This document shows positions 1-64,000 of a stretch of 64,000 bases of DNA, piece after piece. Source of the DNA: Erythrobacter sp. Alg231-14 (GTDB taxonomy: Bacteria; Pseudomonadota; Alphaproteobacteria; Sphingomonadales; Sphingomonadaceae); contig NZ_LT702999.1 of the NCBI RefSeq assembly GCF_900149685.1, positions 2,666,001-2,730,000 of the forward strand, read 5' to 3'. Under the pieces are notes generated by a model. That model was given only the letters and a program-made list of their open reading frames with translations. It had not been told where the DNA came from and made no database searches. The translations under genes and the position numbers were made by a program. Each line of letters opens with the position of its first letter. Within the stretch, counting starts at the first letter, position 1.

Positions 1-1
1 T

Positions 2-1666
2 TCCGCCGCGACCGGTGTTGGCAATCCAATCGTCTATGTCGGTTCAAAAACCGGACGCGATGGCATCCATGGCGCGACCATGGCCAGCGCGGATTTCGAA
101 GAAGACGCAGAGGCAAAACGGCCTACGGTTCAGGTTGGCGACCCGTTCACGGAAAAACTCCTGATCGAAGCGTGTCTGGAATTGATGGCGACCGATGCCA
201 TCGTTGCCATCCAAGACATGGGCGCAGCGGGCCTCACCTCCTCCAGTGTCGAAATGGCCACCAACGGCAAGGCCGGCATCCGGTTGGATATGAACAAGGT
301 GCCGTGCCGCGAAACCGGCATGACGCCGTATGAAATGATGTTGAGCGAGAGCCAAGAGCGGATGCTCATGGTCCTCAAACCCGGCAAAGAAGCCATGGCG
401 CAGGCGATCTTTGAAAAATGGGAATTGGATTTCGCCGTTATCGGCGAAGTGACCGACACGCGGCACATGGTCCTCGAATTTGATGGCGAAGTGGTGTGCG
501 ATATTCCGCTCGGCCCTCTGGCCGCCGACGCGCCAGAATATGACCGTCCGTATCTGTCGAAAGATGAATACGCAAAATGGGCGGAGATCACGCCGCTCGA
601 CCACACTCCGACATGCGATGACCCGGGCGCGGATCTGCTCACCATGTTGGCGTCCCCTGCCCTCGCATCGCGTCGTTGGATCGCAGAACAATATGACAGC
701 CAAGTGATGGCCGACACGCTGCAAACCGGCGGCGATGCCAGCGTCGTGCGTGTTCATGGCACCGATAAAGCGCTCGCGATGAGCACCGATTGCACTCCTC
801 GTTATGTGCATGCCGATCCGTATGAAGGCGGCAAACAAGCCATCGCAGAAGCGTATCGCAATCTGTGCGCGGTTGGCGCTCGGCCTCTCGCCGTGACCAA
901 TTGTTTAAACTTTGCGAACCCGCAACGGCCCGAAATCATGGCACAATTTGTCCATGCTCTTGATGGCATGGGCGAGGCGTGCCGTTCGTTGGATTTCCCC
1001 ATCGTGTCTGGCAACGTGTCGCTTTACAACGAATCCAAAGCAACCGGCGGCGGCAGTGCCATTCTGCCAACGCCCGCCATTGGTGGCGTTGGATTGATCG
1101 ACGATGCGGCCACTATGGTCACGCCGGCGTTCAAATCAGAAGGCGATGCGATCTACATAATTGCGCCAGAATTCTGGGCCAAACCCGATCCCACGCGTTC
1201 GCACTTGGGCAAGTCCTTGTGGCTCGACATTGTCAAAGGGCTCGATGCTGGCCGCGCGCCTCCGGTGGACCTCGCCGCAGAACGCGGCGCGGGTGAGATC
1301 GTGCGCACATTGATCGGCGCAGGCATTCTTAGCGCGGTGCATGATTTGTCCGATGGCGGTTTGGCCGTGGCTTTGGCCGAAATGGCAATGTCCGGCGGGA
1401 TCGGCGCAACGGTTTCCGAAAACGACGCCTATACAAAGGCACAATGGTGGTTCGGCGAGGATCAGGCGCGGTACATCATCACGGTGTCGCCCGAAAATTC
1501 CGACGCGTTCAACCGGATCGTTGCCCAAGGACCCGATATTCCAGAGGCGGAAATGGTCGGCTTCCACCGCATCGGAACCGTCGGAGGGGATGGCCTTTTG
1601 GGCGTTTCTTTGTCCGAAATGCACGCTGCGCATAACAGCTTCTTCGCCGATTGGATGGGCGGATAG
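2..1666 (+). CDS. purL: Phosphoribosylformylglycinamidine synthase subunit PurL (5'-truncated by window edge)
   Basis: The large subunit of FGAM synthase makes FGAM from FGAR, ATP and glutamine-derived ammonia in purine synthesis. The frame is open from base 2, before the first internal ATG at 80, and reads as PurL from its first residues ([15 protein letters not shown]), so the N-terminus lies outside the window. About 555 of the usual roughly 740 residues are present. Two AIRS-type halves can be seen, with the family signatures [11 protein letters not shown] early and [15 protein letters not shown] near the C-terminus. The end overlaps the next small gene by 16 bases. The call rests on long family-typical stretches and is firm. 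Confidence 0.97.
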
Positions 1667-1989
1667 AAACGCTACAACCGATCCTGCATTATGGCGGGCA
1701 CTGGTTGGTGCCGTTTGCCATTGCGTGGGTTATTTGGCGTCGGGATTGGTTGCGAAACGGGGCGGTCATTGCCGCGGCAAACGCGATCGATTTCGACCAT
1801 GTGTTGGCCACACCCATGTTCGATCCGGACAGGTGCAGCATTGGTTTCCACCTTCTCCATGGGTGGGAGGCCGCGCTGGCATTCACCGTCATGATGTTCA
1901 TCCCGCGATGGTGGGCGCGCGCGTTCGCGATCGGGGCGTTGTGGCATCTGGTGGTGGATTACGGTGATTGCTCGATGCAGGTTTGGTGA
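1651..1989 (+). CDS. Small integral membrane protein, DUF6122-like
   Basis: A 112-residue, Trp- and His-rich hydrophobic protein with about three or four predicted membrane segments (near residues 14-28, 32-45, 68-84 and 88-100). It carries an N-terminal [10 protein letters not shown], an internal AIDFDHVL and a C-terminal LWHLVVDY, a pattern that resembles the DUF6122 family of metal-dependent-hydrolase-like membrane proteins. The ATG lies inside the end of purL, so translation may be coupled to it. The function is unknown. The family assignment is from memory of the pattern and is less certain than the existence of the gene. Confidence 0.7.
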
Positions 1990-2254
1990 CAATGACCGCC
2001 GTGTATTCCGGGGCGTCACATGCGAAAACGTGCAATCTGTAAGGCACGTATCGATCTTGGTTCGATGGGGTGCTGTAAGCCGCCGCCGACGCCATCGATC
2101 GGCGTGTTCGTTTCGAAAAAGGTTGCGGCCGCCAGACCCAATTGGATCAAGCGGCCGCATAAACCATCGGATTGGCCACCGGCTTCATCAATACAATTTG
2201 CGCCGTCTATACCGTCTGGCCGGGAATGAAATTCGTCATCCGCAGGGCGGACCG

Positions 2255-3046
2255 TTAGGCAGCTTGCGGTGCCAACAATTGCTCTTCCGTGTTCCCTTCG
2301 CTTTCAAGAATGCGTAGGCATTCGCGATAGATCACGGGTTCACCAATATTCATCCGCGCGCGCACTTCATTGATGTCTTCACGCATGACCTTTTCGACAT
2401 CCATATGCGCGAGCTTCGCCGCCGCCTTGCCCAATTCGCGGCCTTCTTTGATCGCAGCGTAAATCGGCGCTTTTGTGCCGGACACTTTCTTGATCTGACG
2501 CGCGGCAGCGTAGGCGATAAATTTCACGCCTAAGTTCTGATTCTGCTCGTAGCTAAAGCCAAGCAGCGCGGCTTCGCCCAAGGCATCACGGCCGTAAGAC
2601 GTTAGAACATGGAAGAGATCATGCGTGTCGCGCAGACGGCAAAGATACCATTCCACCTGATCGTTGGGTCGTTCTTCGCGCGGGCGCCAATCGTAACTTT
2701 CTTCGGCCAATCCCGCCGCGGTCAGCCCTTCGCGCTTCATGAATCTGATATAGTGATGGGCCAAAGTTTCCGGACCACAATCGGCCCATGTCGCGTGGTC
2801 ATCCAATTTTTCAGAGATCGGATTGCCGTCTTCGCGGATCATGAAATCTCGGCCCTCTTCCGATTGGATGAACGCTTTGGCCTGATCGAACGGTTTGCGC
2901 CCCTTTAGGGCTTCGATGATGTAGAACACCTGTTTGGTGTCCTCTTTATCGGCGATGAGGTTCTTGAAATGATGCAAGGCCTTAAACGGGCGAAAGCCAG
3001 CCATATCGCGGTCATTTGCGACCATTGGTAGATCAAGAATTGCCAT
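2255..3046 (-). CDS. Coq4-family ubiquinone biosynthesis protein (copy 1)
   Basis: Coq4-family protein of 263 residues. Members act in ubiquinone biosynthesis on the membrane-bound quinone precursor. The metal-binding motif HDxxH-x11-E is intact at about residues 142-158 (HDLFHVLTSYGRDALGE). The open frame begins with TTG at 3049, but ATG at 3046 follows a GGGAGG Shine-Dalgarno at a good distance, so I start there. A second, clearly related copy lies at 3860-4693 on the same strand, with a divergently read nitroreductase between them. Which copy serves ubiquinone synthesis cannot be told from sequence alone. Confidence 0.9.
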   Translation of the reverse strand: MAILDLPMVANDRDMAGFRPFKALHHFKNLIADKEDTKQVFYIIEALKGRKPFDQAKAFIQSEEGRDFMIREDGNPISEKLDDHATWADCGPETLAHHYIRFMKREGLTAAGLAEESYDWRPREERPNDQVEWYLCRLRDTHDLFHVLTSYGRDALGEAALLGFSYEQNQNLGVKFIAYAAARQIKKVSGTKAPIYAAIKEGRELGKAAAKLAHMDVEKVMREDINEVRARMNIGEPVIYRECLRILESEGNTEEQLLAPQAA

Positions 3047-3176
3047 CAATACCTCCCAGTAGAGCGACTCGATTTGAGTACATGAATTGAAACTTACATT
3101 GATGTCAGTAAGTCGTCAACCACCGGTTTCGTAACGTCACTCTTCCCTTGTCCGCACAGTATGGCAATAGAGCGCA

Positions 3177-3863
3177 ATGCAAGACCATGAAACAACACCC
3201 TACGCTCTTACCGCGCTACCCGATGATGAAAGCGTCGCACGCGCCCGCGCGCTGCGCGATTCGTTGAAAGAACGGCGAACCTGCCGGTATTTCTCAGACG
3301 CTCCTGTCCCGCGCGAGGCAATCGAGGCAGCCATAGAGGCCGCCGGCACAGCCCCAAATGGAGCCAATCACCAACCGTGGCATTTCGCGGTTGTTGAAAG
3401 CGAAAAGAAAAAGCGCGCCATTCGCGAAGCGGCAGAGGCGGAAGAGCGCCGCTTCTATGGTGCCGATGGTGACGCCCCTAAAGCCAGCGACGAATGGCTG
3501 GGCGCGCTGAAAGAGTTGGGCACCGACGACGCCAAGCCGTTTTTGGAAACCGCGCCTTACTTGATCGTGGTGTTTGCCCAGCGCAAAGGCGGCATCGACG
3601 AAGACGGCAAGACGCAAAACTATTACGTCAATGAGAGCGTCGGCATCGCATGCGGCATGTTGATCGCCACCCTGCACGAAGCGGGATTGGCCACTCTTAC
3701 CCACACGCCGTCGCCTATGGGGTTCTTGCGCGAAGCTTGCGAGCGACCGGAATGGGAAAAACCATTGATGATCGTGGTTGTGGGTCGCCCAACCGACGAC
3801 GCCACCGTCCCCGCCCATGCGTTGAAAAAGAAACCCCTAAGCCAGATTTCAAGCTGGCTTTAA
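3177..3863 (+). CDS. Nitroreductase-family FMN oxidoreductase
   Basis: A 228-residue nitroreductase-fold protein. The N-terminal RRTCRYFSDAPVP and the following APNGANHQPWHF are the usual FMN-phosphate and flavin contact regions. The central insert with acidic residues then EWLGAL recalls the lid of the iodotyrosine-deiodinase-like branch, so dehalogenase-like chemistry is possible but unproven. The gene sits between two Coq4 copies. Its TAA stop overlaps the stop of the convergent second Coq4 by four bases (3860-3863), so the two genes share a TTAA. Substrate unknown. Confidence 0.88.
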   Translation: MQDHETTPYALTALPDDESVARARALRDSLKERRTCRYFSDAPVPREAIEAAIEAAGTAPNGANHQPWHFAVVESEKKKRAIREAAEAEERRFYGADGDAPKASDEWLGALKELGTDDAKPFLETAPYLIVVFAQRKGGIDEDGKTQNYYVNESVGIACGMLIATLHEAGLATLTHTPSPMGFLREACERPEWEKPLMIVVVGRPTDDATVPAHALKKKPLSQISSWL

Positions 3864-4693
3864 GCGGACACCAAATCGCCCGATTGCGTTTCGGCCGCCA
3901 ACAAATTGTACGGATCGATGCCTTCTGAACACCAGATCTTATGGCATTCCCGGTACACGGTCGGCTCTGGAATGTTCAACGCGTTGCGCAGACGATCGAC
4001 CGGCTGTTTCAACAACTCGCGGATCGGTTCTTCGATGAGGCGCGGTGACCCTTTGCCGGTCCGGCGCGCTTGTTGGGCGGCGGCCATGATCGGTGCGCGG
4101 CTCCCTTTGACCTGCATTTTAATGTTCAGCGAGCCAGCATAACCGATCAACAAGTGACCGTGGCTGGGGCTCTGACCGTGGGTGAACAACAACACGCATT
4201 GTTCGCCCAACGCGTCCCGTCCGTATCCGGTAAGGACGTGGAACATATCGTGCAGATCGCGTGAACGATCGCCAAACCATTGGGCCATATCGTCATATTT
4301 AGGGCGACCGGTGCTTTCTGCATCCGCCACCAGACCCGCTGCCGTCAGACCTTCGCTTTCCATGAAATCGCAATAGGCATGGGCCAGACTGCCCTTTGGC
4401 GTCCGACGCAAAGCGGCATGATCGTCCAAAATTTCCGGCAAATCGCGTTCTGTTTGACGCAAGAATTCGCCGTGCTCGGATTGAGACAAATTCTGCACGC
4501 GCGGCATGAATGTGCGCGGGGGAAGCGCCTCGTAGATCTTGAACACCAAGCTGGTGTCTTCTTTGTTCTTCATCAAAAGGCGAAAGTTCTTGATCGCGCT
4601 TGGCAATGAATATCGCGCCTTGGGACGATCAGGGTGCAGTAAAACGGTGCCATCGGCGGCGTATTGATTGGAATAATCGGCGATGTTTTGCAT
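3860..4693 (-). CDS. Coq4-family ubiquinone biosynthesis protein (copy 2)
   Basis: A 277-residue Coq4 homologue. The motif HDMFH followed by eleven residues and Glu is intact at about residues 148-164, and RDLHDMFHVLTGYGRDALGE matches copy 1 closely. Copy 2 has a longer, different N-terminus (residues 1-28) and a C-terminal tail. It starts at ATG 4693. Preservation of all metal ligands in both copies argues against either being a pseudogene. The two may be specialised paralogues, or one may work on another quinone-like substrate; both ideas are inference. Confidence 0.9.
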   Translation of the reverse strand: MQNIADYSNQYAADGTVLLHPDRPKARYSLPSAIKNFRLLMKNKEDTSLVFKIYEALPPRTFMPRVQNLSQSEHGEFLRQTERDLPEILDDHAALRRTPKGSLAHAYCDFMESEGLTAAGLVADAESTGRPKYDDMAQWFGDRSRDLHDMFHVLTGYGRDALGEQCVLLFTHGQSPSHGHLLIGYAGSLNIKMQVKGSRAPIMAAAQQARRTGKGSPRLIEEPIRELLKQPVDRLRNALNIPEPTVYRECHKIWCSEGIDPYNLLAAETQSGDLVSA

Positions 4694-4821
4694 GATCGTC
4701 GGGCCTCGGTCGATTCTTAGGGGTCAAAGTTTGCAATGTGACCGCTAACAAGAATCGCTTACATTTCTGTAAAGAGACCCACGCAATGTTGCGTATGGGT
4801 GTTGGGTGAGTGTCGTGCGCC

Positions 4822-5727
4822 CTACCCCGTCGTCCAGTCGTCGCGAGGAATTCCCAAAAGCGAAAGTATCGAAGTCAGATCGCCGCGATCAATCCGGCCA
4901 TTGGAAGCCGCCCGTGCCTTTGGCTTTGCACGATAGGCAAAACCGTACGTCGCAACCTCAATCATCGGAATGTCATTGGCGCCATCGCCGCTCGCCAAAG
5001 TGGTGGCGTCTTCGCCAAACCGGGTGGCCTCTTCGATCAAAACGGCCATTTTCGTGTTCGCATCGGTAATCGGCCCGTCTAGACCACCGGTTAGACGACC
5101 GTCGGCCACGCCAAGCCGGTTTCCAACCACCCGATCAAAACCCAACATCGCGCCGACCTCATCGCCAAAATGATGGAAACCGCCGGTGACCAAGATATTG
5201 CGACACCCAAATGCCTTTAATGTCTGACACAGAGTCTTTGCCCCGGGTGTTGGAGAAATACGGTCGCGCAAACAACGCTCTATCGCGGCTTCCTCTAACC
5301 CTTTCAGCAACGCCACACGCTCCTTCAAAGCGGATTCGAAATCCAATTCACCCTGCATCGCACGCTCTGTGATGTCGGAAATTTGTTCTTTCAATCCGGC
5401 GAAATCGGCGAGTTCGTCGATGCATTCCTGACCAATCATGGTCGAATCCATATCAGAGACAAACAATCGCGGCACGCGCGGCTCCGCGGATGTGACCAGT
5501 GAATCGCTCGATGGGAAATGCGCATCGATAATGTTTTGAATCAATCGGACATCATCACAGCCCCATCGCATTTCCAGAACCGGCACATCCAAATCAAATA
5601 TTTCGGCGCTCTCATAATGCGGAACGGAATCGCTGTGCGCCAAGGCATAGCTAACCGGCTTGAGCATCGTTTCGAGATCACCCGTTCCATCCGGGTTCTG
5701 GTCTGCTATCAGACGCGAAATGAGCAC
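4822..5727 (-). CDS. serB: Phosphoserine phosphatase SerB
   Basis: HAD-superfamily phosphatase that makes the last step of serine synthesis, L-phosphoserine to serine. The HAD motifs are all visible: nucleophile DMDST (about residues 92-96), TGGF, a downstream Lys, and GDGANDIPM. An N-terminal regulatory region precedes them, as in other SerB proteins. The frame extends to 5751, but a GGGAGA Shine-Dalgarno lies just upstream of TTG 5730 and GTG 5727. The family N-terminus (LISRLIAD) begins there, so I choose GTG 5727 (301 aa). This start overlaps the start of miaA on the other strand by eight bases. Confidence 0.93.
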   Translation of the reverse strand: MLISRLIADQNPDGTGDLETMLKPVSYALAHSDSVPHYESAEIFDLDVPVLEMRWGCDDVRLIQNIIDAHFPSSDSLVTSAEPRVPRLFVSDMDSTMIGQECIDELADFAGLKEQISDITERAMQGELDFESALKERVALLKGLEEAAIERCLRDRISPTPGAKTLCQTLKAFGCRNILVTGGFHHFGDEVGAMLGFDRVVGNRLGVADGRLTGGLDGPITDANTKMAVLIEEATRFGEDATTLASGDGANDIPMIEVATYGFAYRAKPKARAASNGRIDRGDLTSILSLLGIPRDDWTTG

Positions 5728-6715
5728 CAAGAAATCTCCCAAACCGGCCAAGAAAGATCAGCCATTGTCAGAGCCAACGTCACACGCGACGTCACACCCG
5801 CTGGCGCTCATTGCAGGGCCAACCGCGAGCGGCAAGAGCGCATGTGCGATCGACCTGGCACAAGCTTTGGCCAAACAGGATCGCAACGCTGTTATCATCA
5901 ACGCCGATAGCGCGCAGGTTTACGCCGATTTGCAGGTCCTATCCGCCCGGCCATCAGAAAAAGAAATGGAAGGTGTTGAACACCGCCTGTTCGGATCGTG
6001 GGACGGCGCGGACGCATGCTCTGCCGCCGATTGGGCCGTGCGGGCCAAGGCAGAAATTGCCCAATGCCATAAAAAGGGCGCGGTTCCGATCTTGGTCGGG
6101 GGCACCGGCATGTATTTGAAGGTCCTCATCGAAGGGATCGCCCCCATCCCCGCCATTGAACCCGAAATCCGCGAGGTTGTGCGCGCGATGGATGTGGAAA
6201 CAGCCTATGCCGCGTTGATGATCGAAGATCCTGTGCGCGCCGCCGACCTCAACCCCGGCGACACCCAACGGATCGCGCGCGCATTGGAGGTAAAACGGTC
6301 CACCGGGGTGACATTAGGCGATTGGCAACAGGCGAAAACAGGTGGCATCGGCGATGAGGTGACCCTGCACCCTCTCGTTATGATGCCCGAACGCCAATGG
6401 GTTTACGACCGATGCGACGCGCGCTTTGAACAAATGTTGGATAGCGGCGCAATCGAAGAGGTTGAAGCCTTATTGGAACGCGGCCTTTCTCCCGAATTAC
6501 CAGTGATGCGCGCGATTGGCGTCCCCGAAATCACCGCAATGATCCGCGATGGCGCATCGCGTGAGGATACGATTGCAGCGGGCGCGCAATCCACGCGCCA
6601 ATACGCAAAACGGCAATTTACGTGGTTGCGGAACCAATCCCCCGACGATTGGCCCAAATTAGACTTAAAAAATATCGAGATTGACGACGTTTTTGCATCA
6701 TTATTACAACATTAA
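5720..6715 (+). CDS. miaA: tRNA dimethylallyltransferase MiaA
   Basis: Transfers a dimethylallyl group to N6 of A37 in tRNAs that read UNN codons. The P-loop GPTASGKS is at about residues 31-38, followed by the MiaA signatures INADSAQVYADLQVLSARPS and GGTGMYLK, and the C-terminal RQYAKRQFTWLRNQ. The frame is open from 5660, but those extra 20 residues are unlike MiaA and lie opposite serB, so ATG 5720 is preferred (331 aa). The 5' end overlaps serB's on the other strand. It is followed by the ilv leader. Confidence 0.95.
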   Translation: MSTKKSPKPAKKDQPLSEPTSHATSHPLALIAGPTASGKSACAIDLAQALAKQDRNAVIINADSAQVYADLQVLSARPSEKEMEGVEHRLFGSWDGADACSAADWAVRAKAEIAQCHKKGAVPILVGGTGMYLKVLIEGIAPIPAIEPEIREVVRAMDVETAYAALMIEDPVRAADLNPGDTQRIARALEVKRSTGVTLGDWQQAKTGGIGDEVTLHPLVMMPERQWVYDRCDARFEQMLDSGAIEEVEALLERGLSPELPVMRAIGVPEITAMIRDGASREDTIAAGAQSTRQYAKRQFTWLRNQSPDDWPKLDLKNIEIDDVFASLLQH

Positions 6716-6841
6716 TGCTTGACGCGATAGAATGTGACCATTAGCGAGCAATCAAGACAGCCCTTTAAGTCGCACTTGGTTCTGTCGCAAAATATCGCTA
6801 TCCGTAGCGTCGCAGATTATAGGTGAAGGTCTATTTCAATC

Positions 6842-6877
6842 ATGATTATCGTCATTCTAGTACGGGAAACGGGTTGA
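6842..6877 (+). CDS. ilv operon leader peptide
   Basis: An eleven-codon frame that reads M I I V I L V R E T G and stops at TGA. Six of its codons are the end products of the downstream operon: three Ile, two Val and one Leu. An AGGTGAAGG stretch at 6821-6829 could serve as ribosome site. It is followed by a strong terminator hairpin before ilvB. This is the classical layout of ribosome-mediated attenuation. The peptide itself is read directly from the sequence; its role is inference from the known class. Confidence 0.8.
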   Translation: MIIVILVRETG

Positions 6878-6884
6878 TTTAGGA

Positions 6885-6945
6885 CGCTTCGATTACGAAA
6901 CATCCTGAAGAGGCCCGATGCGAACATTCGCTTCGGGCCTTTTTC
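6885..6945 (+). promoter_or_regulatory. Attenuator of the ilvBNC operon (antiterminator segment plus terminator hairpin)
   Basis: The terminator hairpin has arms at 6911-6918 (AGGCCCGA) and 6933-6940 (TCGGGCCT), a second inner pairing GCGAA/TTCGC, and a run of T at 6941-6944. The segment CGCTTCG at 6885-6891 repeats part of the 3' arm. It can pair with CGATGCG at 6916-6922 in the 5' arm with one mismatch, giving a plausible antiterminator. A ribosome stalled on the Ile/Val codons would leave that segment free; one at the stop codon would cover it. Confidence 0.75.
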
Positions 6946-6975
6946 TTGAGCGGTTGAATTTTTAGGAGAACGGTT

Positions 6976-8730
6976 GTGGCGAAGCTTTCAGGAGCCGCCT
7001 TGTTGATGGAAAGTCTGGTCGAACAGGGGGTCGAATATGTCTTCGGCTATCCTGGTGGAGCGGTCTTGCCCATTTACGATGAGCTGTTTGGCGACGAACG
7101 AATTCGCCACATCCTTGTCCGGCACGAAGCGGGCGCGGCGCACGCTGCCGAAGGATATGCGCGGGCCACCGGCAAACCCGGCGTGGTTCTTGTCACATCC
7201 GGGCCCGGTGCGACCAACGCGGTCACCGGCATTGCCGATGCTTGGATGGATTCGATTCCGCTTGTCGTGATTACGGGTCAGGTTCCCACCGCCTTGATCG
7301 GCACGGATGCGTTCCAAGAGGCTGATACGGTTGGCATCACGCGCCACTGCACGAAGCACAATTATCTGGTCAAAGACCCCGCCGACCTGACGGCAACGAT
7401 CGAAGAAGCCTTTCGCATAGCAACCACGGGCCGTCCCGGTCCGGTTGTCGTGGACATACCCAAAGATGTGCAGATCGCTGTCCCATCCAAAACCAACGCG
7501 TCATCGCGGCCCGCTTCGCATCGCTACGCGCCGCAACTGGTCGCCCCGGCAGAGCAAATCGCCGAAGCCATCGACATGATCGCAAACGCGGATTGTCCGA
7601 TCCTTTATACAGGAGGCGGCGTTATCAATTCCGGGCCAGAGGCGACGCGCCTGCTGCGTCAACTACAAGACCTAACCAACGCGCCGGTCACATCGACGCT
7701 AATGGGATTGGGCGCGTTTCCAAGCGAGCATTCCGATTGGCTCGGTATGCTGGGAATGCACGGCACATACGAAGCCAATATGGCGATGAACAAGGCCGAT
7801 GTGATGGTCTGTATCGGGGCGCGCTTTGATGACCGGGTAACGGGCCGTCTTGATGCGTTCTCTCCCGATTCCAAGAAAATCCACATCGACATCGACCGTT
7901 CTTCCATCAACAAGAACGTGACGGTCGACCTCGCGATTATAGGCGATTGCGCCACGGTTCTGGAACAGATGGTAAGCGCATGGGGCGAACGTGAGGCGCG
8001 CCATCTGGGCGAATGGAAAGCTCGGATTGCCGGATGGCGCGCGCGCGAATGCCTCGCCTATCCCGAACGCTCAAGAAAAGATCCCAAGGCCATCATGCCG
8101 CAAAAGGCGGTGGAACGCCTGCACGCCCTTACCCGCGACAAAAGCCCGATCATCTCCACGGAAGTGGGTCAGCATCAAATGTGGGCGGCGCAATATTTTG
8201 GGTTTGAAGAACCGAACAAATGGCTGACAAGTGGGGGCCTTGGCACAATGGGCTACGGCTTGCCCGCCGCGATTGGCGCGCAGTTGGGCCACCCCGATGC
8301 GCTGGTGATCGATATCGCCGGTGAGGCATCGATCCAGATGAACATTCAAGAGCTTGGCACGGCATCCCAATTCCGTCTGCCGGTCAAGATTTTCATCCTC
8401 AACAACGAGTATATGGGCATGGTCCGCCAATGGCAGGAACTGACCTATGAAAGCCGGTATTCCAACTCCTATTCCGACAGTCTTCCCGATTTCGTGAAAT
8501 TGGGCGAGGCCTATGGCTGGAAGGGTATCCGCATCACCGATGAGGCCGATCTGGATGCGGGTATCTTGGAAATGATGAACCATGATGGTCCCGTGATCGT
8601 CGATTGCTGCGTCGCCCAAGATGCCAATTGCCTGCCGATGATTCCATCGGGCGCGGCGCACACCGAAATGCTGCTTTACGGCGATCAGGTCGACGGCACG
8701 ATGGATGACGAAGCCAAAGCGTTGGTTTAA
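6976..8730 (+). CDS. ilvB: Acetolactate synthase large (catalytic) subunit
   Basis: ThDP-dependent enzyme that condenses pyruvate with pyruvate or 2-oxobutyrate, the first common step of Val/Leu/Ile synthesis. It is 584 residues long, the normal length. The catalytic Glu lies in [17 protein letters not shown] (residue 51), and the ThDP-binding segment reads [11 protein letters not shown] then [15 protein letters not shown]. The GDG of the textbook motif is AGE here, as I recall from other alphaproteobacterial enzymes. It starts at GTG 6976 with AGGAGA six bases upstream. First gene of ilvBNC behind an attenuator. Confidence 0.97.
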
Positions 8731-8758
8731 CCCGCGCCGGTCAAGGAAAACGAAGATC

Positions 8759-10349
<1,591 letters not shown>

Positions 10350-10365
10350 CGCCATCGGGTGGAGG

Positions 10366-10965
10366 ATGCTGAGAGCAAACTCCACCCGTATAATCTTTGT
10401 CGTGATCGCCTTCGCATGGGTGGTGATCGTGGCACGTGCCTATCTGAATGTGAAAGGCACCGACGGATTGATCGCGGTCGTCCCGCAATCAGAGGTCCAA
10501 TCCTTTGCTCGGCAGGAGCTGGATGCACTGCAAACGCGCTCGTTTGCCGAAGACATTGAATTGTGCGGCATCATATTCGAAACTGACAATGGCGAATTGG
10601 GCGTATCCCGTCCCAATGCCGGCAGCATTTCCAGTTGCGACATCGCTTATTTCGATGAACCCGGCATGGTCCCCATCGCCAGCTTTCACACACACGGAAA
10701 GCACTCCCCCCGCTTTGACGGAGAAGTGCCTTCGCTTGTCGATATTGAAAGCGACGTGGCCACAGGGATGGATGGGTACATCGCGACGCCCGGTGGGCGT
10801 TTGTGGCATATCGATCATGAAACGGCCATCGCGCGGCAAGTGTGCGGCGAAGGATGCGTGACACAGGATCCGAATTACCGACCCTGTGACCGTGATATCA
10901 TTCCTTCAAGCTATACGGTGCAAGAATTGGCCGATCGATTCAGCACCGCGGATCGCGGATGCTGA
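10366..10965 (+). CDS. Membrane-anchored DUF4329/JAB-like domain protein
   Basis: A 199-residue protein with one N-terminal membrane helix (residues 8-26) and then an exported domain. The domain shows a metalloprotease-like set of residues: CGIIFE, then SFHTHGKHSP, then PSLVDIESD, then GYIATPGGRLWH. This order (Glu, HxH, PS..D) resembles JAB/JAMM-fold domains and the DUF4329 family. The C-terminal third has six cysteines, which fits a disulphide-bonded periplasmic fold. ATG 10366 has GGTGGAGG directly upstream and lies 16 bases after ilvC, so it may be co-transcribed with the ilv genes. Function unknown. Confidence 0.72.
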   Translation: MLRANSTRIIFVVIAFAWVVIVARAYLNVKGTDGLIAVVPQSEVQSFARQELDALQTRSFAEDIELCGIIFETDNGELGVSRPNAGSISSCDIAYFDEPGMVPIASFHTHGKHSPRFDGEVPSLVDIESDVATGMDGYIATPGGRLWHIDHETAIARQVCGEGCVTQDPNYRPCDRDIIPSSYTVQELADRFSTADRGC

Positions 10966-11010
10966 CGCGCACCGATCCCTAAACCACCTCTATCCATCAC
11001 AACGAAAACC

Positions 11011-11041
11011 GCCCGCGAAAGGGTCCTCTCCTTTCGCGGGC
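11011..11041 (-). terminator. Strong hairpin terminator
   Basis: A perfect 12-bp stem, GCCCGCGAAAGG paired with CCTTTCGCGGGC (11011-11022 and 11030-11041), with a 7-base loop. On the minus strand it is followed by GGTTTT, so it most likely ends transcripts from the cysteine-repeat gene. On the plus strand there is no T run, but the stem alone could still slow transcripts leaving the ilv operon. Confidence 0.65.
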
Positions 11042-11244
11042 AGCTGTGTGTTTCGCCGATGGGTTTGTCAGCAAAGAGCAGCAGGGGAACCGCTCAATCA
11101 GGGGGAATGCCGTAACAATCCATCGAAATGCGACCCTAAGGGCAAGCCTGAAAACGATAACCGGATGGGTCGCGGGCTATCGAAAAAAGGCGTGACCGGA
11201 GGCACTAGGAGGAACGGCCCCCGGCCACGCCAAGTATGCACCCG

Positions 11245-11655
11245 TCAGGCAGCGGGTGCACAAGCTGATGCGGCGCAAGCGCTTGGGGCGCAGGCCGAAG
11301 CTTCACAAGCAGAGGCAGCGCAAGCCGAAGCGGCGCATGCGGATGCAGCACAAGCCGATGCAGCGCACGATGCGGCAGAGGCAGACGCTTCACACGCTGC
11401 TGCGGCGCACGCTTTGGCTGCGCATGCGGCGGCTGCACATGCAGCTGCGGCGCAGGCGGCTTCGCGTTGAGCGCGCGCTTGGCGACGGGCTTCGCGATTG
11501 GCGCGACGTTCTGCTGAACTGGTGTCGATGGAGCGCGGTGCGGAATAACCGCTTGGACCGCATGGTGCGTCTGCCAATGCCGGCGCGCCTGCTGTTGCAG
11601 CCGCCAGTCCACCGGCAACCATCATCATCTTCGCAAGGTTCATAGTAGTAGCCAT
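11245..11655 (-). CDS. Secreted cysteine/alanine pentad-repeat protein, unknown function
   Basis: A 136-residue protein. Residues 1-29 form a signal peptide (hydrophobic stretch, cleavage expected after ALA-DA). An Arg-rich linker follows (about residues 49-65), then a C-terminal half of alternating Cys every five residues: blocks of AAAAC, AAKAC, AASAC, EASAC and APSAC. I count 13 Cys in the array, with one irregular 9-residue spacing. No enzyme motif is visible. Start at ATG 11655 is supported by GGAAGGA eight bases upstream. It lies downstream of a YHS-domain gene, and a metal-binding or thiol role is possible. I do not recognise the family. Confidence 0.7.
   Translation of the reverse strand: MATTMNLAKMMMVAGGLAAATAGAPALADAPCGPSGYSAPRSIDTSSAERRANREARRQARAQREAACAAAACAAAACAAKACAAAACEASASAASCAASACAASACAASACAASACEASACAPSACAASACAPAA
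11248..11458 (-). repeat. 15-bp tandem repeat tract inside the cysteine-repeat gene
   Basis: The DNA consists of variant 15-bp units of GCN-rich codons plus one TGT or TGC per unit, encoding the Cys pentads. It makes long open frames in several other frames and on the other strand, which should not be taken as genes. Such tracts are prone to unit gain and loss. Confidence 0.75.
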
Positions 11656-11722
11656 TTTGAATTTCCTTCCAGAGTGTAATTCTAGTGTCGTATTTGAGGG
11701 GATCGGGTTGTTGTGATCGGGT

Positions 11723-11798
11723 ATTGGCGTCCCAGAAAATCAGACCGGCGCATCAGGGGGGTCAGGGGAGTTGCCGGCCAAAATGCCGGGACGCCAAT
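11723..11798 (-). repeat. Hairpin element 2, related to the element at 12332-12420
   Basis: Terminal arms ATTGGCGTCCC (11723-11733) and GGGACGCCAAT (11788-11798) are perfectly complementary over 11 bp and enclose 54 bases. The interior 11750-11777 aligns with 12343-12376 of the element upstream of the YHS gene. On the minus strand both share CCCCTGAC-N-CCCC followed by CTGA and TGC. There is no T run, so it is not a simple terminator. It lies between the stop of the YHS gene and the start of the Cys-repeat gene. Confidence 0.6.
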
Positions 11799-11808
11799 GG
11801 GGTAAAGC

Positions 11809-12300
11809 TTAATCGCCGAACCGTTTGCCATCGGGCACATTAGCCCAAGCGGGATCGGATTTTGCGATGAAGCCATCAACGTCGCCAAGCCAGGTTTCTT
11901 GGACGTTGCGATTGAAGTTCAAATACAACTTGCCGCCGTGGATTTTATAAAGCGTCGGATCACCCGGTGCGAGCGAGCCGCGGCTCATCGCCCATGCGCA
12001 GTGGCCGCCATATTGTGGGGCGTAGCGATCCGGGTTCTCTTCAAACAAATCGGCGTTTGCTTGGCTGGAAAAGTGGAATTGGGCACCATCATGTTCGACC
12101 ATGAAACGGGCATTGCCCAAAACGGGTGTACCGTTGCCTTGGAAATAGCTGACTGAATCGTAGCCAGAAAGGGCGACCGTGCTGCCTTCGACACCAACAA
12201 ACACGCCACCATCGGCATGCGCAGGTGTGGTCAATGCAATTGGTCCTGCAACCGTAGCGCCGAACGCAGCAGCCGCGAGCATAAGGAATTTAAGTTTCAT
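11809..12300 (-). CDS. Exported YHS-domain protein
   Basis: A 163-residue protein with a cleavable signal peptide (residues 1-29, ending AHA). The rest is a YHS-type domain: SGYDSVSYFQGNGTPVLGNARF, then FHFSSQANADLFEENPDRYAPQYGGHCAWAMSRG, with one conserved Cys. YHS domains are linked to metal handling, but this branch has no assigned activity that I know. Start ATG 12300 follows AGGAGA. A second, lipid-anchored relative lies at 14515-15069. The gene is preceded by hairpin element 1 and followed by element 2 and the Cys-repeat gene. Confidence 0.85.
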   Translation of the reverse strand: MKLKFLMLAAAAFGATVAGPIALTTPAHADGGVFVGVEGSTVALSGYDSVSYFQGNGTPVLGNARFMVEHDGAQFHFSSQANADLFEENPDRYAPQYGGHCAWAMSRGSLAPGDPTLYKIHGGKLYLNFNRNVQETWLGDVDGFIAKSDPAWANVPDGKRFGD

Positions 12301-12331
12301 CGGGGTTCTCCTAAATTTCGTCGTGCTGCGA

Positions 12332-12420
12332 CCACTTGGCTGGCATTCAGGATGGGGCGTCAGGGGTAAGAACCGGATAAGGGGGTTACCGGTCCGGGGG
12401 TCCTGAGAGCCGCCAAGTGG
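12332..12420 (-). repeat. Hairpin element 1 in the 5' leader of the YHS gene
   Basis: Arms CCACTTGGC (12332-12340) and GCCAAGTGG (12412-12420) are perfectly complementary. Inside, TCAGGA (12347-12352) pairs with TCCTGA (12401-12406), and a GGACCGG/CCGGTTC pairing closes an inner loop. On the minus strand this lies 31 bases upstream of the start of the YHS gene, so it would be in its mRNA leader. The C-rich interior is shared with the element at 11723-11798. It could be a structured RNA or a small dispersed repeat; the sequence does not decide. Confidence 0.6.
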
Positions 12421-12691
12421 CCGCGCACATCAAGCAGTTCGCCCGGTCACGCAATTTGGTGACAGGCAACCCAAAAAAAATTCAAAAAAGTTTGCAGAAC
12501 GTCCGAAATCGCTCCGACTGAGAGGGAGATTTTCGGTGCCGAAACGCACGAACACTCGACACGATTGTCGCATTGCGTCAGGATAAATATGCCCGTGGGA
12601 CAACGGGTTTTACAGGCGGTGTGTCGTAGGATGCATACAGCCGGATTGGCGTAAAGCTCGCCCGAAACATACGATACCAAAAGGGGTGCGC

Positions 12692-13849
12692 ATGCGGTTA
12701 TCGGATTGCCACAATATTGATGATTTTCGGAAGTTGGCGAAATCGCGCCTGCCGTTTCCCGTGTTTGATTACATTGATGGGGCAGCCGACGATGAACTGA
12801 CCAAGGCGCGCAACACGCGCAGTTACGATGGCGTCGATCTGGTCCCGGATGTTTTGGCCGGCGTGGCGGATATCGACACCTCCTGCACGATCCTTGGCCG
12901 CAAAAGCGCCCTGCCCCTGATGCTGTCTCCCACCGCGGTGCAACGCGCCTTTCATTGGCAAGGCGAAACCGCCGTCGCAAAAGCAGCGGAGAAATTCGGG
13001 TTGTGGTTTGGCATATCCAGCCTCGCAACCCGCAGCATCGAAGACATCGCCGCTATGACCAGCGGCCCAAAATTGTTCCAATTGTATGTCCATAAAGACA
13101 CCGGATTGAACACGAACATGATCGAACGGTGTCAGGCATCGGGCTTTGACGCATTGGCCTTGACCGTGGACACCATCGTTTCCGGCAAGCGGGAACGGTG
13201 TTTGCGCAGCGGTTTCACCACCCCGCCCCGTTTCACTCCGGCCAGCATCTTGAGTTACGCAACACGCCCGCAATGGACGCTGGATTATCTCTTCCGCGAA
13301 AAATTCAGCCTGCCCAACCTCGACACCCATGTCAGCGAAGGATCGAGCAAAGCGGTCAGCATCGCGGAATATTTCAACACAATGTTGGACACTTCGATGG
13401 ATTGGGATACCGCCGCCGCCATTCGCCAACAATGGGGTGGCACTTTCGTCTTGAAAGGCGTGATGAGTGCCGGAGACGCACGCCGCGCGGTCGAAATCGG
13501 CGCGGATGCGATCATGATTTCCAACCATGGTGGACGCCAATTGGACGGCAGCCGGGCCCCCTATGATCAATTACCCGAAATCGTCGATGCGGTTGGCGGT
13601 GAGATCGAAATCATCTGCGATGGTGGGATTCGTCGTGGCACTCATGCGCTAAAGGCCATGTGCTCTGGCGCCACCGCCGCGTCGGGCGGTCGATTGTACC
13701 TTTATGCCCTGGCCGCAGCGGGTCAGGACGGGGTCGAGCGAGCCTTGGCCATTTTGAAGGATGAAATCGAACGCGGCATGCGATTGATGGGGGTTACCCA
13801 AGTCGATCAATTGACGAATGACCGCATTCGGCAAAGGACCCTGTTATGA
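12692..13849 (+). CDS. lldD: FMN-dependent alpha-hydroxy-acid dehydrogenase (L-lactate dehydrogenase type)
   Basis: A TIM-barrel flavoenzyme of 385 residues that oxidises an L-2-hydroxy acid, probably L-lactate, to the keto acid. It carries the N-terminal FPVFDYIDGAADDE, FQLYVHKD, LTVDTIVSGKRERCLR, and the active-site ISNHGGRQLDG near residue 277 with its catalytic His and Arg. ICDGGIRRG and GGRLYLYALA bind the FMN phosphate. GTG 12686 is possible, but ATG 12692 is preferred. It stands alone. The substrate could also be another 2-hydroxy acid, so the symbol is tentative. Confidence 0.88.
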   Translation: MRLSDCHNIDDFRKLAKSRLPFPVFDYIDGAADDELTKARNTRSYDGVDLVPDVLAGVADIDTSCTILGRKSALPLMLSPTAVQRAFHWQGETAVAKAAEKFGLWFGISSLATRSIEDIAAMTSGPKLFQLYVHKDTGLNTNMIERCQASGFDALALTVDTIVSGKRERCLRSGFTTPPRFTPASILSYATRPQWTLDYLFREKFSLPNLDTHVSEGSSKAVSIAEYFNTMLDTSMDWDTAAAIRQQWGGTFVLKGVMSAGDARRAVEIGADAIMISNHGGRQLDGSRAPYDQLPEIVDAVGGEIEIICDGGIRRGTHALKAMCSGATAASGGRLYLYALAAAGQDGVERALAILKDEIERGMRLMGVTQVDQLTNDRIRQRTLL

Positions 13850-13925
13850 ATACGGGGCCTGTCATTAAGTTGCAAAGTTCCTTTGGCCTTAGCATATCCA
13901 TCAACGTGAGCCGGTGGGATCATCA

Positions 13926-14393
13926 ATGAACACGCGATTTGTTTTAGTGTCCGTCAGCGCGCTGATTGCGCTTACTGGGTGCAGCGCAACCGAAACGCCC
14001 GACGCAACCAGCGAAGCGGATGCATTCGCCGCGCGCATCAACGGCGAAACTCCAGCGCAAGCCAGCACATCGACTGCATCGTCGGATCAGGCCTATGCCC
14101 CGCCCCCACCCACAACTGCGCCGCCGCGAACAAACGCCGCACCTGGCGCGTTTGCGCCTGGCACCGCGACGGATCCCGCCAGCGCAACATGCAACGCCAA
14201 CAAAATGGGTCCATTTATGGGGCGGCTTGCGGATGAGGCAACGCGCGCAAACATCCTGAGCGCCGCCGCCGGTGCCGCCGATGTCCGATTTATCGAAGCG
14301 GGCAGCCTGTATATCCGCCCGGATTCATCCAATCCGCGTTTGAACATCATGTTGGACGTGCAAGGCATCATCCGGGACGCCCGCTGCGGGTAA
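13926..14393 (+). CDS. Lipoprotein with I78-type peptidase inhibitor domain
   Basis: A 155-residue lipoprotein with lipobox LTGC at about residues 16-19. A low-complexity Ala/Pro/Thr/Ser linker follows (about residues 25-75), then a compact C-terminal domain with DVRFIEAGSLYIRP, RLNIMLDVQGIIRDARCG and an upstream Cys. That order matches the I78 peptidase inhibitor family, small periplasmic inhibitors of serine proteases. ATG 13926 is preferred over 13914, because the Met-Asn-Thr-Arg start gives a normal signal sequence. It ends before a bidirectional terminator. Confidence 0.75.
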   Translation: MNTRFVLVSVSALIALTGCSATETPDATSEADAFAARINGETPAQASTSTASSDQAYAPPPPTTAPPRTNAAPGAFAPGTATDPASATCNANKMGPFMGRLADEATRANILSAAAGAADVRFIEAGSLYIRPDSSNPRLNIMLDVQGIIRDARCG

Positions 14394-14452
14394 CGCGCGC
14401 GCCGCAATGCGCCAATTGCGAACAGGCCCAAGAATGAATTGGGGCCTAAACG

Positions 14453-14491
14453 AAAACGCCCCCGTCACTCTGTCGAGCAACGGGGGCGTTT
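14453..14491. terminator. Bidirectional terminator between convergent genes
   Basis: Stem CGCCCCCGT (14457-14465) with ACGGGGGCG (14480-14488), preceded by AAAA and followed by TTT, so it can work in both directions. It lies between the I78 lipoprotein gene (+) and the YHS lipoprotein gene (-). A weaker hairpin (AGGCCC-AA with TT-GGGGCCT) lies just before it at 14424-14447. Confidence 0.8.
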
Positions 14492-14514
14492 CGCACATCT
14501 AAGATCAACTCAGA

Positions 14515-15069
14515 TTAATCTTGGTAATGCTCGCTTGCATCATGTGTTGGGTAATTGGTGTCACCGCTGGCGATGAAGCCTGGGATGTCTTTTTGCCAAT
14601 TGCCTTGAACGCTTTCGTTGAAGTTCAAGTAGAGCGTGCCGTCGACGATCTCGTAAACTTCTGGATCACCTGGTGCCAACGCGTCATTGGCGCCGATGGC
14701 CCATGCGCAATACCCGCCATAAGCAGGGGCATATTTGGCTGGCTCTTCAATGAAAGCTTGGGCGTTTGCTTCGCTGGCAAACCGGTAATCAAAACCTTCG
14801 TAACGCACGGTGAATTCTTCGGCGCCAACAACGGGAACGCCGTCATCGGTGAAGTAGCTGACAACGTCGTAACCAGAAACGGCCAACGTGTCGGCTTTCG
14901 CTTTGCGATAGATTGGGCCAACCGGTTCACCACCGAGATCGGCAAACAATGCTGTTTCGGTTGCTTCGGCTACCATGCTGTCGCCTTCAGGTGCAGCTTC
15001 GGTACCGCAAGCAGCAAGAGTTGCCATCAAAGCGATGGCGGTCATGGGGGCAAAAATTGATTTCTTCAT
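14515..15069 (-). CDS. YHS-domain lipoprotein
   Basis: A 184-residue lipoprotein: signal peptide with lipobox LAAC (about residues 16-19), a short acidic linker, then a YHS-type domain like that of the protein at 11809-12300. It shows VSGYDVVSYFTDDGVPVVGAEEF, FASEANAQAFIEEPAKYAPAYGGYCAWA, and LYLNFNESVQGNW. The open frame runs to 15261, but ATG 15069 has a perfect AGGAGG upstream and gives the lipoprotein signal. The membrane-anchored and soluble forms together suggest a periplasmic role. Confidence 0.87.
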   Translation of the reverse strand: MKKSIFAPMTAIALMATLAACGTEAAPEGDSMVAEATETALFADLGGEPVGPIYRKAKADTLAVSGYDVVSYFTDDGVPVVGAEEFTVRYEGFDYRFASEANAQAFIEEPAKYAPAYGGYCAWAIGANDALAPGDPEVYEIVDGTLYLNFNESVQGNWQKDIPGFIASGDTNYPTHDASEHYQD

Positions 15070-15406
15070 GGGGTAGTCCTCCTTAAAAACTGATAGTCCC
15101 GACTGGCTGCCTATGGCCGTATCGCCGGTAACATTGGGCAATTCGCGCGGTGCGAATGAATGGTTACACCCAATTTCACAAATTCGGAATGGAAACGATT
15201 TTGTGCGCAATTTCCTCCCCGGCTTGCGCTGCGCAGAATAATAGGCAAAGACTGTCGCCATGGCTTATCGCACAACACTCCTTCTACGACTTATGCGCCC
15301 TTGGGCGGTCTAGGGTTCTGCGCGAGAGTATAGCGGGCCCCATTCGTTCAAGGGTTTCGAAACGCTTCACTTCTCACAAGTTATTTTAAGAGCAAGAGCC
15401 AGTTCC
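15070..15406. other. Intergenic region between YHS lipoprotein and leuA
   Basis: A 337-base spacer that must hold divergent promoters for the YHS lipoprotein and leuA. Apart from the leucine-rich leader peptide at 15260-15313 and the AGGAGG of the YHS gene, I see no further gene. The longer open frame across it on the plus strand (15150-15389) has no protein-like composition. Confidence 0.5.
15260..15313 (+). CDS. leuA leader peptide
   Basis: A 17-codon frame reading M A Y R T T L L L R L M R P W A V, then TAG, 93 bases upstream of leuA. The run CTC CTT CTA CGA CTT gives four Leu codons within five, as expected of a leucine-responsive leader. CCCTTG at 15298-15303 could pair with CAAGGG at 15349-15354, but I see no terminator with a T run before leuA, so the mechanism is open. 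Its role is inferred. Confidence 0.65.
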   Translation: MAYRTTLLLRLMRPWAV

Positions 15407-17074
15407 ATGCTGAAACAGCCTTCGACCAAGTACCGCCCATTTCCGCAAATCAACCTGCCCGATCGCCAATGGCCAAGCCGCGTCATCGACCGTGCGCCGC
15501 GCTGGCTCTCAACCGATTTGCGCGACGGCAACCAATCGATCATCGACCCTATGGACGCGGTGAAGAAACGCCGTTTCTTTGACCTTCTAGTCGAAATCGG
15601 CGTGAAAGAGATTGAGGTCGGCTTTCCCAGCGCGGGCGCAACGGAATTCGACTTTATTTCCGGCCTCGTCCAATCGGGCGCGATCCCCGACGATGTAACC
15701 GTCCAAGTGCTCACGCAATCGCGCGAGGATTTGATCAAGACCAGTTTTGAAAGCTTGACCGGTGCGCGCGCAGCGATTGTGCACCTTTACAACGCAGTCA
15801 GCCCGGCGTGGCGCGACATTGTGTTCCGCATGTCAAAATCTGAGGTGCGCGACATCGCCATCGCTGGGGCAACAGTTATGCGCGACGAAGCCGCCAAACG
15901 CCCCGAAACCGAATGGCATTTCCAATATTCGCCCGAAACATTTTCAACCGCAGAGATTGATTTCAGCATCGATGTTTGCGCGGCGGTTATGGAGGTTTTG
16001 AAACCGACACCGGATAAGCCCATAATCTTGAACCTGCCCGCCACGGTTGAGGCAGCGACCCCCAACATCTACGCCGATCAGATCGAATATTTCTGTCGCA
16101 ACCTGCCCAATCGCGAAAGCGCGATCATATCGCTCCACACGCACAATGATCGCGGCACCGGCGTCGCGGCGGCAGAGCTGGGATTGATGGCGGGCGCGGA
16201 CCGGGTTGAAGGATGCCTGTTCGGCAATGGCGAGCGCACGGGCAATTGTTGCCTCGTGACAATGGGCCTCAACCTGTACACGCAAGGCGTTGATCCAAAG
16301 CTTGATTTTTCTGACATCGATCGCGTGATTGAGACGGTCGAATATTGCAACGACTTGCCCGTGCACCAACGCCACCCTTACGGCGGTGAATTGGTCTACA
16401 CCGCCTTTTCCGGCAGCCACCAAGACGCGATCAAAAAGGGTTTCGAAGCACGCGGGACGCAGAATGATGAAACTTGGCGCGTGCCATACCTGCCCATCGA
16501 TCCGGCCGATCTGGGCCGCAATTACGAAGCGGTCATCCGCGTCAATTCGCAAAGCGGCAAAGGCGGATTTGCTTGGGTTCTGGAACAGGATCAGGGTCTC
16601 AAACTGCCCAAAGCGATGCAGGCCGATTTCTCGCGCCGTGTCCAAACATTGGCCGACGAATTGGGCCGTGAACTGAATGCGGCCGACATTTGGGACGCGT
16701 TCAAGGCGACCTATCACGTCCAAACGCCGGACAAATATTTCCAGCTGGTCGACTACGAAGAAAGCCGTGCGGCAGACGGCACCCGCCTGTTCGCCGGAAA
16801 AATCGCAGTCGATGGCGGGGAGCAAAGCGTCTCTGGACGGGGCAACGGCCTCATTTCAAGCGTGGTGACCACGATCGAGGAGGCCTTTGATCTGGATATC
16901 AAAGTTCTCGACTACACAGAGCATGCTTTGGGTTCGGGACGCGATGCGCGCGCCGCCGCCTATCTGAAATGCGAAAGCGGCGACCGGGTAATCTGGGGAT
17001 GCGGCATCGACGAAGACGTCGCCACCGCCAGCGTGCGCGCCGTTCTAAGCGCAGCGAATTCGGCAGTGGGATAA
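15407..17074 (+). CDS. leuA: 2-isopropylmalate synthase
   Basis: Condenses acetyl-CoA with 2-oxoisovalerate, the committed step of leucine synthesis. It has 555 residues, the longer form with the C-terminal leucine-binding regulatory domain. The N-terminal [13 protein letters not shown] holds the metal/catalytic DLRDGNQ motif, [18 protein letters not shown] (about residue 244) holds the HxH metal ligands, and [18 protein letters not shown] follows. The C-terminal domain has [21 protein letters not shown] and ends in a catalytic-regulatory fold. A leader peptide upstream suggests leucine control. The serine hydrolase gene starts one base after its stop. Confidence 0.96.
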
Positions 17075-17075
17075 G

Positions 17076-18254
17076 ATGTCAAAGGCCAAGGGATGCATTC
17101 TTGCCGGATTGGCAATAATCGCGCTGATCACCTCGGCCTTCATAATAGCCGGATTGATTGAGCCGTCTGTTGATCCAGAATTCGAAGAAAACCTAACCCA
17201 AAGTCCGCCGATCGGCGTTCCAAATCTCATCGCAATAGAGGCAGAAAAACTCGGCGTAACGGCGATGGCTGTTACAGTGCTCAATGGTGATACCGAACGG
17301 CAAACCCATTACTTTGGCCGGGCACATGCAGACGGATTGATGCAATTGGCCAGCCTTTCTAAGGTCGTTTCCGCGACCGTGATCCTGATGGTCGCGGATC
17401 AAAAAGATGTCGGGATAGACGATGATATCCGCGCGCAAATTGTCTCAATCGACATCGCGGCGCTTGCTGGCGGCGATCGGCCAGTCACTCTCCGTCAGCT
17501 TCTTTCCCACACAACCGGGGCATCGCAATCTGGCTATCCCGGTTATCCGCGCAATGGCGATGTTCCCACCCCTGCTCAGGTCATCGGATCGCCACCTCGC
17601 TTCTTTGAATTCTCTTTGGAATTTGACGGCACGCCCGGCAAATTCCGCTATTCAGGCGGCGGATATACGATCGCGCAATTGTGGGTGGAAGATGTCACTG
17701 GCAAGAGCTTTGAGGTGGCGGCCCAAGACATGCTCTTTGGCCCGCTGCGTATGGAGCAATCCACCTTTGCACAGTCCAGCGATCCCGACGATTTCGCTCC
17801 CTATGCAATCATCGGCGCAGACAGTGGTTTTGCCCCGACCCAAGGGGTCTTCAGCTCACTTGAAGACAGCTGGCACATCTATCCAGAAAAAGCGGCCGCC
17901 GGCCTTTGGTCAACATCAAATGACTACGCCAGTTTTGTAACGGCCTTGCTGGATTCAGCAGCAGGCGTTGAAAACCCAATACCCAGCGCAATTGCGCAGG
18001 CAATGATCACACCGGAAGCCGAAACCGATTTCGCGCCAAATATGCACTATGGCATGGGCGTGATGCTGTCTTTAGACGACAACAGAGACGCCCAAGAAGT
18101 ATGGCACACAGGCGCAAATGCGGGCTATCGCTCCATCTTCATCGCGCGCCCTGCCACCAACGAAACGCCGCGCCGGGTCGTCGTGGTTACATCGAACACT
18201 GCATCCGCGGCTTATCTGAACAGAGCGACTGCGACTGCTTTGATCGAACGCTGA
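17076..18254 (+). CDS. Serine hydrolase of the beta-lactamase / class C family
   Basis: A 392-residue protein with an N-terminal membrane anchor or signal (residues 8-28). It has the class C-like SxxK motif as SLSK (about residues 93-96), a Tyr-containing second motif YSGGGY, and HTGANAGYRSIF as the likely third motif. Members include D-aminopeptidases, esterases and penicillin-binding-protein-like enzymes; resistance activity should not be assumed. It starts directly after leuA and may be co-transcribed with it, though no functional link is known. Substrate unknown. Confidence 0.85.
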   Translation: MSKAKGCILAGLAIIALITSAFIIAGLIEPSVDPEFEENLTQSPPIGVPNLIAIEAEKLGVTAMAVTVLNGDTERQTHYFGRAHADGLMQLASLSKVVSATVILMVADQKDVGIDDDIRAQIVSIDIAALAGGDRPVTLRQLLSHTTGASQSGYPGYPRNGDVPTPAQVIGSPPRFFEFSLEFDGTPGKFRYSGGGYTIAQLWVEDVTGKSFEVAAQDMLFGPLRMEQSTFAQSSDPDDFAPYAIIGADSGFAPTQGVFSSLEDSWHIYPEKAAAGLWSTSNDYASFVTALLDSAAGVENPIPSAIAQAMITPEAETDFAPNMHYGMGVMLSLDDNRDAQEVWHTGANAGYRSIFIARPATNETPRRVVVVTSNTASAAYLNRATATALIER

Positions 18255-18380
18255 GCAGAGCGCGCAAACCTGCTCCAACTTCATCGTGGTAAGTGGCTAA
18301 CTCCAGGACTCCCCGCCGCAATTGAACCGAGGTTTGTTAAAGCCACCCTTGTAGGCTACCCCACCGCCATTGGGGGATTG

Positions 18381-19676
18381 ATGACAAAAAAATTGGAGCC
18401 ACCTCGCGTGGTTGGCACTCTTGGGGCGAGTCTGCTTAACCTCAATGGGATGATCGGTGCCGGCATCTTTGCCCTGCCCGCATTGCTCTATGTTGGTCTT
18501 GGCAATTTTGCGCCTTGGGCAATTTTGTTGTTTGCCATTCCCACGGCGTGTTTGGCGGTTGCCGCGTGCAAATTATCGACCTTGTTCGATGAGTCCGGCG
18601 GGGCACAGCTCTATGTCGAAACGGCCCTGGGCAAATTCACCGGGTTTCAGGTGGGCTGGTTCGTAATTTGCGCCAGCAGCACTGGCAGAGCGGCGAATTT
18701 CCACGTGTTGGTTTCCTATCTGGCCGCATTGTTCCCGGTTTTTGGTGGACCGGTCGTTCACCTTGTGACGGTTGTTGCCTGCATCGCCATCACCACCGGC
18801 CTGTGCGTTGTTGGGACGAAACGTTCGGTAGGCGGACTGGGCGTGGGAACCGTGTTAAAACTCGGTCCGCTGTTCCTGCTTTGCGCGGTGGGATTGGCCA
18901 CCAATGGCGTGCCCCTTACCGCCGAATTGCCGACATTCACCGGGCTTGAATCGGTTGCGCTGTTGATCGCCTACGCCTTTTCCGGTTTTGGAGCATCCAT
19001 CGGATCAGCCGGCGAGACAAAGAACCCGCGCGTCACCATCTATCGCTCCGTCATTGTTGCGCTGGTTGGCGTCGCGGTCATCTATGCGATCATCATGTGG
19101 GCCTATATCGCCATCGGCCCAGAGGTCGGGGACGGCGATATCCCCCTCGCCGCGGCGGCGCAAAAATTGTTTGGCGATTGGGGCGCTTTGATGATCAGCG
19201 TCGCAGCAGTTTTCTCTATCGCCACCAATCAATTGGCCGGCTTTATCGCGTTCCCACGCATATTGTATGGCATGGGCGAAAGCGGGCTCCTCCCGAGATT
19301 TTTTGCCCATGTATCGCCGCGCTTTCTGACGCCGGACTACGCAATTTTGTCGTTTGGAGCATTCGTGGCGTTGATCGCCGTAACCGGAACCTTCGCGACA
19401 CTGGCGACGTTGTTGGTCGCCGTGGAACAGATCATTTTCGTCCTCGTCCTGATATCGTTTGGCGTTTTGTGGCGCAGCAACTTTCGCGGACTTAAGGATG
19501 CGACCGGCCCGGTTTGGCTGATCATCTTACCCGTTGCAGTGGCCATGATCGTTTGGTTGTCGATACAGATTCCAGCAAGCGCGGTTCTATCGACAATGGG
19601 TATGATCGCGATTGGCGCAGCGCTGTACTGGCTGGCACAGGCAGGCGTGAGACGGCAGGCGTCTGAGCTTTTGTGA
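18381..19676 (+). CDS. APC-superfamily amino acid permease
   Basis: A 431-residue membrane protein with about 12 predicted helices. The N-terminal LLNLNGMIGAGIFALPALLY is the unwound helix 1 substrate segment of the APC fold, and YAFSGFGASIGSAGETKNPR is the typical helix 6 region. It probably exchanges or imports amino acids; the specificity cannot be read. TTG 18378 lies directly before ATG 18381; I use the ATG. It stands alone between the serine hydrolase and the curlin-like gene. Confidence 0.88.
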   Translation: MTKKLEPPRVVGTLGASLLNLNGMIGAGIFALPALLYVGLGNFAPWAILLFAIPTACLAVAACKLSTLFDESGGAQLYVETALGKFTGFQVGWFVICASSTGRAANFHVLVSYLAALFPVFGGPVVHLVTVVACIAITTGLCVVGTKRSVGGLGVGTVLKLGPLFLLCAVGLATNGVPLTAELPTFTGLESVALLIAYAFSGFGASIGSAGETKNPRVTIYRSVIVALVGVAVIYAIIMWAYIAIGPEVGDGDIPLAAAAQKLFGDWGALMISVAAVFSIATNQLAGFIAFPRILYGMGESGLLPRFFAHVSPRFLTPDYAILSFGAFVALIAVTGTFATLATLLVAVEQIIFVLVLISFGVLWRSNFRGLKDATGPVWLIILPVAVAMIVWLSIQIPASAVLSTMGMIAIGAALYWLAQAGVRRQASELL

Positions 19677-19831
19677 GAATTGGTCAGGTGTTGAACAAAC
19701 CAACGCCTAAACCACATAACCGCAACAACATCACCCAATCGCAAACGTGACGTTCCGTTACCGACCCAATTGCGAACGGCCACCCGGTCTGAGTGGGACA
19801 CTAAGCGTCAAAAAACGACTTTGTCATGCGC

Positions 19832-20905
19832 TTAAGGAACGTTCTGGTTAACAGTCGCCGTATTCCCGTTGCCCACTTGCGATAAAACCGACGCATCGCC
19901 GTCCCCAGACTGCCTAATCTCTGCATTATTGAGATTGCCGTTCTGGATGACGTTCGATGATATTCCGGTACCAAGATCTTGGACAAGCCTTACTGAATTG
20001 CTTTCACCCGATTGGTCCACGTCGGATGTGCCCAAATCACCATCCAAAACCAAATCTGCAATATTTGATATCCCGGATTGAACCGCTGTCGACACGTTTC
20101 CGTCGCCATCAGCCTGCGAGACGGTAATTCTGTTAAGTTCGCCCGATTGTGCGGCGACTGAGCGATTGCTGTCGCCCGCTTGATTGACGGTGTAGGCTAA
20201 AAAGGTGCCAATCTGATCGATTGACGCAAAATTTCCATCGCCCGATTGGACGATCGAACTGCTGTTGTCGGCGCTGTTGGCCAAATCGAGCGGATCTCCT
20301 TGATTCACGACGCGCGCTTCATTGTCCGAACCCAGTTGAAACACATTGCTAAAGTTGTCGGCGCTTAGCTGGCGAACAAATGCAATGTTGTTGTCGGCTA
20401 ACTGGCTGATAGAACTCTCATTGTCTTCGTCGGCTTGGCCAATAAGGTCGGTGCCTTGTTGCAGATCAGCGCTGTTGAAGTTGCCTTGCTGGAAGATGAA
20501 GCTCGACTGACTGACGGAATCTTGCCCCTGAAGCACCAAAGCGCTGTTGTCAGAGCCGGTTTGGTTCACATTGCTTGCGTCAACAATGCCGCGCTGAGTG
20601 ACATTGGATGTGTTGTTGGAACCAGACTGCGTAGTTGTCGCCGAAGCAAGGAATGCGTTAGCCCCAACTCCATCTGCATCTTGTGAGATAGTGGAACTGT
20701 TATTGTCAGCCGACTGAACAACCGTTGCTCTCACACTGTCAGCGGACTGCGTAATAGTGCTTACTGCGTTCGAGCCTGATTGGGTGACAGTTGCTTGATC
20801 GCTTGCACCCGTTTGGGTCACGGTGCTTGTGTTGCTTTGCGCGAACGCTGAGCTTGAAATACTCAACGCCCCTGCCGAAACGATCACCAAAAAAAGATTC
20901 TTCAA
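19832..20905 (-). CDS. Curlin-repeat protein (possible functional amyloid)
   Basis: A 357-residue secreted protein. The signal peptide is residues 1-22 (ending AFA). The rest is built of curlin-associated repeats of about 22 residues with the pattern S-x5-Q-x-G-x-x-N-x5-Q, for example TVTQSGSNAVSTITQSADS and VTQRGIVDASNVNQTGSDNS. It is rich in Ser, Asn, Gln, Asp and poor in Lys and aromatics. The start codon is TTG, supported by GGAG seven bases upstream and by the need for the signal peptide. No csg secretion genes are in the window. A role in extracellular fibres is inference from the repeat class. Confidence 0.8.
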   Translation of the reverse strand: MKNLFLVIVSAGALSISSSAFAQSNTSTVTQTGASDQATVTQSGSNAVSTITQSADSVRATVVQSADNNSSTISQDADGVGANAFLASATTTQSGSNNTSNVTQRGIVDASNVNQTGSDNSALVLQGQDSVSQSSFIFQQGNFNSADLQQGTDLIGQADEDNESSISQLADNNIAFVRQLSADNFSNVFQLGSDNEARVVNQGDPLDLANSADNSSSIVQSGDGNFASIDQIGTFLAYTVNQAGDSNRSVAAQSGELNRITVSQADGDGNVSTAVQSGISNIADLVLDGDLGTSDVDQSGESNSVRLVQDLGTGISSNVIQNGNLNNAEIRQSGDGDASVLSQVGNGNTATVNQNVP

Positions 20906-21465
20906 CCCAAAACTCCAAACAGCAAATCTCGGAGAACAATAACCGCACTAACATGCAATTGATAGCGATATTCTCGCTGCGAATGGCAATTTAAGATGCC
21001 AAGCTCGAAGCTTGTGAGAAGGACTGGTGCGAAAAGCCGCCCGGCCAATGGCCCTTGTCCATGTATTCAAAATCTACACGGACATTGACCGCAGCATTGT
21101 GACAGAAGCAAAGGGCTGACTCACACCGGTTTGATTTCTGTGCGACCTCTTATTCAGTAGAAGAACAGGACCTGACTCCTTGCGAGGCCAACGTCCGATT
21201 CCACCCCCAATACCGGTCGCCCATTGCTGCCATGAAAAGCCCCAAGAGCAGACGCAGATTTCCTACATCCGGCGCGCTCGATAAACACATCGGGTGTTTT
21301 TTCTCTCGCCCTCTTCAATCTGCGCCTTGCGCGGGCAATGGTTCGGCGCTCTTATGCATCGTCACTTTTTGCGCCTAGAACCGTGTAACATGCGGTCCAT
21401 GTCTCGGCTAAGCCTATGAAAACGCATATGAGTGACACAACCCAACGTGGGAGAGAGAAGCGCAT
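20906..21465. other. 560-base intergenic region with an orphan terminator-like hairpin
   Basis: No convincing gene on either strand. A hairpin with arms AAACAC (21283-21288) and GTGTTT (21294-21299), followed by a run of T to 21302, looks like a plus-strand terminator, although no plus-strand gene lies within 1.6 kb upstream. An AAGCT/AGCTT hairpin lies near 21001. The region may hold a small RNA ending near 21302, or just the promoters of the flanking genes. Confidence 0.4.
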
Positions 21466-22509
21466 ATGACCGAAGCTATCCTTGAGCCAGACTTGCCGAT
21501 CATCGATCCGCATCATCACCTGTGGGACCTGCGCCCAATGATGCCGATGTTCCCAGAACCCCGGCATCGCTTCATCGAAACTCTGGTGGATGCGGCGTAT
21601 TACACTTTCGACCACTTGCATGCCGATGTGACCACCGGACACAACGTGGTGGGAACGGTCTTCATGGAATGCGGCGCATTCTACAACGCGGCCAATGGCG
21701 AGGCGTTGAAACCGATCGGTGAGGTCGAGTATGTCAATGGCGTCGCGGCGCAGTCGGCAAGCGGCCTATACGGCCCCTTACGCGCCTGTGCCGGCATTGT
21801 GGGCCACGCCGACCTAACGCGCGGCGCAGCAGCCGGTGACGTGCTCGACGCGCTAAAGGCGGCGTCTCCGGATCGGTTCAAAGGCATCCGGCATCAAGGT
21901 GCGTGGGATGCCGATCCCGAAGTGTTGGGCCCTCCGTTCCATGCACCGCCTGAGCTGTACCGCGATGCAACGTTTCGCGAAGGGTTTGCGGAACTGGGCA
22001 AACGCGGGATGAGCTTTGACGCGTGGATCTTGGAACCGCAAATCGGCGATGTCATCGACCTCGCCCGCGCATTCCCCGATACGCCCATCTGTCTGGATCA
22101 TTGCGGCACTCCGTTGGGCATGGCGAGTTACACCGGGAAGCTTCAGGAACGGTTTGGCGTCTGGCGCGATGCGATCACAGAACTGGGCCAATGCGAGAAT
22201 GTGATGGTGAAACTGGGCGGGTTGGCCATGCATAACTGCGCCATGCCAGAGAATGGCCCGGCGGCGGGCGTCGGATCGGAAGAACTGGCGCGTCTTTGGA
22301 AACCCTATATCGACACATGCATCGAGGCTTTCGGTACAAAACGCGCGATGTTTGAAAGCAACTTTCCCGTCGATCGGTGGGGCGCGACCTACCCGGTTCT
22401 ATGGAATGCATTCAAGCGGATCACCACCAATGCAAGCGCGGGTGAGAAAGCAGACTTGTACGCCGGGAACGCATCACGGTTCTACAGCGTTGAGGACGTG
22501 CTTGCCTGA
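21466..22509 (+). CDS. Amidohydrolase-family (amidohydrolase 2) metal-dependent hydrolase
   Basis: A 347-residue TIM-barrel hydrolase. The N-terminal IIDPHHHLWD supplies the first metal ligands, LDHCGTPLG a later His, and the C-terminal RAMFESNFPVDRWG matches the FESNFPVD motif of the amidohydrolase 2 group, which includes lactonases and decarboxylases. GTGGGAGAGAGAAG upstream is a strong ribosome site. It is followed after 62 bases by a nitronate monooxygenase-type gene and may form a catabolic pair with it. Substrate unknown. Confidence 0.87.
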   Translation: MTEAILEPDLPIIDPHHHLWDLRPMMPMFPEPRHRFIETLVDAAYYTFDHLHADVTTGHNVVGTVFMECGAFYNAANGEALKPIGEVEYVNGVAAQSASGLYGPLRACAGIVGHADLTRGAAAGDVLDALKAASPDRFKGIRHQGAWDADPEVLGPPFHAPPELYRDATFREGFAELGKRGMSFDAWILEPQIGDVIDLARAFPDTPICLDHCGTPLGMASYTGKLQERFGVWRDAITELGQCENVMVKLGGLAMHNCAMPENGPAAGVGSEELARLWKPYIDTCIEAFGTKRAMFESNFPVDRWGATYPVLWNAFKRITTNASAGEKADLYAGNASRFYSVEDVLA

Positions 22510-22571
22510 TTGCAATCAGCAACCTACCGAGCGTTAAAAGCGCTTTGCAAACGTGTTACTAGGAGAACTCT

Positions 22572-23555
22572 ATGCCCCTTCCCGCCCCATTTGATCGCCT
22601 TCGGCTGCCGTTGATTGGCTCCCCGCTTTTCATCGTATCCGGCCCAGAATTGGTGATCGCTCAGTGTAAGGCTGGGGTTATCGGCAGTTTTCCGGCGCTC
22701 AATGCGCGCCCGCAATCGCTGCTCGATGAATGGCTGCATCAAATCACGGAAGAATTGGCAAAACACAATCGGGAAAATCCGGATAGACCTGCTGCGCCGT
22801 TTGCGGTGAACCAAATCGTCCACAAATCCAACGATCGCGTGATGGCAGACATGGCGACTTGCGAAAAATGGCAAGTTCCCATGATCATCACGTCTTTGGG
22901 TGCACGCACAGAGATCTTTGACGCAGTTCGCAGTTGGGGCGGCGTTACGATGCACGATGTGATCAATAACCGCTTTGCGAAAAAGGCGATTGAAAAAGGC
23001 GCAGACGGCCTCATCCCGGTCGCTGCGGGCGCCGGTGGCCATGCGGGCACGCAATCGCCCTTTGCCTTGATGCAGGAAATTCGTGAGTGGTTTGATGGAA
23101 TGGTTGCTTTGTCCGGTTCCATTGCCAACGGCGCGTCTGTCCTTGCGGCTCAGGCTATGGGCGCAGATTTTGGCTATGCGGGCAGTGCGTTCATCGCGAC
23201 AGAGGAAGCAAACGCGGATCAGGCGTACAAAGATGGCATCGTCGAAGGGTCGGCGGAAGGGATCGTCTATTCGAACCTGTTCACCGGCGTTCACGGCAAC
23301 TACCTGCGATCTTCAATTGAAAAAGCGGGCCTTGACCCAGACGATCTGCCGACCAGCGATCCTTCCAAAATGAACTTTGGATCGGGCGGCAACACCAAAG
23401 TGAAAGCATGGAAAGACATCTGGGGTTCTGGCCAAGGTGTCGGTGCCGTTAAGTCGGTTGGCACTGTCGAAGATATGGTCGCCCGGATGGAACGCGAATA
23501 CCATGCCGCCAAAGCGCAAATGCTCGAGAATTCAAACTACACAGCCTGGTCGTAA
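22572..23555 (+). CDS. Nitronate monooxygenase-type flavoprotein
   Basis: A 327-residue FMN TIM-barrel protein. PLIGSPLFIVSGPELVIAQCKAGVIGSFPALNAR is the typical N-terminus. ITSLGARTEIFDAVRSWGGVTMHDVINN, then VAAGAGGHAGTQSPFALMQEIREWFDG with the His of the active site, and LSGSIANGASVLAAQAMGADFGYAGSAFIATEEA match the class. Members oxidise alkyl nitronates, though some are enoyl reductases. It lies in the same direction as the amidohydrolase and is preceded by AGGAGA. Confidence 0.88.
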   Translation: MPLPAPFDRLRLPLIGSPLFIVSGPELVIAQCKAGVIGSFPALNARPQSLLDEWLHQITEELAKHNRENPDRPAAPFAVNQIVHKSNDRVMADMATCEKWQVPMIITSLGARTEIFDAVRSWGGVTMHDVINNRFAKKAIEKGADGLIPVAAGAGGHAGTQSPFALMQEIREWFDGMVALSGSIANGASVLAAQAMGADFGYAGSAFIATEEANADQAYKDGIVEGSAEGIVYSNLFTGVHGNYLRSSIEKAGLDPDDLPTSDPSKMNFGSGGNTKVKAWKDIWGSGQGVGAVKSVGTVEDMVARMEREYHAAKAQMLENSNYTAWS

Positions 23556-23568
23556 GACCGGCATAATA

Positions 23569-24132
23569 TTAGGTGGCCTTCCACAAGGCTTCCGCCATGG
23601 AATCCAGCTCGGCAAAGTCAAACCCTTTGCCGAGCGGATCTTTGCGATTGAGGATCAGTCGGCGTCGCTCGCACAAAAGACGCCGCCTTAGCGCTGATTG
23701 CAACAGCGATAGCCGGTCCAAGGCCTCCGCTACGGCCAATTCCGCATCGATAAAGCGCGTTTTTGACCAATGCGCCTCAATCCGGCCCACCCGCTCGATC
23801 ACCAATTGATTGTATTGCCGGTGTGGTCCGCGATGGAGTGGCATTCCAATTCTAAGACTGGCCTCATCCGTGGCAGGCAAGAGCAAACCGTTGGCGCGGA
23901 AATCATCGAAGTCGACCAGGTCGCGACCGATCGTGTCAAACATCAACCCAAAGCATCGACGAGACAGCAATTGCCGCGGCAACAGATGATGGCGTTGCAC
24001 CCCGGCATCATGACCCGGCATGCCGCGACGATTGACCGACCGAAACGCCACACGCTTGCGCGCTAACGCCCGAGCTATGGTGTGCTTCGCCGGTCTGTTG
24101 ATTGAGAAAAAGGAGCGACCCTGTTGTATCAC
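23569..24132 (-). CDS. AHH-domain nuclease-like protein
   Basis: A 187-residue protein whose core matches the AHH branch of the HNH/ENDO VII nuclease fold: QRHHLLPRQLL (His 48-49), DDFRANGLLLPATDEA (about residues 76-91), and PLHRGPHRQYNQLVIERVGRIEA (His 100 and 104). It starts at GTG 24132, three bases after the stop of the upstream partner gene, so translation is probably coupled. GTG 24048 is an alternative start just before RSVNRRGMPG. It could be a toxin-type or housekeeping nuclease; in the absence of delivery domains the target is unknown. Confidence 0.78.
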   Translation of the reverse strand: MIQQGRSFFSINRPAKHTIARALARKRVAFRSVNRRGMPGHDAGVQRHHLLPRQLLSRRCFGLMFDTIGRDLVDFDDFRANGLLLPATDEASLRIGMPLHRGPHRQYNQLVIERVGRIEAHWSKTRFIDAELAVAEALDRLSLLQSALRRRLLCERRRLILNRKDPLGKGFDFAELDSMAEALWKAT

Positions 24133-24135
24133 TAA

Positions 24136-24957
24136 CTATTCACGCCAAACTCTGATGAATTTACCATTTTGGGAAGAACGCATAACTAAAGCATTGCCAT
24201 CGGGCGCGGTAATCCGCTCACCTCCATCAATACCACCAACCAAAACCATTTGATTTACCAATCTCACACCCAGTCTTGTAGCGGTTACCTTATCTATAGA
24301 AAGCGGTGATTCAATCCTAAGTTCCTGATTAATCCAATAATCGAGTCCAATACTTTGGATTGCCCCATCTATAGTTTCGCGAAAGGCCGTGAGTCCAAGT
24401 GCAGGAAATGGCCCTCCATCCAACCAAGCCGTGATCACCGATTCAAAAAATCGCGGTCCGATCGCACTGGACGATGGTGGCCAAACAATGGCTTCTATGT
24501 CGTCAAAATGGTGGACCAAATCTCGTGCAAGCGCGACCAATCCCTTCACCACTGGGATCGACCGCTCGCCGCCAACCAAATGATGGCCGGGCTTTAACTG
24601 CAAGGCTTCATGCCCGATCGCAGCCGGGGATTCTTTCAAATCGAATATGTGATCGACGCTGGGGAAAGGCATGGCGTCACCTGAGGCTAGCCCGCTCAGG
24701 TCGAACATCAAACCGTCGCGCAGCAATTCTAACCAACGCACGTCTTGCATTGGAACGTCCATCGGTTCTGGACGATCCAGCGCCTCCCCTTCGGCGGCGA
24801 CCAATTGCAATTGCACATCATCGGCCGGATCATGGGTGAGATTCACCGCGCGTTGATTGGCCACGAACTCACGTATCGCAGCGCGATCGGGCCGCTTGCC
24901 CTTCGCAAACAGCAGGTAGAGCCCTTTCGCATCGGAAGCCGATGTTTCAGTGATTAT
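24136..24957 (-). CDS. Unknown protein upstream of the AHH nuclease, start uncertain
   Basis: The first ordinary start is GTG 24864 (242 residues), but the frame continues upstream to 24960 with protein-like text (SASDAKGLYLLFAKGKRPDR). AGAAGGGG lies near the edge, while the only candidate start there is ATA at 24957. A rare start, a mutated ATG or a frameshift could explain this. The family is not recognised. The C-terminal third is AT-rich: 45 G or C of 120 bases in 24241-24360, against 38 of 60 in 24661-24720. The N-terminal part matches the surrounding composition. The gene is coupled to the AHH gene and could be its immunity or regulatory partner; that is inference. Confidence 0.55.
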   Translation of the reverse strand: MITETSASDAKGLYLLFAKGKRPDRAAIREFVANQRAVNLTHDPADDVQLQLVAAEGEALDRPEPMDVPMQDVRWLELLRDGLMFDLSGLASGDAMPFPSVDHIFDLKESPAAIGHEALQLKPGHHLVGGERSIPVVKGLVALARDLVHHFDDIEAIVWPPSSSAIGPRFFESVITAWLDGGPFPALGLTAFRETIDGAIQSIGLDYWINQELRIESPLSIDKVTATRLGVRLVNQMVLVGGIDGGERITAPDGNALVMRSSQNGKFIRVWRE

Positions 24958-25069
24958 CCACTACCCCTTCTCTGCTTCACGACATGAAGCATCCGCAATT
25001 AAGCTTGGCTTCATTTCCAACTATCGTCGAGTCCCGATTGATGGGATGTTACACTTTATTAGGCATGAT

Positions 25070-25552
25070 TTAGAATACACCTGTTAACATCCCTTCAACC
25101 ATCGCTCTCCCCAACTCATTACAGTCGCGCAACACTTTGTTGGATGGTGATTTTTCTGCAAGAATGGCTTCTGGCGTTTGCGCAGAAAAGTTGACTATCC
25201 GTGGTTCTGCAATTCGCCGCAGCCGCCAACCGGTGACAATCCTATCCAACTGGCGCACGGCCCCTTCCCCGTCTGAGCCGGCCGCAATGATCGTGGCATA
25301 GGGTCGGCCTTCGATCTTCCCTAGAACGGGATAGTAATTCGCGTCGAACATCTCTTTCATCGCACCGCTCAACGCGCCAAGGTTCTCTGGGCCAACGAAC
25401 AAATAACCGGTAGCTGACAACAGATCATTGGGCGTCACATCGGGGGCTTCAACCAAACGCGCCAGATCGTGATCGGCTGCGGCTTTGGCCATGCTCGCGC
25501 TGGCCCCTGTGCGGCTGTGCCAAATGACCAAGAGCTTTGTGTTGTCGTCCAT
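25070..25552 (-). CDS. Flavodoxin-fold / NADPH-dependent FMN reductase-like protein
   Basis: A 160-residue flavodoxin-like protein. KLLVIWHSRTGASASMAKAA (about residues 7-26) is the FMN-phosphate loop, and GYLFVGPENLGALSGAMKEMFD then YATIIAAGSDGEGAVRQLDRI complete the fold. The open frame extends to 25873, but that portion is the shadow of recJ; ATG 25552 (MDDNTKLLVIW) is preferred. It is divergent from recJ with 95 bases between the chosen starts. Electron partner unknown. Confidence 0.83.
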   Translation of the reverse strand: MDDNTKLLVIWHSRTGASASMAKAAADHDLARLVEAPDVTPNDLLSATGYLFVGPENLGALSGAMKEMFDANYYPVLGKIEGRPYATIIAAGSDGEGAVRQLDRIVTGWRLRRIAEPRIVNFSAQTPEAILAEKSPSNKVLRDCNELGRAMVEGMLTGVF

Positions 25553-25647
25553 GCCCCATGCCTCGCCAATATGCAGGTGCAAAGTCAATCGTCGATTGTC
25601 GCCCGGCGGCTCTGTTTTGTGCCGGGTCAATGCGCTATTTGGCGTGC

Positions 25648-27447
25648 ATGGCCTCCCACTCACTCTCTCACGTCCTTGGTGTTTCACAATCCTTTGCGGG
25701 ACGCAGCTGGCATTGGCGCGGCGGGAATATGGATTTGGGTGATGATACCAATCGCGATGGTGCGCGATTGGACGACACCATCTTGTCGCAATTGTTGATG
25801 ACCCGCGGCGTGGCAGAGGACGAGGTGCAAAAACACGCCAAGCCAACGATGCGCGAGTTTCTGCCCGATCCATCGGAATTCCGCGACATGGAACGTGCCG
25901 CCGAACGGATCGCCAACGCGGTGATCGCGCAAGAGACGATCACGATTTACGGCGATTACGACGTTGATGGCGCGACAAGCGCCGCCTTGCTGGTCGAATT
26001 GCTGCGAGGATTGGGTGTTGAGGCGGGATATTACATCCCTGATCGTTTGCTTGAAGGGTACGGTCCTACGGGCGAAGCCTTGGTTAAATTGGCGGAGGAC
26101 GGATCAAGTTTGATCGTGACCGTCGATTGCGGTGCGATGGCACACGAGGCTTTGACCATGGCGCGTGACGCGGGCGTGGACGTTATCGTGGTCGATCACC
26201 ATAAATGTTCCGCAGATCTCCCGCCGACCGCCGCTTTGGTCAATCCGAACCGCTTAGATGAAAACGATCTAGCGGCCAGCCATGGGCACCTTGCCGCGGT
26301 CGGCGTTGCGTTCCTTTTGGGGATCGCTTTGGTTCGCAATCTTAGAGCAAAATCCTATTTCGCCGACCGGGACGAGCCTGATTTGATGGCGCTGCTGGAT
26401 TTGGTCGCCCTTGGCACCGTTGCTGATGTTGCCGCTCTTCATGGATTGAACCGCGCCTTTGTCTCCCAAGGGCTCAAAATCCTCGCCCGGCGTGAACGGA
26501 TCGGGATGGCGGCGTTGATGGATGCAAGCCGTTTAAAACGCGCGCCGATTGCATCGGATCTTGGCTTCGCCTTGGGCCCACGGATCAACGCGGGCGGACG
26601 GATCGGCGAATCCACATTAGGTGTGCGGTTGTTGACCACACGCGACCCAGATGAAGCACGCGACATTGCCGAAAAACTGTCCGCTCTCAACGAAGAACGC
26701 CGCGCAATTGAAGCCGAAGTGCAAGAGGCCGCCGAAGCGCAATTGGATGGGCAGCATAATATGGCGGTGCAGGTAGTCTCGGGGGCCGGTTGGCATCCCG
26801 GAGTGATCGGTATTGTCGCAGGGCGAATCAAAGAGAAAACAGGAAAGCCTTCGATAATCATCGCACTCGACGAAGCCGAAGGGGTCGGCAAAGGATCCGG
26901 CCGGTCAATCAGCGGCGTCGATCTAGGCGCGGCGATCATCGCTGCGCGAGAGGCCGACTTGCTGGTTGCTGGCGGAGGTCACGCCATGGCGGCGGGAATG
27001 ACCATCGCCAACGGCAAGCTCGCGGAATTCACCGAATTCCTCGACACGCGCCTTGCCCGCGACGTGGAGCGCGCTCAATTAAGCCAAAGCATGCAGCTCG
27101 ACCTCTCGCTCTCTCCTGGCGGGCTGACCCCTGAATTGGTCAACACATTGGAAGCTGCGGGGCCGTATGGCGTTGGCTGGCCCGCCCCAAGGGTGGCGGT
27201 TGGACCTGTGCGTATTGTGAAGGCAGACATCGTCGGCAAAGATCATTTGCGTATTATCGCGTCGGGCGGCGATGGACGGTCCTTCAAAGGAATCGCATTT
27301 CGCGCCGCGGAAACAGAAATGGCGCAAACTTTGCTCCACCGATCCAAAGGGCGCCTCTTCCATCTCGCAGGACGGGTAAAGATTGACGATTGGGGTCCAC
27401 GCCCGGCGGCAGAGCTTCACTTAGAGGACGCCGCTTTCGCCGATTGA
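25648..27447 (+). CDS. recJ: Single-stranded-DNA-specific exonuclease RecJ
   Basis: DHH-family 5'-3' exonuclease of recombination and mismatch repair. The motifs are TIYGDYDVDGATSAALL (motif I), VDCGAMA, VVDHHKC (DHH), the later SGAGWHPGVIGIVAGRIKEKTGKPSIII, and GGGHAMAAGMTI of the DHHA1 domain. The length is about 600 residues. The frame is open from 25537; the RecJ-like N-terminus (VLGVSQSFAGRSWHWRG) begins just after ATG 25648, with ATG 25630 an alternative. No strong ribosome site decides between them. Confidence 0.95.
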   Translation: MASHSLSHVLGVSQSFAGRSWHWRGGNMDLGDDTNRDGARLDDTILSQLLMTRGVAEDEVQKHAKPTMREFLPDPSEFRDMERAAERIANAVIAQETITIYGDYDVDGATSAALLVELLRGLGVEAGYYIPDRLLEGYGPTGEALVKLAEDGSSLIVTVDCGAMAHEALTMARDAGVDVIVVDHHKCSADLPPTAALVNPNRLDENDLAASHGHLAAVGVAFLLGIALVRNLRAKSYFADRDEPDLMALLDLVALGTVADVAALHGLNRAFVSQGLKILARRERIGMAALMDASRLKRAPIASDLGFALGPRINAGGRIGESTLGVRLLTTRDPDEARDIAEKLSALNEERRAIEAEVQEAAEAQLDGQHNMAVQVVSGAGWHPGVIGIVAGRIKEKTGKPSIIIALDEAEGVGKGSGRSISGVDLGAAIIAAREADLLVAGGGHAMAAGMTIANGKLAEFTEFLDTRLARDVERAQLSQSMQLDLSLSPGGLTPELVNTLEAAGPYGVGWPAPRVAVGPVRIVKADIVGKDHLRIIASGGDGRSFKGIAFRAAETEMAQTLLHRSKGRLFHLAGRVKIDDWGPRPAAELHLEDAAFAD

Positions 27448-27502
27448 CAGGGACGAACAATCGCCGATGAAATTATTTTTCACAAAACCGGCGTGATCGG
27501 GC

Positions 27503-27531
27503 TTGACCACTTCCCCCCGCCCCCCTAGATG
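27503..27531 (+). promoter_or_regulatory. Likely promoter of tRNA-Glu
   Basis: TTGACC (27503-27508) and TAGATG (27526-27531) with a 17-bp spacer, 22 bases before the tRNA. The -35 is near consensus and the -10 is weak, so this is moderate evidence. Confidence 0.5.
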
Positions 27532-27552
27532 CGCGCTCTCGCAATTGAGCGT

Positions 27553-27627
27553 GGCCCCTTCGTCTAGCGGTTAGGACGCGGCCCTTTCACGGCTGAAACA
27601 CGGGTTCGATTCCCGTAGGGGTCACCA
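27553..27627 (+). tRNA. tRNA-Glu (anticodon TTC)
   Basis: Acceptor stem GGCCCCT pairs with AGGGGTC at the other end, followed by discriminator A and an encoded CCA. The anticodon loop reads CTTTCAC with TTC at 34-36, the T arm reads GGGTTCGATTCCC, and the D arm carries TAGCGGTTAGGA. All are normal for bacterial tRNA-Glu. Confidence 0.97.
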
Positions 27628-27691
27628 CTTTTGCACCTCCCACTTCGTACAGATATCTGACACCAAAATTGTTCACACAGGGTTTGACCTT

Positions 27692-28912
27692 GTGCTGGAG
27701 CAGTTTAGAGCACCTGCTATGAGCATGTGGCAGTCGCTTCCTCGTACAGGTGTTTTTCTGGCTCTGGTGACATTTGTCGCCCTGATTGCGCTTAGGATCG
27801 ATTCGGTGATCGCCATGTCGGTCCTGATATTGTGGATCGGCTCTTTGCTGATTGTGTCTGCGAAACCGTCCCCAAAACCCTCCACAAACGCGAATAAGAC
27901 CTTTTCGCTGGATTCCATCCGGGACCTAACCGAAAATTCCTCGACCCCCATATTCGTCACCGACAAGAATACCGTCGCCAGCGCCAATCGCGCCGCGCGC
28001 AAGCTTTTGGGTCACCATATCGTCGGTCAAGACGCCCGCGTCGTTTTCCGTCAGCCCGAGGCAATTGCCCTGCTGGGCAAAGAGGAAGCGGGTCAGGCCA
28101 TTATTCGCGGCCTTGTGCGTCGGCATGACATTTGGAAAGTGAGCCGCCAAACATTGGACGGCAATTCGGCGATCATCGAATTTATCAACCAAACCGCAGA
28201 ATCCGACATTAGCCGGGCGCACACCGATTTCGTTGCCAATGCGAGCCATGAACTTCGCACGCCGTTATCGGCCATCATTGGGTATGTCGAAACGCTACAG
28301 GAGGCCCGCGAAGACCTCGACGAGGAAACGACCGGTCGATTCCTCGATACGATTGAGCGTGAGGCACAACGGATGCAGGCCTTGATCAGCGATTTGATGA
28401 GTCTGTCACGCGTGGAAGCGGGCAAGAGCGAATTGCCGGTGGAAATGGTAAAACTGCAACCCATCGTGGATCGCGCCGCACGGGATGCGGCCGGCCCCGA
28501 TCGCAGCGACATGATTGAACTGGAATTTGCAGAGAACCCGCTCATTCAGGGCGATCCGCAACAGATCGAACAGGTCGTTCGCAACCTTGTCGACAACGCA
28601 TTGAAGTACGGCGATGAAATCTCTCCCGTGCGTGTAAAGCTGGACCTTTCGCGCGCCGGCGAAGCCCGCGTAACCGTATCCGACAAGGGTGAAGGCATCG
28701 CCCCGGATCAGATCCCGCATTTGACGCGCCGATTTTATCGGACCGACCCAGGAAGAAGCCGCGCGTCCGGTGGTACGGGCCTTGGTCTTGCGATTGTTAA
28801 ACACATTGTTGAACGCCACAGAGGCCGTCTCGACATTGATAGTCAGCTTGGCATCGGCACAAATGTCATCATCCGATTGCCAGTCGCCAAGGGCGACCCC
28901 CAAGCCAATTAA
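27692..28912 (+). CDS. phoR: Phosphate-regulon sensor histidine kinase PhoR
   Basis: A 406-residue kinase. Two N-terminal membrane helices (about residues 18-55), a PAS-like region (STPIFVTDKNTVASANRAARKLLG), and the phosphoacceptor HELRTPLSAIIGY (about residue 187). The catalytic domain has N box VRNLVDNALKYG, G1 DKGEGIAP and G2 GGTGLGLAIVKHIVERH. It starts at GTG 27692, or possibly ATG 27719. It is first in phoR-porin-pstSCAB-phoU-phoB, and its partner PhoB is the last gene. Acts at the inner membrane in response to Pst/PhoU status. Confidence 0.9.
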   Translation: MLEQFRAPAMSMWQSLPRTGVFLALVTFVALIALRIDSVIAMSVLILWIGSLLIVSAKPSPKPSTNANKTFSLDSIRDLTENSSTPIFVTDKNTVASANRAARKLLGHHIVGQDARVVFRQPEAIALLGKEEAGQAIIRGLVRRHDIWKVSRQTLDGNSAIIEFINQTAESDISRAHTDFVANASHELRTPLSAIIGYVETLQEAREDLDEETTGRFLDTIEREAQRMQALISDLMSLSRVEAGKSELPVEMVKLQPIVDRAARDAAGPDRSDMIELEFAENPLIQGDPQQIEQVVRNLVDNALKYGDEISPVRVKLDLSRAGEARVTVSDKGEGIAPDQIPHLTRRFYRTDPGRSRASGGTGLGLAIVKHIVERHRGRLDIDSQLGIGTNVIIRLPVAKGDPQAN

Positions 28913-28929
28913 GACCTCAGCGGCGACAG

Positions 28930-28987
28930 GTCACCGGCCCGTCACAATCGTCAATCGAGTGTCACACTAGAGTCACAGACTCGTCAT
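28930..28987 (+). promoter_or_regulatory. Pho-box array upstream of the porin gene
   Basis: GTCAC-type PhoB half-sites begin at 28930, 28941, 28950, 28961, 28972 and 28983. The last four follow an 11-bp period (28950 to 28983), as do the first two; the step between the groups is 9. The array ends 38 bases before the porin ATG. Direct repeats of about 7 bp at 11-bp steps are the known PhoB site layout. Confidence 0.75.
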
Positions 28988-29024
28988 ACTGGGCAGCGCA
29001 GTCCGATATTGTTTAGGATTCGAA

Positions 29025-30401
29025 ATGACGAAAATCTGTAAACCATTGTTCGTATCTGTGGCCCTTCTCAGCAGTTCTGTTTCTACACAGGCCGTTGCTC
29101 AGGCTACGCCTACTGCTTCTGAAGAGATGGCTCTTCTTCGGACCGAATTGGCTCGACTTGCCAATCGTCTCGCAGAGCTTGAAAGCGAACTCGCCGCAAC
29201 AACGCAGGCCGCGAACGAGGCCGCCGAGGCCGCAGAAGCCGCCAGCGCATCGGTTCAAGCGGTCAGCGCCGACCAGAGCGACGCCGCAGAGGTCGAATTC
29301 AGAGGCGCCCCTCAGGTTTCAAATTCTGATGGTTGGAGCTTTAAACCGCGCGGCCGGGTCAATATGGATTTCGGTTATGTTGGCGCGCCTAGCTCAACCG
29401 GCGCAGACAGCGGATTTGACGCAGAAGCCCGCCGTGTCCGGCTTGGCGTTTCTGGCGATATTCCGGGCGGATTTGGCTATAAGGTCGAAGCAGACTTCGC
29501 CGAGAACGAAGTGGCTCTTACCGATGCTATCATAACCTATAAAGACGGCGGTCTCACCCTCTCTGTCGGTCAACACAACACGTTCCAAGGATTGGAAGAA
29601 CTTTCCAGCAGCTTGAACACGTCGTTCATCGAACGCTCTGCTTGGACCGATGCGTTCGGTTTTGAACGCCGTGTGGGTGTTTCGGGTCAATACAAGACCG
29701 ACACGCTTCTGCTCCAAGGCGGTGTCTTCTCCGATAACAGCGAAGACTTGCCCAATGGCAACACCAGTTTTGATGGCCGTGTCGTGTTTGCCCCAGTGAC
29801 GGGTTCGACCCAGCTGCACTTTGGTGGTTCTGTCCATTACAACGATCTGGGCGATGGCAACACAGTGCGGTACCGCACACGGCCTTTGGTCCATTTCACC
29901 GACAATCGTTTCGTCAACACCGACCGTTTCTCCGCCAATAGCGAGCTCGGCATCGGTCTCGAAGCGGCGGCCATTTCGGGACCGTTCCACATCGCGATCG
30001 AAGGTTTTTCGCAATCCGTCGATCGTCCAATCGGTTTTGCTGATCCGTCATTCTTGGGTGCATCGGCAGAAGTCGGCCTGTTCCTGACGGAAGGGGACAC
30101 GCGCGGGTACAAAATCGGCACATTCGGCCGTGTGAAACCGCAAAATCCCGTCGGCGAAGGCGGCAGCGGCGCCATTCAATTGAACTTGCGTTACGATTAT
30201 CTCGATTTGAATGACGAGGACATCATCGGCGGAACTCAGGAAAGTCTGCAAGCGTCCTTGATCTGGACCTTCACCGACTACACCCGTTTGCTGTTGAACT
30301 ACGGTTTGCTTTCCTATGGCGATTCGGCCCTGCCGCAAGCCAACGGAAACGGCTCTTATGACGTCCACGTCGTCGGCCTAAGAGCGCAAGTCGATTTCTA
30401 A
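29025..30401 (+). CDS. Phosphate-selective porin (OprO/OprP family)
   Basis: A 458-residue outer-membrane protein. It has a signal peptide (residues 1-26), then an Ala/Glu-rich coiled-coil stretch (about residues 32-80), then a beta-barrel domain beginning SFKPRGRVNMDFGYVG and ending with a typical C-terminal aromatic, VGLRAQVDF. The FDAEARRVRLGVSGDIPGGFGYKVEADFAEN block is characteristic of OprO/OprP porins. With a Pho-box array upstream and pstS downstream, phosphate uptake across the outer membrane is the likely role. N-terminal coiled coil suggests trimer support. Confidence 0.88.
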   Translation: MTKICKPLFVSVALLSSSVSTQAVAQATPTASEEMALLRTELARLANRLAELESELAATTQAANEAAEAAEAASASVQAVSADQSDAAEVEFRGAPQVSNSDGWSFKPRGRVNMDFGYVGAPSSTGADSGFDAEARRVRLGVSGDIPGGFGYKVEADFAENEVALTDAIITYKDGGLTLSVGQHNTFQGLEELSSSLNTSFIERSAWTDAFGFERRVGVSGQYKTDTLLLQGGVFSDNSEDLPNGNTSFDGRVVFAPVTGSTQLHFGGSVHYNDLGDGNTVRYRTRPLVHFTDNRFVNTDRFSANSELGIGLEAAAISGPFHIAIEGFSQSVDRPIGFADPSFLGASAEVGLFLTEGDTRGYKIGTFGRVKPQNPVGEGGSGAIQLNLRYDYLDLNDEDIIGGTQESLQASLIWTFTDYTRLLLNYGLLSYGDSALPQANGNGSYDVHVVGLRAQVDF

Positions 30402-30529
30402 TTCCCCATAGTGTGGCGACGAGATCGAGCCGATTAGACAAGTCTTTTTCGATTTCGTCACAAATCCGAAACTTCCATCGCCAACGAGGCTTCTTAGAAC
30501 AGGCCTAACTCGAACTGGAGTGAGCAAAA

Positions 30530-31576
30530 ATGAAACTCGCTAAGTCAATATTTGTCGTCCTTGCCCCAACCCTTGCCCTTGCCGGCTGCTCTGATGAGCT
30601 TGGCTCGGTTGAAGGTCGCGATTCGGTCCGTGCTGTCGGTTCGTCGACGGTTTTCCCGTTCGCTACCGCGGTTGCTGAATCGCTGTCTCGCTCAAACCCG
30701 GAAATTCCTTCGCCGATCATTGAATCGACCGGAACCGGCGGCGGCATGAAATTGTTCTGCTCGGGCGTTGGGCCCAGCACCCCTGATACAGCCAATGCTT
30801 CGCGCCGGATGAAGGCGTCGGAATTTGAGGACTGCCAGAACAACGGCGTCACCGACATCATCGAACTTCAAGTTGGTCTCGACGGGATCGCCTTTGCTTC
30901 GGCACAGGGCGGCATCGAGCTAAACCTTACCCCTCAAATCGTCTACGAAGCCCTCGCCAAAAGCCCGTATGGCGGCGAACAAACCAACCAAACATGGGCC
31001 GATGTCGATCCATCGCTGCCAGATGTGAAAATCCTTGTTTACGGTCCGCCTACAACATCGGGCACACGCGACGCGCTCAAGGAATTGATCCTCGAAGTTG
31101 GCTGCAACAGCAACCCAGCGATGGCCGAATTGGAAGAGAGCGACGAAGATCGTTACGACCAAGTCTGCACCGAAGTGCGCGCCGACGGCCTCTATGTCGA
31201 TCAAGGCGAACAAGACAATCTGATAGTCCAGAAAATTGAGAGCAACGAAAACGCGGTTGGTGTCTTCGGTTATTCGTACCTCGAAGAGAACGCCGACAAG
31301 GTTCAAGGCCTCCGCATGAACGGCGTTGAACCAACCTATGAAAACATCGCGAATTTTGATTATCCGGGTGCTCGCCCACTCTATGTCTACGTCAAGAAAG
31401 CGCATATCGGCCAAATCCCTGGGCTGGCCGAATATCTAAATGAGTGGACAACCATGTGGGAGCGAGGTGGTCCTCTGGCCAGCATTGGCCTAGTTGCTTC
31501 TCCCGAAGACGTTATGGCCGCGAATCTCGCGGGCGTGAATGAACAGGCTACGATCGACGGGTCTGATCTGAAGTAA
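30530..31576 (+). CDS. pstS: Phosphate ABC transporter substrate-binding protein PstS
   Basis: A 348-residue periplasmic phosphate-binding lipoprotein: lipobox LAGC at about residues 17-20, then VRAVGSSTVFPFATAVAE with the phosphate-binding Ser/Thr, GTGGGMKLFCSG, and TSGTRDALKELILEVG. It delivers phosphate to PstCA. Lipid anchoring is seen in some PstS proteins. It lies 128 bases after the porin, and pstC follows 19 bases later. SD is TGGAGTGAG before ATG 30530. Confidence 0.95.
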   Translation: MKLAKSIFVVLAPTLALAGCSDELGSVEGRDSVRAVGSSTVFPFATAVAESLSRSNPEIPSPIIESTGTGGGMKLFCSGVGPSTPDTANASRRMKASEFEDCQNNGVTDIIELQVGLDGIAFASAQGGIELNLTPQIVYEALAKSPYGGEQTNQTWADVDPSLPDVKILVYGPPTTSGTRDALKELILEVGCNSNPAMAELEESDEDRYDQVCTEVRADGLYVDQGEQDNLIVQKIESNENAVGVFGYSYLEENADKVQGLRMNGVEPTYENIANFDYPGARPLYVYVKKAHIGQIPGLAEYLNEWTTMWERGGPLASIGLVASPEDVMAANLAGVNEQATIDGSDLK

Positions 31577-31595
31577 CAGAACTGAGACCTTAAGT

Positions 31596-32978
31596 ATGAC
31601 GCTGGCTTCTTCCTTTCTCCTCGTACTGGGCCTTGCCCTTGCAGGATGGTTGGCGGCGCGCAGTCGAGCATGGAGCTTGCGCGCGAATGCCGACGAAAGA
31701 TTAGCCAGTCTACCGGTCTATCATGGTTGGTACGTTGCCCTTTGGGTCTTCGTACCAACCATACTGTTTGTGGTGATATGGGATTCGATATCGTCGAACC
31801 TTGTTTTGCAATCGGTGCTTGCGCATCCGGCGGCGGACGGATTGCCACAGTTTGAAAGCGCGCGGATCGATGCGCTTAGAGAGGCACGCGCCGTTGCCAA
31901 TGGGTCAATTTCGACCACCGAAAACAGCGCCGCCTTCCCCCTGATTACGCCGTTCAGCGAAGCGATCGCACTGTATCGTTCGATTGGTCTCGTGCTGACC
32001 GTGATCATTGCCGGCGCCGCAGGCGCGTGGTCGTACCTTAGAGTGAAACCTGAATTTGGTGCGAGAAACCGCGTCGAAAAAGCGATTATGGCGCTTTTGA
32101 TCCTCGCCTCTCTTGTCGCTGTCTTCAGCACGTTTGGCATTCTGGCCAGCCTGATTTTTGAAACCTTCCGTTTCTTTGAGATGGTTTCCTTCACCGATTT
32201 CTTATTTGGCACGTTTTGGTCGCCAGACCCGATGGCCAATCCGGAAAACCCCGACCCCACCCGTTACGGCGCGGTGCCTTTGTTTTGGGGTACCATCCTG
32301 ATCGGCGCGGTCATTGCGATGATTGTTGCGATCCCGATTGGCATGATGAGCGCCATATATCTGACGCAATACGCGCATCCCACCGTGCGCGCATGGACCA
32401 AACCGGCGCTTGAAATTCTCGCGGGTGTTCCGACCGTTGTTTATGGTTATTTCGCCGCTCTAACGGTCGCCCCAATTATTCGCGACGCCGCGATCGCCGT
32501 TGGTTTTGCCAATGCATCGAGTGAGAGCGCGCTGGCCGCTGGCGTGGTCATGGGGGTTATGATTATCCCGTTTGTGTCATCCATGGCCGATGACAGCATT
32601 GCCGCCGTTCCCCAAGCCATGCGCGATGGCAGTTTGGCGATGGGCGCAACCACGTCCGAAACAATCAAACTCGTTCTCGTCCCAGCTGCCCTGCCGGGTA
32701 TCGTTGGCGGTGTCATGCTCGCGATCAGCCGGGCAATTGGTGAAACGATGATCGTGGTGATGGCCGCCTCTACCGCGGCCAACCTGTCGGCCAATCCATT
32801 GGAAGCGATGACGACGGTCACGGTGCAAATCGTCGCGATGCTAACCGGCGAAGGCAGTTTCGATCACCCAGCCACGTTGAGCGCGTTTGCTCTGGGCTTC
32901 ATCCTATTCATGGTGACACTGGCTTTGAACTTCGTCGCGTTGAGCGTCGTTAAAAGGTATCGCGAAGCATATGAGTAG
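31596..32978 (+). CDS. pstC: Phosphate ABC transporter permease PstC
   Basis: A 460-residue inner-membrane permease, longer than the roughly 320 residues of the E. coli type. The first 200 residues carry extra membrane helices (near 1-20, 45-70, 130-150 and 165-190) before the usual BPD domain. That domain contains FWGTILIGAVIAMIVAIPIGMMSAIYLTQYA and the EAA loop (AMRDGSLAMGATTSETIKLVLVPAALPGIVGG). The last 8 bases overlap pstA. Confidence 0.93.
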   Translation: MTLASSFLLVLGLALAGWLAARSRAWSLRANADERLASLPVYHGWYVALWVFVPTILFVVIWDSISSNLVLQSVLAHPAADGLPQFESARIDALREARAVANGSISTTENSAAFPLITPFSEAIALYRSIGLVLTVIIAGAAGAWSYLRVKPEFGARNRVEKAIMALLILASLVAVFSTFGILASLIFETFRFFEMVSFTDFLFGTFWSPDPMANPENPDPTRYGAVPLFWGTILIGAVIAMIVAIPIGMMSAIYLTQYAHPTVRAWTKPALEILAGVPTVVYGYFAALTVAPIIRDAAIAVGFANASSESALAAGVVMGVMIIPFVSSMADDSIAAVPQAMRDGSLAMGATTSETIKLVLVPAALPGIVGGVMLAISRAIGETMIVVMAASTAANLSANPLEAMTTVTVQIVAMLTGEGSFDHPATLSAFALGFILFMVTLALNFVALSVVKRYREAYE

Positions 32979-34236
32979 CTCTGGCACCCACACAGGTTCC
33001 GACGCGCTGCGATCGGACAAGTTCGAACAGCGGTTGAAGACCCGTTACGCGAAAGAGCGTCGTTTTAAGCTTCTCGGCCTTGCGTCGATTGTTTTTGCGG
33101 TTTCGGTTTTGGTTTTGCTGCTGGGCAACATGACGCTTAACGGCATTGGTGGCTTTCAACGCGTTGAAGCCGCGGTTGAAATCGACTTTTCGCAAAGCGA
33201 CCTTCAACTTTCAGGCGAACAACTCACCTTAAGCCAAGCGGCGCGTTCGCTTGAATCGCAGGGATTGAGAGATGTCATCACGGCATCGGCGGAACAAACG
33301 CTGGGCGCAGACGGCGCAGCACAGTTGAACCAACAAGCATGGCGCGATGTCGCTCAGCGCATTTATGAAGATCCCTCGATCTTGGTGCGCACGGTTGAGT
33401 TCGACTTGGCGGCATCACCGGACCTTGCGGCGGGTTACTCCGACGAAGGCTCGCCACAAATGATGGAGCTTGCCGATCGCCTGATCGAAGAGGGTCATCT
33501 CAGCAAGAATTTCGACATCGGCTTTATGGAACGCTCTGCTGCGACCGATCCCCAACTTGCGGGTATCTGGGGCGCGCTGAAAGGTTCCATGCTCACCATG
33601 CTGATTACATTGGTGATGGCATTCCCCATCGGGGTGATGGCCGCGCTTTACCTTGAAGAATACGCTCCGAAGAACCGGATGACCGATTTCCTCGAAGTGT
33701 CGATCAACAATCTGGCCGCTGTTCCTTCGATTATCTTCGGCTTGTTGGGTTTGGCAGTCTTTCTCACCATATTCCCGACCTACCGCTCTGCGCCTCTTAT
33801 CGGCGGTATGACGTTGGCCTTGATGACGATGCCGGTCATTGTGATTACGGGCCGCAATGCGATCAAAGCGGTTCCGCCGTCAATTCGCGACGGCGCATTG
33901 GCGATTGGCGCTTCGCCGGTTCAGGTGGTGTTCCACCATGTCTTGCCGCTTGCTCTGCCGGGAATATTGACGGGCACCATCATTGGTATGGCCCGCGCCC
34001 TTGGTGAAACCGCGCCGTTGCTTATGATCGGTATGCGCGCGTTTGTTGCCACGCCTCCTGACGGCTTTACCTCTCCGGCCACCGTTCTGCCGGTTCAAAT
34101 CTTTCTGTGGTCGGACGAAATCGACAGAGGGTTTGTCGAAAGAACAAGTGCTGCTATCATCATCCTGCTGATTTTCCTGCTGTTGATGAACGGCCTCGCG
34201 ATTTATCTACGCAACAAGTTTGAGAAATCCTGGTGA
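32971..34236 (+). CDS. pstA: Phosphate ABC transporter permease PstA
   Basis: A 421-residue permease. After an N-terminal helix (about residues 36-52) there is a roughly 140-residue soluble, probably periplasmic stretch, then the BPD permease domain. The domain has [55 protein letters not shown] and the EAA loop [31 protein letters not shown]. The extra soluble stretch is longer than in the short E. coli protein. It overlaps pstC by 8 bases and pstB by 4. Confidence 0.93.
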
Positions 34237-35021
34237 CAGTCATCCATCCAAATCTTGAAGCCGTCGAAGCCAAAATGAGCGCCACTGGCGTTTCGGTTTA
34301 CTACGGCGACAAGAAAGCTATCGACGATGTTTCAATCTCGATCCCATCCAAATATGTGACGGCGTTTATTGGGCCATCGGGGTGTGGGAAATCGACTTTC
34401 CTACGCGCCCTGAACCGGATGAACGACACCATTCCATCGGCCCGCGTCGAAGGTAAGATTGAGCTCGATTCCGAAGACATTTATTCAAGCTCGATGGATG
34501 TCGTCCGCCTGCGCGCCCGGGTTGGGATGGTCTTTCAAAAGCCCAATCCATTCCCGAAATCGATTTACGAAAACATCGCCTATGGCCCCCGGATCCACGG
34601 GATTTTCCATGACAAAGATGATCTCGATCAAATCGTCGAAAATTCTCTTAGCCGCGCGGGTTTGTGGAACGAGGTAAAAGATCGACTGACCGATCCTGGA
34701 ACAGCGTTATCAGGCGGGCAACAACAACGCCTTTGCATCGCCCGCGCTATTGCGGTTGATCCCGAAGTGATCCTTATGGACGAGCCGTGTTCCGCTTTGG
34801 ACCCGATCGCCACGGCAAAGATCGAAGAGCTCATTGCAGAGCTGTCGGATCGCTACGCAATCGTTATCGTGACCCATTCGATGCAACAAGCAGCGCGCGT
34901 TTCTCAACGAACTGCGTTTTTCCACCTTGGAAACATCGTCGAGTACGGGCGAACTTCAGACATCTTCACAACACCAATTGAGCAGCGGACGAAAGACTAC
35001 ATCACTGGGCGGTACGGATAG
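34233..35021 (+). CDS. pstB: Phosphate ABC transporter ATP-binding protein PstB
   Basis: A 262-residue ATPase with Walker [11 protein letters not shown] loop in [24 protein letters not shown], signature LSGGQQQRL, Walker [17 protein letters not shown] and the switch His in [16 protein letters not shown] start at 34233 overlaps the pstA stop. It powers PstCA and passes the phosphate signal with PhoU. The normal length is kept. Confidence 0.97.
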
Positions 35022-35690
35022 ATGACAGACCATACAGTTAAAGCGTTCGACGAGGACATCACCCGTCTGCGGGGCCTAATCGGAGAGATGGGCGGCCTTG
35101 CCGAAGTGGCGATTGAGGAAGCTCTCGCATCGCTTGTAGCGGGCGATACAAAGCGCGCGGAAAAAGTCGTCAAAGCCGATAAGAAACTGGACGAACTGGA
35201 ATCACAGGTCGACAAATTGGCAATCCGGGTGATCGCGTTGAGAGCTCCGATGGCGGATGACCTTCGCGAAGTTATCGCCGCGCTTAAGATTGCCGGTGTG
35301 ATTGAACGGATCGGCGATTATTCAAAGAACATCGCAAAGCGCGTTGGTAAGATCGAGGGTCGTGATCGGTTTGAACCTCTGACATTGCTGCCCGCGATGG
35401 GCGAAGTGGCCGGCGAAATGGTTCACGATGTCCTTACCGCCTATGCTGCTCGTGATGCCGGATTGGCCCGAGAAGTTATCGCCACCGACGATAAAGTGGA
35501 CGCATTCTACGACAGCATTTTCCGTAACCTTGTGAGTCACATGGTTGAAAATCCTGCGACGATTTCGAGTGCGGCACATCTGTTGTTTGTGGCTCGGAAC
35601 CTAGAACGAATTGGCGATCACGCCACCAACGTCGCAGAAATGGTTCATTTCGCAGCGACCGGCACGTATCCTCCCGAAGAAGATCGATAA
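35022..35690 (+). CDS. phoU: Phosphate signalling protein PhoU
   Basis: A 222-residue all-helical protein with two PhoU repeats. Each repeat contains a metal-binding ExxxD-type patch, for example IERIGDYSKNIAKRV (about residues 92-106) and LERIGDHATNVAEMV (about residues 187-202). It inhibits PhoR when phosphate is plentiful. The ATG starts one base after the stop of pstB. No other feature is unusual. Confidence 0.95.
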   Translation: MTDHTVKAFDEDITRLRGLIGEMGGLAEVAIEEALASLVAGDTKRAEKVVKADKKLDELESQVDKLAIRVIALRAPMADDLREVIAALKIAGVIERIGDYSKNIAKRVGKIEGRDRFEPLTLLPAMGEVAGEMVHDVLTAYAARDAGLAREVIATDDKVDAFYDSIFRNLVSHMVENPATISSAAHLLFVARNLERIGDHATNVAEMVHFAATGTYPPEEDR

Positions 35691-35838
35691 TCGCGGCGAC
35701 TGGCGGCGTTGGACGCATTCGTTCGTGTGATGTGGAAAATAGCGGGCTGCAATTTCATTAAACTGTAGCCCAGTTGAAACATGGTCACGAACGACCGCCT
35801 CGCACGAGTAGTCGGGACGGGTTTGAAGGAAGAATGCT

Positions 35839-36528
35839 ATGTCCGCTGCTAAATTGCTGTTGGTCGAAGACGATCCATCCCTTTCCGAATTGCTCGAATA
35901 TCGTTTTCAGAACGAAGGCTATAACGTTCGATGTACCGGTGACGGCGATGAAGCCATGGTCCTGGCGAGCGAGGATGTCCCCGACCTCATCATCCTGGAT
36001 TGGATGATCGAAGGGACCAGCGGCATAGAAGTGTGTCGGCGCCTGCGCCGCGATAAAGCAACCGCGCATGTCCCCATTATTATGCTCACCGCCCGTGAGG
36101 CAGAGGATGATCGCGTGCGCGGACTGGAAACCGGCGCGGATGATTATCTGACAAAGCCATTTTCCCCACGCGAACTGCTTGCTCGGGTTGCAGCAGTGAT
36201 GCGCCGCATCCGCCCTGCATTGGCCGGAGAGACGATTGAGGTCGGCGATATCAAGCTCGACCCGGTTGCGCACAAGGTTCAACGCCGCGGGCAATCGCTG
36301 CAATTGGGTCCAACGGAATACCGTTTGCTCAAATTCTTCCTAGAAAGCCCGGGCCGTGTGTTCAGCCGTGGGCAATTGCTAGACGGTGTTTGGGGAACAG
36401 GGTCGGATATTGAGCTGCGCACCGTCGATGTGCACATCCGCAGACTGCGCAAAGCGATTGGGATCGAAGGGGTCAAAGATCCAATCCGAACGGTCCGCTC
36501 CGCCGGTTATGCGTTAGAGGCCATCTAA
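35839..36528 (+). CDS. phoB: Phosphate-regulon response regulator PhoB
   Basis: A 229-residue OmpR/PhoB-type regulator. Receiver domain with acidic pocket VEDDPSL, phospho-accepting Asp 54 in DWMI, the Thr of MLTAREAEDD and Lys in YLTKPFSPRELLARV. Winged helix in the C-terminal half ends EGVKDPIRTVRSAGYALE. GAAGGAAG precedes ATG 35839. Its stop codon overlaps by four bases that of the convergent extensin-like gene. It is the expected binder of the GTCAC repeats at 28930-28987. Confidence 0.95.
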   Translation: MSAAKLLLVEDDPSLSELLEYRFQNEGYNVRCTGDGDEAMVLASEDVPDLIILDWMIEGTSGIEVCRRLRRDKATAHVPIIMLTAREAEDDRVRGLETGADDYLTKPFSPRELLARVAAVMRRIRPALAGETIEVGDIKLDPVAHKVQRRGQSLQLGPTEYRLLKFFLESPGRVFSRGQLLDGVWGTGSDIELRTVDVHIRRLRKAIGIEGVKDPIRTVRSAGYALEAI

Positions 36529-37277
36529 CGGCAAACACCGCTCCAACGGGCGCTTTGGTCAAAATGGAAATGATCAGCATGAGCGGCGTTAAAATCCGGC
36601 GATAGGACGGTCGCAAAAACCCCGCATGCATCATCGCGGACCCGGCGTAGGAATTGCGATTTTGCATCGCCACCATCCCAATCGTTCAACACGCTAATGC
36701 GTGTGCCGTCTTCCAAAACGAACGCCGCGATATCGATGGCGTTTGCGGTGGCGTGCTGGCTCCACCCGCTTGATCCGCTGCCGCGCATTCTGCGGCAATT
36801 GTAGGTTCCCAAATGTTCGATCCGGGCGATGTTGCTGCCCATGATCTCTTTTGCAGCGGGTACGACGCTTTTCGCTTTCCACATGACCATCGCTGTGGCC
36901 ACGGGGCAGGTCACCGAAGGGTTGGTCGGCCCCATGGGGAAACTGTCCAATTGCGTTCTATCGGGGCGTGCGCACGCGCCCTCTCCCGATGCATCGGCCA
37001 ATGGGGGTAAAACGGTGTAAGCAACCTCGCTGCGTTCCAGCGCAGCATGACACGCGGTGACATCGTCTTTGAGCACGGCTATTTTCCGAGCGGTCGCCAT
37101 GCCGATGGGGTCGCGCAGATCAAGCGGCGCCATCGGATTGTGTTCGGGGTGCCCTTCCAACCAGACCCATCCGGCAAAACCGACCATGGCGATGATTGCA
37201 ACAATGATGAGACGCGCCTCTATTCGAAATGTGCCGGTTTCTCGCTTTGCTCTGGATTGTCGTGATTTGCGTGGCAT
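36525..37277 (-). CDS. Extensin-family protein (metallopeptidase-like C-terminal domain)
   Basis: A 250-residue protein with one membrane helix near residues 22-42, then an exported domain. The C-terminal extensin-like region has CPVATAMVMW, YNCRRMRGSGSSGWSQHATANAIDIAAFVLEDG, and the final ADHFHFDQS, the His/Asp metal-ligand pattern shared with DD-carboxypeptidase-fold enzymes. A role in cell-wall work is likely from the fold but not shown. It is convergent with phoB. Confidence 0.85.
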   Translation of the reverse strand: MPRKSRQSRAKRETGTFRIEARLIIVAIIAMVGFAGWVWLEGHPEHNPMAPLDLRDPIGMATARKIAVLKDDVTACHAALERSEVAYTVLPPLADASGEGACARPDRTQLDSFPMGPTNPSVTCPVATAMVMWKAKSVVPAAKEIMGSNIARIEHLGTYNCRRMRGSGSSGWSQHATANAIDIAAFVLEDGTRISVLNDWDGGDAKSQFLRRVRDDACGVFATVLSPDFNAAHADHFHFDQSARWSGVCR

Positions 37278-37299
37278 GACACCGTTCTAACGCGGAAGT

Positions 37300-40200
37300 C
37301 TAATGGAAGTCGCGTGATTTCGGTATGATACGGTGATTGCGCGGATGCCCGGTAACATTGGGCAATTCATCGATCAAATCGCGCGGTCTCAATGCCTCTT
37401 TATCCTGTTTGCCTTGCGGCGGGTTTCTCCCCGACAAGGGTGCGTTGACGTGATCTGCGCGCGCAGTCGGCGCGTTCAACATATCATCGGATAACGCGTA
37501 AAGCTGATCACTCGCGTCGGTCATGTGTTGTGCAATGACATGGATCACTTCGTCGTCATATTCGACCCGGCCGCGCACCTCCATCAATCGCGCACCCATC
37601 ACCACGCGGCGTTGTTTTTCTTTAAGGTCGGGCCACACGACAAGGTTCACGACGCCTGTCTCATCCTCCAATGTGATAAAGCAAACGCCCTTTGCGCTGC
37701 CGGGGCGTTGCCGGATCAAAACCACGCCGGCAACGTGCACCACACTGCGGAATTTACGATTTCTCAAATCGCTTGCCCGGACGAAGCCGCGCTCTGCCAA
37801 GGATGGACGCAAGAACGCCAAAGGATGCGCCTTCAGGCTTAGCCGGGTCGTCTGATAATCGGCGACCACCTCTTCGCTCATGGGCATAGTGGGTAGGTTT
37901 GTTTTGGCTCGCTCCGCCCCTTCGTCGCGTTCATCCGCTGCCCGGAACAAAGGCAAATCGGGGCCCGCGATCAAACTGCGCGCATCCCACAATGCCTGTC
38001 GACGCGACAATTCCAGCGATCCGAAACAATCCGCACTGGCAAGCCGTTCAATATGCGCAGGGGATAGTCTGGCGCGTTCACGCAATTGGGCGACATCTTG
38101 ATAGGGGCCATGATCAACGCGCTCTGCGATCAATTGCGCGGCGATATGTTCGTGCAATCCATCCACCTGACGCAGCCCCAAACGCAAAGCGATATGGCGA
38201 TCGAACCGGCCCGTTTTCGCATCGCCGGTATCGCTGGTCTCGATGACATCGCCTTGTTCTTCCAACGTGCAATCCCATTCACTGCGGTTCACATCCGCCG
38301 CCAACACCTGCACCCCATGTTCGCGCGCATCACGAACGATTTGCGCCGGCGCGTAAAAACCCATCGGTTGTGAATTCAACAAAGCCGCCGCGAAAGCAGC
38401 CGGGAAATGGCATTTGAGCCAGCTGGACACATAAACCAGATGCGCAAAGGACGCCGCGTGGCTTTCGGGAAAACCGTATTCCCCAAAGCCGCGAATTTGA
38501 TTGAAGCAACGCTCTGCGAAATCGGGGTCGTATCCGCGTTTCACCATTCGTCCGACCATCATATCCTGCAATTCATCGACCATCCCACGTGACCGGAATG
38601 TCGCCATCGCCTTGCGCAATCGATTGGCCTCAAGGCTGCTAAACTTTGCCGCATCCAAGGCGATTTTCATCGCCTGTTCCTGAAAAATGGGGACTCCCAA
38701 TGTGCGGCCCAAAATGCTCGACAATTCATCGGGCGGCCCGTGCGCTGGCGATGGTGCGGGGATCTGCACTGGTTCTGCACCTCGACGGCGTTTGAGGTAT
38801 GGGTGCACCATGTCCCCTTGGATTGGGCCGGGACGCACAATCGCAACCTGGATCACGAGGTCATAGAATTCGCGCGGACGCAGGCGCGGCAGCATATTCA
38901 TCTGAGCCCGGCTTTCCACTTGGAAAACACCCAAGGAATCTCCCTTGCGCAGCATCGTATAAGTTTCCGGGTCTTCGCGCGGAACGCTCGCCAATGTCAG
39001 GTCACGGCCATGATGATCGCTTAAAAGATCGAGGCACTTTTTGATGCATGTCAGCATCCCCAAAGCCAGGACATCGACTTTCAGAATGCCCAACGCCTCA
39101 ATATCGTCTTTATCCCATTCGATAAAACTGCGATCGGGCATCGCACCATTGCCGATCGGCACCGTTTCGGTAAGCGCGCCGTGCGTGAGGATAAATCCGC
39201 CCACATGTTGTGACAAATGACGCGGCATCCCAATCATTTGTTCGGTCAATTTCAAAACGCGGCGCAAATGCGGATCGGACAAATTCATGCCGATATCTTC
39301 GATATGGGCCTCCCCAATTTCGCGCCCCATTCCGCCCCAAACCGTCCGCGCGAGCGAGCTTGTGACATCCACTGACAATCCCATCGCTTTGCCGACTTCG
39401 CGGATCGCCATACGCGGACGGTAATGGATGACGGTTGCGGTCAGACCGGCGCGGTGCCGGCCATATTTCTTGTAAATATGCTGGATCACCTCCTCGCGCC
39501 GCTCATGCTCGAAATCGACATCAATGTCGGGCGGCTCTTTGCGTTCCTCAGAGATAAACCGATCGAACAACAATTGATGTTTGGCCGGATCAACGCTGGT
39601 GATCTCTAAACAATAGCACACAGCGGAATTGGCTGCAGAACCGCGCCCCTGGCATAGGATCGGCGGATCAACGCTGCGGGCGAAATCGACGATGTCTTTG
39701 ATGGTGAGAAAATACCGCGCAAGGTCGAGCTTTTCGATCAGCGCCAATTCGCGTTTCAACGTGTCGCGGACGCTTTCCGGTACGCCGGACGGGTACCGCC
39801 GATCCGCACCGCGCCATGTTTCTGTTCGCAAATATTCCTGTGGTGATTGGCCGTCGGGATAAATTTCCTCCGGATATTCATAGCGCAGTTCATCAAGTGT
39901 GAAATCGCAACGGTCGGCGACCTCGCGCGCGGCGTCTATCGCGTGGGGCCACCTTTCAAACAGGCGGCGCATTTCATCGGGACTTTTAAAATGCCGTTCC
40001 GAATTGGCGTGGAGCAAGTGACCCGCCTCTGACACCGTCGTCTTATGCGCGATCGCTGTCATCACATCATGCAACGGGCGACGTTCGGGCGCGTGGTACC
40101 GCACATCATTGGTGGCAAGCAGGGCGAGACCATTGGCCCGCGCCAAAGCGTCGAGGCGGTCGATCCGAGCAACGTCATTGCCCCGATACAAGAAACTGGC

Positions 40201-40830
40201 CGCGCAATGGCGCAACGTTGGCAAACCGCGCATCAAATGCGGCAACAGATCCGGTAGAATACCCGACACATCGCCCCCCAAGTCGCTGCCATCCAACGCT
40301 ACAACATTGCTGGCCCAAGCGGGAATGGTGAAACGCGTCTCCAAATCCTCTGGTGGCATCACGATCAACTGCACATCCTCTGCATGATCGGCCAACATCG
40401 ACAGGCTGATCTCGCACACGCCCTTTTCCTGCCACTCCCCCGAGAGAGTTTGCATGCGCCCGGCGCTGATCAAGCGGCACAAACGACCATAAGCGGCGCG
40501 GTTTTTGGGATAGGCGAGGAAGGTTATCCCTTCGGTCGTTTCGATCCGGCATCCGATGACGGGCCGCAATTTCAACGTGCTCGCCTCTGTGTGGATGCGC
40601 ACCACACCGGCAAAACTGTTCGCATCCGCGATGCCAATTGCATCATAGCCAAGCCGTTGAGCGGTCGTCACCAGATCAACCGCATCCGAAGCGCCGCGCA
40701 GAAAGCTAAAACAACTGACAAGGCCCAATTCGACAAAGGGCGCACGCGGTGGCGCCTCGATCAGGTCCGGATCAATCTCCAACGTGCGTTTATCGGGGGT
40801 AAGCGGCGCGTCTGGCATATCACGCCCCAC
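37300..40830 (-). CDS. dnaE2: Error-prone DNA polymerase DnaE2 (ImuC)
   Basis: The 1176-residue DNA polymerase III alpha-type enzyme of the SOS mutasome. PHP domain at the N-terminus ([32 protein letters not shown]), active-site [25 protein letters not shown], then [18 protein letters not shown], and a C-terminal OB domain. It is somewhat longer than typical DnaE2. The start is GTG 40830, or ATG 40818. A LexA box lies 112 bases upstream. It normally follows imuB; here two genes separate them. Confidence 0.93.
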   Translation of the reverse strand: [1176 protein letters not shown]

Positions 40831-41144
40831 ACATCCCTATTCCCCGTGAAATACGATGCGCATGACGCATCACATTCCGCCGTATCGGTAAGGTTTGGGA
40901 TTTCTGTTTGAGCGATTTTTGGGTCATCGGAACACCTTCGTGTTCCTTATATGTTCTCACCCCTCAATCACCAAATGCAAATTGTGCAATGAAATGGGAA
41001 CCCATGCGCGGATGAAACATTATCACAGCACGACCGGGCCCCTCTGGCGAGCAATCCTGCTCGTGATGTCGGACGTAACCTGCGGCGAATGATGCCGATG
41101 TTATTTATGGGGGGCGCGCGGCGCTCTCCGTAAGGGAGTACAGT
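40831..41144. other. Divergent intergenic region between dnaE2 and a lipoprotein gene
   Basis: A 314-base spacer holding the LexA box at 40942-40956 and a Shine-Dalgarno GTAAGGGAG before ATG 41145. I see no further gene. Another partial half-site GAAC lies at 40930, so the LexA region may be more than one box. Confidence 0.5.
40942..40956. promoter_or_regulatory. LexA box upstream of dnaE2
   Basis: GTTC-N7-GTTC (40942-40945 and 40953-40956), the alphaproteobacterial direct-repeat LexA site. The spacer and flanks nearly match the box upstream of imuA at 44766-44780, including TGTTCC at its left edge. Confidence 0.85.
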
Positions 41145-41711
41145 ATGAACAAATTTATGATTGTCCCAGTGATCGGCGTTAGCGCCCTCACCCTTGCTGC
41201 TTGCGATAGCGCAGCGACCAAGGCGGACGCGGCCAAAGCCAATCCAATCACCGAAGCCGAAGTAGAAGCGGCTCAGATCGCTTGGGGCGAAGGCATTGTC
41301 GCAATCGGCCAGGTCTTCACAGAAGAAGGCGATTACAGCGGCCGCGCCGCGGAACACATCGCAACGCATTACGCCTATGGCGATGATGCAACGATCCTGT
41401 TCAAGCCGACATTGGCTTCCGAAGATCAATTCCGCGAAACATCCGAAGAAGCGCTTAGCTACTTCGTTGGCACCGAAGGCACCGAAGATGGCGGCTTTGC
41501 CATCGCGCCCTACAGCGCGGTTCGTTGGGAAAACAACGGCACCGTGATCGACGAAGACGGTGATATGGCGGTTGCCATGGGCAATTACTTCTTCACCGGA
41601 TCAGACGGCAACGAAACAAAGGTCGAATATTCATTCGCCTATGAAAAAGACGATGCCGGTGATCTCAAAATTGTCCTGCACCATTCCTCATTGCCTTTCA
41701 GCCCTAACTGA
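41145..41711 (+). CDS. Lipoprotein of a SnoaL/NTF2-like family
   Basis: A 188-residue lipoprotein: lipobox LAAC (about residues 17-20), then an alpha+beta domain that resembles the NTF2/SnoaL fold. It reads IAWGEGIVAIGQVFTEEGDY, YGDDATILFKPTLASEDQFR, LSYFVGTEG, and a C-terminal KIVLHHSSLPF. Homologues are sometimes labelled phosphoribosyl-AMP cyclohydrolase, which is a mislabel as far as I recall. No catalytic residues are evident. It sits inside the mutasome block but has no visible link to it. Confidence 0.75.
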   Translation: MNKFMIVPVIGVSALTLAACDSAATKADAAKANPITEAEVEAAQIAWGEGIVAIGQVFTEEGDYSGRAAEHIATHYAYGDDATILFKPTLASEDQFRETSEEALSYFVGTEGTEDGGFAIAPYSAVRWENNGTVIDEDGDMAVAMGNYFFTGSDGNETKVEYSFAYEKDDAGDLKIVLHHSSLPFSPN

Positions 41712-41730
41712 ACGGTACGTTGGTAAGAAT

Positions 41731-41764
41731 GGGGGTCGGGGCAATGCTCCGGCCCCCTTTTTTT
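41731..41764 (+). terminator. Rho-independent terminator after the lipoprotein gene
   Basis: A 12-bp stem (41731-41742 with 41746-41757, allowing G-U pairs) closed by a 3-base loop and followed by seven T. It ends the plus-strand transcript before the PilZ gene. Confidence 0.88.
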
Positions 41765-41780
41765 GGTCAGAGGGTGGCGT

Positions 41781-42116
41781 TCAAACGCGGTAGATTTGGT
41801 GTTGTTGAGGGGTGATATCCGCACCGTTCGCGGAACACAGATGGTCCAAAACGGCCGCGTGCATTTGCCCTTCGAATGCGACGCCGGCGAAACGATCTTC
41901 GATCCAAACGATCGTGCCCAATGGCGCGTTGATGCCGCCGACTTTCATCGTCACGCGGTCCCCCACCGTGGCGAAACCTCGGGTTGCTTTGATTTTGCAG
42001 CCGCCTTGGGAAATGTCGATCATATCGACATAGGTGACGCGCGATTTCACACGGCTTTTCACCATGAGGCTTAGGGGTCTACGTTCGGCCCTGCTTATGA
42101 CAGAATAGGCGGTCAT
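41781..42116 (-). CDS. PilZ-domain protein
   Basis: A 111-residue single-domain protein with the c-di-GMP motifs: the first motif around SRAERRP, the D-x-S-x-x-G motif as DISQGGCKI, and a barrel finishing IVWIEDRFAGVAFE. Its RxxxR motif is imperfect, so binding is not certain. The frame opens at TTG 42146, but ATG 42116 is preferred. It lies between dnaE2 and imuB without an evident link to repair. Confidence 0.8.
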   Translation of the reverse strand: MTAYSVISRAERRPLSLMVKSRVKSRVTYVDMIDISQGGCKIKATRGFATVGDRVTMKVGGINAPLGTIVWIEDRFAGVAFEGQMHAAVLDHLCSANGADITPQQHQIYRV

Positions 42117-42251
42117 GGAGCCTGTTTCGCAGAAGTCTGTAAACAAAGCTTAACCGCGCCGGTAAACAGGAATTAACCATGCGATGTGTGGCAGAAAGCA
42201 CGAGGCGGATTACCACCCATTGCATCACGTCACACCGCTTTGCTTTGGCCT

Positions 42252-43943
42252 TCACGCGTAAAGTCCCTGCAAAAACCAATCGGGCATCCCGCCACGCCCA
42301 TCTGTCGCCAAACCGTGGCGATACATCCAATACCGCCGTCCCTTATCGTCTTCGATCCGATAGTAATCACGCAATCGCACGGTCGATTTTTCCCGCCACC
42401 ACTCCGGCGCAATACGCTCTGGTCCTTCAACCCGGTTCACTTCGTGCACTTTGCCACGCCAACGAAAGCGTTGGGGATAGCCATCGGGTGACGCGTAAAG
42501 CACCGCAATCCGTTCCGGCCGATCCAACAATTTCAACGGTCTGGCGCGCGGTTCCACAATGGCGTGCGCGGCCGATTCCGGACTTAACGGATGGTGCCAG
42601 ATTTGCGACCGTTCCGGCAGATGGCTGGCATATGGGATCGGGCGTCGCACCGCGCTTGGACCAAGCCGCACGCTCAACCGATCCAAACACGCGGCAAGCG
42701 ATGTGCCGTGACGTTCGGCCGCCTCTTCGACATCGCGTTGATCCACATCCATTGGTTCGGCCCAACTGGCGCGCAAACGCACCGTTTCGATCCCAAACCC
42801 GGCATCAATACCTTCCAGTTTTTCCGCAAACAGCCGGTTGATATGCGCCGGCTCCCGTGTCGCCGCGGCCATTTCAAGCCGCCGTACAATCACCTCTCCA
42901 TCAACACGCCATAGGCCCAGATCAAGCCGCCGGGCACCCTCACCCCGCCCCTCCAATTCACGCGCCATATCGGTGGCCAAATCGGCAAGCACCTGATCCA
43001 GCAAGGAACGATGGCGCAGCGGTTCCATCAACCGGCGTTGAACCAACGGCATTGTGTGTTGAACCACAGGCAAAAGAGGTTCGGGCACGCGGCCCAATAT
43101 TTGATCAAGCCGGATGAGCGGATTGGCCGAAGGGGATTTGCGATTGCGAAATCGACGATGCAGCGCGTCCCGCGCCGCCGCTTCGGATCGGTTCACGGCG
43201 CCTTGCGTGATATCAGCAAGATCGCCAAGCCGTTTGAGGCCCAAGCGTCGCAGCACCGTTAAAACATCACCGTCCAGCCTAAGCGCTGCGACCGGGAAAT
43301 CGGCCAGACGGCGCATGGGATCCTCGTGCCCCCCAAGGATGAGACGCGCGCCCCTGTTCTGAGCGCCATAATGCGCCATCGCCCACGCTGCACCCGCAGT
43401 CGGTGCAATACCGGCGCGAACCGTCAATTTGCGTTTGGCAAATGCGGCATCCACATCATCCAGCAAGCGCCTCTCTCCGCCAAAAAGATGCGCCGCCGCC
43501 GTGATATCAACCAACACACCATCAGGCGGATCGAGCGCGCTCCACGGACCCCAGCGTTGCGCCCAAATGGCAAGCTTTTCCAGAAAGGCGAGATCGCCCG
43601 CCGGGTCCGCAGGGGCGGTTTGGATCTGCGGACACAAAGTGCGCGCATCTGCGAGCATCATTCCTGGCTGTGCACCGGCCAGTGCACCGGCATCATTCAC
43701 CGCATCAACGCGTGGCCCATGCGCTGTTTCAGTGATGAGAACGGTGGGTTCCGCGTCTGGGCCGCACCCGCGTTCGACCCCCTCCCCATTAGGCGCGAGC
43801 GACAGCCGCCAGCGATCGACCGACAGTCGGGCGCACCAAATGGCCAATATTCTGCGACCGTGCTGTGTATTGTTGAGCAGAGTGGTGCCGGTTTCCTGAC
43901 CTGTTTTCGGGGGGTTGTTGTGCGCAGAGGCGTCCGTCTTCAT
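42252..43943 (-). CDS. imuB: ImuB, Y-family polymerase-like mutasome subunit
   Basis: A 563-residue Y-family-like protein that bridges DnaE2 and the sliding clamp in SOS mutagenesis; the family usually lacks catalytic acidic residues. The body starts RRILAIWCARLSVDRWRLSLAP at residue 30, then LCPQIQTAPADP and LFGGERRLLDDVDAAFAKRKLTVRAGIAPTAGAAWAMAHYG. The C-terminal ends YRIEDDKGRRYWMYRHG. ATG 43943 leaves about 29 extra N-terminal residues and overlaps imuA by 155 bases. A later non-ATG start cannot be excluded. Confidence 0.92.
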   Translation of the reverse strand: MKTDASAHNNPPKTGQETGTTLLNNTQHGRRILAIWCARLSVDRWRLSLAPNGEGVERGCGPDAEPTVLITETAHGPRVDAVNDAGALAGAQPGMMLADARTLCPQIQTAPADPAGDLAFLEKLAIWAQRWGPWSALDPPDGVLVDITAAAHLFGGERRLLDDVDAAFAKRKLTVRAGIAPTAGAAWAMAHYGAQNRGARLILGGHEDPMRRLADFPVAALRLDGDVLTVLRRLGLKRLGDLADITQGAVNRSEAAARDALHRRFRNRKSPSANPLIRLDQILGRVPEPLLPVVQHTMPLVQRRLMEPLRHRSLLDQVLADLATDMARELEGRGEGARRLDLGLWRVDGEVIVRRLEMAAATREPAHINRLFAEKLEGIDAGFGIETVRLRASWAEPMDVDQRDVEEAAERHGTSLAACLDRLSVRLGPSAVRRPIPYASHLPERSQIWHHPLSPESAAHAIVEPRARPLKLLDRPERIAVLYASPDGYPQRFRWRGKVHEVNRVEGPERIAPEWWREKSTVRLRDYYRIEDDKGRRYWMYRHGLATDGRGGMPDWFLQGLYA

Positions 43944-44739
43944 TGCTCAAAATCCATTTGCCAGGAGCGTGGTTTCGCGCCCGAAACAGCTCCGCCTTCC
44001 ATGCCGGTGCGCCGGGAGCATCCGCATTCCAAAGCGGCGGCGCAGATGGGGCCGGTTCGGCCTGCCAACGCATTCGGGCCGATGACAAATCCGCCTCTGC
44101 CTCCAACCGCACCAGCCACAGCGCGATCCCCTGTTTTTGGGCCGTCAGGCTTAATCGTCGCGATGCGGTGAAATCGAGCGCCCTCGGATTGCCCACGATC
44201 TCTCCGATCACACAGGCAAGATCGCGGCACTTCAAACCTTCTTCGAGCGCGAACAAAGCGTCTTGAGCGTTCTGTGCCTCGACATGGATCAATCGGTCCC
44301 GCAATTCCGGCGGCAACCCTTGGGCAAAGGGCCTACCGCTGCGTTCAACCGCCCGTTTATCTTGCACCCATAGGACCTGGCGACGGTCGATCGCTTCCGC
44401 CGTGGGATCGCGGCGCCTCTTTGCGTTCCCATCCACCGACAGAGCATCGCACGACAGAGCGTCAGACAACAAAGCATCACAGGCCAAGGCCAGCGCAAGC
44501 CCCGCTCCGCCCGCATCCGACGCGCTTGCGAAAATCTCACTATGAAGCGGTTGATCTGAGAGACCTGGCCTCCACCGACCTTCCCTCACCAAATCTTTGG
44601 GTGAGGCGACAATGTCATTCGCCGACAGACGCACGCGCGCAGCCCTCTCTTTAGGAAGAGAAGGAACAGACAAAGTCTCGGTCAGGGCATCGTGCGCTTT
44701 CACGCCGGAAGGAAGGATAGAATTTTTCATAAGGAACAC
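43789..44739 (-). CDS. imuA: ImuA, RecA-like SOS mutasome protein
   Basis: A 316-residue ImuA-type protein; its domain carries IFASASDAGGAGLALALACDALL, QVLWVQDKRAVERSGRPFAQGL, LEEGLKCRDLACVIGEIVGNPRALDFTASRRLSLTAQKQG and GKWILSNEDGRL. It works with ImuB and DnaE2 under LexA. The last 50 or so residues overlap imuB in another frame and are unlike the family, so an earlier stop may have been lost. ATG 44739 or ATG 44730 may be the start. Confidence 0.88.
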   Translation of the reverse strand: MFLMKNSILPSGVKAHDALTETLSVPSLPKERAARVRLSANDIVASPKDLVREGRWRPGLSDQPLHSEIFASASDAGGAGLALALACDALLSDALSCDALSVDGNAKRRRDPTAEAIDRRQVLWVQDKRAVERSGRPFAQGLPPELRDRLIHVEAQNAQDALFALEEGLKCRDLACVIGEIVGNPRALDFTASRRLSLTAQKQGIALWLVRLEAEADLSSARMRWQAEPAPSAPPLWNADAPGAPAWKAELFRARNHAPGKWILSNEDGRLCAQQPPENRSGNRHHSAQQYTARSQNIGHLVRPTVGRSLAAVARA

Positions 44740-44765
44740 TGTGAAGACTCAGGTGAGTCTCATTT

Positions 44766-44780
44766 GTTCCTATTATGTTC
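44766..44780. promoter_or_regulatory. LexA box upstream of imuA
   Basis: GTTC at 44766-44769 and GTTC at 44777-44780, separated by 7 bases. It is 27 bases upstream of the imuA start codon, in the same orientation relative to its gene as the dnaE2 box. Confidence 0.88.
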
Positions 44781-44850
44781 CACAATTGAGAAGGGATTAC
44801 AAGCCGCATGGCCTGCAATCCCTCTCAATCAATCCGGCTCTCTCAATAAA

Positions 44851-46284
44851 TCAGGCCCCAAGGATCTCCGGGAACAACCCAGTTACCAAAATCAGGCCCA
44901 CGGCCAGCGGGCACAACCACGCAATCAAGAACCGCCAAGCACTCAGCCAAACGCCCGACAAACCAGTCATCTCAGCAACCAACTTGCGATCAGCACGCCA
45001 ACCGACAAAAATGGCCGTAAAGAACGCGCCCAACGGCAACATCACCTTACCGGTAAACCCATCAACCGTGTCCAAAATGTCAGTCTCCGCAAAGAGCGAC
45101 CAGAACCCGAGTAGGCGAACATCAGACCACACATTGTAGCCAAGCAAACACGCCACCCCAATAAGGAACGCGCCGCCGCCAAAAATCATCGTCGATTTTG
45201 GACGGCTCCACCCCATCTCACCAATGCCCCAAGCGACGGGCACCTCAAGCAGTGAAATCGAACTGGTAACAGCGGCCACCAAGATCAGGACAAAAAACAA
45301 AAGACCGATCAAAGCCCCAGCCGGCATCGTCTGAAATGCGAACGGCAATGTCTGGAACACCAACGTCGGGCCAGCCGCAGGGTCCAGTCCCACAGCGAAC
45401 ACAATTGGGAAAATCATCAATCCAGCGATCAAAGCAACACCGGTGTCGGCAAAAGCGATGGTCAAAGAAGTTGGCCCAAGCCCCGCTGAACCCTTAATGT
45501 AAGACCCATAAGTGATCAGTCCAGCAACCCCCAAAGACAGCGAGAACAGCGCCTGACCCAGCGCAGTGTTCATCACTTGCGGCGTCAGCTTCGACCAATC
45601 GGGCGTAAACAGAAAGGCCAGAGCCTCTGTCATATCGCCCACAAAGGCACCGTAAATCGTAATCCCAACAAGCAAGACGAAGAACATCGGCATCAAGATC
45701 GTCGCAGCCGCCTCAATCCCCGAGCCAATCCCACGCGCTACAATCGTGAAGGTCGCGCCCATAAACACCGCATGCATGGCAAGAAGCAGCCAAGGATTGC
45801 CAAACAGCCCACCCAGACGGTCCTGAATATCGGTTTGACTTTCTCCCGGTAGTGCACCGCGGAAAAGATCACCTGAGCCAACCGCGCTCAAAAAGTCGCC
45901 GCCCATAACGCCAACATAATACAGCACCCACCCGGCTACGACCGAATAGAATGACAAAATAAGGAATGCCGCAACAACGCCGAGCAGGCCAAACCCGCTC
46001 CACGCTTTCGACACTCCAGACTTTTCAGCGACCGTACGGATTGAACCAACCGCATCATTCTGCCCGGTCCGTCCAATAAAAATCTCAGACACAACAAGAG
46101 GTAGGCCCAATAGGAAAACGCAGCCGACATAGAACAGGACAAACGCCCCGCCCCCATTTTCACCCGCGAGCGTTGGGAAACGCCAAACGTTCCCCAAACC
46201 AACCGCCGCGCCAACGGCGGCCAGAATAAACGCACTGCGCGATGACCAACCCTCACGCGCGGTCGAACCGGTGGATGCTACCAT
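44851..46284 (-). CDS. Sodium-dependent transporter of the NSS family
   Basis: A 477-residue inner-membrane protein of the neurotransmitter:sodium symporter family. The N-terminal WSSRSAFILAAVGAAVGLGNVWRFPTLAGENGGGAFVLFYVGCVFLLGLPLVVSEIFIGR is the conserved helix 1-2 region with the sodium/substrate unwound segment. About 11-12 helices follow. Bacterial members carry amino acids; the substrate here cannot be read. It is divergent from panB. Confidence 0.92.
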   Translation of the reverse strand: MVASTGSTAREGWSSRSAFILAAVGAAVGLGNVWRFPTLAGENGGGAFVLFYVGCVFLLGLPLVVSEIFIGRTGQNDAVGSIRTVAEKSGVSKAWSGFGLLGVVAAFLILSFYSVVAGWVLYYVGVMGGDFLSAVGSGDLFRGALPGESQTDIQDRLGGLFGNPWLLLAMHAVFMGATFTIVARGIGSGIEAAATILMPMFFVLLVGITIYGAFVGDMTEALAFLFTPDWSKLTPQVMNTALGQALFSLSLGVAGLITYGSYIKGSAGLGPTSLTIAFADTGVALIAGLMIFPIVFAVGLDPAAGPTLVFQTLPFAFQTMPAGALIGLLFFVLILVAAVTSSISLLEVPVAWGIGEMGWSRPKSTMIFGGGAFLIGVACLLGYNVWSDVRLLGFWSLFAETDILDTVDGFTGKVMLPLGAFFTAIFVGWRADRKLVAEMTGLSGVWLSAWRFLIAWLCPLAVGLILVTGLFPEILGA

Positions 46285-46430
46285 GTCTTAAAATACCCTC
46301 TTATCGCGCGGCAATCACCGCGCCTGTCCCTTTATAGCCCCTTACTGCAACGAAACCGCGCCTGCGCCAAGGGTTGACGACACATTGTACACTTTGCCTT
46401 CTTTGAGACGGGGCGCTAAATGCTTTGCCT

Positions 46431-47303
46431 ATGTCTACTACATTCCAGCTTGATACGAGCACCAGCCGAGCGACCCCCACGCCAAAGCCACGAAAAAGGC
46501 TGACGGTACCGCGCATTCGGGATCGCAAGAAAGACGGCACCACCCAAGAACCCCTAGTTATGTTGACCGCATACACTGCGCGTCAGGCGCAATTGCTTGA
46601 TGCGCATTGCGACATATTGCTGGTCGGGGATTCGCTGGGTCAGGTGATCTATGGTTTGGACAGCACGTTGCCCGTTACCGTCGATATGATGATCAATCAC
46701 GGCGCAGCGGTGGTGCGCGGCAGCTACCACAGCCTTGTCGTCGTCGACATGCCATTTGGTGCGTACGAAGCTTCTCCCGAAAAAGCGTTCGAAGTGGCGG
46801 CCAAGATCATGGCAGATACAGGTTGCGCCGCTGTCAAATTGGAAGGCGGCGAGGCGATGGCCGAAACCATTGCCTTTCTAACCAATCGCGGCATCCCGGT
46901 AATGGCGCATGTTGGCCTTACCCCCCAAGCGGTGAATGTCTTGGGCGGATATGCGGCGCGCGGGCGATCTCAGGAAGAGCATGAGAAAATCATGCGCGAT
47001 GGCAAAGCGGTTCAAGATGCGGGTGCCTTTGCGGTGGTCGCAGAAGGGGTGATTGAACCGATTGCAATTTCGCTGACCAAGTCGCTGGAGATACCTGTGA
47101 TTGGTATTGGCGCATCTGCCCAATGCGATGGTCAGGTTTTGGTGACCGAGGATATGCTGGGCATGTTTGAACGCGTGCCCCGTTTTGTGAAACGGTATGA
47201 CGACATCGCCGGTATGATCGACAAAACGGTTGCCGCCTATGCAAGCGAAGTGCGCGACCGCAGCTTTCCCGGCGAAGAACAAACCTATCAACCCAAAAAG
47301 TGA
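46431..47303 (+). CDS. panB: 3-methyl-2-oxobutanoate hydroxymethyltransferase (PanB)
   Basis: Converts 2-oxoisovalerate to ketopantoate with methylene-THF, the first step of pantothenate synthesis. It draws on the same keto acid as valine and leucine synthesis. Motifs: TAYTARQAQLLDAHCDILLVGDSLGQVIYGLDSTLPVTVDMMI, VVDMPFGAYE, AVKLEGGEAMAETI, MAHVGLTPQAVNVLGGY and VIGIGASAQCDGQVLVTEDMLGM. The N-terminus to about residue 30 is a longer, basic extension. TTG 46425 precedes ATG 46431; the ATG is used. Confidence 0.96.
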   Translation: MSTTFQLDTSTSRATPTPKPRKRLTVPRIRDRKKDGTTQEPLVMLTAYTARQAQLLDAHCDILLVGDSLGQVIYGLDSTLPVTVDMMINHGAAVVRGSYHSLVVVDMPFGAYEASPEKAFEVAAKIMADTGCAAVKLEGGEAMAETIAFLTNRGIPVMAHVGLTPQAVNVLGGYAARGRSQEEHEKIMRDGKAVQDAGAFAVVAEGVIEPIAISLTKSLEIPVIGIGASAQCDGQVLVTEDMLGMFERVPRFVKRYDDIAGMIDKTVAAYASEVRDRSFPGEEQTYQPKK

Positions 47304-47362
47304 TCGCACGGGGTCTTCACTCAGAAGACAGTGTGCTCAACGCGTCTACCGCTCTCGCAGCA

Positions 47363-48388
47363 TTAGGCGCCCCGGTTGGTTGCGCCCTGATTGTCTGAGG
47401 CGTTGTCTTGCCCCGTTTTCTGATCCGCGTCGGACCCGGCCAATATGGTCGCAAACGGCGCGGCGAACATCAATTGCAACAGGTGGTACAGCAACAAGGG
47501 CGCGATCACGAAGCCGGCCACGTTGGCGGGAAAAAGGATCGCAGCCAGCGGCGCACCGATGGCCACGCTTTTTTGAGAACCAGCAAACACGAAAGCGATC
47601 CGGTCCCCCCTTGGATAATTCAGCGCCCCGGCACCGATCCAAGCGCCGCCCGTAGCCAGCACCAGATACGCCAATAAGAGTGCGGCAAAAATCGCCCACC
47701 CCATTGCGCCAAACATCCCGGCCAAACCTTGTTCCACCGCGCCGGAAAACGCGACATAAACCGCGGTTCCAATCACGATCCGATCGACCCACGCGACTTG
47801 GCCTTTGCGCTCTTTCAGCCAGTCTATCGTCCATCCCTGAACCATTTGGCCGATGATGAATGGTAAAACCAAGATAAGGCCGATGCGCATAATCGTCTCG
47901 GTGCCAATGTCTGCGGCTTCGCTACCTGCTAATGCGGCAAACAGAGGCGCGGTGATGAACACACCCGCAATATTGATTAAGGCTGCGCCCACCACGGACA
48001 ACGCAACATTACCCCCGGCCAGGCTGGTGTAAGATGTCGCCGATTGCACGGTCGATGGCAGCGTGCCCAGATACAGAAATCCCAAAGCGACCATAGGCGG
48101 CAGCCACAAGGTTGCGACGCTGGACAAGCCTAGGCCGATCGCTGGCATGGCCCCGAAAACCCAAAGGAACAGCGGCAGAAAGAACCGCCAATTGGAAAGG
48201 CCCCGCGCGATCTCTCCGCGTGCGATCCGCATGCCATTCACTAGGAATAATAGGAATATTGCGGCGTTCGAAACGAATTGCGCAGTGGCCCGAGCTTCTC
48301 CTGTGGCGGGAAACGCATTGGCCAGCAATGTCGCAATGAAAAGAACCAAGATCATCGGATCGGCAAACAAGGCAAAGCGGGATTTCAT
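47363..48388 (-). CDS. Bile acid:sodium symporter (BASS) family transporter
   Basis: A 341-residue membrane protein with about 9-10 helices. Its N-terminal ILVLFIATLLANAFPATGEA and later SYTSLAGGNVALSVVGAALINIAGVFITAP and FAGSQKSVAIGAPLAAILFP match the SBF-like (YfeH-type) branch of BASS proteins. Substrate unknown. C-terminal tail (residues 320-341) is polar and likely cytoplasmic. Convergent with panB. Confidence 0.85.
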   Translation of the reverse strand: MKSRFALFADPMILVLFIATLLANAFPATGEARATAQFVSNAAIFLLFLVNGMRIARGEIARGLSNWRFFLPLFLWVFGAMPAIGLGLSSVATLWLPPMVALGFLYLGTLPSTVQSATSYTSLAGGNVALSVVGAALINIAGVFITAPLFAALAGSEAADIGTETIMRIGLILVLPFIIGQMVQGWTIDWLKERKGQVAWVDRIVIGTAVYVAFSGAVEQGLAGMFGAMGWAIFAALLLAYLVLATGGAWIGAGALNYPRGDRIAFVFAGSQKSVAIGAPLAAILFPANVAGFVIAPLLLYHLLQLMFAAPFATILAGSDADQKTGQDNASDNQGATNRGA

Positions 48389-48448
48389 ACCCCGCGCCCT
48401 GCCCGCTCACATCACGAATGTCGAGCCGCGCGCATGGTTCGCCGTTTG

Positions 48449-49936
48449 TTAGCTTGCGATGAAGGCGTCCGGGGCAAGCTCTAGACGAAGCTGATTAAAG
48501 CGTGCGGCTTCCTCCTCTCGTTCCAACCCCTCGGCCGCCTGAGCGCGCAAGGATAGGACCGCAAGATCATTACCCGCCCCCAATCCAATTGCCGTATCAA
48601 GCAACACAGCCACTCTCAGCCAGTCCTCACGCTCTGCGCTGCTTTCTGCCAAGAGGAGCAGCGCATCGGTGTTCTGTGGATCACCGGCAATATACCGCGT
48701 CAACAACACTTCGGCTGCCAATTCATCACCATATTCGCGATAGGCATCGATGATCTTGCGCGTTAACGGCCATGACCGCCGCACCTGCGCAGCCACGCTG
48801 TACCGTTCCAAAGCGGCCTGTGCATTGCCGCTCGCCAAATGCGTGTCGCCGGCCAAGGCATAGATGTCGCCCGATTGCGGCAATTCTTCGATCAATTGAT
48901 CCGCCGCCCGCCTTGCACGCGAGAGATTTTCACCTTCTACCAATCGCCGCAATTGCGCAGTCGATGGCGGCAAAGGCACTCCGTTCGGGGCATCGCTGTT
49001 AAGGACAATCCGCTCGCGTCCGCGTGCTTCTCTAGCCTTTAGGATAAACGGGATCGCTCGTTCGCGTTGCCCCATCCGTTCCAGGCTGCGGCCAACCAAC
49101 ATCATCAAATATGGCGAGGCATCATCGCTTTGAGCCAACTGACCGAATTGATCGACAATCACGCGATCGCGTCCGCCCAACCACAAGGAAAGAGCATAGA
49201 GCTCGTTCACTCTGACATTGTCTGGTTGACGCGCCGTCAATTGCTCCAACGTTTCGGCCGCTGTATCAAAAGCACCTTGTTGCAGATCAACAATCGCGTC
49301 GAGCATTAGGGCAGAAGGCACACCGTTGTTCGCCAATCCGCTTCGGTTCAACAGAGTGCTGGCCAACACCGGGTCTTCGGCACGCGCGGCCAACACCGCC
49401 TGAAGATAGTGGACCTGTGGGTAGGTTGGCGCAAAGTCGGCCAATTGCCGCACCACGGTCAGCATATCTTGGTAACGCCCCAAATCACCCAGTGTAGCCG
49501 CGTAATCTGCCAACACTTCGGGATTGCGCGGATCTGCAATCGCTGCGGCTTCAAACCAGATCAGCGATTCAGAAAGACCGTTGGCATCCCGCACCAATTG
49601 CGCGCGCATCAACAAAGCCGGCGCGTAATTCGGGTTGAGCTCCAAGGCGTAATCCGCCGCCTCGATCGCGGTCAGATGCTCTCCACCGCGAAATCTTAGC
49701 CGCGCAATATCGACCCAAAGGCCAGGGTTTTCTGGCTCAATCTCGCGCGCTTGATCGTAATATTGCCCGGCTTCTGGCAGATTTCCGTTGGCCACGGCCA
49801 AACGCGCGTCGTCGATCAATTCAAGAAACGAGGCATCTCCGGTGATCGCGGAATTGCTGCTCGGCCCTTCTTGGCCGGAGCAACTCGCCAACAACAAGGC
49901 GGCGCCCAATGTCGCAAATTTACGCATGGAGATCAT
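48449..49936 (-). CDS. prsT: XrtA/PEP-CTERM-system TPR lipoprotein PrsT-like
   Basis: A 495-residue lipoprotein with lipobox LASC at about residues 16-19, then a long array of TPR-like helices (for example DARLAVANGNLPEAGQYYDQAREIEPENPGLWVDIARL and LNPNYAPALLMRAQLV). TPR lipoproteins next to PrsR and PrsK are named PrsT in the exosortase-linked exopolysaccharide systems. Start is ATG 49936 or ATG 49927. It overlaps the prsR stop at 49920 by 8 or 17 bases. Partners are unknown. Confidence 0.78.
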   Translation of the reverse strand: MISMRKFATLGAALLLASCSGQEGPSSNSAITGDASFLELIDDARLAVANGNLPEAGQYYDQAREIEPENPGLWVDIARLRFRGGEHLTAIEAADYALELNPNYAPALLMRAQLVRDANGLSESLIWFEAAAIADPRNPEVLADYAATLGDLGRYQDMLTVVRQLADFAPTYPQVHYLQAVLAARAEDPVLASTLLNRSGLANNGVPSALMLDAIVDLQQGAFDTAAETLEQLTARQPDNVRVNELYALSLWLGGRDRVIVDQFGQLAQSDDASPYLMMLVGRSLERMGQRERAIPFILKAREARGRERIVLNSDAPNGVPLPPSTAQLRRLVEGENLSRARRAADQLIEELPQSGDIYALAGDTHLASGNAQAALERYSVAAQVRRSWPLTRKIIDAYREYGDELAAEVLLTRYIAGDPQNTDALLLLAESSAEREDWLRVAVLLDTAIGLGAGNDLAVLSLRAQAAEGLEREEEAARFNQLRLELAPDAFIAS

Positions 49937-51284
49937 ACTGCTTTAGCAAATCGTACAATGTCGGACGGCTAATCCCAAGCAGCTTTGCAGTGCTCGAAAT
50001 GTTCCCCTCGCTGCGGGCCAATGCGTGGCGAATGACCCGGCGATCGGATTGCTCGCGTGCGGATTTTAGGTTGAGCACTTCGGTGTCTTCGCCGTCGCCA
50101 TCATCAAAATCCAAATCGCCCGCATTCACCAGTTTGCCGTCGGCCATGATGACCGCGCGCTTCACCCTGTTTTCAAGCTCGCGGACATTGCCCGGCCAAT
50201 CGTGCCCATCAATCGCAGTCAGCGCATCCGGAGCAAAGCCGGTGACCGTTGGGTTCATCTCGTGGGAGAAACGCTTCAAAAACGCCTTACCCAACAACAC
50301 GGCATCGCCGTGGCGTTCAGATAGACCCGGTATCCGAACAACAATTTCGGCCAAACGATAGAAAAGGTCCTCTCTAAACGTCCCCTCGCCGATCATTGAT
50401 TCCAGGTTCTGGTGGGTTGCGCATACGATACGCGTGTCGACCGATATTGTTTTGCGCCCACCAATCCGTTCAATCGTGCGCTCCTGAAGAAAGCGCAGCA
50501 ACTTCACCTGAAGCGGCAATGGAATATCGCCAACTTCGTCGAGGAAAAGTGTGCCCCCATCGGCGCTTTCGATTTTGCCTTCTGTGGTCTTCACCGCCCC
50601 GGTAAACGCTCCTTTTTCGTGCCCAAACAACTCACTTTCCAGCAGGTTTTCAGGGATCGCGGCGCAGTTGATGGCGACAAAGGGTTTGTCCGAACGGTTG
50701 CTTGCGTCGTGCAATCCTTGAGCCAACAATTCCTTGCCGGTGCCGCTTGCGCCCAACAACATCACAGACACATTGGCGCTGGCGACGCGTTCGATTGTGC
50801 GGGCAACTTTGACCATTTCCGGCGCGCCGGTGATCAATCGGCCAAGGACCGTTTTGTCTTCGCTTGCATGGGCAACAAGACGTCGATTTTCCTCTTCGAT
50901 TTGATGCAGGTTGAATGCCCGACGGACAATCAATCCCAACGCATCAATATCGACGGGCTTTTGATAGAAATCATAGGCCCCGCGTTCGATCGCTTGCAAA
51001 GCGCTTTCGCGCGCGCCGTGGCCGCTGGCTACGATCACTTTCGTATCTGGCTTTAACGCCATGATCGCATCAAGCACTGCGAAACCTTCGCTCGTGCCAT
51101 CGGGATCAGGCGGCAATCCCAGATCAAGCGTCACGACAGCCGGCGTCTCGCTGCGCAAGGCGGCGATGGCGCTGTCGCGGTCACCTGCAATGACGACTTC
51201 AAAATCATCATACGCCCATTTTAATTGCGCCTGCAGGCCCTCATCGTCTTCGATGACCAGCAATGTGGGTTTCTTTTCGGCCAT
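49920..51284 (-). CDS. prsR: Sigma-54-dependent response regulator PrsR
   Basis: A 454-residue NtrC-type activator. Receiver with Asp 54, then an AAA+ domain with Walker A GASGTGKE (residues 178-185), the sigma-54 contact GAFTGA (225-230), Walker B LFLDEVGD, and a C-terminal Fis-type helix-turn-helix (ISSTAKLLGISRPTLYDLLKQY). In PEP-CTERM systems PrsR activates exopolysaccharide and PEP-CTERM genes. Its ATG shares a base with the prsK stop (TAATG). Its promoter targets are not in this window as far as I can see. Confidence 0.92.
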   Translation of the reverse strand: MAEKKPTLLVIEDDEGLQAQLKWAYDDFEVVIAGDRDSAIAALRSETPAVVTLDLGLPPDPDGTSEGFAVLDAIMALKPDTKVIVASGHGARESALQAIERGAYDFYQKPVDIDALGLIVRRAFNLHQIEEENRRLVAHASEDKTVLGRLITGAPEMVKVARTIERVASANVSVMLLGASGTGKELLAQGLHDASNRSDKPFVAINCAAIPENLLESELFGHEKGAFTGAVKTTEGKIESADGGTLFLDEVGDIPLPLQVKLLRFLQERTIERIGGRKTISVDTRIVCATHQNLESMIGEGTFREDLFYRLAEIVVRIPGLSERHGDAVLLGKAFLKRFSHEMNPTVTGFAPDALTAIDGHDWPGNVRELENRVKRAVIMADGKLVNAGDLDFDDGDGEDTEVLNLKSAREQSDRRVIRHALARSEGNISSTAKLLGISRPTLYDLLKQYDLHA

Positions 51285-53455
51285 TATGCGACTTCTTTTT
51301 GGTTTGAATTTTCGTCAGGATTTTCGGCTTTGGTTTCACGGCTCTCCAGCAGCTTGGCCGCCTCGGGCACAGGTAAGGTGACGCTGAAACGTGTGCCCAC
51401 CCCTTCGCGCGATTCCACATTCACTCGGCCGCCCATCGCCTTGATCATTTCGCGCGCCTCGAACGCTCCGATGCCAAAGCCGCCTTGCTTTGATGAAATG
51501 AACGGTTTGAACAGGCTGTTGCGGACAAATTCGGGCGACATCCCTTCGCCGGAATCGACCACGTCGATTTGACCGCTCAAACCGTCGCTTGCGACGCTCA
51601 TGAAAACCTGACCGCCCTGCTTGCTTGCATCCACCGCGTTCTGGACGAGGTGGATCAATGCTTGTTCCAATCCTTCGTGATCGGCCAAGACTTGAACAGG
51701 ATCGGCACGGGTCACTGAAACCGGGTGCACCGACTTGAACCGATCGGCGATGCCGGTGGCAATCTTTGCCAAATCGATCTCACGCACATCATTCGTTTGG
51801 GCCGAACCATACCGGCTAAGCCGCGCGAGCAGAGCGTTCAGTTTGTCCGACGAATTGCGAAGGGTAACCAGCATATCGGCCCGGAAATCGGGGTTGTCGG
51901 CATGCTTTTGCGCGTTGCCCGAAAGCAGCGAAATCTGGCTCGCCAAATTCTTGATGTCGTGCATCACGAACGCCATCCGGCGATTGAATTCATCAAATCG
52001 ACTGGCATCCATCAACGCCTGTTGACCGGCTTGTTCGGCAAGGTAGCTGGCTAATTGTTGGCCCACCACGCGCAGAAGATCAAAGTCTTCCCAATCCAAA
52101 CCGCGTTCAATCCGCGGCCGCGCCAAGACAATGGTTCCCACCAAACGATCAAAGTGGATCAGCGGCACAACCGCCCATGCATCCTCCGCCTCTGACATCC
52201 ATTCGGGGACATGCGCCAGTTCACCGTGATGATCCGTGCCGCTGCGCACTTCATCAAGATCAAGGATATGATTGTGTTGTTCCAATAGACCGGACAGCGC
52301 AAAGTCACCGGCAATTGCGGGCACTTCGATCATTGCCCAATTCCAACGCGCCGTCAGTTCCAATTGCGCCTCTTCATTGGGCACAAGCAGCAATCCGGCG
52401 GGACTGTCGGTGATATCGGCAATCGCCTTTACCGCACGCTCATGAAACGAAGCGTGGAAATTGGCACCGCTGGTTTGTACCGTTCCAGACCCGCGTCCAA
52501 TGGTCCGGGTGAACCTCAACCATTCTTCGCGATAATCGTACCGGTGTTGAAACAGATGTTTGACCGTTGTGACCCGCAACCATCCCCGCAATCGTTCGGA
52601 AGGAAGCCAAAGGATCGCCGCTGCGCATGCCAGCGCAAGGAACACGATCTGACTGGCGCGGGCAACATCGCCGCCAAGCAAGGCGAGCGAACGCGTGATC
52701 AACACCATGACAAGCAGGTAACTGCCGATGACCAGCAAAGACAATGTTTGGAACGTCACTGCGCGCGATGGTCTAAATTGAAGTCCAGCATTCGCAGAGT
52801 TAGCACCCCACGCCAACAATCCCGCCGCAAGGCCCACGATCAAACCGCGCACCGTCACCAAAACCGCCGGATATTCGCCGCCCAAATATGAGATTGTGAA
52901 AAAGTTGAGATCATAGGCGAACACCGCCGCCAGCCCGATCCACGCCCATCGGATCAGCTTTCTCGAAGAAGCCGATGCGCCTGCGTAGAGATTGTGCAGC
53001 AGCACCAACGCTCCGATCGCCACCAACATGTTCAAGACGGTGCCGACTTCGAAAAGGATCTGCGCAACCTCTGGGATCATTCCCGCCTGCGCGTTCACAA
53101 ACAGCAACACCGGTTGCATCAATTGGACAAGCGCGAGCGAAAGGATCACAGGGCGGGTCGGTTTAAGGCTTTCGTCCCGTCCATCGGCCGCGAACAAGCG
53201 GAAGATAACCGCAATCAGCGCAAGATTGCGCGCTGTTTCTGCCAATTCGATCGCCGGTTCACCGGGCGTGAACGTAACCGACACCGTGCACCAAATTGCA
53301 ATGGCTCCGCATGCGGCCAAAATTGCCCTGCGATCAGGGCGCTCACGATCACCGAACCGCGCAATCCACAACCCCGCGCAGGCGCTCATCAAGGCGCCTG
53401 CGAGATAGCAGGTTAGCATTGCGTAAGGCGCAAAAGCGGAGAGATTTAACATCAC
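51284..53455 (-). CDS. prsK: Membrane histidine kinase PrsK (XrtA/PEP-CTERM system)
   Basis: A 723-residue sensor kinase. About eight or nine N-terminal helices fill residues 8-280, then a GAF-like region (about 320-460), then the kinase core with phosphoacceptor HDIKN, N box LVQNAVDAS, DSGEGMS and GFGIGAFEAREMI. This layout is that of PrsK. It is read between the sugar transferase and prsR, overlapping the former by four bases (ATGA) and the latter by one, so the genes form one operon. Confidence 0.9.
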   Translation of the reverse strand: MMLNLSAFAPYAMLTCYLAGALMSACAGLWIARFGDRERPDRRAILAACGAIAIWCTVSVTFTPGEPAIELAETARNLALIAVIFRLFAADGRDESLKPTRPVILSLALVQLMQPVLLFVNAQAGMIPEVAQILFEVGTVLNMLVAIGALVLLHNLYAGASASSRKLIRWAWIGLAAVFAYDLNFFTISYLGGEYPAVLVTVRGLIVGLAAGLLAWGANSANAGLQFRPSRAVTFQTLSLLVIGSYLLVMVLITRSLALLGGDVARASQIVFLALACAAAILWLPSERLRGWLRVTTVKHLFQHRYDYREEWLRFTRTIGRGSGTVQTSGANFHASFHERAVKAIADITDSPAGLLLVPNEEAQLELTARWNWAMIEVPAIAGDFALSGLLEQHNHILDLDEVRSGTDHHGELAHVPEWMSEAEDAWAVVPLIHFDRLVGTIVLARPRIERGLDWEDFDLLRVVGQQLASYLAEQAGQQALMDASRFDEFNRRMAFVMHDIKNLASQISLLSGNAQKHADNPDFRADMLVTLRNSSDKLNALLARLSRYGSAQTNDVREIDLAKIATGIADRFKSVHPVSVTRADPVQVLADHEGLEQALIHLVQNAVDASKQGGQVFMSVASDGLSGQIDVVDSGEGMSPEFVRNSLFKPFISSKQGGFGIGAFEAREMIKAMGGRVNVESREGVGTRFSVTLPVPEAAKLLESRETKAENPDENSNQKEVA

Positions 53456-54837
53456 CGCGCTCCCTCAGGCCAAAGGATCACGCGGACCGTTTGCAAGAGG
53501 ATTACGAAATCTAGGAACGGCGTATAATTTTTGGCGTAATACAGATCGTATTCGAGCTTTTTGCGGCTATCGTCGATTGACGCGCCGTAGGGATAATTGA
53601 TTTGAGCCCACCCCGTGATACCGGGTTTTACCATGTGGCGTTCGCCGTAAAACGGGATCTCTTCTTGAAGATGATCGACGAATTTGGGGACTTCGGGCCG
53701 TGGCCCAACAAAGCTCATTTCCCCCTTTAGAACGGCCCATGTTTGTGGCAATTCGTCGATCCGAACCTTGCGGATGAAACGACCAACGCGGGTCACGCGC
53801 GGATCATTTTCCTCGGCCCATTTGGCACCGTCCTTTTCGGCATCTGTGCGCATGGATCGCAATTTGGTGAGATAGAATGTCTCTCCAAACAACCCCACAC
53901 GCTCCTGTCGGAAGAATGCAGGTCCTTTGCTGTCCATTTTCACGATGGCTGCAAAAATGGCGATAATCGGAAATGTAACCAGCAGAAGGACGAGGCTGGC
54001 AGTGATGTCAAAAATGCGCTTCACCGCGCTCGACAACATCCGACTGCTTGAAAAACCATCTGAGAATATCAACCAACTTGGATTGACCGTATCAAGATCA
54101 ACGCGGCCCGTTTCGCGTTCTAGAAAACTGGAGAAATCGTTGACGTGAACACCCTTTGTCTTGATCCGCAAAAGGTCGTTCAACGGCAAGGCATTCCGAC
54201 GTTCCTGCAATGCGAGCACAACCTCGCTGACCCCGAGGTTTTCGACAAACCGTCCCAAATCATGGATCGCCTCGCGCGGGATCGCCTCTTCGACGGCGCG
54301 TTCGGGTTCACCCATCGCGATATAGGAAACAATGGCAAAACCTGCTTCGGGCTTTTCGCCCAGCTTGCGTAATCTTTGGGCCCGATCCCCTGCACCCAAG
54401 ACCATAACCCGGCGGCGAAAGGATGATGATCCAAGGAAGCTGTTCAACAGCAACCGATCCGCGACCAGAACAACGATCGCAAAGCCCATCGAATACAGCA
54501 ATGTGGAGCGCCAAAATGTGTCACCCGGCAAGATCCAATCGAGCGTGGCGAGCGCAATGATGCCCAAACTTATCGCAACCAACAATCGCGCGCCCGCAAA
54601 CCGCAGCGAACGCAATGCGTAAGGTCCGTAGACACCCACTGAAATCATCGCGAGCCAAACGACGCTGGCCGACCCCAAGAGCGGGATCCAGCGATTGCTG
54701 AGAGGACCGGGGTCCATCCCGATCTGCGCCGAACGGACCAACCATGCCATTTCGCTTGCCACCATAAGCAAGGCAAAATCTAGCATGCCGAGCAACATCA
54801 CGGCGTGAGGAATATAATGCTTAAACAAGCGGATCAT
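53452..54837 (-). CDS. Polyprenyl-phosphate sugar phosphotransferase of the XrtA/PEP-CTERM exopolysaccharide system
   Basis: A 461-residue membrane enzyme that would transfer the first sugar-1-phosphate to undecaprenyl phosphate. Four N-terminal helices (about residues 12-130), a nucleotide-binding-like middle domain ([14 protein letters not shown]), a further helix (about 280-305), and the C-terminal sugar transferase domain with [58 protein letters not shown] and [15 protein letters not shown]. It is the first gene of the prs operon. Sugar donor unknown. Confidence 0.9.
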
Positions 54838-55036
54838 TGCAAAGCGCGGCCTTGTAAATGGGTTTCGTGCGATCCCCTTTTAGGTCCGAGTGCTTAAGTG
54901 TCGGTAAATTTTACAACGGCTATTTCGCCCGCTTTTCCGGGAAGCTGCGCGGTTAACAACGGCATAACCGTGAACAATCTTGCCATGCATCACCGCTCAA
55001 CCCTGCAAATGGGTCATTCAGACTCCGCGCTGCAAT

Positions 55037-56374
55037 CTAAACCGTTGGCGTGCTGGCCAATCGTGCAGGTGCCGGGGTCAAGCAGTCCGCACGGCCGCAT
55101 CTTGGGCATCCAACGCCAAGCGGTACGGCATCCGCCACATCCAACGAGACACCGCGGGCATGCGCCAATTCCCCAGCAAACCGCGCCTCTATTCCCAAAA
55201 CGACCGAGCGCCGCGCGGAACACGCCGCTCCATCAACCTCAACCGTGCGCGCGATGGTGAACCAATGGCGTTGTGGCCCCTCCCCTTCACCGAACGTCAC
55301 CGCTTGCATCAACATCGTGCCCCGGCTTTCAAATGCAGCATACGGCGCCCATGCGGGCCAGCGCGCTCCATCTAGAGGGTACATCGCCCCGCTTGCACCG
55401 GCAGTGAAGTGTACCATCCGACCCGTTCGACCAAATCGAGCGTTAAAGAATGGGAGCCCTCGTTCGCCAACGCGCTGCAACGTCGTCAATCGCTGCGCAA
55501 GCTGGTCAAAACTGACCGCAAACCGACGCTGCAACACGGCCAGATCATACTGCGTTTGTTCGCATGCCCGCAAAAACCGGCTGTATGGCATCAACAACGC
55601 CGCCGCGAGGTAATCGGTCACGTAGTCGCGAAACCTTTCGCGCGCATCGGGGCTGGATAGGTTTGCCCCGGCGACCACGGTTTCAATCGCATCGCGTTGT
55701 TCGATGCTGCCAACTTGTCGTGCGATCTGAAACCGACGTGCTGCGCCCGGCAGCATTTCGGAAATCTGCAATTGGCGGGCATGCAGGTCAAGTCGATGGA
55801 CAAGCCCCGGGATCACTTCGGCGGGCAGCACCCGCACAGAGAGTCGGTGTTTCTCACGCAAGCGTTCAATCAATGCGGCGCTGATATCGCCGCGCGATAG
55901 GCGCAATTGGTCGGCCAATTCTTCGGCGGCGTGATCAAGATCGGGGAAATGGTTTTGCCACCGCTCCGCTGCCTGACGCGCTTCGCCAATCGGATCGTCA
56001 CTGCGTTCTTCGCCGGGATGCGAATTGTCGTAAAGGCGTACAAACGCTGCAGCGGCCTGAGGCGCTGCAGCGAGGAATTCCTGCAATTCCTCGCGATCGA
56101 TGCCCAGATCGGCAAAGCGTTGATCCGCCATACGCCGCGCAAGTCCATCAATTCCACCGATCGCTTCGTCTTCACGAAGAGAGCTGGGATCGAAATCGAA
56201 ACGCTCGATAACTTGGACAAGCACCCGCGCGGATAAGGGTCGTTGATTGCGCTCAATCAAGTTGAGGTAACTGGGACTGATGCCGAGCGAGGCCGCCATA
56301 GCGGCTTGGGTCAAACCTTCGCGTTTACGCAATCGACGCAGCGAAGGACCGGCAAGGAGAGGGTTTTCAGACAT
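55037..56374 (-). CDS. ScfR/RamB-like transcriptional regulator
   Basis: A 445-residue XRE-type regulator. HTH at about residues 9-60 (LRRLRKREGLTQAAMAASLGISPSYLNLIERNQRPLS), then an ImmA/IrrE-like (DUF955) region (LRLSRGDISAALIERLREKHRLSVRVLP, DYLAAALLMPYSRFLRA), and a C-terminal zinc-like CPRCGRADC. This is the layout of short-chain fatty acyl regulators such as RamB, which control glyoxylate-cycle genes. It is divergent from isocitrate lyase and has a palindrome at its start, so regulation of both is likely. Confidence 0.86.
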   Translation of the reverse strand: MSENPLLAGPSLRRLRKREGLTQAAMAASLGISPSYLNLIERNQRPLSARVLVQVIERFDFDPSSLREDEAIGGIDGLARRMADQRFADLGIDREELQEFLAAAPQAAAAFVRLYDNSHPGEERSDDPIGEARQAAERWQNHFPDLDHAAEELADQLRLSRGDISAALIERLREKHRLSVRVLPAEVIPGLVHRLDLHARQLQISEMLPGAARRFQIARQVGSIEQRDAIETVVAGANLSSPDARERFRDYVTDYLAAALLMPYSRFLRACEQTQYDLAVLQRRFAVSFDQLAQRLTTLQRVGERGLPFFNARFGRTGRMVHFTAGASGAMYPLDGARWPAWAPYAAFESRGTMLMQAVTFGEGEGPQRHWFTIARTVEVDGAACSARRSVVLGIEARFAGELAHARGVSLDVADAVPLGVGCPRCGRADCLTPAPARLASTPTV

Positions 56375-56381
56375 TCCCCGC

Positions 56382-56399
56382 TTGTAACTATATTTACAA
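56382..56399. promoter_or_regulatory. Candidate operator between the ScfR-like gene and aceA
   Basis: TTGTAA (56382-56387) and TTACAA (56394-56399) form a perfect inverted repeat with a 6-base centre, 8 bases upstream of the regulator start and 130 bases before aceA. The sequence continues CGTTACACAAG, a further weaker half. It is a likely self-regulation site, from position only. Confidence 0.55.
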
Positions 56400-56528
56400 C
56401 GTTACACAAGAATTACCGCAAAAGTCGCGATACAGACACGAAGTTTTGTCATTTTTCCTATCATGCTGCGCTGCAACACTGCATAACAAATTCATCACCT
56501 CCCCCTCTCAAAGATCCCGGAGCCAAAC

Positions 56529-58127
56529 ATGACATATCAAGCCACCATCGCTCAAATGCAGCAACTCATCACATCCAACGGTCCCAGCTGGGGAGCGATC
56601 GATGCGGAAAGCGCTGCGCGTATGGCGATCCAAAACCGGTTCCCCACCGGCCTCGACATTGCGAAGTACACCGCAAAGATCATGCGCGCCGACATGGACG
56701 CCTATGATGCCGATCCGGCCGCCTACACCCAATCACTGGGTTGCTGGCACGGATTTATCGCGCAACAGAAAATGATCTCGATCAAAAAGCACTTTGGCAC
56801 CACCAAACAACGCTACCTCTATTTGTCGGGTTGGATGGTTGCCGCATTGCGCAGCGAATTTGGCCCGCTGCCCGACCAATCCATGCATGAAAAAACGACC
56901 GTGCCTGAGACGATCGAAGAGCTCTACACCTTCTTGAAACAGGCCGATGCGCGCGAAATGGGCGGATTGTTCCGCGCCATTGATGCGGCACGCGAAGCCG
57001 GCGACGAAGTGAAAGCAAAAGACCTTCAGAACCAGATCGACAATTACGAAACCCACGTTGTTCCGATCATCGCCGATATCGACGCCGGCTTTGGCAACGC
57101 CGAAGCGACCTATTTGCTTGCAAAGAAGATGATCGAAGCGGGCGCGTGCGCTTTGCAGATCGAAAATCAGGTTTCGGACGAAAAGCAATGCGGCCACCAA
57201 GACGGTAAAGTGACCGTCCCACACGAAGATTTCCTTCAGAAGATCCGTGCGATCCGTCATGCTTTCCTCGAAATGGGCGTTGAAGACGGCATCATCGTTG
57301 CACGCACTGACTCGCTCGGCGCGGGCCTGACAAAACAAATCGCTTATTCGAAAGAAGCCGGCGACTTGGGCGATCAATACAACGCATTCCTCGATTGTGA
57401 CGAAGTGGATCCGGCCAACATTTCCAACGGTCAGGTCTTTATCAGCCGCGATGGCAAGTTGATGGCGCCGAAACGCCTTCCATCAAACCTGTTCCAGTTC
57501 CAGGCCGGCACCGGTGAAGATCGCTGCGTTCTGGATTGCATCACTTCGTTGCAGAACGGCGCAGACTTGCTGTGGATTGAAACCGAGAAACCGCATGTTG
57601 AACAGATCGCTGGCATGGTGAACCGTGTTCGCGAAGTGATCCCGAATGCGAAATTGGTCTACAACAACTCGCCTTCGTTCAACTGGACGTTGAATTTCCG
57701 CCAACAAGTGTTCGATGCATGGGAAGCAGCGGGCAAAGACGTGTCGGCATTCAACCGCGCAGGTTTGATGAGCATCGATTATGATGGCACCGATCTTGCC
57801 ATCGAAGCCGATGAGAAAATCCGCACATTCCAAGCGGATGCCGCGCGCCACGCCGGTATCTTCCACCACCTGATCACTTTGCCAACATATCACACTGCCG
57901 CTTTGTCCACCGACAACCTGGCCCGTGAATATTTCGGCGAACAGGCGATGCTCGGCTACGTTAAGAACGTGCAACGTGAGGAAATCCGCCAAGGTATTGC
58001 CTGCGTAAAGCACCAGAACATGGCCGGCAGCGATATGGGCGACGACCACAAAGAGTACTTTGCTGGCGAGGCCGCGTTGAAAGCGGGCGGCAAAGACAAC
58101 ACGATGAACCAATTCGCGGCGGCTTAA
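56529..58127 (+). CDS. aceA: Isocitrate lyase
   Basis: Cleaves isocitrate to glyoxylate and succinate, the first step of the glyoxylate shunt used for growth on acetate or fatty acids. It has 532 residues, the length of the longer bacterial form. IIADIDAGFGNAEATYLLAKKMIEAGACALQIENQVSDEKQCGHQDGK carries the metal-binding Asp and the active-site Cys (about residue 222) in the QCGH motif. GIIVARTDSLGA, LLWIETEKPH, and YNNSPSFNW also match. CCCGGAG is a weak ribosome site. The regulator gene lies divergently upstream. Confidence 0.96.
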   Translation: MTYQATIAQMQQLITSNGPSWGAIDAESAARMAIQNRFPTGLDIAKYTAKIMRADMDAYDADPAAYTQSLGCWHGFIAQQKMISIKKHFGTTKQRYLYLSGWMVAALRSEFGPLPDQSMHEKTTVPETIEELYTFLKQADAREMGGLFRAIDAAREAGDEVKAKDLQNQIDNYETHVVPIIADIDAGFGNAEATYLLAKKMIEAGACALQIENQVSDEKQCGHQDGKVTVPHEDFLQKIRAIRHAFLEMGVEDGIIVARTDSLGAGLTKQIAYSKEAGDLGDQYNAFLDCDEVDPANISNGQVFISRDGKLMAPKRLPSNLFQFQAGTGEDRCVLDCITSLQNGADLLWIETEKPHVEQIAGMVNRVREVIPNAKLVYNNSPSFNWTLNFRQQVFDAWEAAGKDVSAFNRAGLMSIDYDGTDLAIEADEKIRTFQADAARHAGIFHHLITLPTYHTAALSTDNLAREYFGEQAMLGYVKNVQREEIRQGIACVKHQNMAGSDMGDDHKEYFAGEAALKAGGKDNTMNQFAAA

Positions 58128-58212
58128 ACCAAAGCGATAGGCGAAACACTTGGCGGTTGGGCAATCCACAATCGACAAGTGCGAAGCCAAGCGAATTGAA
58201 CAGTTGGAGAGG

Positions 58213-58253
58213 GGTTCCCGCGAGGACACGCAACAAGCGGCCTTGCGGGAACC
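58213..58253 (+). other. Strong hairpin between aceA and a small gene
   Basis: A 13-bp stem (58213-58225 with 58241-58253, including one G-U pair) with a 15-base loop, without a T run. It could protect the 3' end of the aceA transcript or weakly terminate it. It also lies within a possible small frame at 58150-58299. Confidence 0.6.
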
Positions 58254-58316
58254 AATTCATACCTTCATGAGCGAAGTCATCACCACCATGTCCGCATAGG
58301 ACCACGGAGAGAGACA

Positions 58317-58502
58317 ATGAGCGATACCGACACACCAAACCGCGAACCGGCACGGGCCCGCGCGCTTCTTTCAACAGCAGACATGAAGCTGTTGCGCCGT
58401 GCTTTGGAAAGCCACGCTCGTGGCACCGAAGACCGCGAAGAGCTGGCCAAGATCAACGCTTTGCACCACCGTTTGGGTACGTACGTCCCTGACGCGGAGT
58501 AA
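58317..58502 (+). CDS. Small hypothetical protein (61 aa)
   Basis: A polar, probably helical protein (MSDTDTPNREPARARALLSTADMKLLRRALESHARG...) with GGAGAGAGA just before the ATG and a normal stop. No membrane segment or known domain. It follows aceA on the same strand and is followed by terminator-like hairpins. Conservation is not known to me, but the ribosome site and codon use support it. Confidence 0.6.
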   Translation: MSDTDTPNREPARARALLSTADMKLLRRALESHARGTEDREELAKINALHHRLGTYVPDAE

Positions 58503-58564
58503 TCGCGAACCGCTATGCCAATCGTCTAACGGGCATCGGCGATAGCGCTCCCAGCTTTAAACAG

Positions 58565-58625
58565 TTCTCCTGGGGAGGAGAAAACGGCCGTCGGATACAG
58601 GGATTTCCTTGTATCTGGCGGCCGT
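58565..58625. terminator. Tandem hairpins after the small gene
   Basis: First hairpin: TTCTCC (58565-58570) with GGAGAA (58577-58582). Second: ACGGCCG (58584-58590) with CGGCCGT (58619-58625), with inner pairing of GATACA and TGTATC. The T run after it is short (TTTT at 58629-58632). It sits between a plus-strand and a minus-strand gene. Confidence 0.6.
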
Positions 58626-58672
58626 CACTTTTGGATCACAGGTTTCGGCACCCGGATGATGGCGCCCCGCCC

Positions 58673-60064
58673 TTATCCGCCGCTCTTTGGCATAAGGTCC
58701 AATGTCGCCGCCGTCAGAGCCTCTGTAGCGGTTGCGATCACAACAGGCGCGTCGGGAGCCCAAAACGGGGAATGCAAGCTGGGCAATTCAACTTCGCCGC
58801 GCTCTGACGCTTGGTATTGCTCCAATGGCGTTCCGCCCACCCAAAAGATGAGCGATTCCACATTGTCAGGATCCGCGCGGTAGAATTGGCCAAAATCTTC
58901 ACCGCCCATCACGCTGGGTGTTTCGCGAACGCGGCCTTCGAATCGTTGCGACAAACGGGCCATCACTTGCTCGGTGAATTGCGGCGTGTTGTAGGTGGAT
59001 GGTGTGTAGGGGTCCTGCACCGTCACCTCAGGCAGCCTATCCTCGGGCATGCCGGCCGCCAACGCTTCGCCGCGGGCAATCCGTGCAATCCCTTCAAGCA
59101 AATGCGCGCGCACTTCATCGGTGTAACTGCGCACCGTAATCTGAAGCCGTGCTTCGTCGCTGATGATGTTGTGTTTTGAACCCGCGCGGAAACTGCCAAC
59201 GGTCACAACCGCCGGGTCAAGCGGGCTGATCTCGCGGCTGACCAGTGTTTGCAGACGAGTCACGATGTGGGCGCCAATCACCACCGGGTCCTTTGTCGTG
59301 TGCGGATAGGCGCCGTGTCCACCAATGCCAGGGATCACGACATCCACGCTGTCCACATTGGCGAGGGCGTAGCCTTTCGAATACCCAATGAAACCGGCCG
59401 GTGCGCCAGCGGCATCATGGAAGGCCAATACGTAATCGGGTTTTGGAAAGCGTTCGAACAATCCATCCTCGAGCATCGCCAGAGCGCCCTCGCCCGTTTC
59501 TTCGGCCGGTTGCAGGATCATCACCAGCGTGCCGGACCATTGATCCTTGCGTTCCGCCAGAAGCTGCGCCGCGCCGATCCAAGCCGCCATATGCGTGTCA
59601 TGGCCGCATGCGTGCATCACGCCCGTTTCAACACCGCTCGCCGGGATAGCTGTGCGGGTCGAGGCATAGGGCAGACCGGTTTGTTCGATCACCGGCAACC
59701 CGTCCATGTCCGCGCGCAGCATAACGGTTGGACCATCGCCGTTTTCCATCACGGCAACCACACCGGTCTGTCCCACGCCTTCGGTGACATCAAAGCCCAA
59801 TGCCCGCGCCCGTTCCGCCAACTTCGCTGCGGTCTCAAATTCTTGAAAGCTAAGCTCTGGGTTGGCGTGCAAGTCTTGATACAGTTCAACAAGGCCCGGC
59901 ATGTCTTCCATCACAGCCGCACGCAGCCCATCGCTGTGAATGGCTGCATGGGCTTCGCTGCTGTCGGTGTGGGCGTCTGCCAGTGCCGGAGCGCTCCATG
60001 CCATCGCCAAAGCCGCTCCGGCCATCCAATGAGCCATTCCTTTGGCTTTCCCTTGCTTCATCAT
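58673..60064 (-). CDS. Exported M20-family amidohydrolase / peptidase
   Basis: A 463-residue protein with a signal peptide (residues 1-29). Two-domain M20 metallohydrolase: PTVMLRADMDGLPVIEQTGLPYAS, then MHACGHDTHMAAWIGAAQLL, and QPAEETGEGALAMLEDGLF supply the metal ligands, and IGGHGAYPHTTKDPV is the dimerisation-domain His. Family members hydrolyse N-acyl amino acids or related amides. The periplasmic location is inferred from the signal. Substrate unknown. Confidence 0.9.
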   Translation of the reverse strand: MMKQGKAKGMAHWMAGAALAMAWSAPALADAHTDSSEAHAAIHSDGLRAAVMEDMPGLVELYQDLHANPELSFQEFETAAKLAERARALGFDVTEGVGQTGVVAVMENGDGPTVMLRADMDGLPVIEQTGLPYASTRTAIPASGVETGVMHACGHDTHMAAWIGAAQLLAERKDQWSGTLVMILQPAEETGEGALAMLEDGLFERFPKPDYVLAFHDAAGAPAGFIGYSKGYALANVDSVDVVIPGIGGHGAYPHTTKDPVVIGAHIVTRLQTLVSREISPLDPAVVTVGSFRAGSKHNIISDEARLQITVRSYTDEVRAHLLEGIARIARGEALAAGMPEDRLPEVTVQDPYTPSTYNTPQFTEQVMARLSQRFEGRVRETPSVMGGEDFGQFYRADPDNVESLIFWVGGTPLEQYQASERGEVELPSLHSPFWAPDAPVVIATATEALTAATLDLMPKSGG

Positions 60065-60276
60065 CCCGTTTCCCCTCGTTCAATTCGAATTCGCCGCATG
60101 TCATGACCACCATGACATAATTGGAGACATGGACCGCATGTTACACGGTCCTAAGTGACTAAAACGCTCTTCGGCCTATCCCGATTGATCTGCTCTGTGC
60201 TCGCAATTGGTGGCTCTGAATGCATCATTTTAAGCTGGCACAGTCGTGGGCAGTAGGAAAGCGATCCTCACCGCCA

Positions 60277-62085
60277 TCACAACGACCACAGGCCGTACCA
60301 ATAGACCAAGATCAACGACAACGTCGTCACCATTAACACCACCAAAGGAACGCCCGTTCGGATGTAATCGGTGAATTCATATTGCCCCTCTGCCATGATC
60401 AACATGTTGGTTTGATAGGCAATCGGGGTCGCGTAACACAGGTTGCAACCGAACAAGACCGCCAAGACCAGCGGCTCTGGCGGCAGGCCCAATTGCGCCG
60501 CGATGCTGAATGCGATTGGGGTTCCCACCGTCGCCGCCGTCGCGTTGGAGGCAAAATTGGTGAGCACAGTCACAAACGCCATGATCGCGGCCAAAACCAA
60601 GGGCGTCGGCAAATAGGCCAGACCCAATGACAGCGCCTGACCCAGCCAATCGGCGGCGCCGCTTTCATCGATAACACGGCCAATCGCGATACTAGCCGCG
60701 ACCAGCACAATCACTTGGCCCGATAGCGCGCGCCCCACGCGATCAAATTTCACACAGCCGGTGACAAACATCAAAATCGCCCCGGCCAAGGCCGAGATCG
60801 CAATCGGAAACAACCCGATCGCCGCCGTGATCACCGAAAACGCCATGATCGCCGCCGACAACAAAGCCTTTGAACGGCGCGGCAATTCGCGCGCACCTTC
60901 CAACATCAACAAGCTGTCGGCGCGGGCGAAATCTTGGAGATCACTCTCCAAGCCCTGCACCAACAAAACGTCGCCCTCTGTAATGCGAAGGTCGCCGCCG
61001 TCCGAATATTGGTCGCGTTCTCCCAACAAACGATCAGGCCGGTGAATGCCCAAGACCGCGACGCCGTATAGGTCAGCGATGCCGGAACTGGGCAAGGTGC
61101 GCGTGATCAGGCGGGAATCCGCCGTCACCGTCATTTCCACCACCAAGACATCTTCGCCCTGTGCCGATGCCATGCGTTTGATCCGGTCCATGACCCAGCT
61201 TGGCGCGAGTTCGCCTTTCAATTCGCGCGTCGCGTCTTCCAACGCTTCGTGACTGCCGGAAATATGGAGGCGCTGTTGGGGCTGCAATGGGCCGGTTGGC
61301 GGGCTGTGAAATTTGATGCCTTTGGGCAATTTCTCTTGGATCAAGGCCAATTCTTCGCCGGCCAGCATGGATTGATTGCCAACCCGCAAACGGGTGTGGA
61401 ATTGCCGTTCTTGCACCTGTGCCTCTGTGCGATTGTCTTTCAACAATCGCGGCATCACCAACCACATATACGGCAGCGCAACCAAGGCCGCGAGCAACAC
61501 GATCGGTGTGAAATCGAACACGCCCATTTCGCGCATGCCCAAATCCACCGCGATCGACACGACAAGGATGTTGGTCGATGTGCCGATGGTCGTTGCGAGA
61601 CCACCGATCAACGATGCGGCGTTCAACGGCATCAGAGTTTTCGACGTGGGCATTGCGCCGCGATGCGCGAGAGCGGCGAAGATCGGAATCATCAACACCA
61701 AGACCGGCGTGTTGTTGACGAACATCGACAATATCAATGCGATCAAGAGCGATATGAGCAGGCCAAGCTGTAGATTGACCTTAAACACACGCTCCAATAC
61801 GCGCGCCGCCGGTTCCAACGCCCCGGTCACGACCAATCCCCGCCCCATGATCATCAACGCGCAAATCGTGATCAACGCGTAGTGACCAAACCCGCCAAAA
61901 GCGAGCGCGAGGCCATCAATCGGGCGGCTGCCTTCGATGGGAAAGAAATACAGGCCAATCGCAATCACCGCGATCGTCAACAATGACACGATTTCAATCG
62001 ACATACGCCCACGGACAAAGCCGACGAACATCAAGATCGTGACGAACATTGCCGCAATGGCGTGATAGGATGGAAAATCAATCAT
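60277..62085 (-). CDS. SLC13-type (DASS) permease with two TrkA-C domains
   Basis: A 602-residue membrane protein. Helices in residues 7-200, then a soluble part (about 210-400) with two RCK/TrkA-C-like stretches (VGNQSMLAGEELALIQEKLPKG and VEMTVTADSRLITRTLPSSGIADLYGVAVLGIHRPD). A second helical half follows. SMFVNNTPVLVLMIPIF and ASNATAATVGTPIAFSIAAQLG are the inverted SNT-like pairs of the DASS fold. It may carry sulfate or dicarboxylates. The frame runs to TTG 62130; ATG 62085 is preferred. Confidence 0.88.
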   Translation of the reverse strand: MIDFPSYHAIAAMFVTILMFVGFVRGRMSIEIVSLLTIAVIAIGLYFFPIEGSRPIDGLALAFGGFGHYALITICALMIMGRGLVVTGALEPAARVLERVFKVNLQLGLLISLLIALILSMFVNNTPVLVLMIPIFAALAHRGAMPTSKTLMPLNAASLIGGLATTIGTSTNILVVSIAVDLGMREMGVFDFTPIVLLAALVALPYMWLVMPRLLKDNRTEAQVQERQFHTRLRVGNQSMLAGEELALIQEKLPKGIKFHSPPTGPLQPQQRLHISGSHEALEDATRELKGELAPSWVMDRIKRMASAQGEDVLVVEMTVTADSRLITRTLPSSGIADLYGVAVLGIHRPDRLLGERDQYSDGGDLRITEGDVLLVQGLESDLQDFARADSLLMLEGARELPRRSKALLSAAIMAFSVITAAIGLFPIAISALAGAILMFVTGCVKFDRVGRALSGQVIVLVAASIAIGRVIDESGAADWLGQALSLGLAYLPTPLVLAAIMAFVTVLTNFASNATAATVGTPIAFSIAAQLGLPPEPLVLAVLFGCNLCYATPIAYQTNMLIMAEGQYEFTDYIRTGVPLVVLMVTTLSLILVYWYGLWSL

Positions 62086-62206
62086 ACGTGATGGTTTCGA
62101 TGATCTCTCAATAAGCGGTGATCTTGGCAAGTGTTTTGATGGAATCTCTTGCCGGGCCCGCGCCGCGCGGCGATGGTGTGTGGAGATTTAGAAGAGGAAA
62201 GACAAC

Positions 62207-63256
62207 ATGCACGCATTGGTGTTCAACGGGCCGCGCGATATTCGCTATGAAACCTACCCCGATCCCGAATTGCGCGGCGCCAACAGCGCAATCATCAAAG
62301 TGCGTGCCTGTTCAATCTGCGGCAGCGACCTTCACATGTATCACGGCGCCCATATCGGAAACACGCAATATGACGAAGACACGCCGCATTTTTGCGTCGG
62401 CCACGAATTTATCGGAGAAATCGTCGAAGCGGGCGCAGATGTTCACGGATTTAAGGTTGGTGACAAAGTCCTGGCCGCCGGTGGAACAGGGTGTGGGATG
62501 TGTTCCCAATGTTTGACCGGTCATCCGCACAGATGCCACGAGTCGACCGCCTTCGGCTTGGGTCAAAAATTGGAGGGCGGGCAGGCTCAATTTGTGAATG
62601 TCCCTAACGCCGATGCGACGTTGCTATCGACCGATGGGCTAACCGATGAACAATCCTTGTTGTTAACCGATGGGATGGCGACTGCGTATTTCGGCCTAAC
62701 ACGATCCGATCCACGACCCGGGGGCACGGTGGCCGTCGTGGGCCTTGGCCCGATCGGAATTATGGGCGTAGAATTGGCCTTTGCCCTAGGTGCAGCGCGC
62801 GTCTTCGCCATCGATCCGGTGCAATCACGCCGCGACATGGCGGCCGCATTGGGTGCCGAAGTGTTTGCGCCCGGGCCCGACCTGGTGCCACAGATTATGC
62901 AAGCAACCGGCGGCGCCGGTGCGCAATCGGTGTTTGAGGCATCGGGCGCGAAAGGCGCGATCAATTCGGTCCTACCTTTGGTTGCCCGCGGCGGTTCGGC
63001 CAGCTTTATCGGCATACCAGAACCCGACGACACCCTCCCCCTACCTCTGATCATTTTCAAAAACGTGACGGTGCGCGGGGGAATTTGCGATGTGCAGAAT
63101 ATGTGGCCCCATCTGGTGCCATTGATCCAAAGCGGCCGCATCGAAGCATCTGGCCTATTCAGCCACCGTTTCGACCTAAGCGAAGGCACAGAGGCCTACC
63201 GCCTCTTTGACAGCCGCGAAGAAGGCGTAATCAAACTAAAAATCGATGTGAGCTGA
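62207..63256 (+). CDS. Zinc-dependent alcohol dehydrogenase (MDR family)
   Basis: A 349-residue medium-chain dehydrogenase. Catalytic zinc ligands in CSICGSDLHMYHG and GHEFIGEIVEAG, the structural zinc Cys set in GTGCGMCSQCLTGHPHRC, and the Rossmann motif VAVVGLGPIGIMGVELAFALGA. The NAD-binding region is followed by a substrate domain ending in EGVIKLKIDV. GAGGAAAG precedes the ATG. It is divergent from the SLC13-type gene. Substrate unknown. Confidence 0.92.
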   Translation: MHALVFNGPRDIRYETYPDPELRGANSAIIKVRACSICGSDLHMYHGAHIGNTQYDEDTPHFCVGHEFIGEIVEAGADVHGFKVGDKVLAAGGTGCGMCSQCLTGHPHRCHESTAFGLGQKLEGGQAQFVNVPNADATLLSTDGLTDEQSLLLTDGMATAYFGLTRSDPRPGGTVAVVGLGPIGIMGVELAFALGAARVFAIDPVQSRRDMAAALGAEVFAPGPDLVPQIMQATGGAGAQSVFEASGAKGAINSVLPLVARGGSASFIGIPEPDDTLPLPLIIFKNVTVRGGICDVQNMWPHLVPLIQSGRIEASGLFSHRFDLSEGTEAYRLFDSREEGVIKLKIDVS

Positions 63257-63325
63257 TACAGGCGACCGAAGACGGATCGGGCAATTGCTACCCGCAAACA
63301 CATCAATCCAAGTTTTCAAAAAAGT

Positions 63326-63410
63326 TGGTGCCCCTGGCCCGACTCGAACGGGCACTCCGTTAGGAATTCGATTTTGAGTCGAACGCGTCTACCAATTCCA
63401 CCACAGGGGC
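63326..63410 (-). tRNA. tRNA-Leu (anticodon CAA)
   Basis: On the minus strand the acceptor GCCCCTG pairs with CAGGGGC, followed by A and an encoded CCA. The anticodon stem TTCGA/TCGAA closes the loop CTCAAAA with CAA. The long variable arm of class II tRNA is present, and GTTCGAGTC is the T loop. Confidence 0.96.
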
Positions 63411-63461
63411 ACCCTGTGTGAGGCGAGGCTGTTAGCGGCCCCCTGCGGATCTCGCAAGGGC

Positions 63462-64000
63462 TCAGCGCAAACTTCCTGCCAAAATTTTATGCATCCGGGA
63501 ATGAAGCGCATCATTTGCAGCCAAAATCTGCTTTGAATGCACCGGATTTGACCGCCCGCGATAGTCGCTGACAAAGCCGCCAGCTTCGCGAACAAGCAGG
63601 CAACCCGCGGCAGTATCCCAGTCGTTGAGCCCGCTTTCCCAATAGCCGTCAAACCGTCCCTGAGCCACATAGGCCAGATCTAGCGATGCCGCGCCAAGAC
63701 GGCGAATGCCAGCGACTTCGGGTCCGATTGCACCGAAAATACGGCTCCATTCGGCAAAGTCGCCATGACCAGCATAGGGAATACCCGTGGCAATCAATGC
63801 ATCGGACATGTGCCGCCGCGCTGACACGCGCAGACGCGCATCCTGCAACCACGCACCGCGCGATTTTTCTGCCCAATAGGTCTGGTCGTTCACGGGGTGA
63901 TAAATCACCGCGCCCGACACTTCGTGCCAACCTGTTCGATCAAGCTTGGGTTCTTGCACCGCGATGCTGATCGCGAAATGCGGGATGCCGTGGGCAAAGT
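63462..64000 (-). CDS. Inositol-monophosphatase-family protein (5' part outside window)
   Basis: The frame stays open to the window end on the minus strand, so the N-terminus is missing; about 179 residues are seen. NFAHGIPHFAISIAVQE, GIRRLGAASLDLAYVAQGRFDGYWE and LNDWDTAAGCLLVREAGGFVSD are the C-terminal signatures of the inositol monophosphatase/SuhB/histidinol phosphatase fold, with the metal Asp in WDTAAG. GTG 63959 is internal. Substrate cannot be told. Confidence 0.93.
   Translation of the reverse strand, partial: FAHGIPHFAISIAVQEPKLDRTGWHEVSGAVIYHPVNDQTYWAEKSRGAWLQDARLRVSARRHMSDALIATGIPYAGHGDFAEWSRIFGAIGPEVAGIRRLGAASLDLAYVAQGRFDGYWESGLNDWDTAAGCLLVREAGGFVSDYRGRSNPVHSKQILAANDALHSRMHKILAGSLR

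Follow-up and report, generated by a model that had tools for sequence, protein, structure and literature searches.

Covarying hairpins with C-rich loops at a YHS/Cys-repeat locus of Erythrobacter and their retention in genomes without the protein genes

In Erythrobacter sp. Alg231-14, the gene for a secreted YHS-domain protein has one hairpin in its leader and a second one in the gap before the following gene, which encodes a Cys-repeat protein. A preliminary description had left two explanations for this arrangement, a shared regulatory RNA element or a small dispersed repeat with inverted ends. This raises the question which of the two applies and whether such an RNA would serve the two genes only. 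We analyzed the locus within a 64,000-nt stretch of contig NZ_LT702999.1 (positions 2,666,001 to 2,730,000), hereafter referred to as the window, and compared it with the genomes of relatives.

Two hairpins with a common loop motif

The elements of the locus are all located on the - strand and follow each other in the order promoter, leader hairpin, YHS gene, gap hairpin, Cys-repeat gene, and 3′ module, with these window coordinates:

12438..12464, - strand, ECF-sigma-like promoter TGTCACC-N16-CGAA (pattern match G000:C1:2678438-2678464)
12321..12430, - strand, leader hairpin, model R2 (E 4.1e-19, own training row), containing the previously described 12332-12420
12354..12366, - strand, loop motif CCCCTGACGCCCC of the leader hairpin (pattern search; predicted open)
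11809..12300, - strand, YHS-domain secreted protein gene, YHS_seleno_dom subfamily (PF04945, E 1.9e-9; NF041384, E 3.4e-40)
11719..11802, - strand, gap hairpin between the genes, model R1 (E 2.8e-9, own training row), containing the previously described 11723-11798
11756..11768, - strand, loop motif CCCCTGACCCCCC of the gap hairpin (pattern search; predicted open)
11245..11655, - strand, Cys-repeat protein gene, 136 aa with 14 Cys (open reading frame)
11182..11262, - strand, 3′ module, model R3 (E 2.5e-18, own training row): stop-codon hairpin, terminator hairpin, and T run
11205..11213, - strand, terminator loop TCCTCCTAG, anti-Shine-Dalgarno-like (sequence, relatives, predicted openness)

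Both hairpins were found on the - strand at the positions described before, one in the leader of the YHS gene and one between the two genes, and the sequence confirmed their perfect terminal stems of 9 bp (leader) and 11 bp (gap), whereby the leader stem extends outward beyond its described end to about 12430. Folding of 12332-12420 yielded -38.5 kcal/mol (shuffles -22.5, z -5.6) and that of 11723-11798 yielded -35.3 kcal/mol (shuffles -22.3, z -5.0), and in both cases 0 of 200 shuffles were as good. The shared interior motif CCCCTGAC-N-CCCC has two copies in the genome, one in each hairpin loop: the pattern CCCCTGACNCCCC matched the 3.14-Mb genome twice, both times in these loops, and the reversed control pattern gave 0 matches. 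The motif is predicted to be open, with a mean unpaired probability of 0.83 in the leader and 0.91 in the gap hairpin. When CTGA was required 0-4 bases further on, the leader copy alone remained in the Alg231-14 genome, because in the gap hairpin the last C of CCCC doubles as the C of CTGA; this extended pattern matched 3 of 199 family genomes, the two besides Alg231-14 both in other contexts. The suggested relatedness of the two hairpins thus holds for the loop motif but not for the stems, whose sequences differ. With the loop motif alone in common, they are not two copies of one repeat. No Rfam 15 family scored above its gathering score at the locus, and in the whole window a tRNA and terC alone did so, both elsewhere. 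The terC RNA (RF03067, 56.2 bits; 41026-41081, + strand) belongs to a known cis-regulatory RNA family.

The locus is accompanied in the window by ilvC, a DUF4329 gene, and a gene for an FMN-dependent dehydrogenase. For the Cys-repeat protein, which has a Cys every few residues, no Pfam family was found above cut-off, and its weak likeness to the CefA RiPP family NF038108 (NCBIfam; 14.6 bits) is below the cut-off of 30; possibly, it is a metal-binding secreted peptide. A YHS relative at E 1e-40 or better was detected in 41 of 114 genomes of the genus, whereby 11 of the 41 matches gave no locus in that search and three of these had loci already (L014-L016). The named relatives are Erythrobacter, including E. 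longus DSM 6997 and Erythrobacter sp. NAP1. We compared the leaders and gene gaps of 33 loci, 29 by script and four separately (L049, L051-L053); a fixed 250-base stretch was used for L014, L016, L048, and L057, and L012 is truncated at a contig end.

The covariance search revealed strong compensatory changes in both hairpins among the Erythrobacter relatives. In the gap hairpin (17 sequences), double changes occur in 11 of 14 pairs, and 95.0% of the cells are standard pairs; its covariation score was reached by 0 of 500 shuffles and collapsed in slid controls. The loop reads C[CT]CTGACCCC in 17 of 17 sequences. For the leader hairpin, double changes were found in 22 of 29 pairs of the 30-row alignment A5, which was fitted to its model; one of the rows is the antisense strand of L136, and the other 29 are sense. 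Its 5′ arm AUGUGCGCGGCCA is nearly constant and the 3′ arm follows, and small hairpins with C-rich loops lie inside. CCCTGA is present in 18 of the 33 leaders and in 18 of the 33 gaps (including L051, where it is not the hairpin motif), and 14 loci have it in both. An upstream ORF in the leader (AUG UGC GCG GCC, MCAA) was considered and set aside, as L054 and L053 have a stop at its codon 2; the codon-2 change is matched on the other arm in L054 and unmatched in L053, which is an imperfect case.

The loci matched by the models include their own training rows, 17 for R1, 10 for R2, and 18 for R3. R1 matched 22 of the 114 genus genomes, 18 of them strongly (E 1e-7 or better), and all 18 strong matches lie in the gap before the Cys-repeat gene; 17 of these are training rows, with genome G320 as the sole new one. 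Among 397 family genomes, R1 matched 12, strongly only in five genomes of the Erythrobacter genus. R2 matched 31 of the 114 genus genomes and six of the 397 family genomes, namely five of the Erythrobacter genus and, weakly, G198 (E 3.7e-4). The seven weak R1 matches outside the genus comprise two hairpins without the motif (L097, L101), two coding-like sequences (L099, L102), two strong hairpins with other C-rich loops (L098, L100), and L103, which contains CCCCTGAC but has a different fold. L098 (G178) and L100 (G341) are from other genera and carry long C-rich loops; L100 lies 30 bases before a gene for a secreted EF-hand-like protein, whose ribosome-binding site likewise has CACCCC before the ATG.

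The gap hairpin is absent in G317, G323, and G324 (loci L045, L043, and L042), which are closely related to each other. In these genomes, a separate TGTAACC-N16-CGAA promoter precedes two hairpins, the second with a CCCUGACCCCCC loop (L277, L278, L279); these have no clear gene of their own, and in G323 an ORF begins 84 bases on. For other loci without the gap hairpin, e.g., L011, L049, and L055, no separate motif-hairpin copy was found among the R1 matches. Further look-alikes are a CCCCTGACCCCC hairpin directly before a distant YHS gene in G217 (L029) and a CCCCCTGACCC hairpin before another ORF in G306 (L127), both with CCCCTGACCCC-type loops and without a promoter pattern within the 200 bases before the hairpin. 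Such motif hairpins elsewhere, together with the perfect stems, would be in line with a small dispersed repeat. However, the look-alikes occur one per genome and have unrelated stems, the loop motif is found twice in the Alg231-14 genome and both times at the locus, and strong R1 matches are confined to the YHS/Cys-repeat locus, so that scatter is restricted to single weaker look-alikes in five genomes. We thus regard the repeat explanation as highly improbable. The suggestion of a shared regulatory RNA element gains support instead, since both hairpins covary, hold their transcript position, and keep a C-rich loop.

The 3′ module and the putative promoter

At the end of the transcript there is a third module, which the preliminary description did not include. 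It consists of a hairpin at the stop codon and a terminator-like hairpin that exposes CCUCCUA in its loop (UUCCUCCUAG). In an alignment of 18 sequences, 11 of 20 pairs show double changes and 98.6% of the cells pair. CCTCC lies downstream of 26 of the 29 Cys-repeat genes read (exceptions L015, L051, L056), and in L041 and L046 the stop codon is shifted upstream and the stop-codon hairpin is nevertheless present. According to a crude scan, one of 11 terminator-like hairpins of the window has a CCTCC loop, which is that of the 3′ module. R3 matched 36 of the 114 genus genomes (35 strongly) and 19 of 377 family genomes, where strong matches were restricted to five of the Erythrobacter genus; among 78 named loci there were 18 strong matches, all Erythrobacter, and one weak. 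Two of the 14 weak family matches are terminators with CCTCC loops from other genera (L242 in G102, L248 in G061), and the promoter pattern is absent at both of these loci. Likeness of the 3′ module to Rfam families is below threshold, with 20.4 of 80 bits for Pxr and 14.0 of 65.3 bits for CcsR1 (RF02791; E 0.32). In view of the CCTCC terminators and C-rich-loop hairpins that were weakly matched in other genera, C-rich loops could in part be a habit of the family.

In the window, the leader hairpin begins 8 bases past the promoter, and TG[AT][CA]AC[CT]-N16-CGAA precedes the leader in 28 of 33 loci. Across the genome, the loose pattern matched 41 times and a reversed control 29 times, so that a match is suggestive but not diagnostic alone. 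The operon promoter GTCACC-N16-CGAA differs by one base from the Caulobacter sigF form GTAACC-N16-CGAA, as given in the part of PMC3511200 considered here. GTAACC-N16-CGAA is the promoter form of the Caulobacter sigF regulon with its DUF2282/bufferin operons, for which the consulted sections of PMC3511200 and PMC12452194 describe no RNA element. In the Alg231-14 genome, TGTAACC-N16-CGAA also occurs at G000:C1:1474839 (L076) before a DUF2282 (bufferin-type) gene and a DoxX gene, as in the Caulobacter regulon. Moreover, the window contains a second, lipoprotein-like YHS gene (14515-15075, - strand) with TGTAACC-N16-CGAA, the Caulobacter sigF form, in front of it (15142-15168, - strand).

Genomes that keep the RNA modules without the genes

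The 35 genomes with a strong 3′ module comprise 26 with the YHS gene, one that lacks the YHS gene only, and eight that lack both genes. In the one without YHS, G320, promoter, leader, gap hairpin, Cys-repeat gene, and 3′ module are kept. The eight genomes without either gene between promoter and module are G202, G218, G221, G259, G281, G286, G295, and G297. In G218, G221 (whose promoter reads TGTCACT), and G297 the module follows almost directly after the promoter, which corresponds to a bare RNA of about 80-100 nt, and in the other five a leader hairpin lies in between; it is divergent and not found by R2 in G259, and the R2 match in G281 is weak (E 0.003). Neither these eight genomes nor G320 are in the training set of any model. 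Seven of the eight assemblies are 99-100% complete in 1 to 5 contigs, and G281 is 70% complete with the locus on one contig; in each of the eight, ilvB is on the contig of the locus at a distance of 2 to 4 kb.

For a tree of 29 genomes, we used the DNA of ilvB together with the stretch that follows it (3,090 columns); 15 of its 26 inner branches are well supported, and G306 is missing from it because it gave no ilvB match. On this tree, gene presence changes six times, and for the label "both genes" at least four changes are forced by well-supported branches. G218 groups with G274 (support 100/100) and G295 with G325 (100/99), both of which have both genes, and G221 and G297 group with two gene-bearing genomes (100/100). 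Loss is likelier than gain, because distant branches have the gene order, the leader, and the gap hairpin in common; gain by recombination is possible. TGTGCGC, as read by eye, is common to the leader start and the 3′ module, so that the genes were likely lost by deletion between short repeats, and no adaptive value needs to be assumed for the repeated loss. Such repeat-mediated deletion could strip the genes repeatedly and leave relics.

Relics of this kind are part of a purely cis-acting reading, which is the main rival explanation. In this view, protection of the mRNA end or tuning of YHS translation falls to the 5′ hairpin, the ratio of the two proteins is determined by the gap hairpin, and the 3′ hairpin is a terminator and nothing else. 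This would fit the location of the hairpins, which occupy both ends of the transcript and the gap between the genes, and also G320, where the gap hairpin stands right before the Cys-repeat gene despite the loss of YHS and thus may serve that gene. Neither the 5′ nor the gap hairpin would need a fixed loop for such tasks, yet the loops are the fixed part. Furthermore, pairing is maintained in the genomes without coding sequences, where leader hairpins are kept with no gene to serve: standard pairs fill 158 of the 159 base-pair cells of the eight modules, 9 of 20 pairs show double changes, and UCCUCC is present in every loop. Between G221 and G297, differences are seen at 4 of 40 paired versus 14 of 43 unpaired sites (p 0.016), whereby all four differences at paired sites keep the pairing (0.029 by simulation), and 19 of 84 module sites differ versus 42 of 97 in the DNA after the module. 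A similar comparison of G295 with the gene-bearing G325 gave 20 of 83 versus 41 of 78 sites. The pair G218 and G274 shows little contrast (5 of 84 module sites versus 10 of 97 in adjoining DNA), which is in favor of the cis-acting reading. Overall, we consider this reading unlikely. On this comparative evidence, the RNA probably does more than act in cis on the YHS and Cys-repeat genes, as species with neither gene still have promoter, leader hairpin, and CCUCCUA module.

It could also be that the YHS/Cys-repeat mRNA is controlled through its C-rich loops, either by an RNA-binding protein that recognizes them or by Rho loading there. C tracts are indeed one-sided in the 33 leaders, with 103 CCCC versus 3 GGGG (overlaps not counted), compared to 15 CCCC and 23 GGGG in 4,658 nt of control leaders from the window (crude gene set; overlaps counted), and in both genes the spacer between ribosome-binding site and start codon often contains ACCCC. 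However, covarying stems are not required for Rho, and in the bare RNAs of G218, G221, and G297 the CCCC hairpins are missing and the CCUCC loop is still present. To our knowledge, no RNA-binding protein is known for the loop motif. This explanation seems improbable. The structures, the conserved loops, the association with the promoter, and the retention of the RNA without genes emerge from comparison of the genomes, and hairpins and promoter that outlast both genes suggest that the RNA itself does a job.

A candidate dual-function RNA

We propose that a single RNA arises from the locus, driven by an ECF sigma factor that is probably a sigF-like metal-stress one; this RNA would be the mRNA for the YHS protein and the secreted Cys-repeat protein and a regulatory RNA at once. 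It would display CCCCUGA..CCCC loops in the leader and between the genes and CCUCCUA in the terminator, and through these it may base-pair in trans with other mRNAs, at their G-rich leaders or Shine-Dalgarno sequences. Where both genes are present, the mRNA would release the 3′ module as an sRNA of about 80 nt; where they are absent, the module would be transcribed directly. Expression, processing, pairing, targets, and direction of regulation are what we infer here. On balance, we hold it to be probable, if by no wide measure, that this is a stress-sigma-controlled dual-function RNA, also occurring as a stand-alone sRNA, whose C-rich loops pair with G-rich or ribosome-binding sites of other mRNAs. 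The dual-function reading is based on the covariation in all three modules, on loops that stay fixed while the stems change, on the eight genomes that keep promoter and 3′ module with nearly intact pairing but without genes, on the six changes of gene presence on the tree, on the lower divergence of paired sites between G221 and G297, on the stop-codon hairpin of L041 and L046 being kept despite the upstream stop, and on the hairpins of G320 being kept without YHS. Against it count the possible origin of the gene-free loci as deletion relics, the low contrast between G218 and G274, the C-rich loops among the weak matches in other genera, and the presence of CCCTGA in 18 of 33 leaders, so that some gene-bearing loci are without the motif.

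A further-reaching proposition is that the locus is primarily a trans-acting metal-stress sRNA with the protein genes as dispensable cargo. Accordingly, the mRNA would several times have become a stand-alone sRNA of ~80 to 320 nt, with promoter, hairpins, and C-rich seed loops under selection, and the clade without the gap hairpin would have its CCCCUGACCCCC hairpin behind an own sigF-type promoter elsewhere. The C-rich-loop hairpins elsewhere in the family temper the uniqueness of the locus and make this proposition slightly less likely, and we regard it as plausible at somewhat below an even chance.

SgrS/SgrT is an example of a dual-function RNA. For the candidate RNA, the view of the loops as seeds follows the analogy with GsrN and CcsR. 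In Caulobacter, GsrN is a stress-sigma-controlled RNA in which the C-rich loop of a hairpin is the part conserved best, and this loop pairs with G-rich mRNA leaders, according to the part of PMC5869019 considered. An exposed C-rich loop on a hairpin is likewise predicted for the YHS/Cys-repeat locus. Unlike GsrN, which the same part presents as a stand-alone gene near EcfG genes, the RNA is here an mRNA or a gene-free remnant with a sigF-like promoter; for Erythrobacter litoralis, no apparent gsrN-like gene is reported there. The CcsR1-4 RNAs of Rhodobacter sphaeroides (RF02791) are similar in being stress RNAs with a C-rich CCUCC-type motif that derive from the 3′ UTR of a small-protein mRNA (PMC8625941, in the sections considered). 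They differ in the motif, which is CCUCCUCCC instead of CCUCCUA, as well as in host gene and promoter type, and the CcsR1 score is far below cut-off. As with the mRNA-3′-end sRNAs and dual-function RNAs covered in the consulted part of PMC9438474, there would be a protein and an RNA output from one transcript and a 3′ end as sRNA source, but here the coding part is missing in several Erythrobacter species with promoter and RNA still in place. The excerpts of the literature on Erythrobacter or Sphingomonad RNAs that we consulted contained nothing on a YHS/Cys-repeat RNA.

The origin of new sRNAs is an open question, whereby mRNA 3′ ends are often named as a source. Erythrobacter species seem to display stages at one conserved place, namely the full mRNA, the YHS-less mRNA, leader plus terminator, and the bare sRNA. 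If the RNA acts in trans, they would provide a natural series for testing the transition from mRNA to sRNA, and the RNA would constitute an RNA arm of a metal-stress sigma regulon in Sphingomonadaceae.
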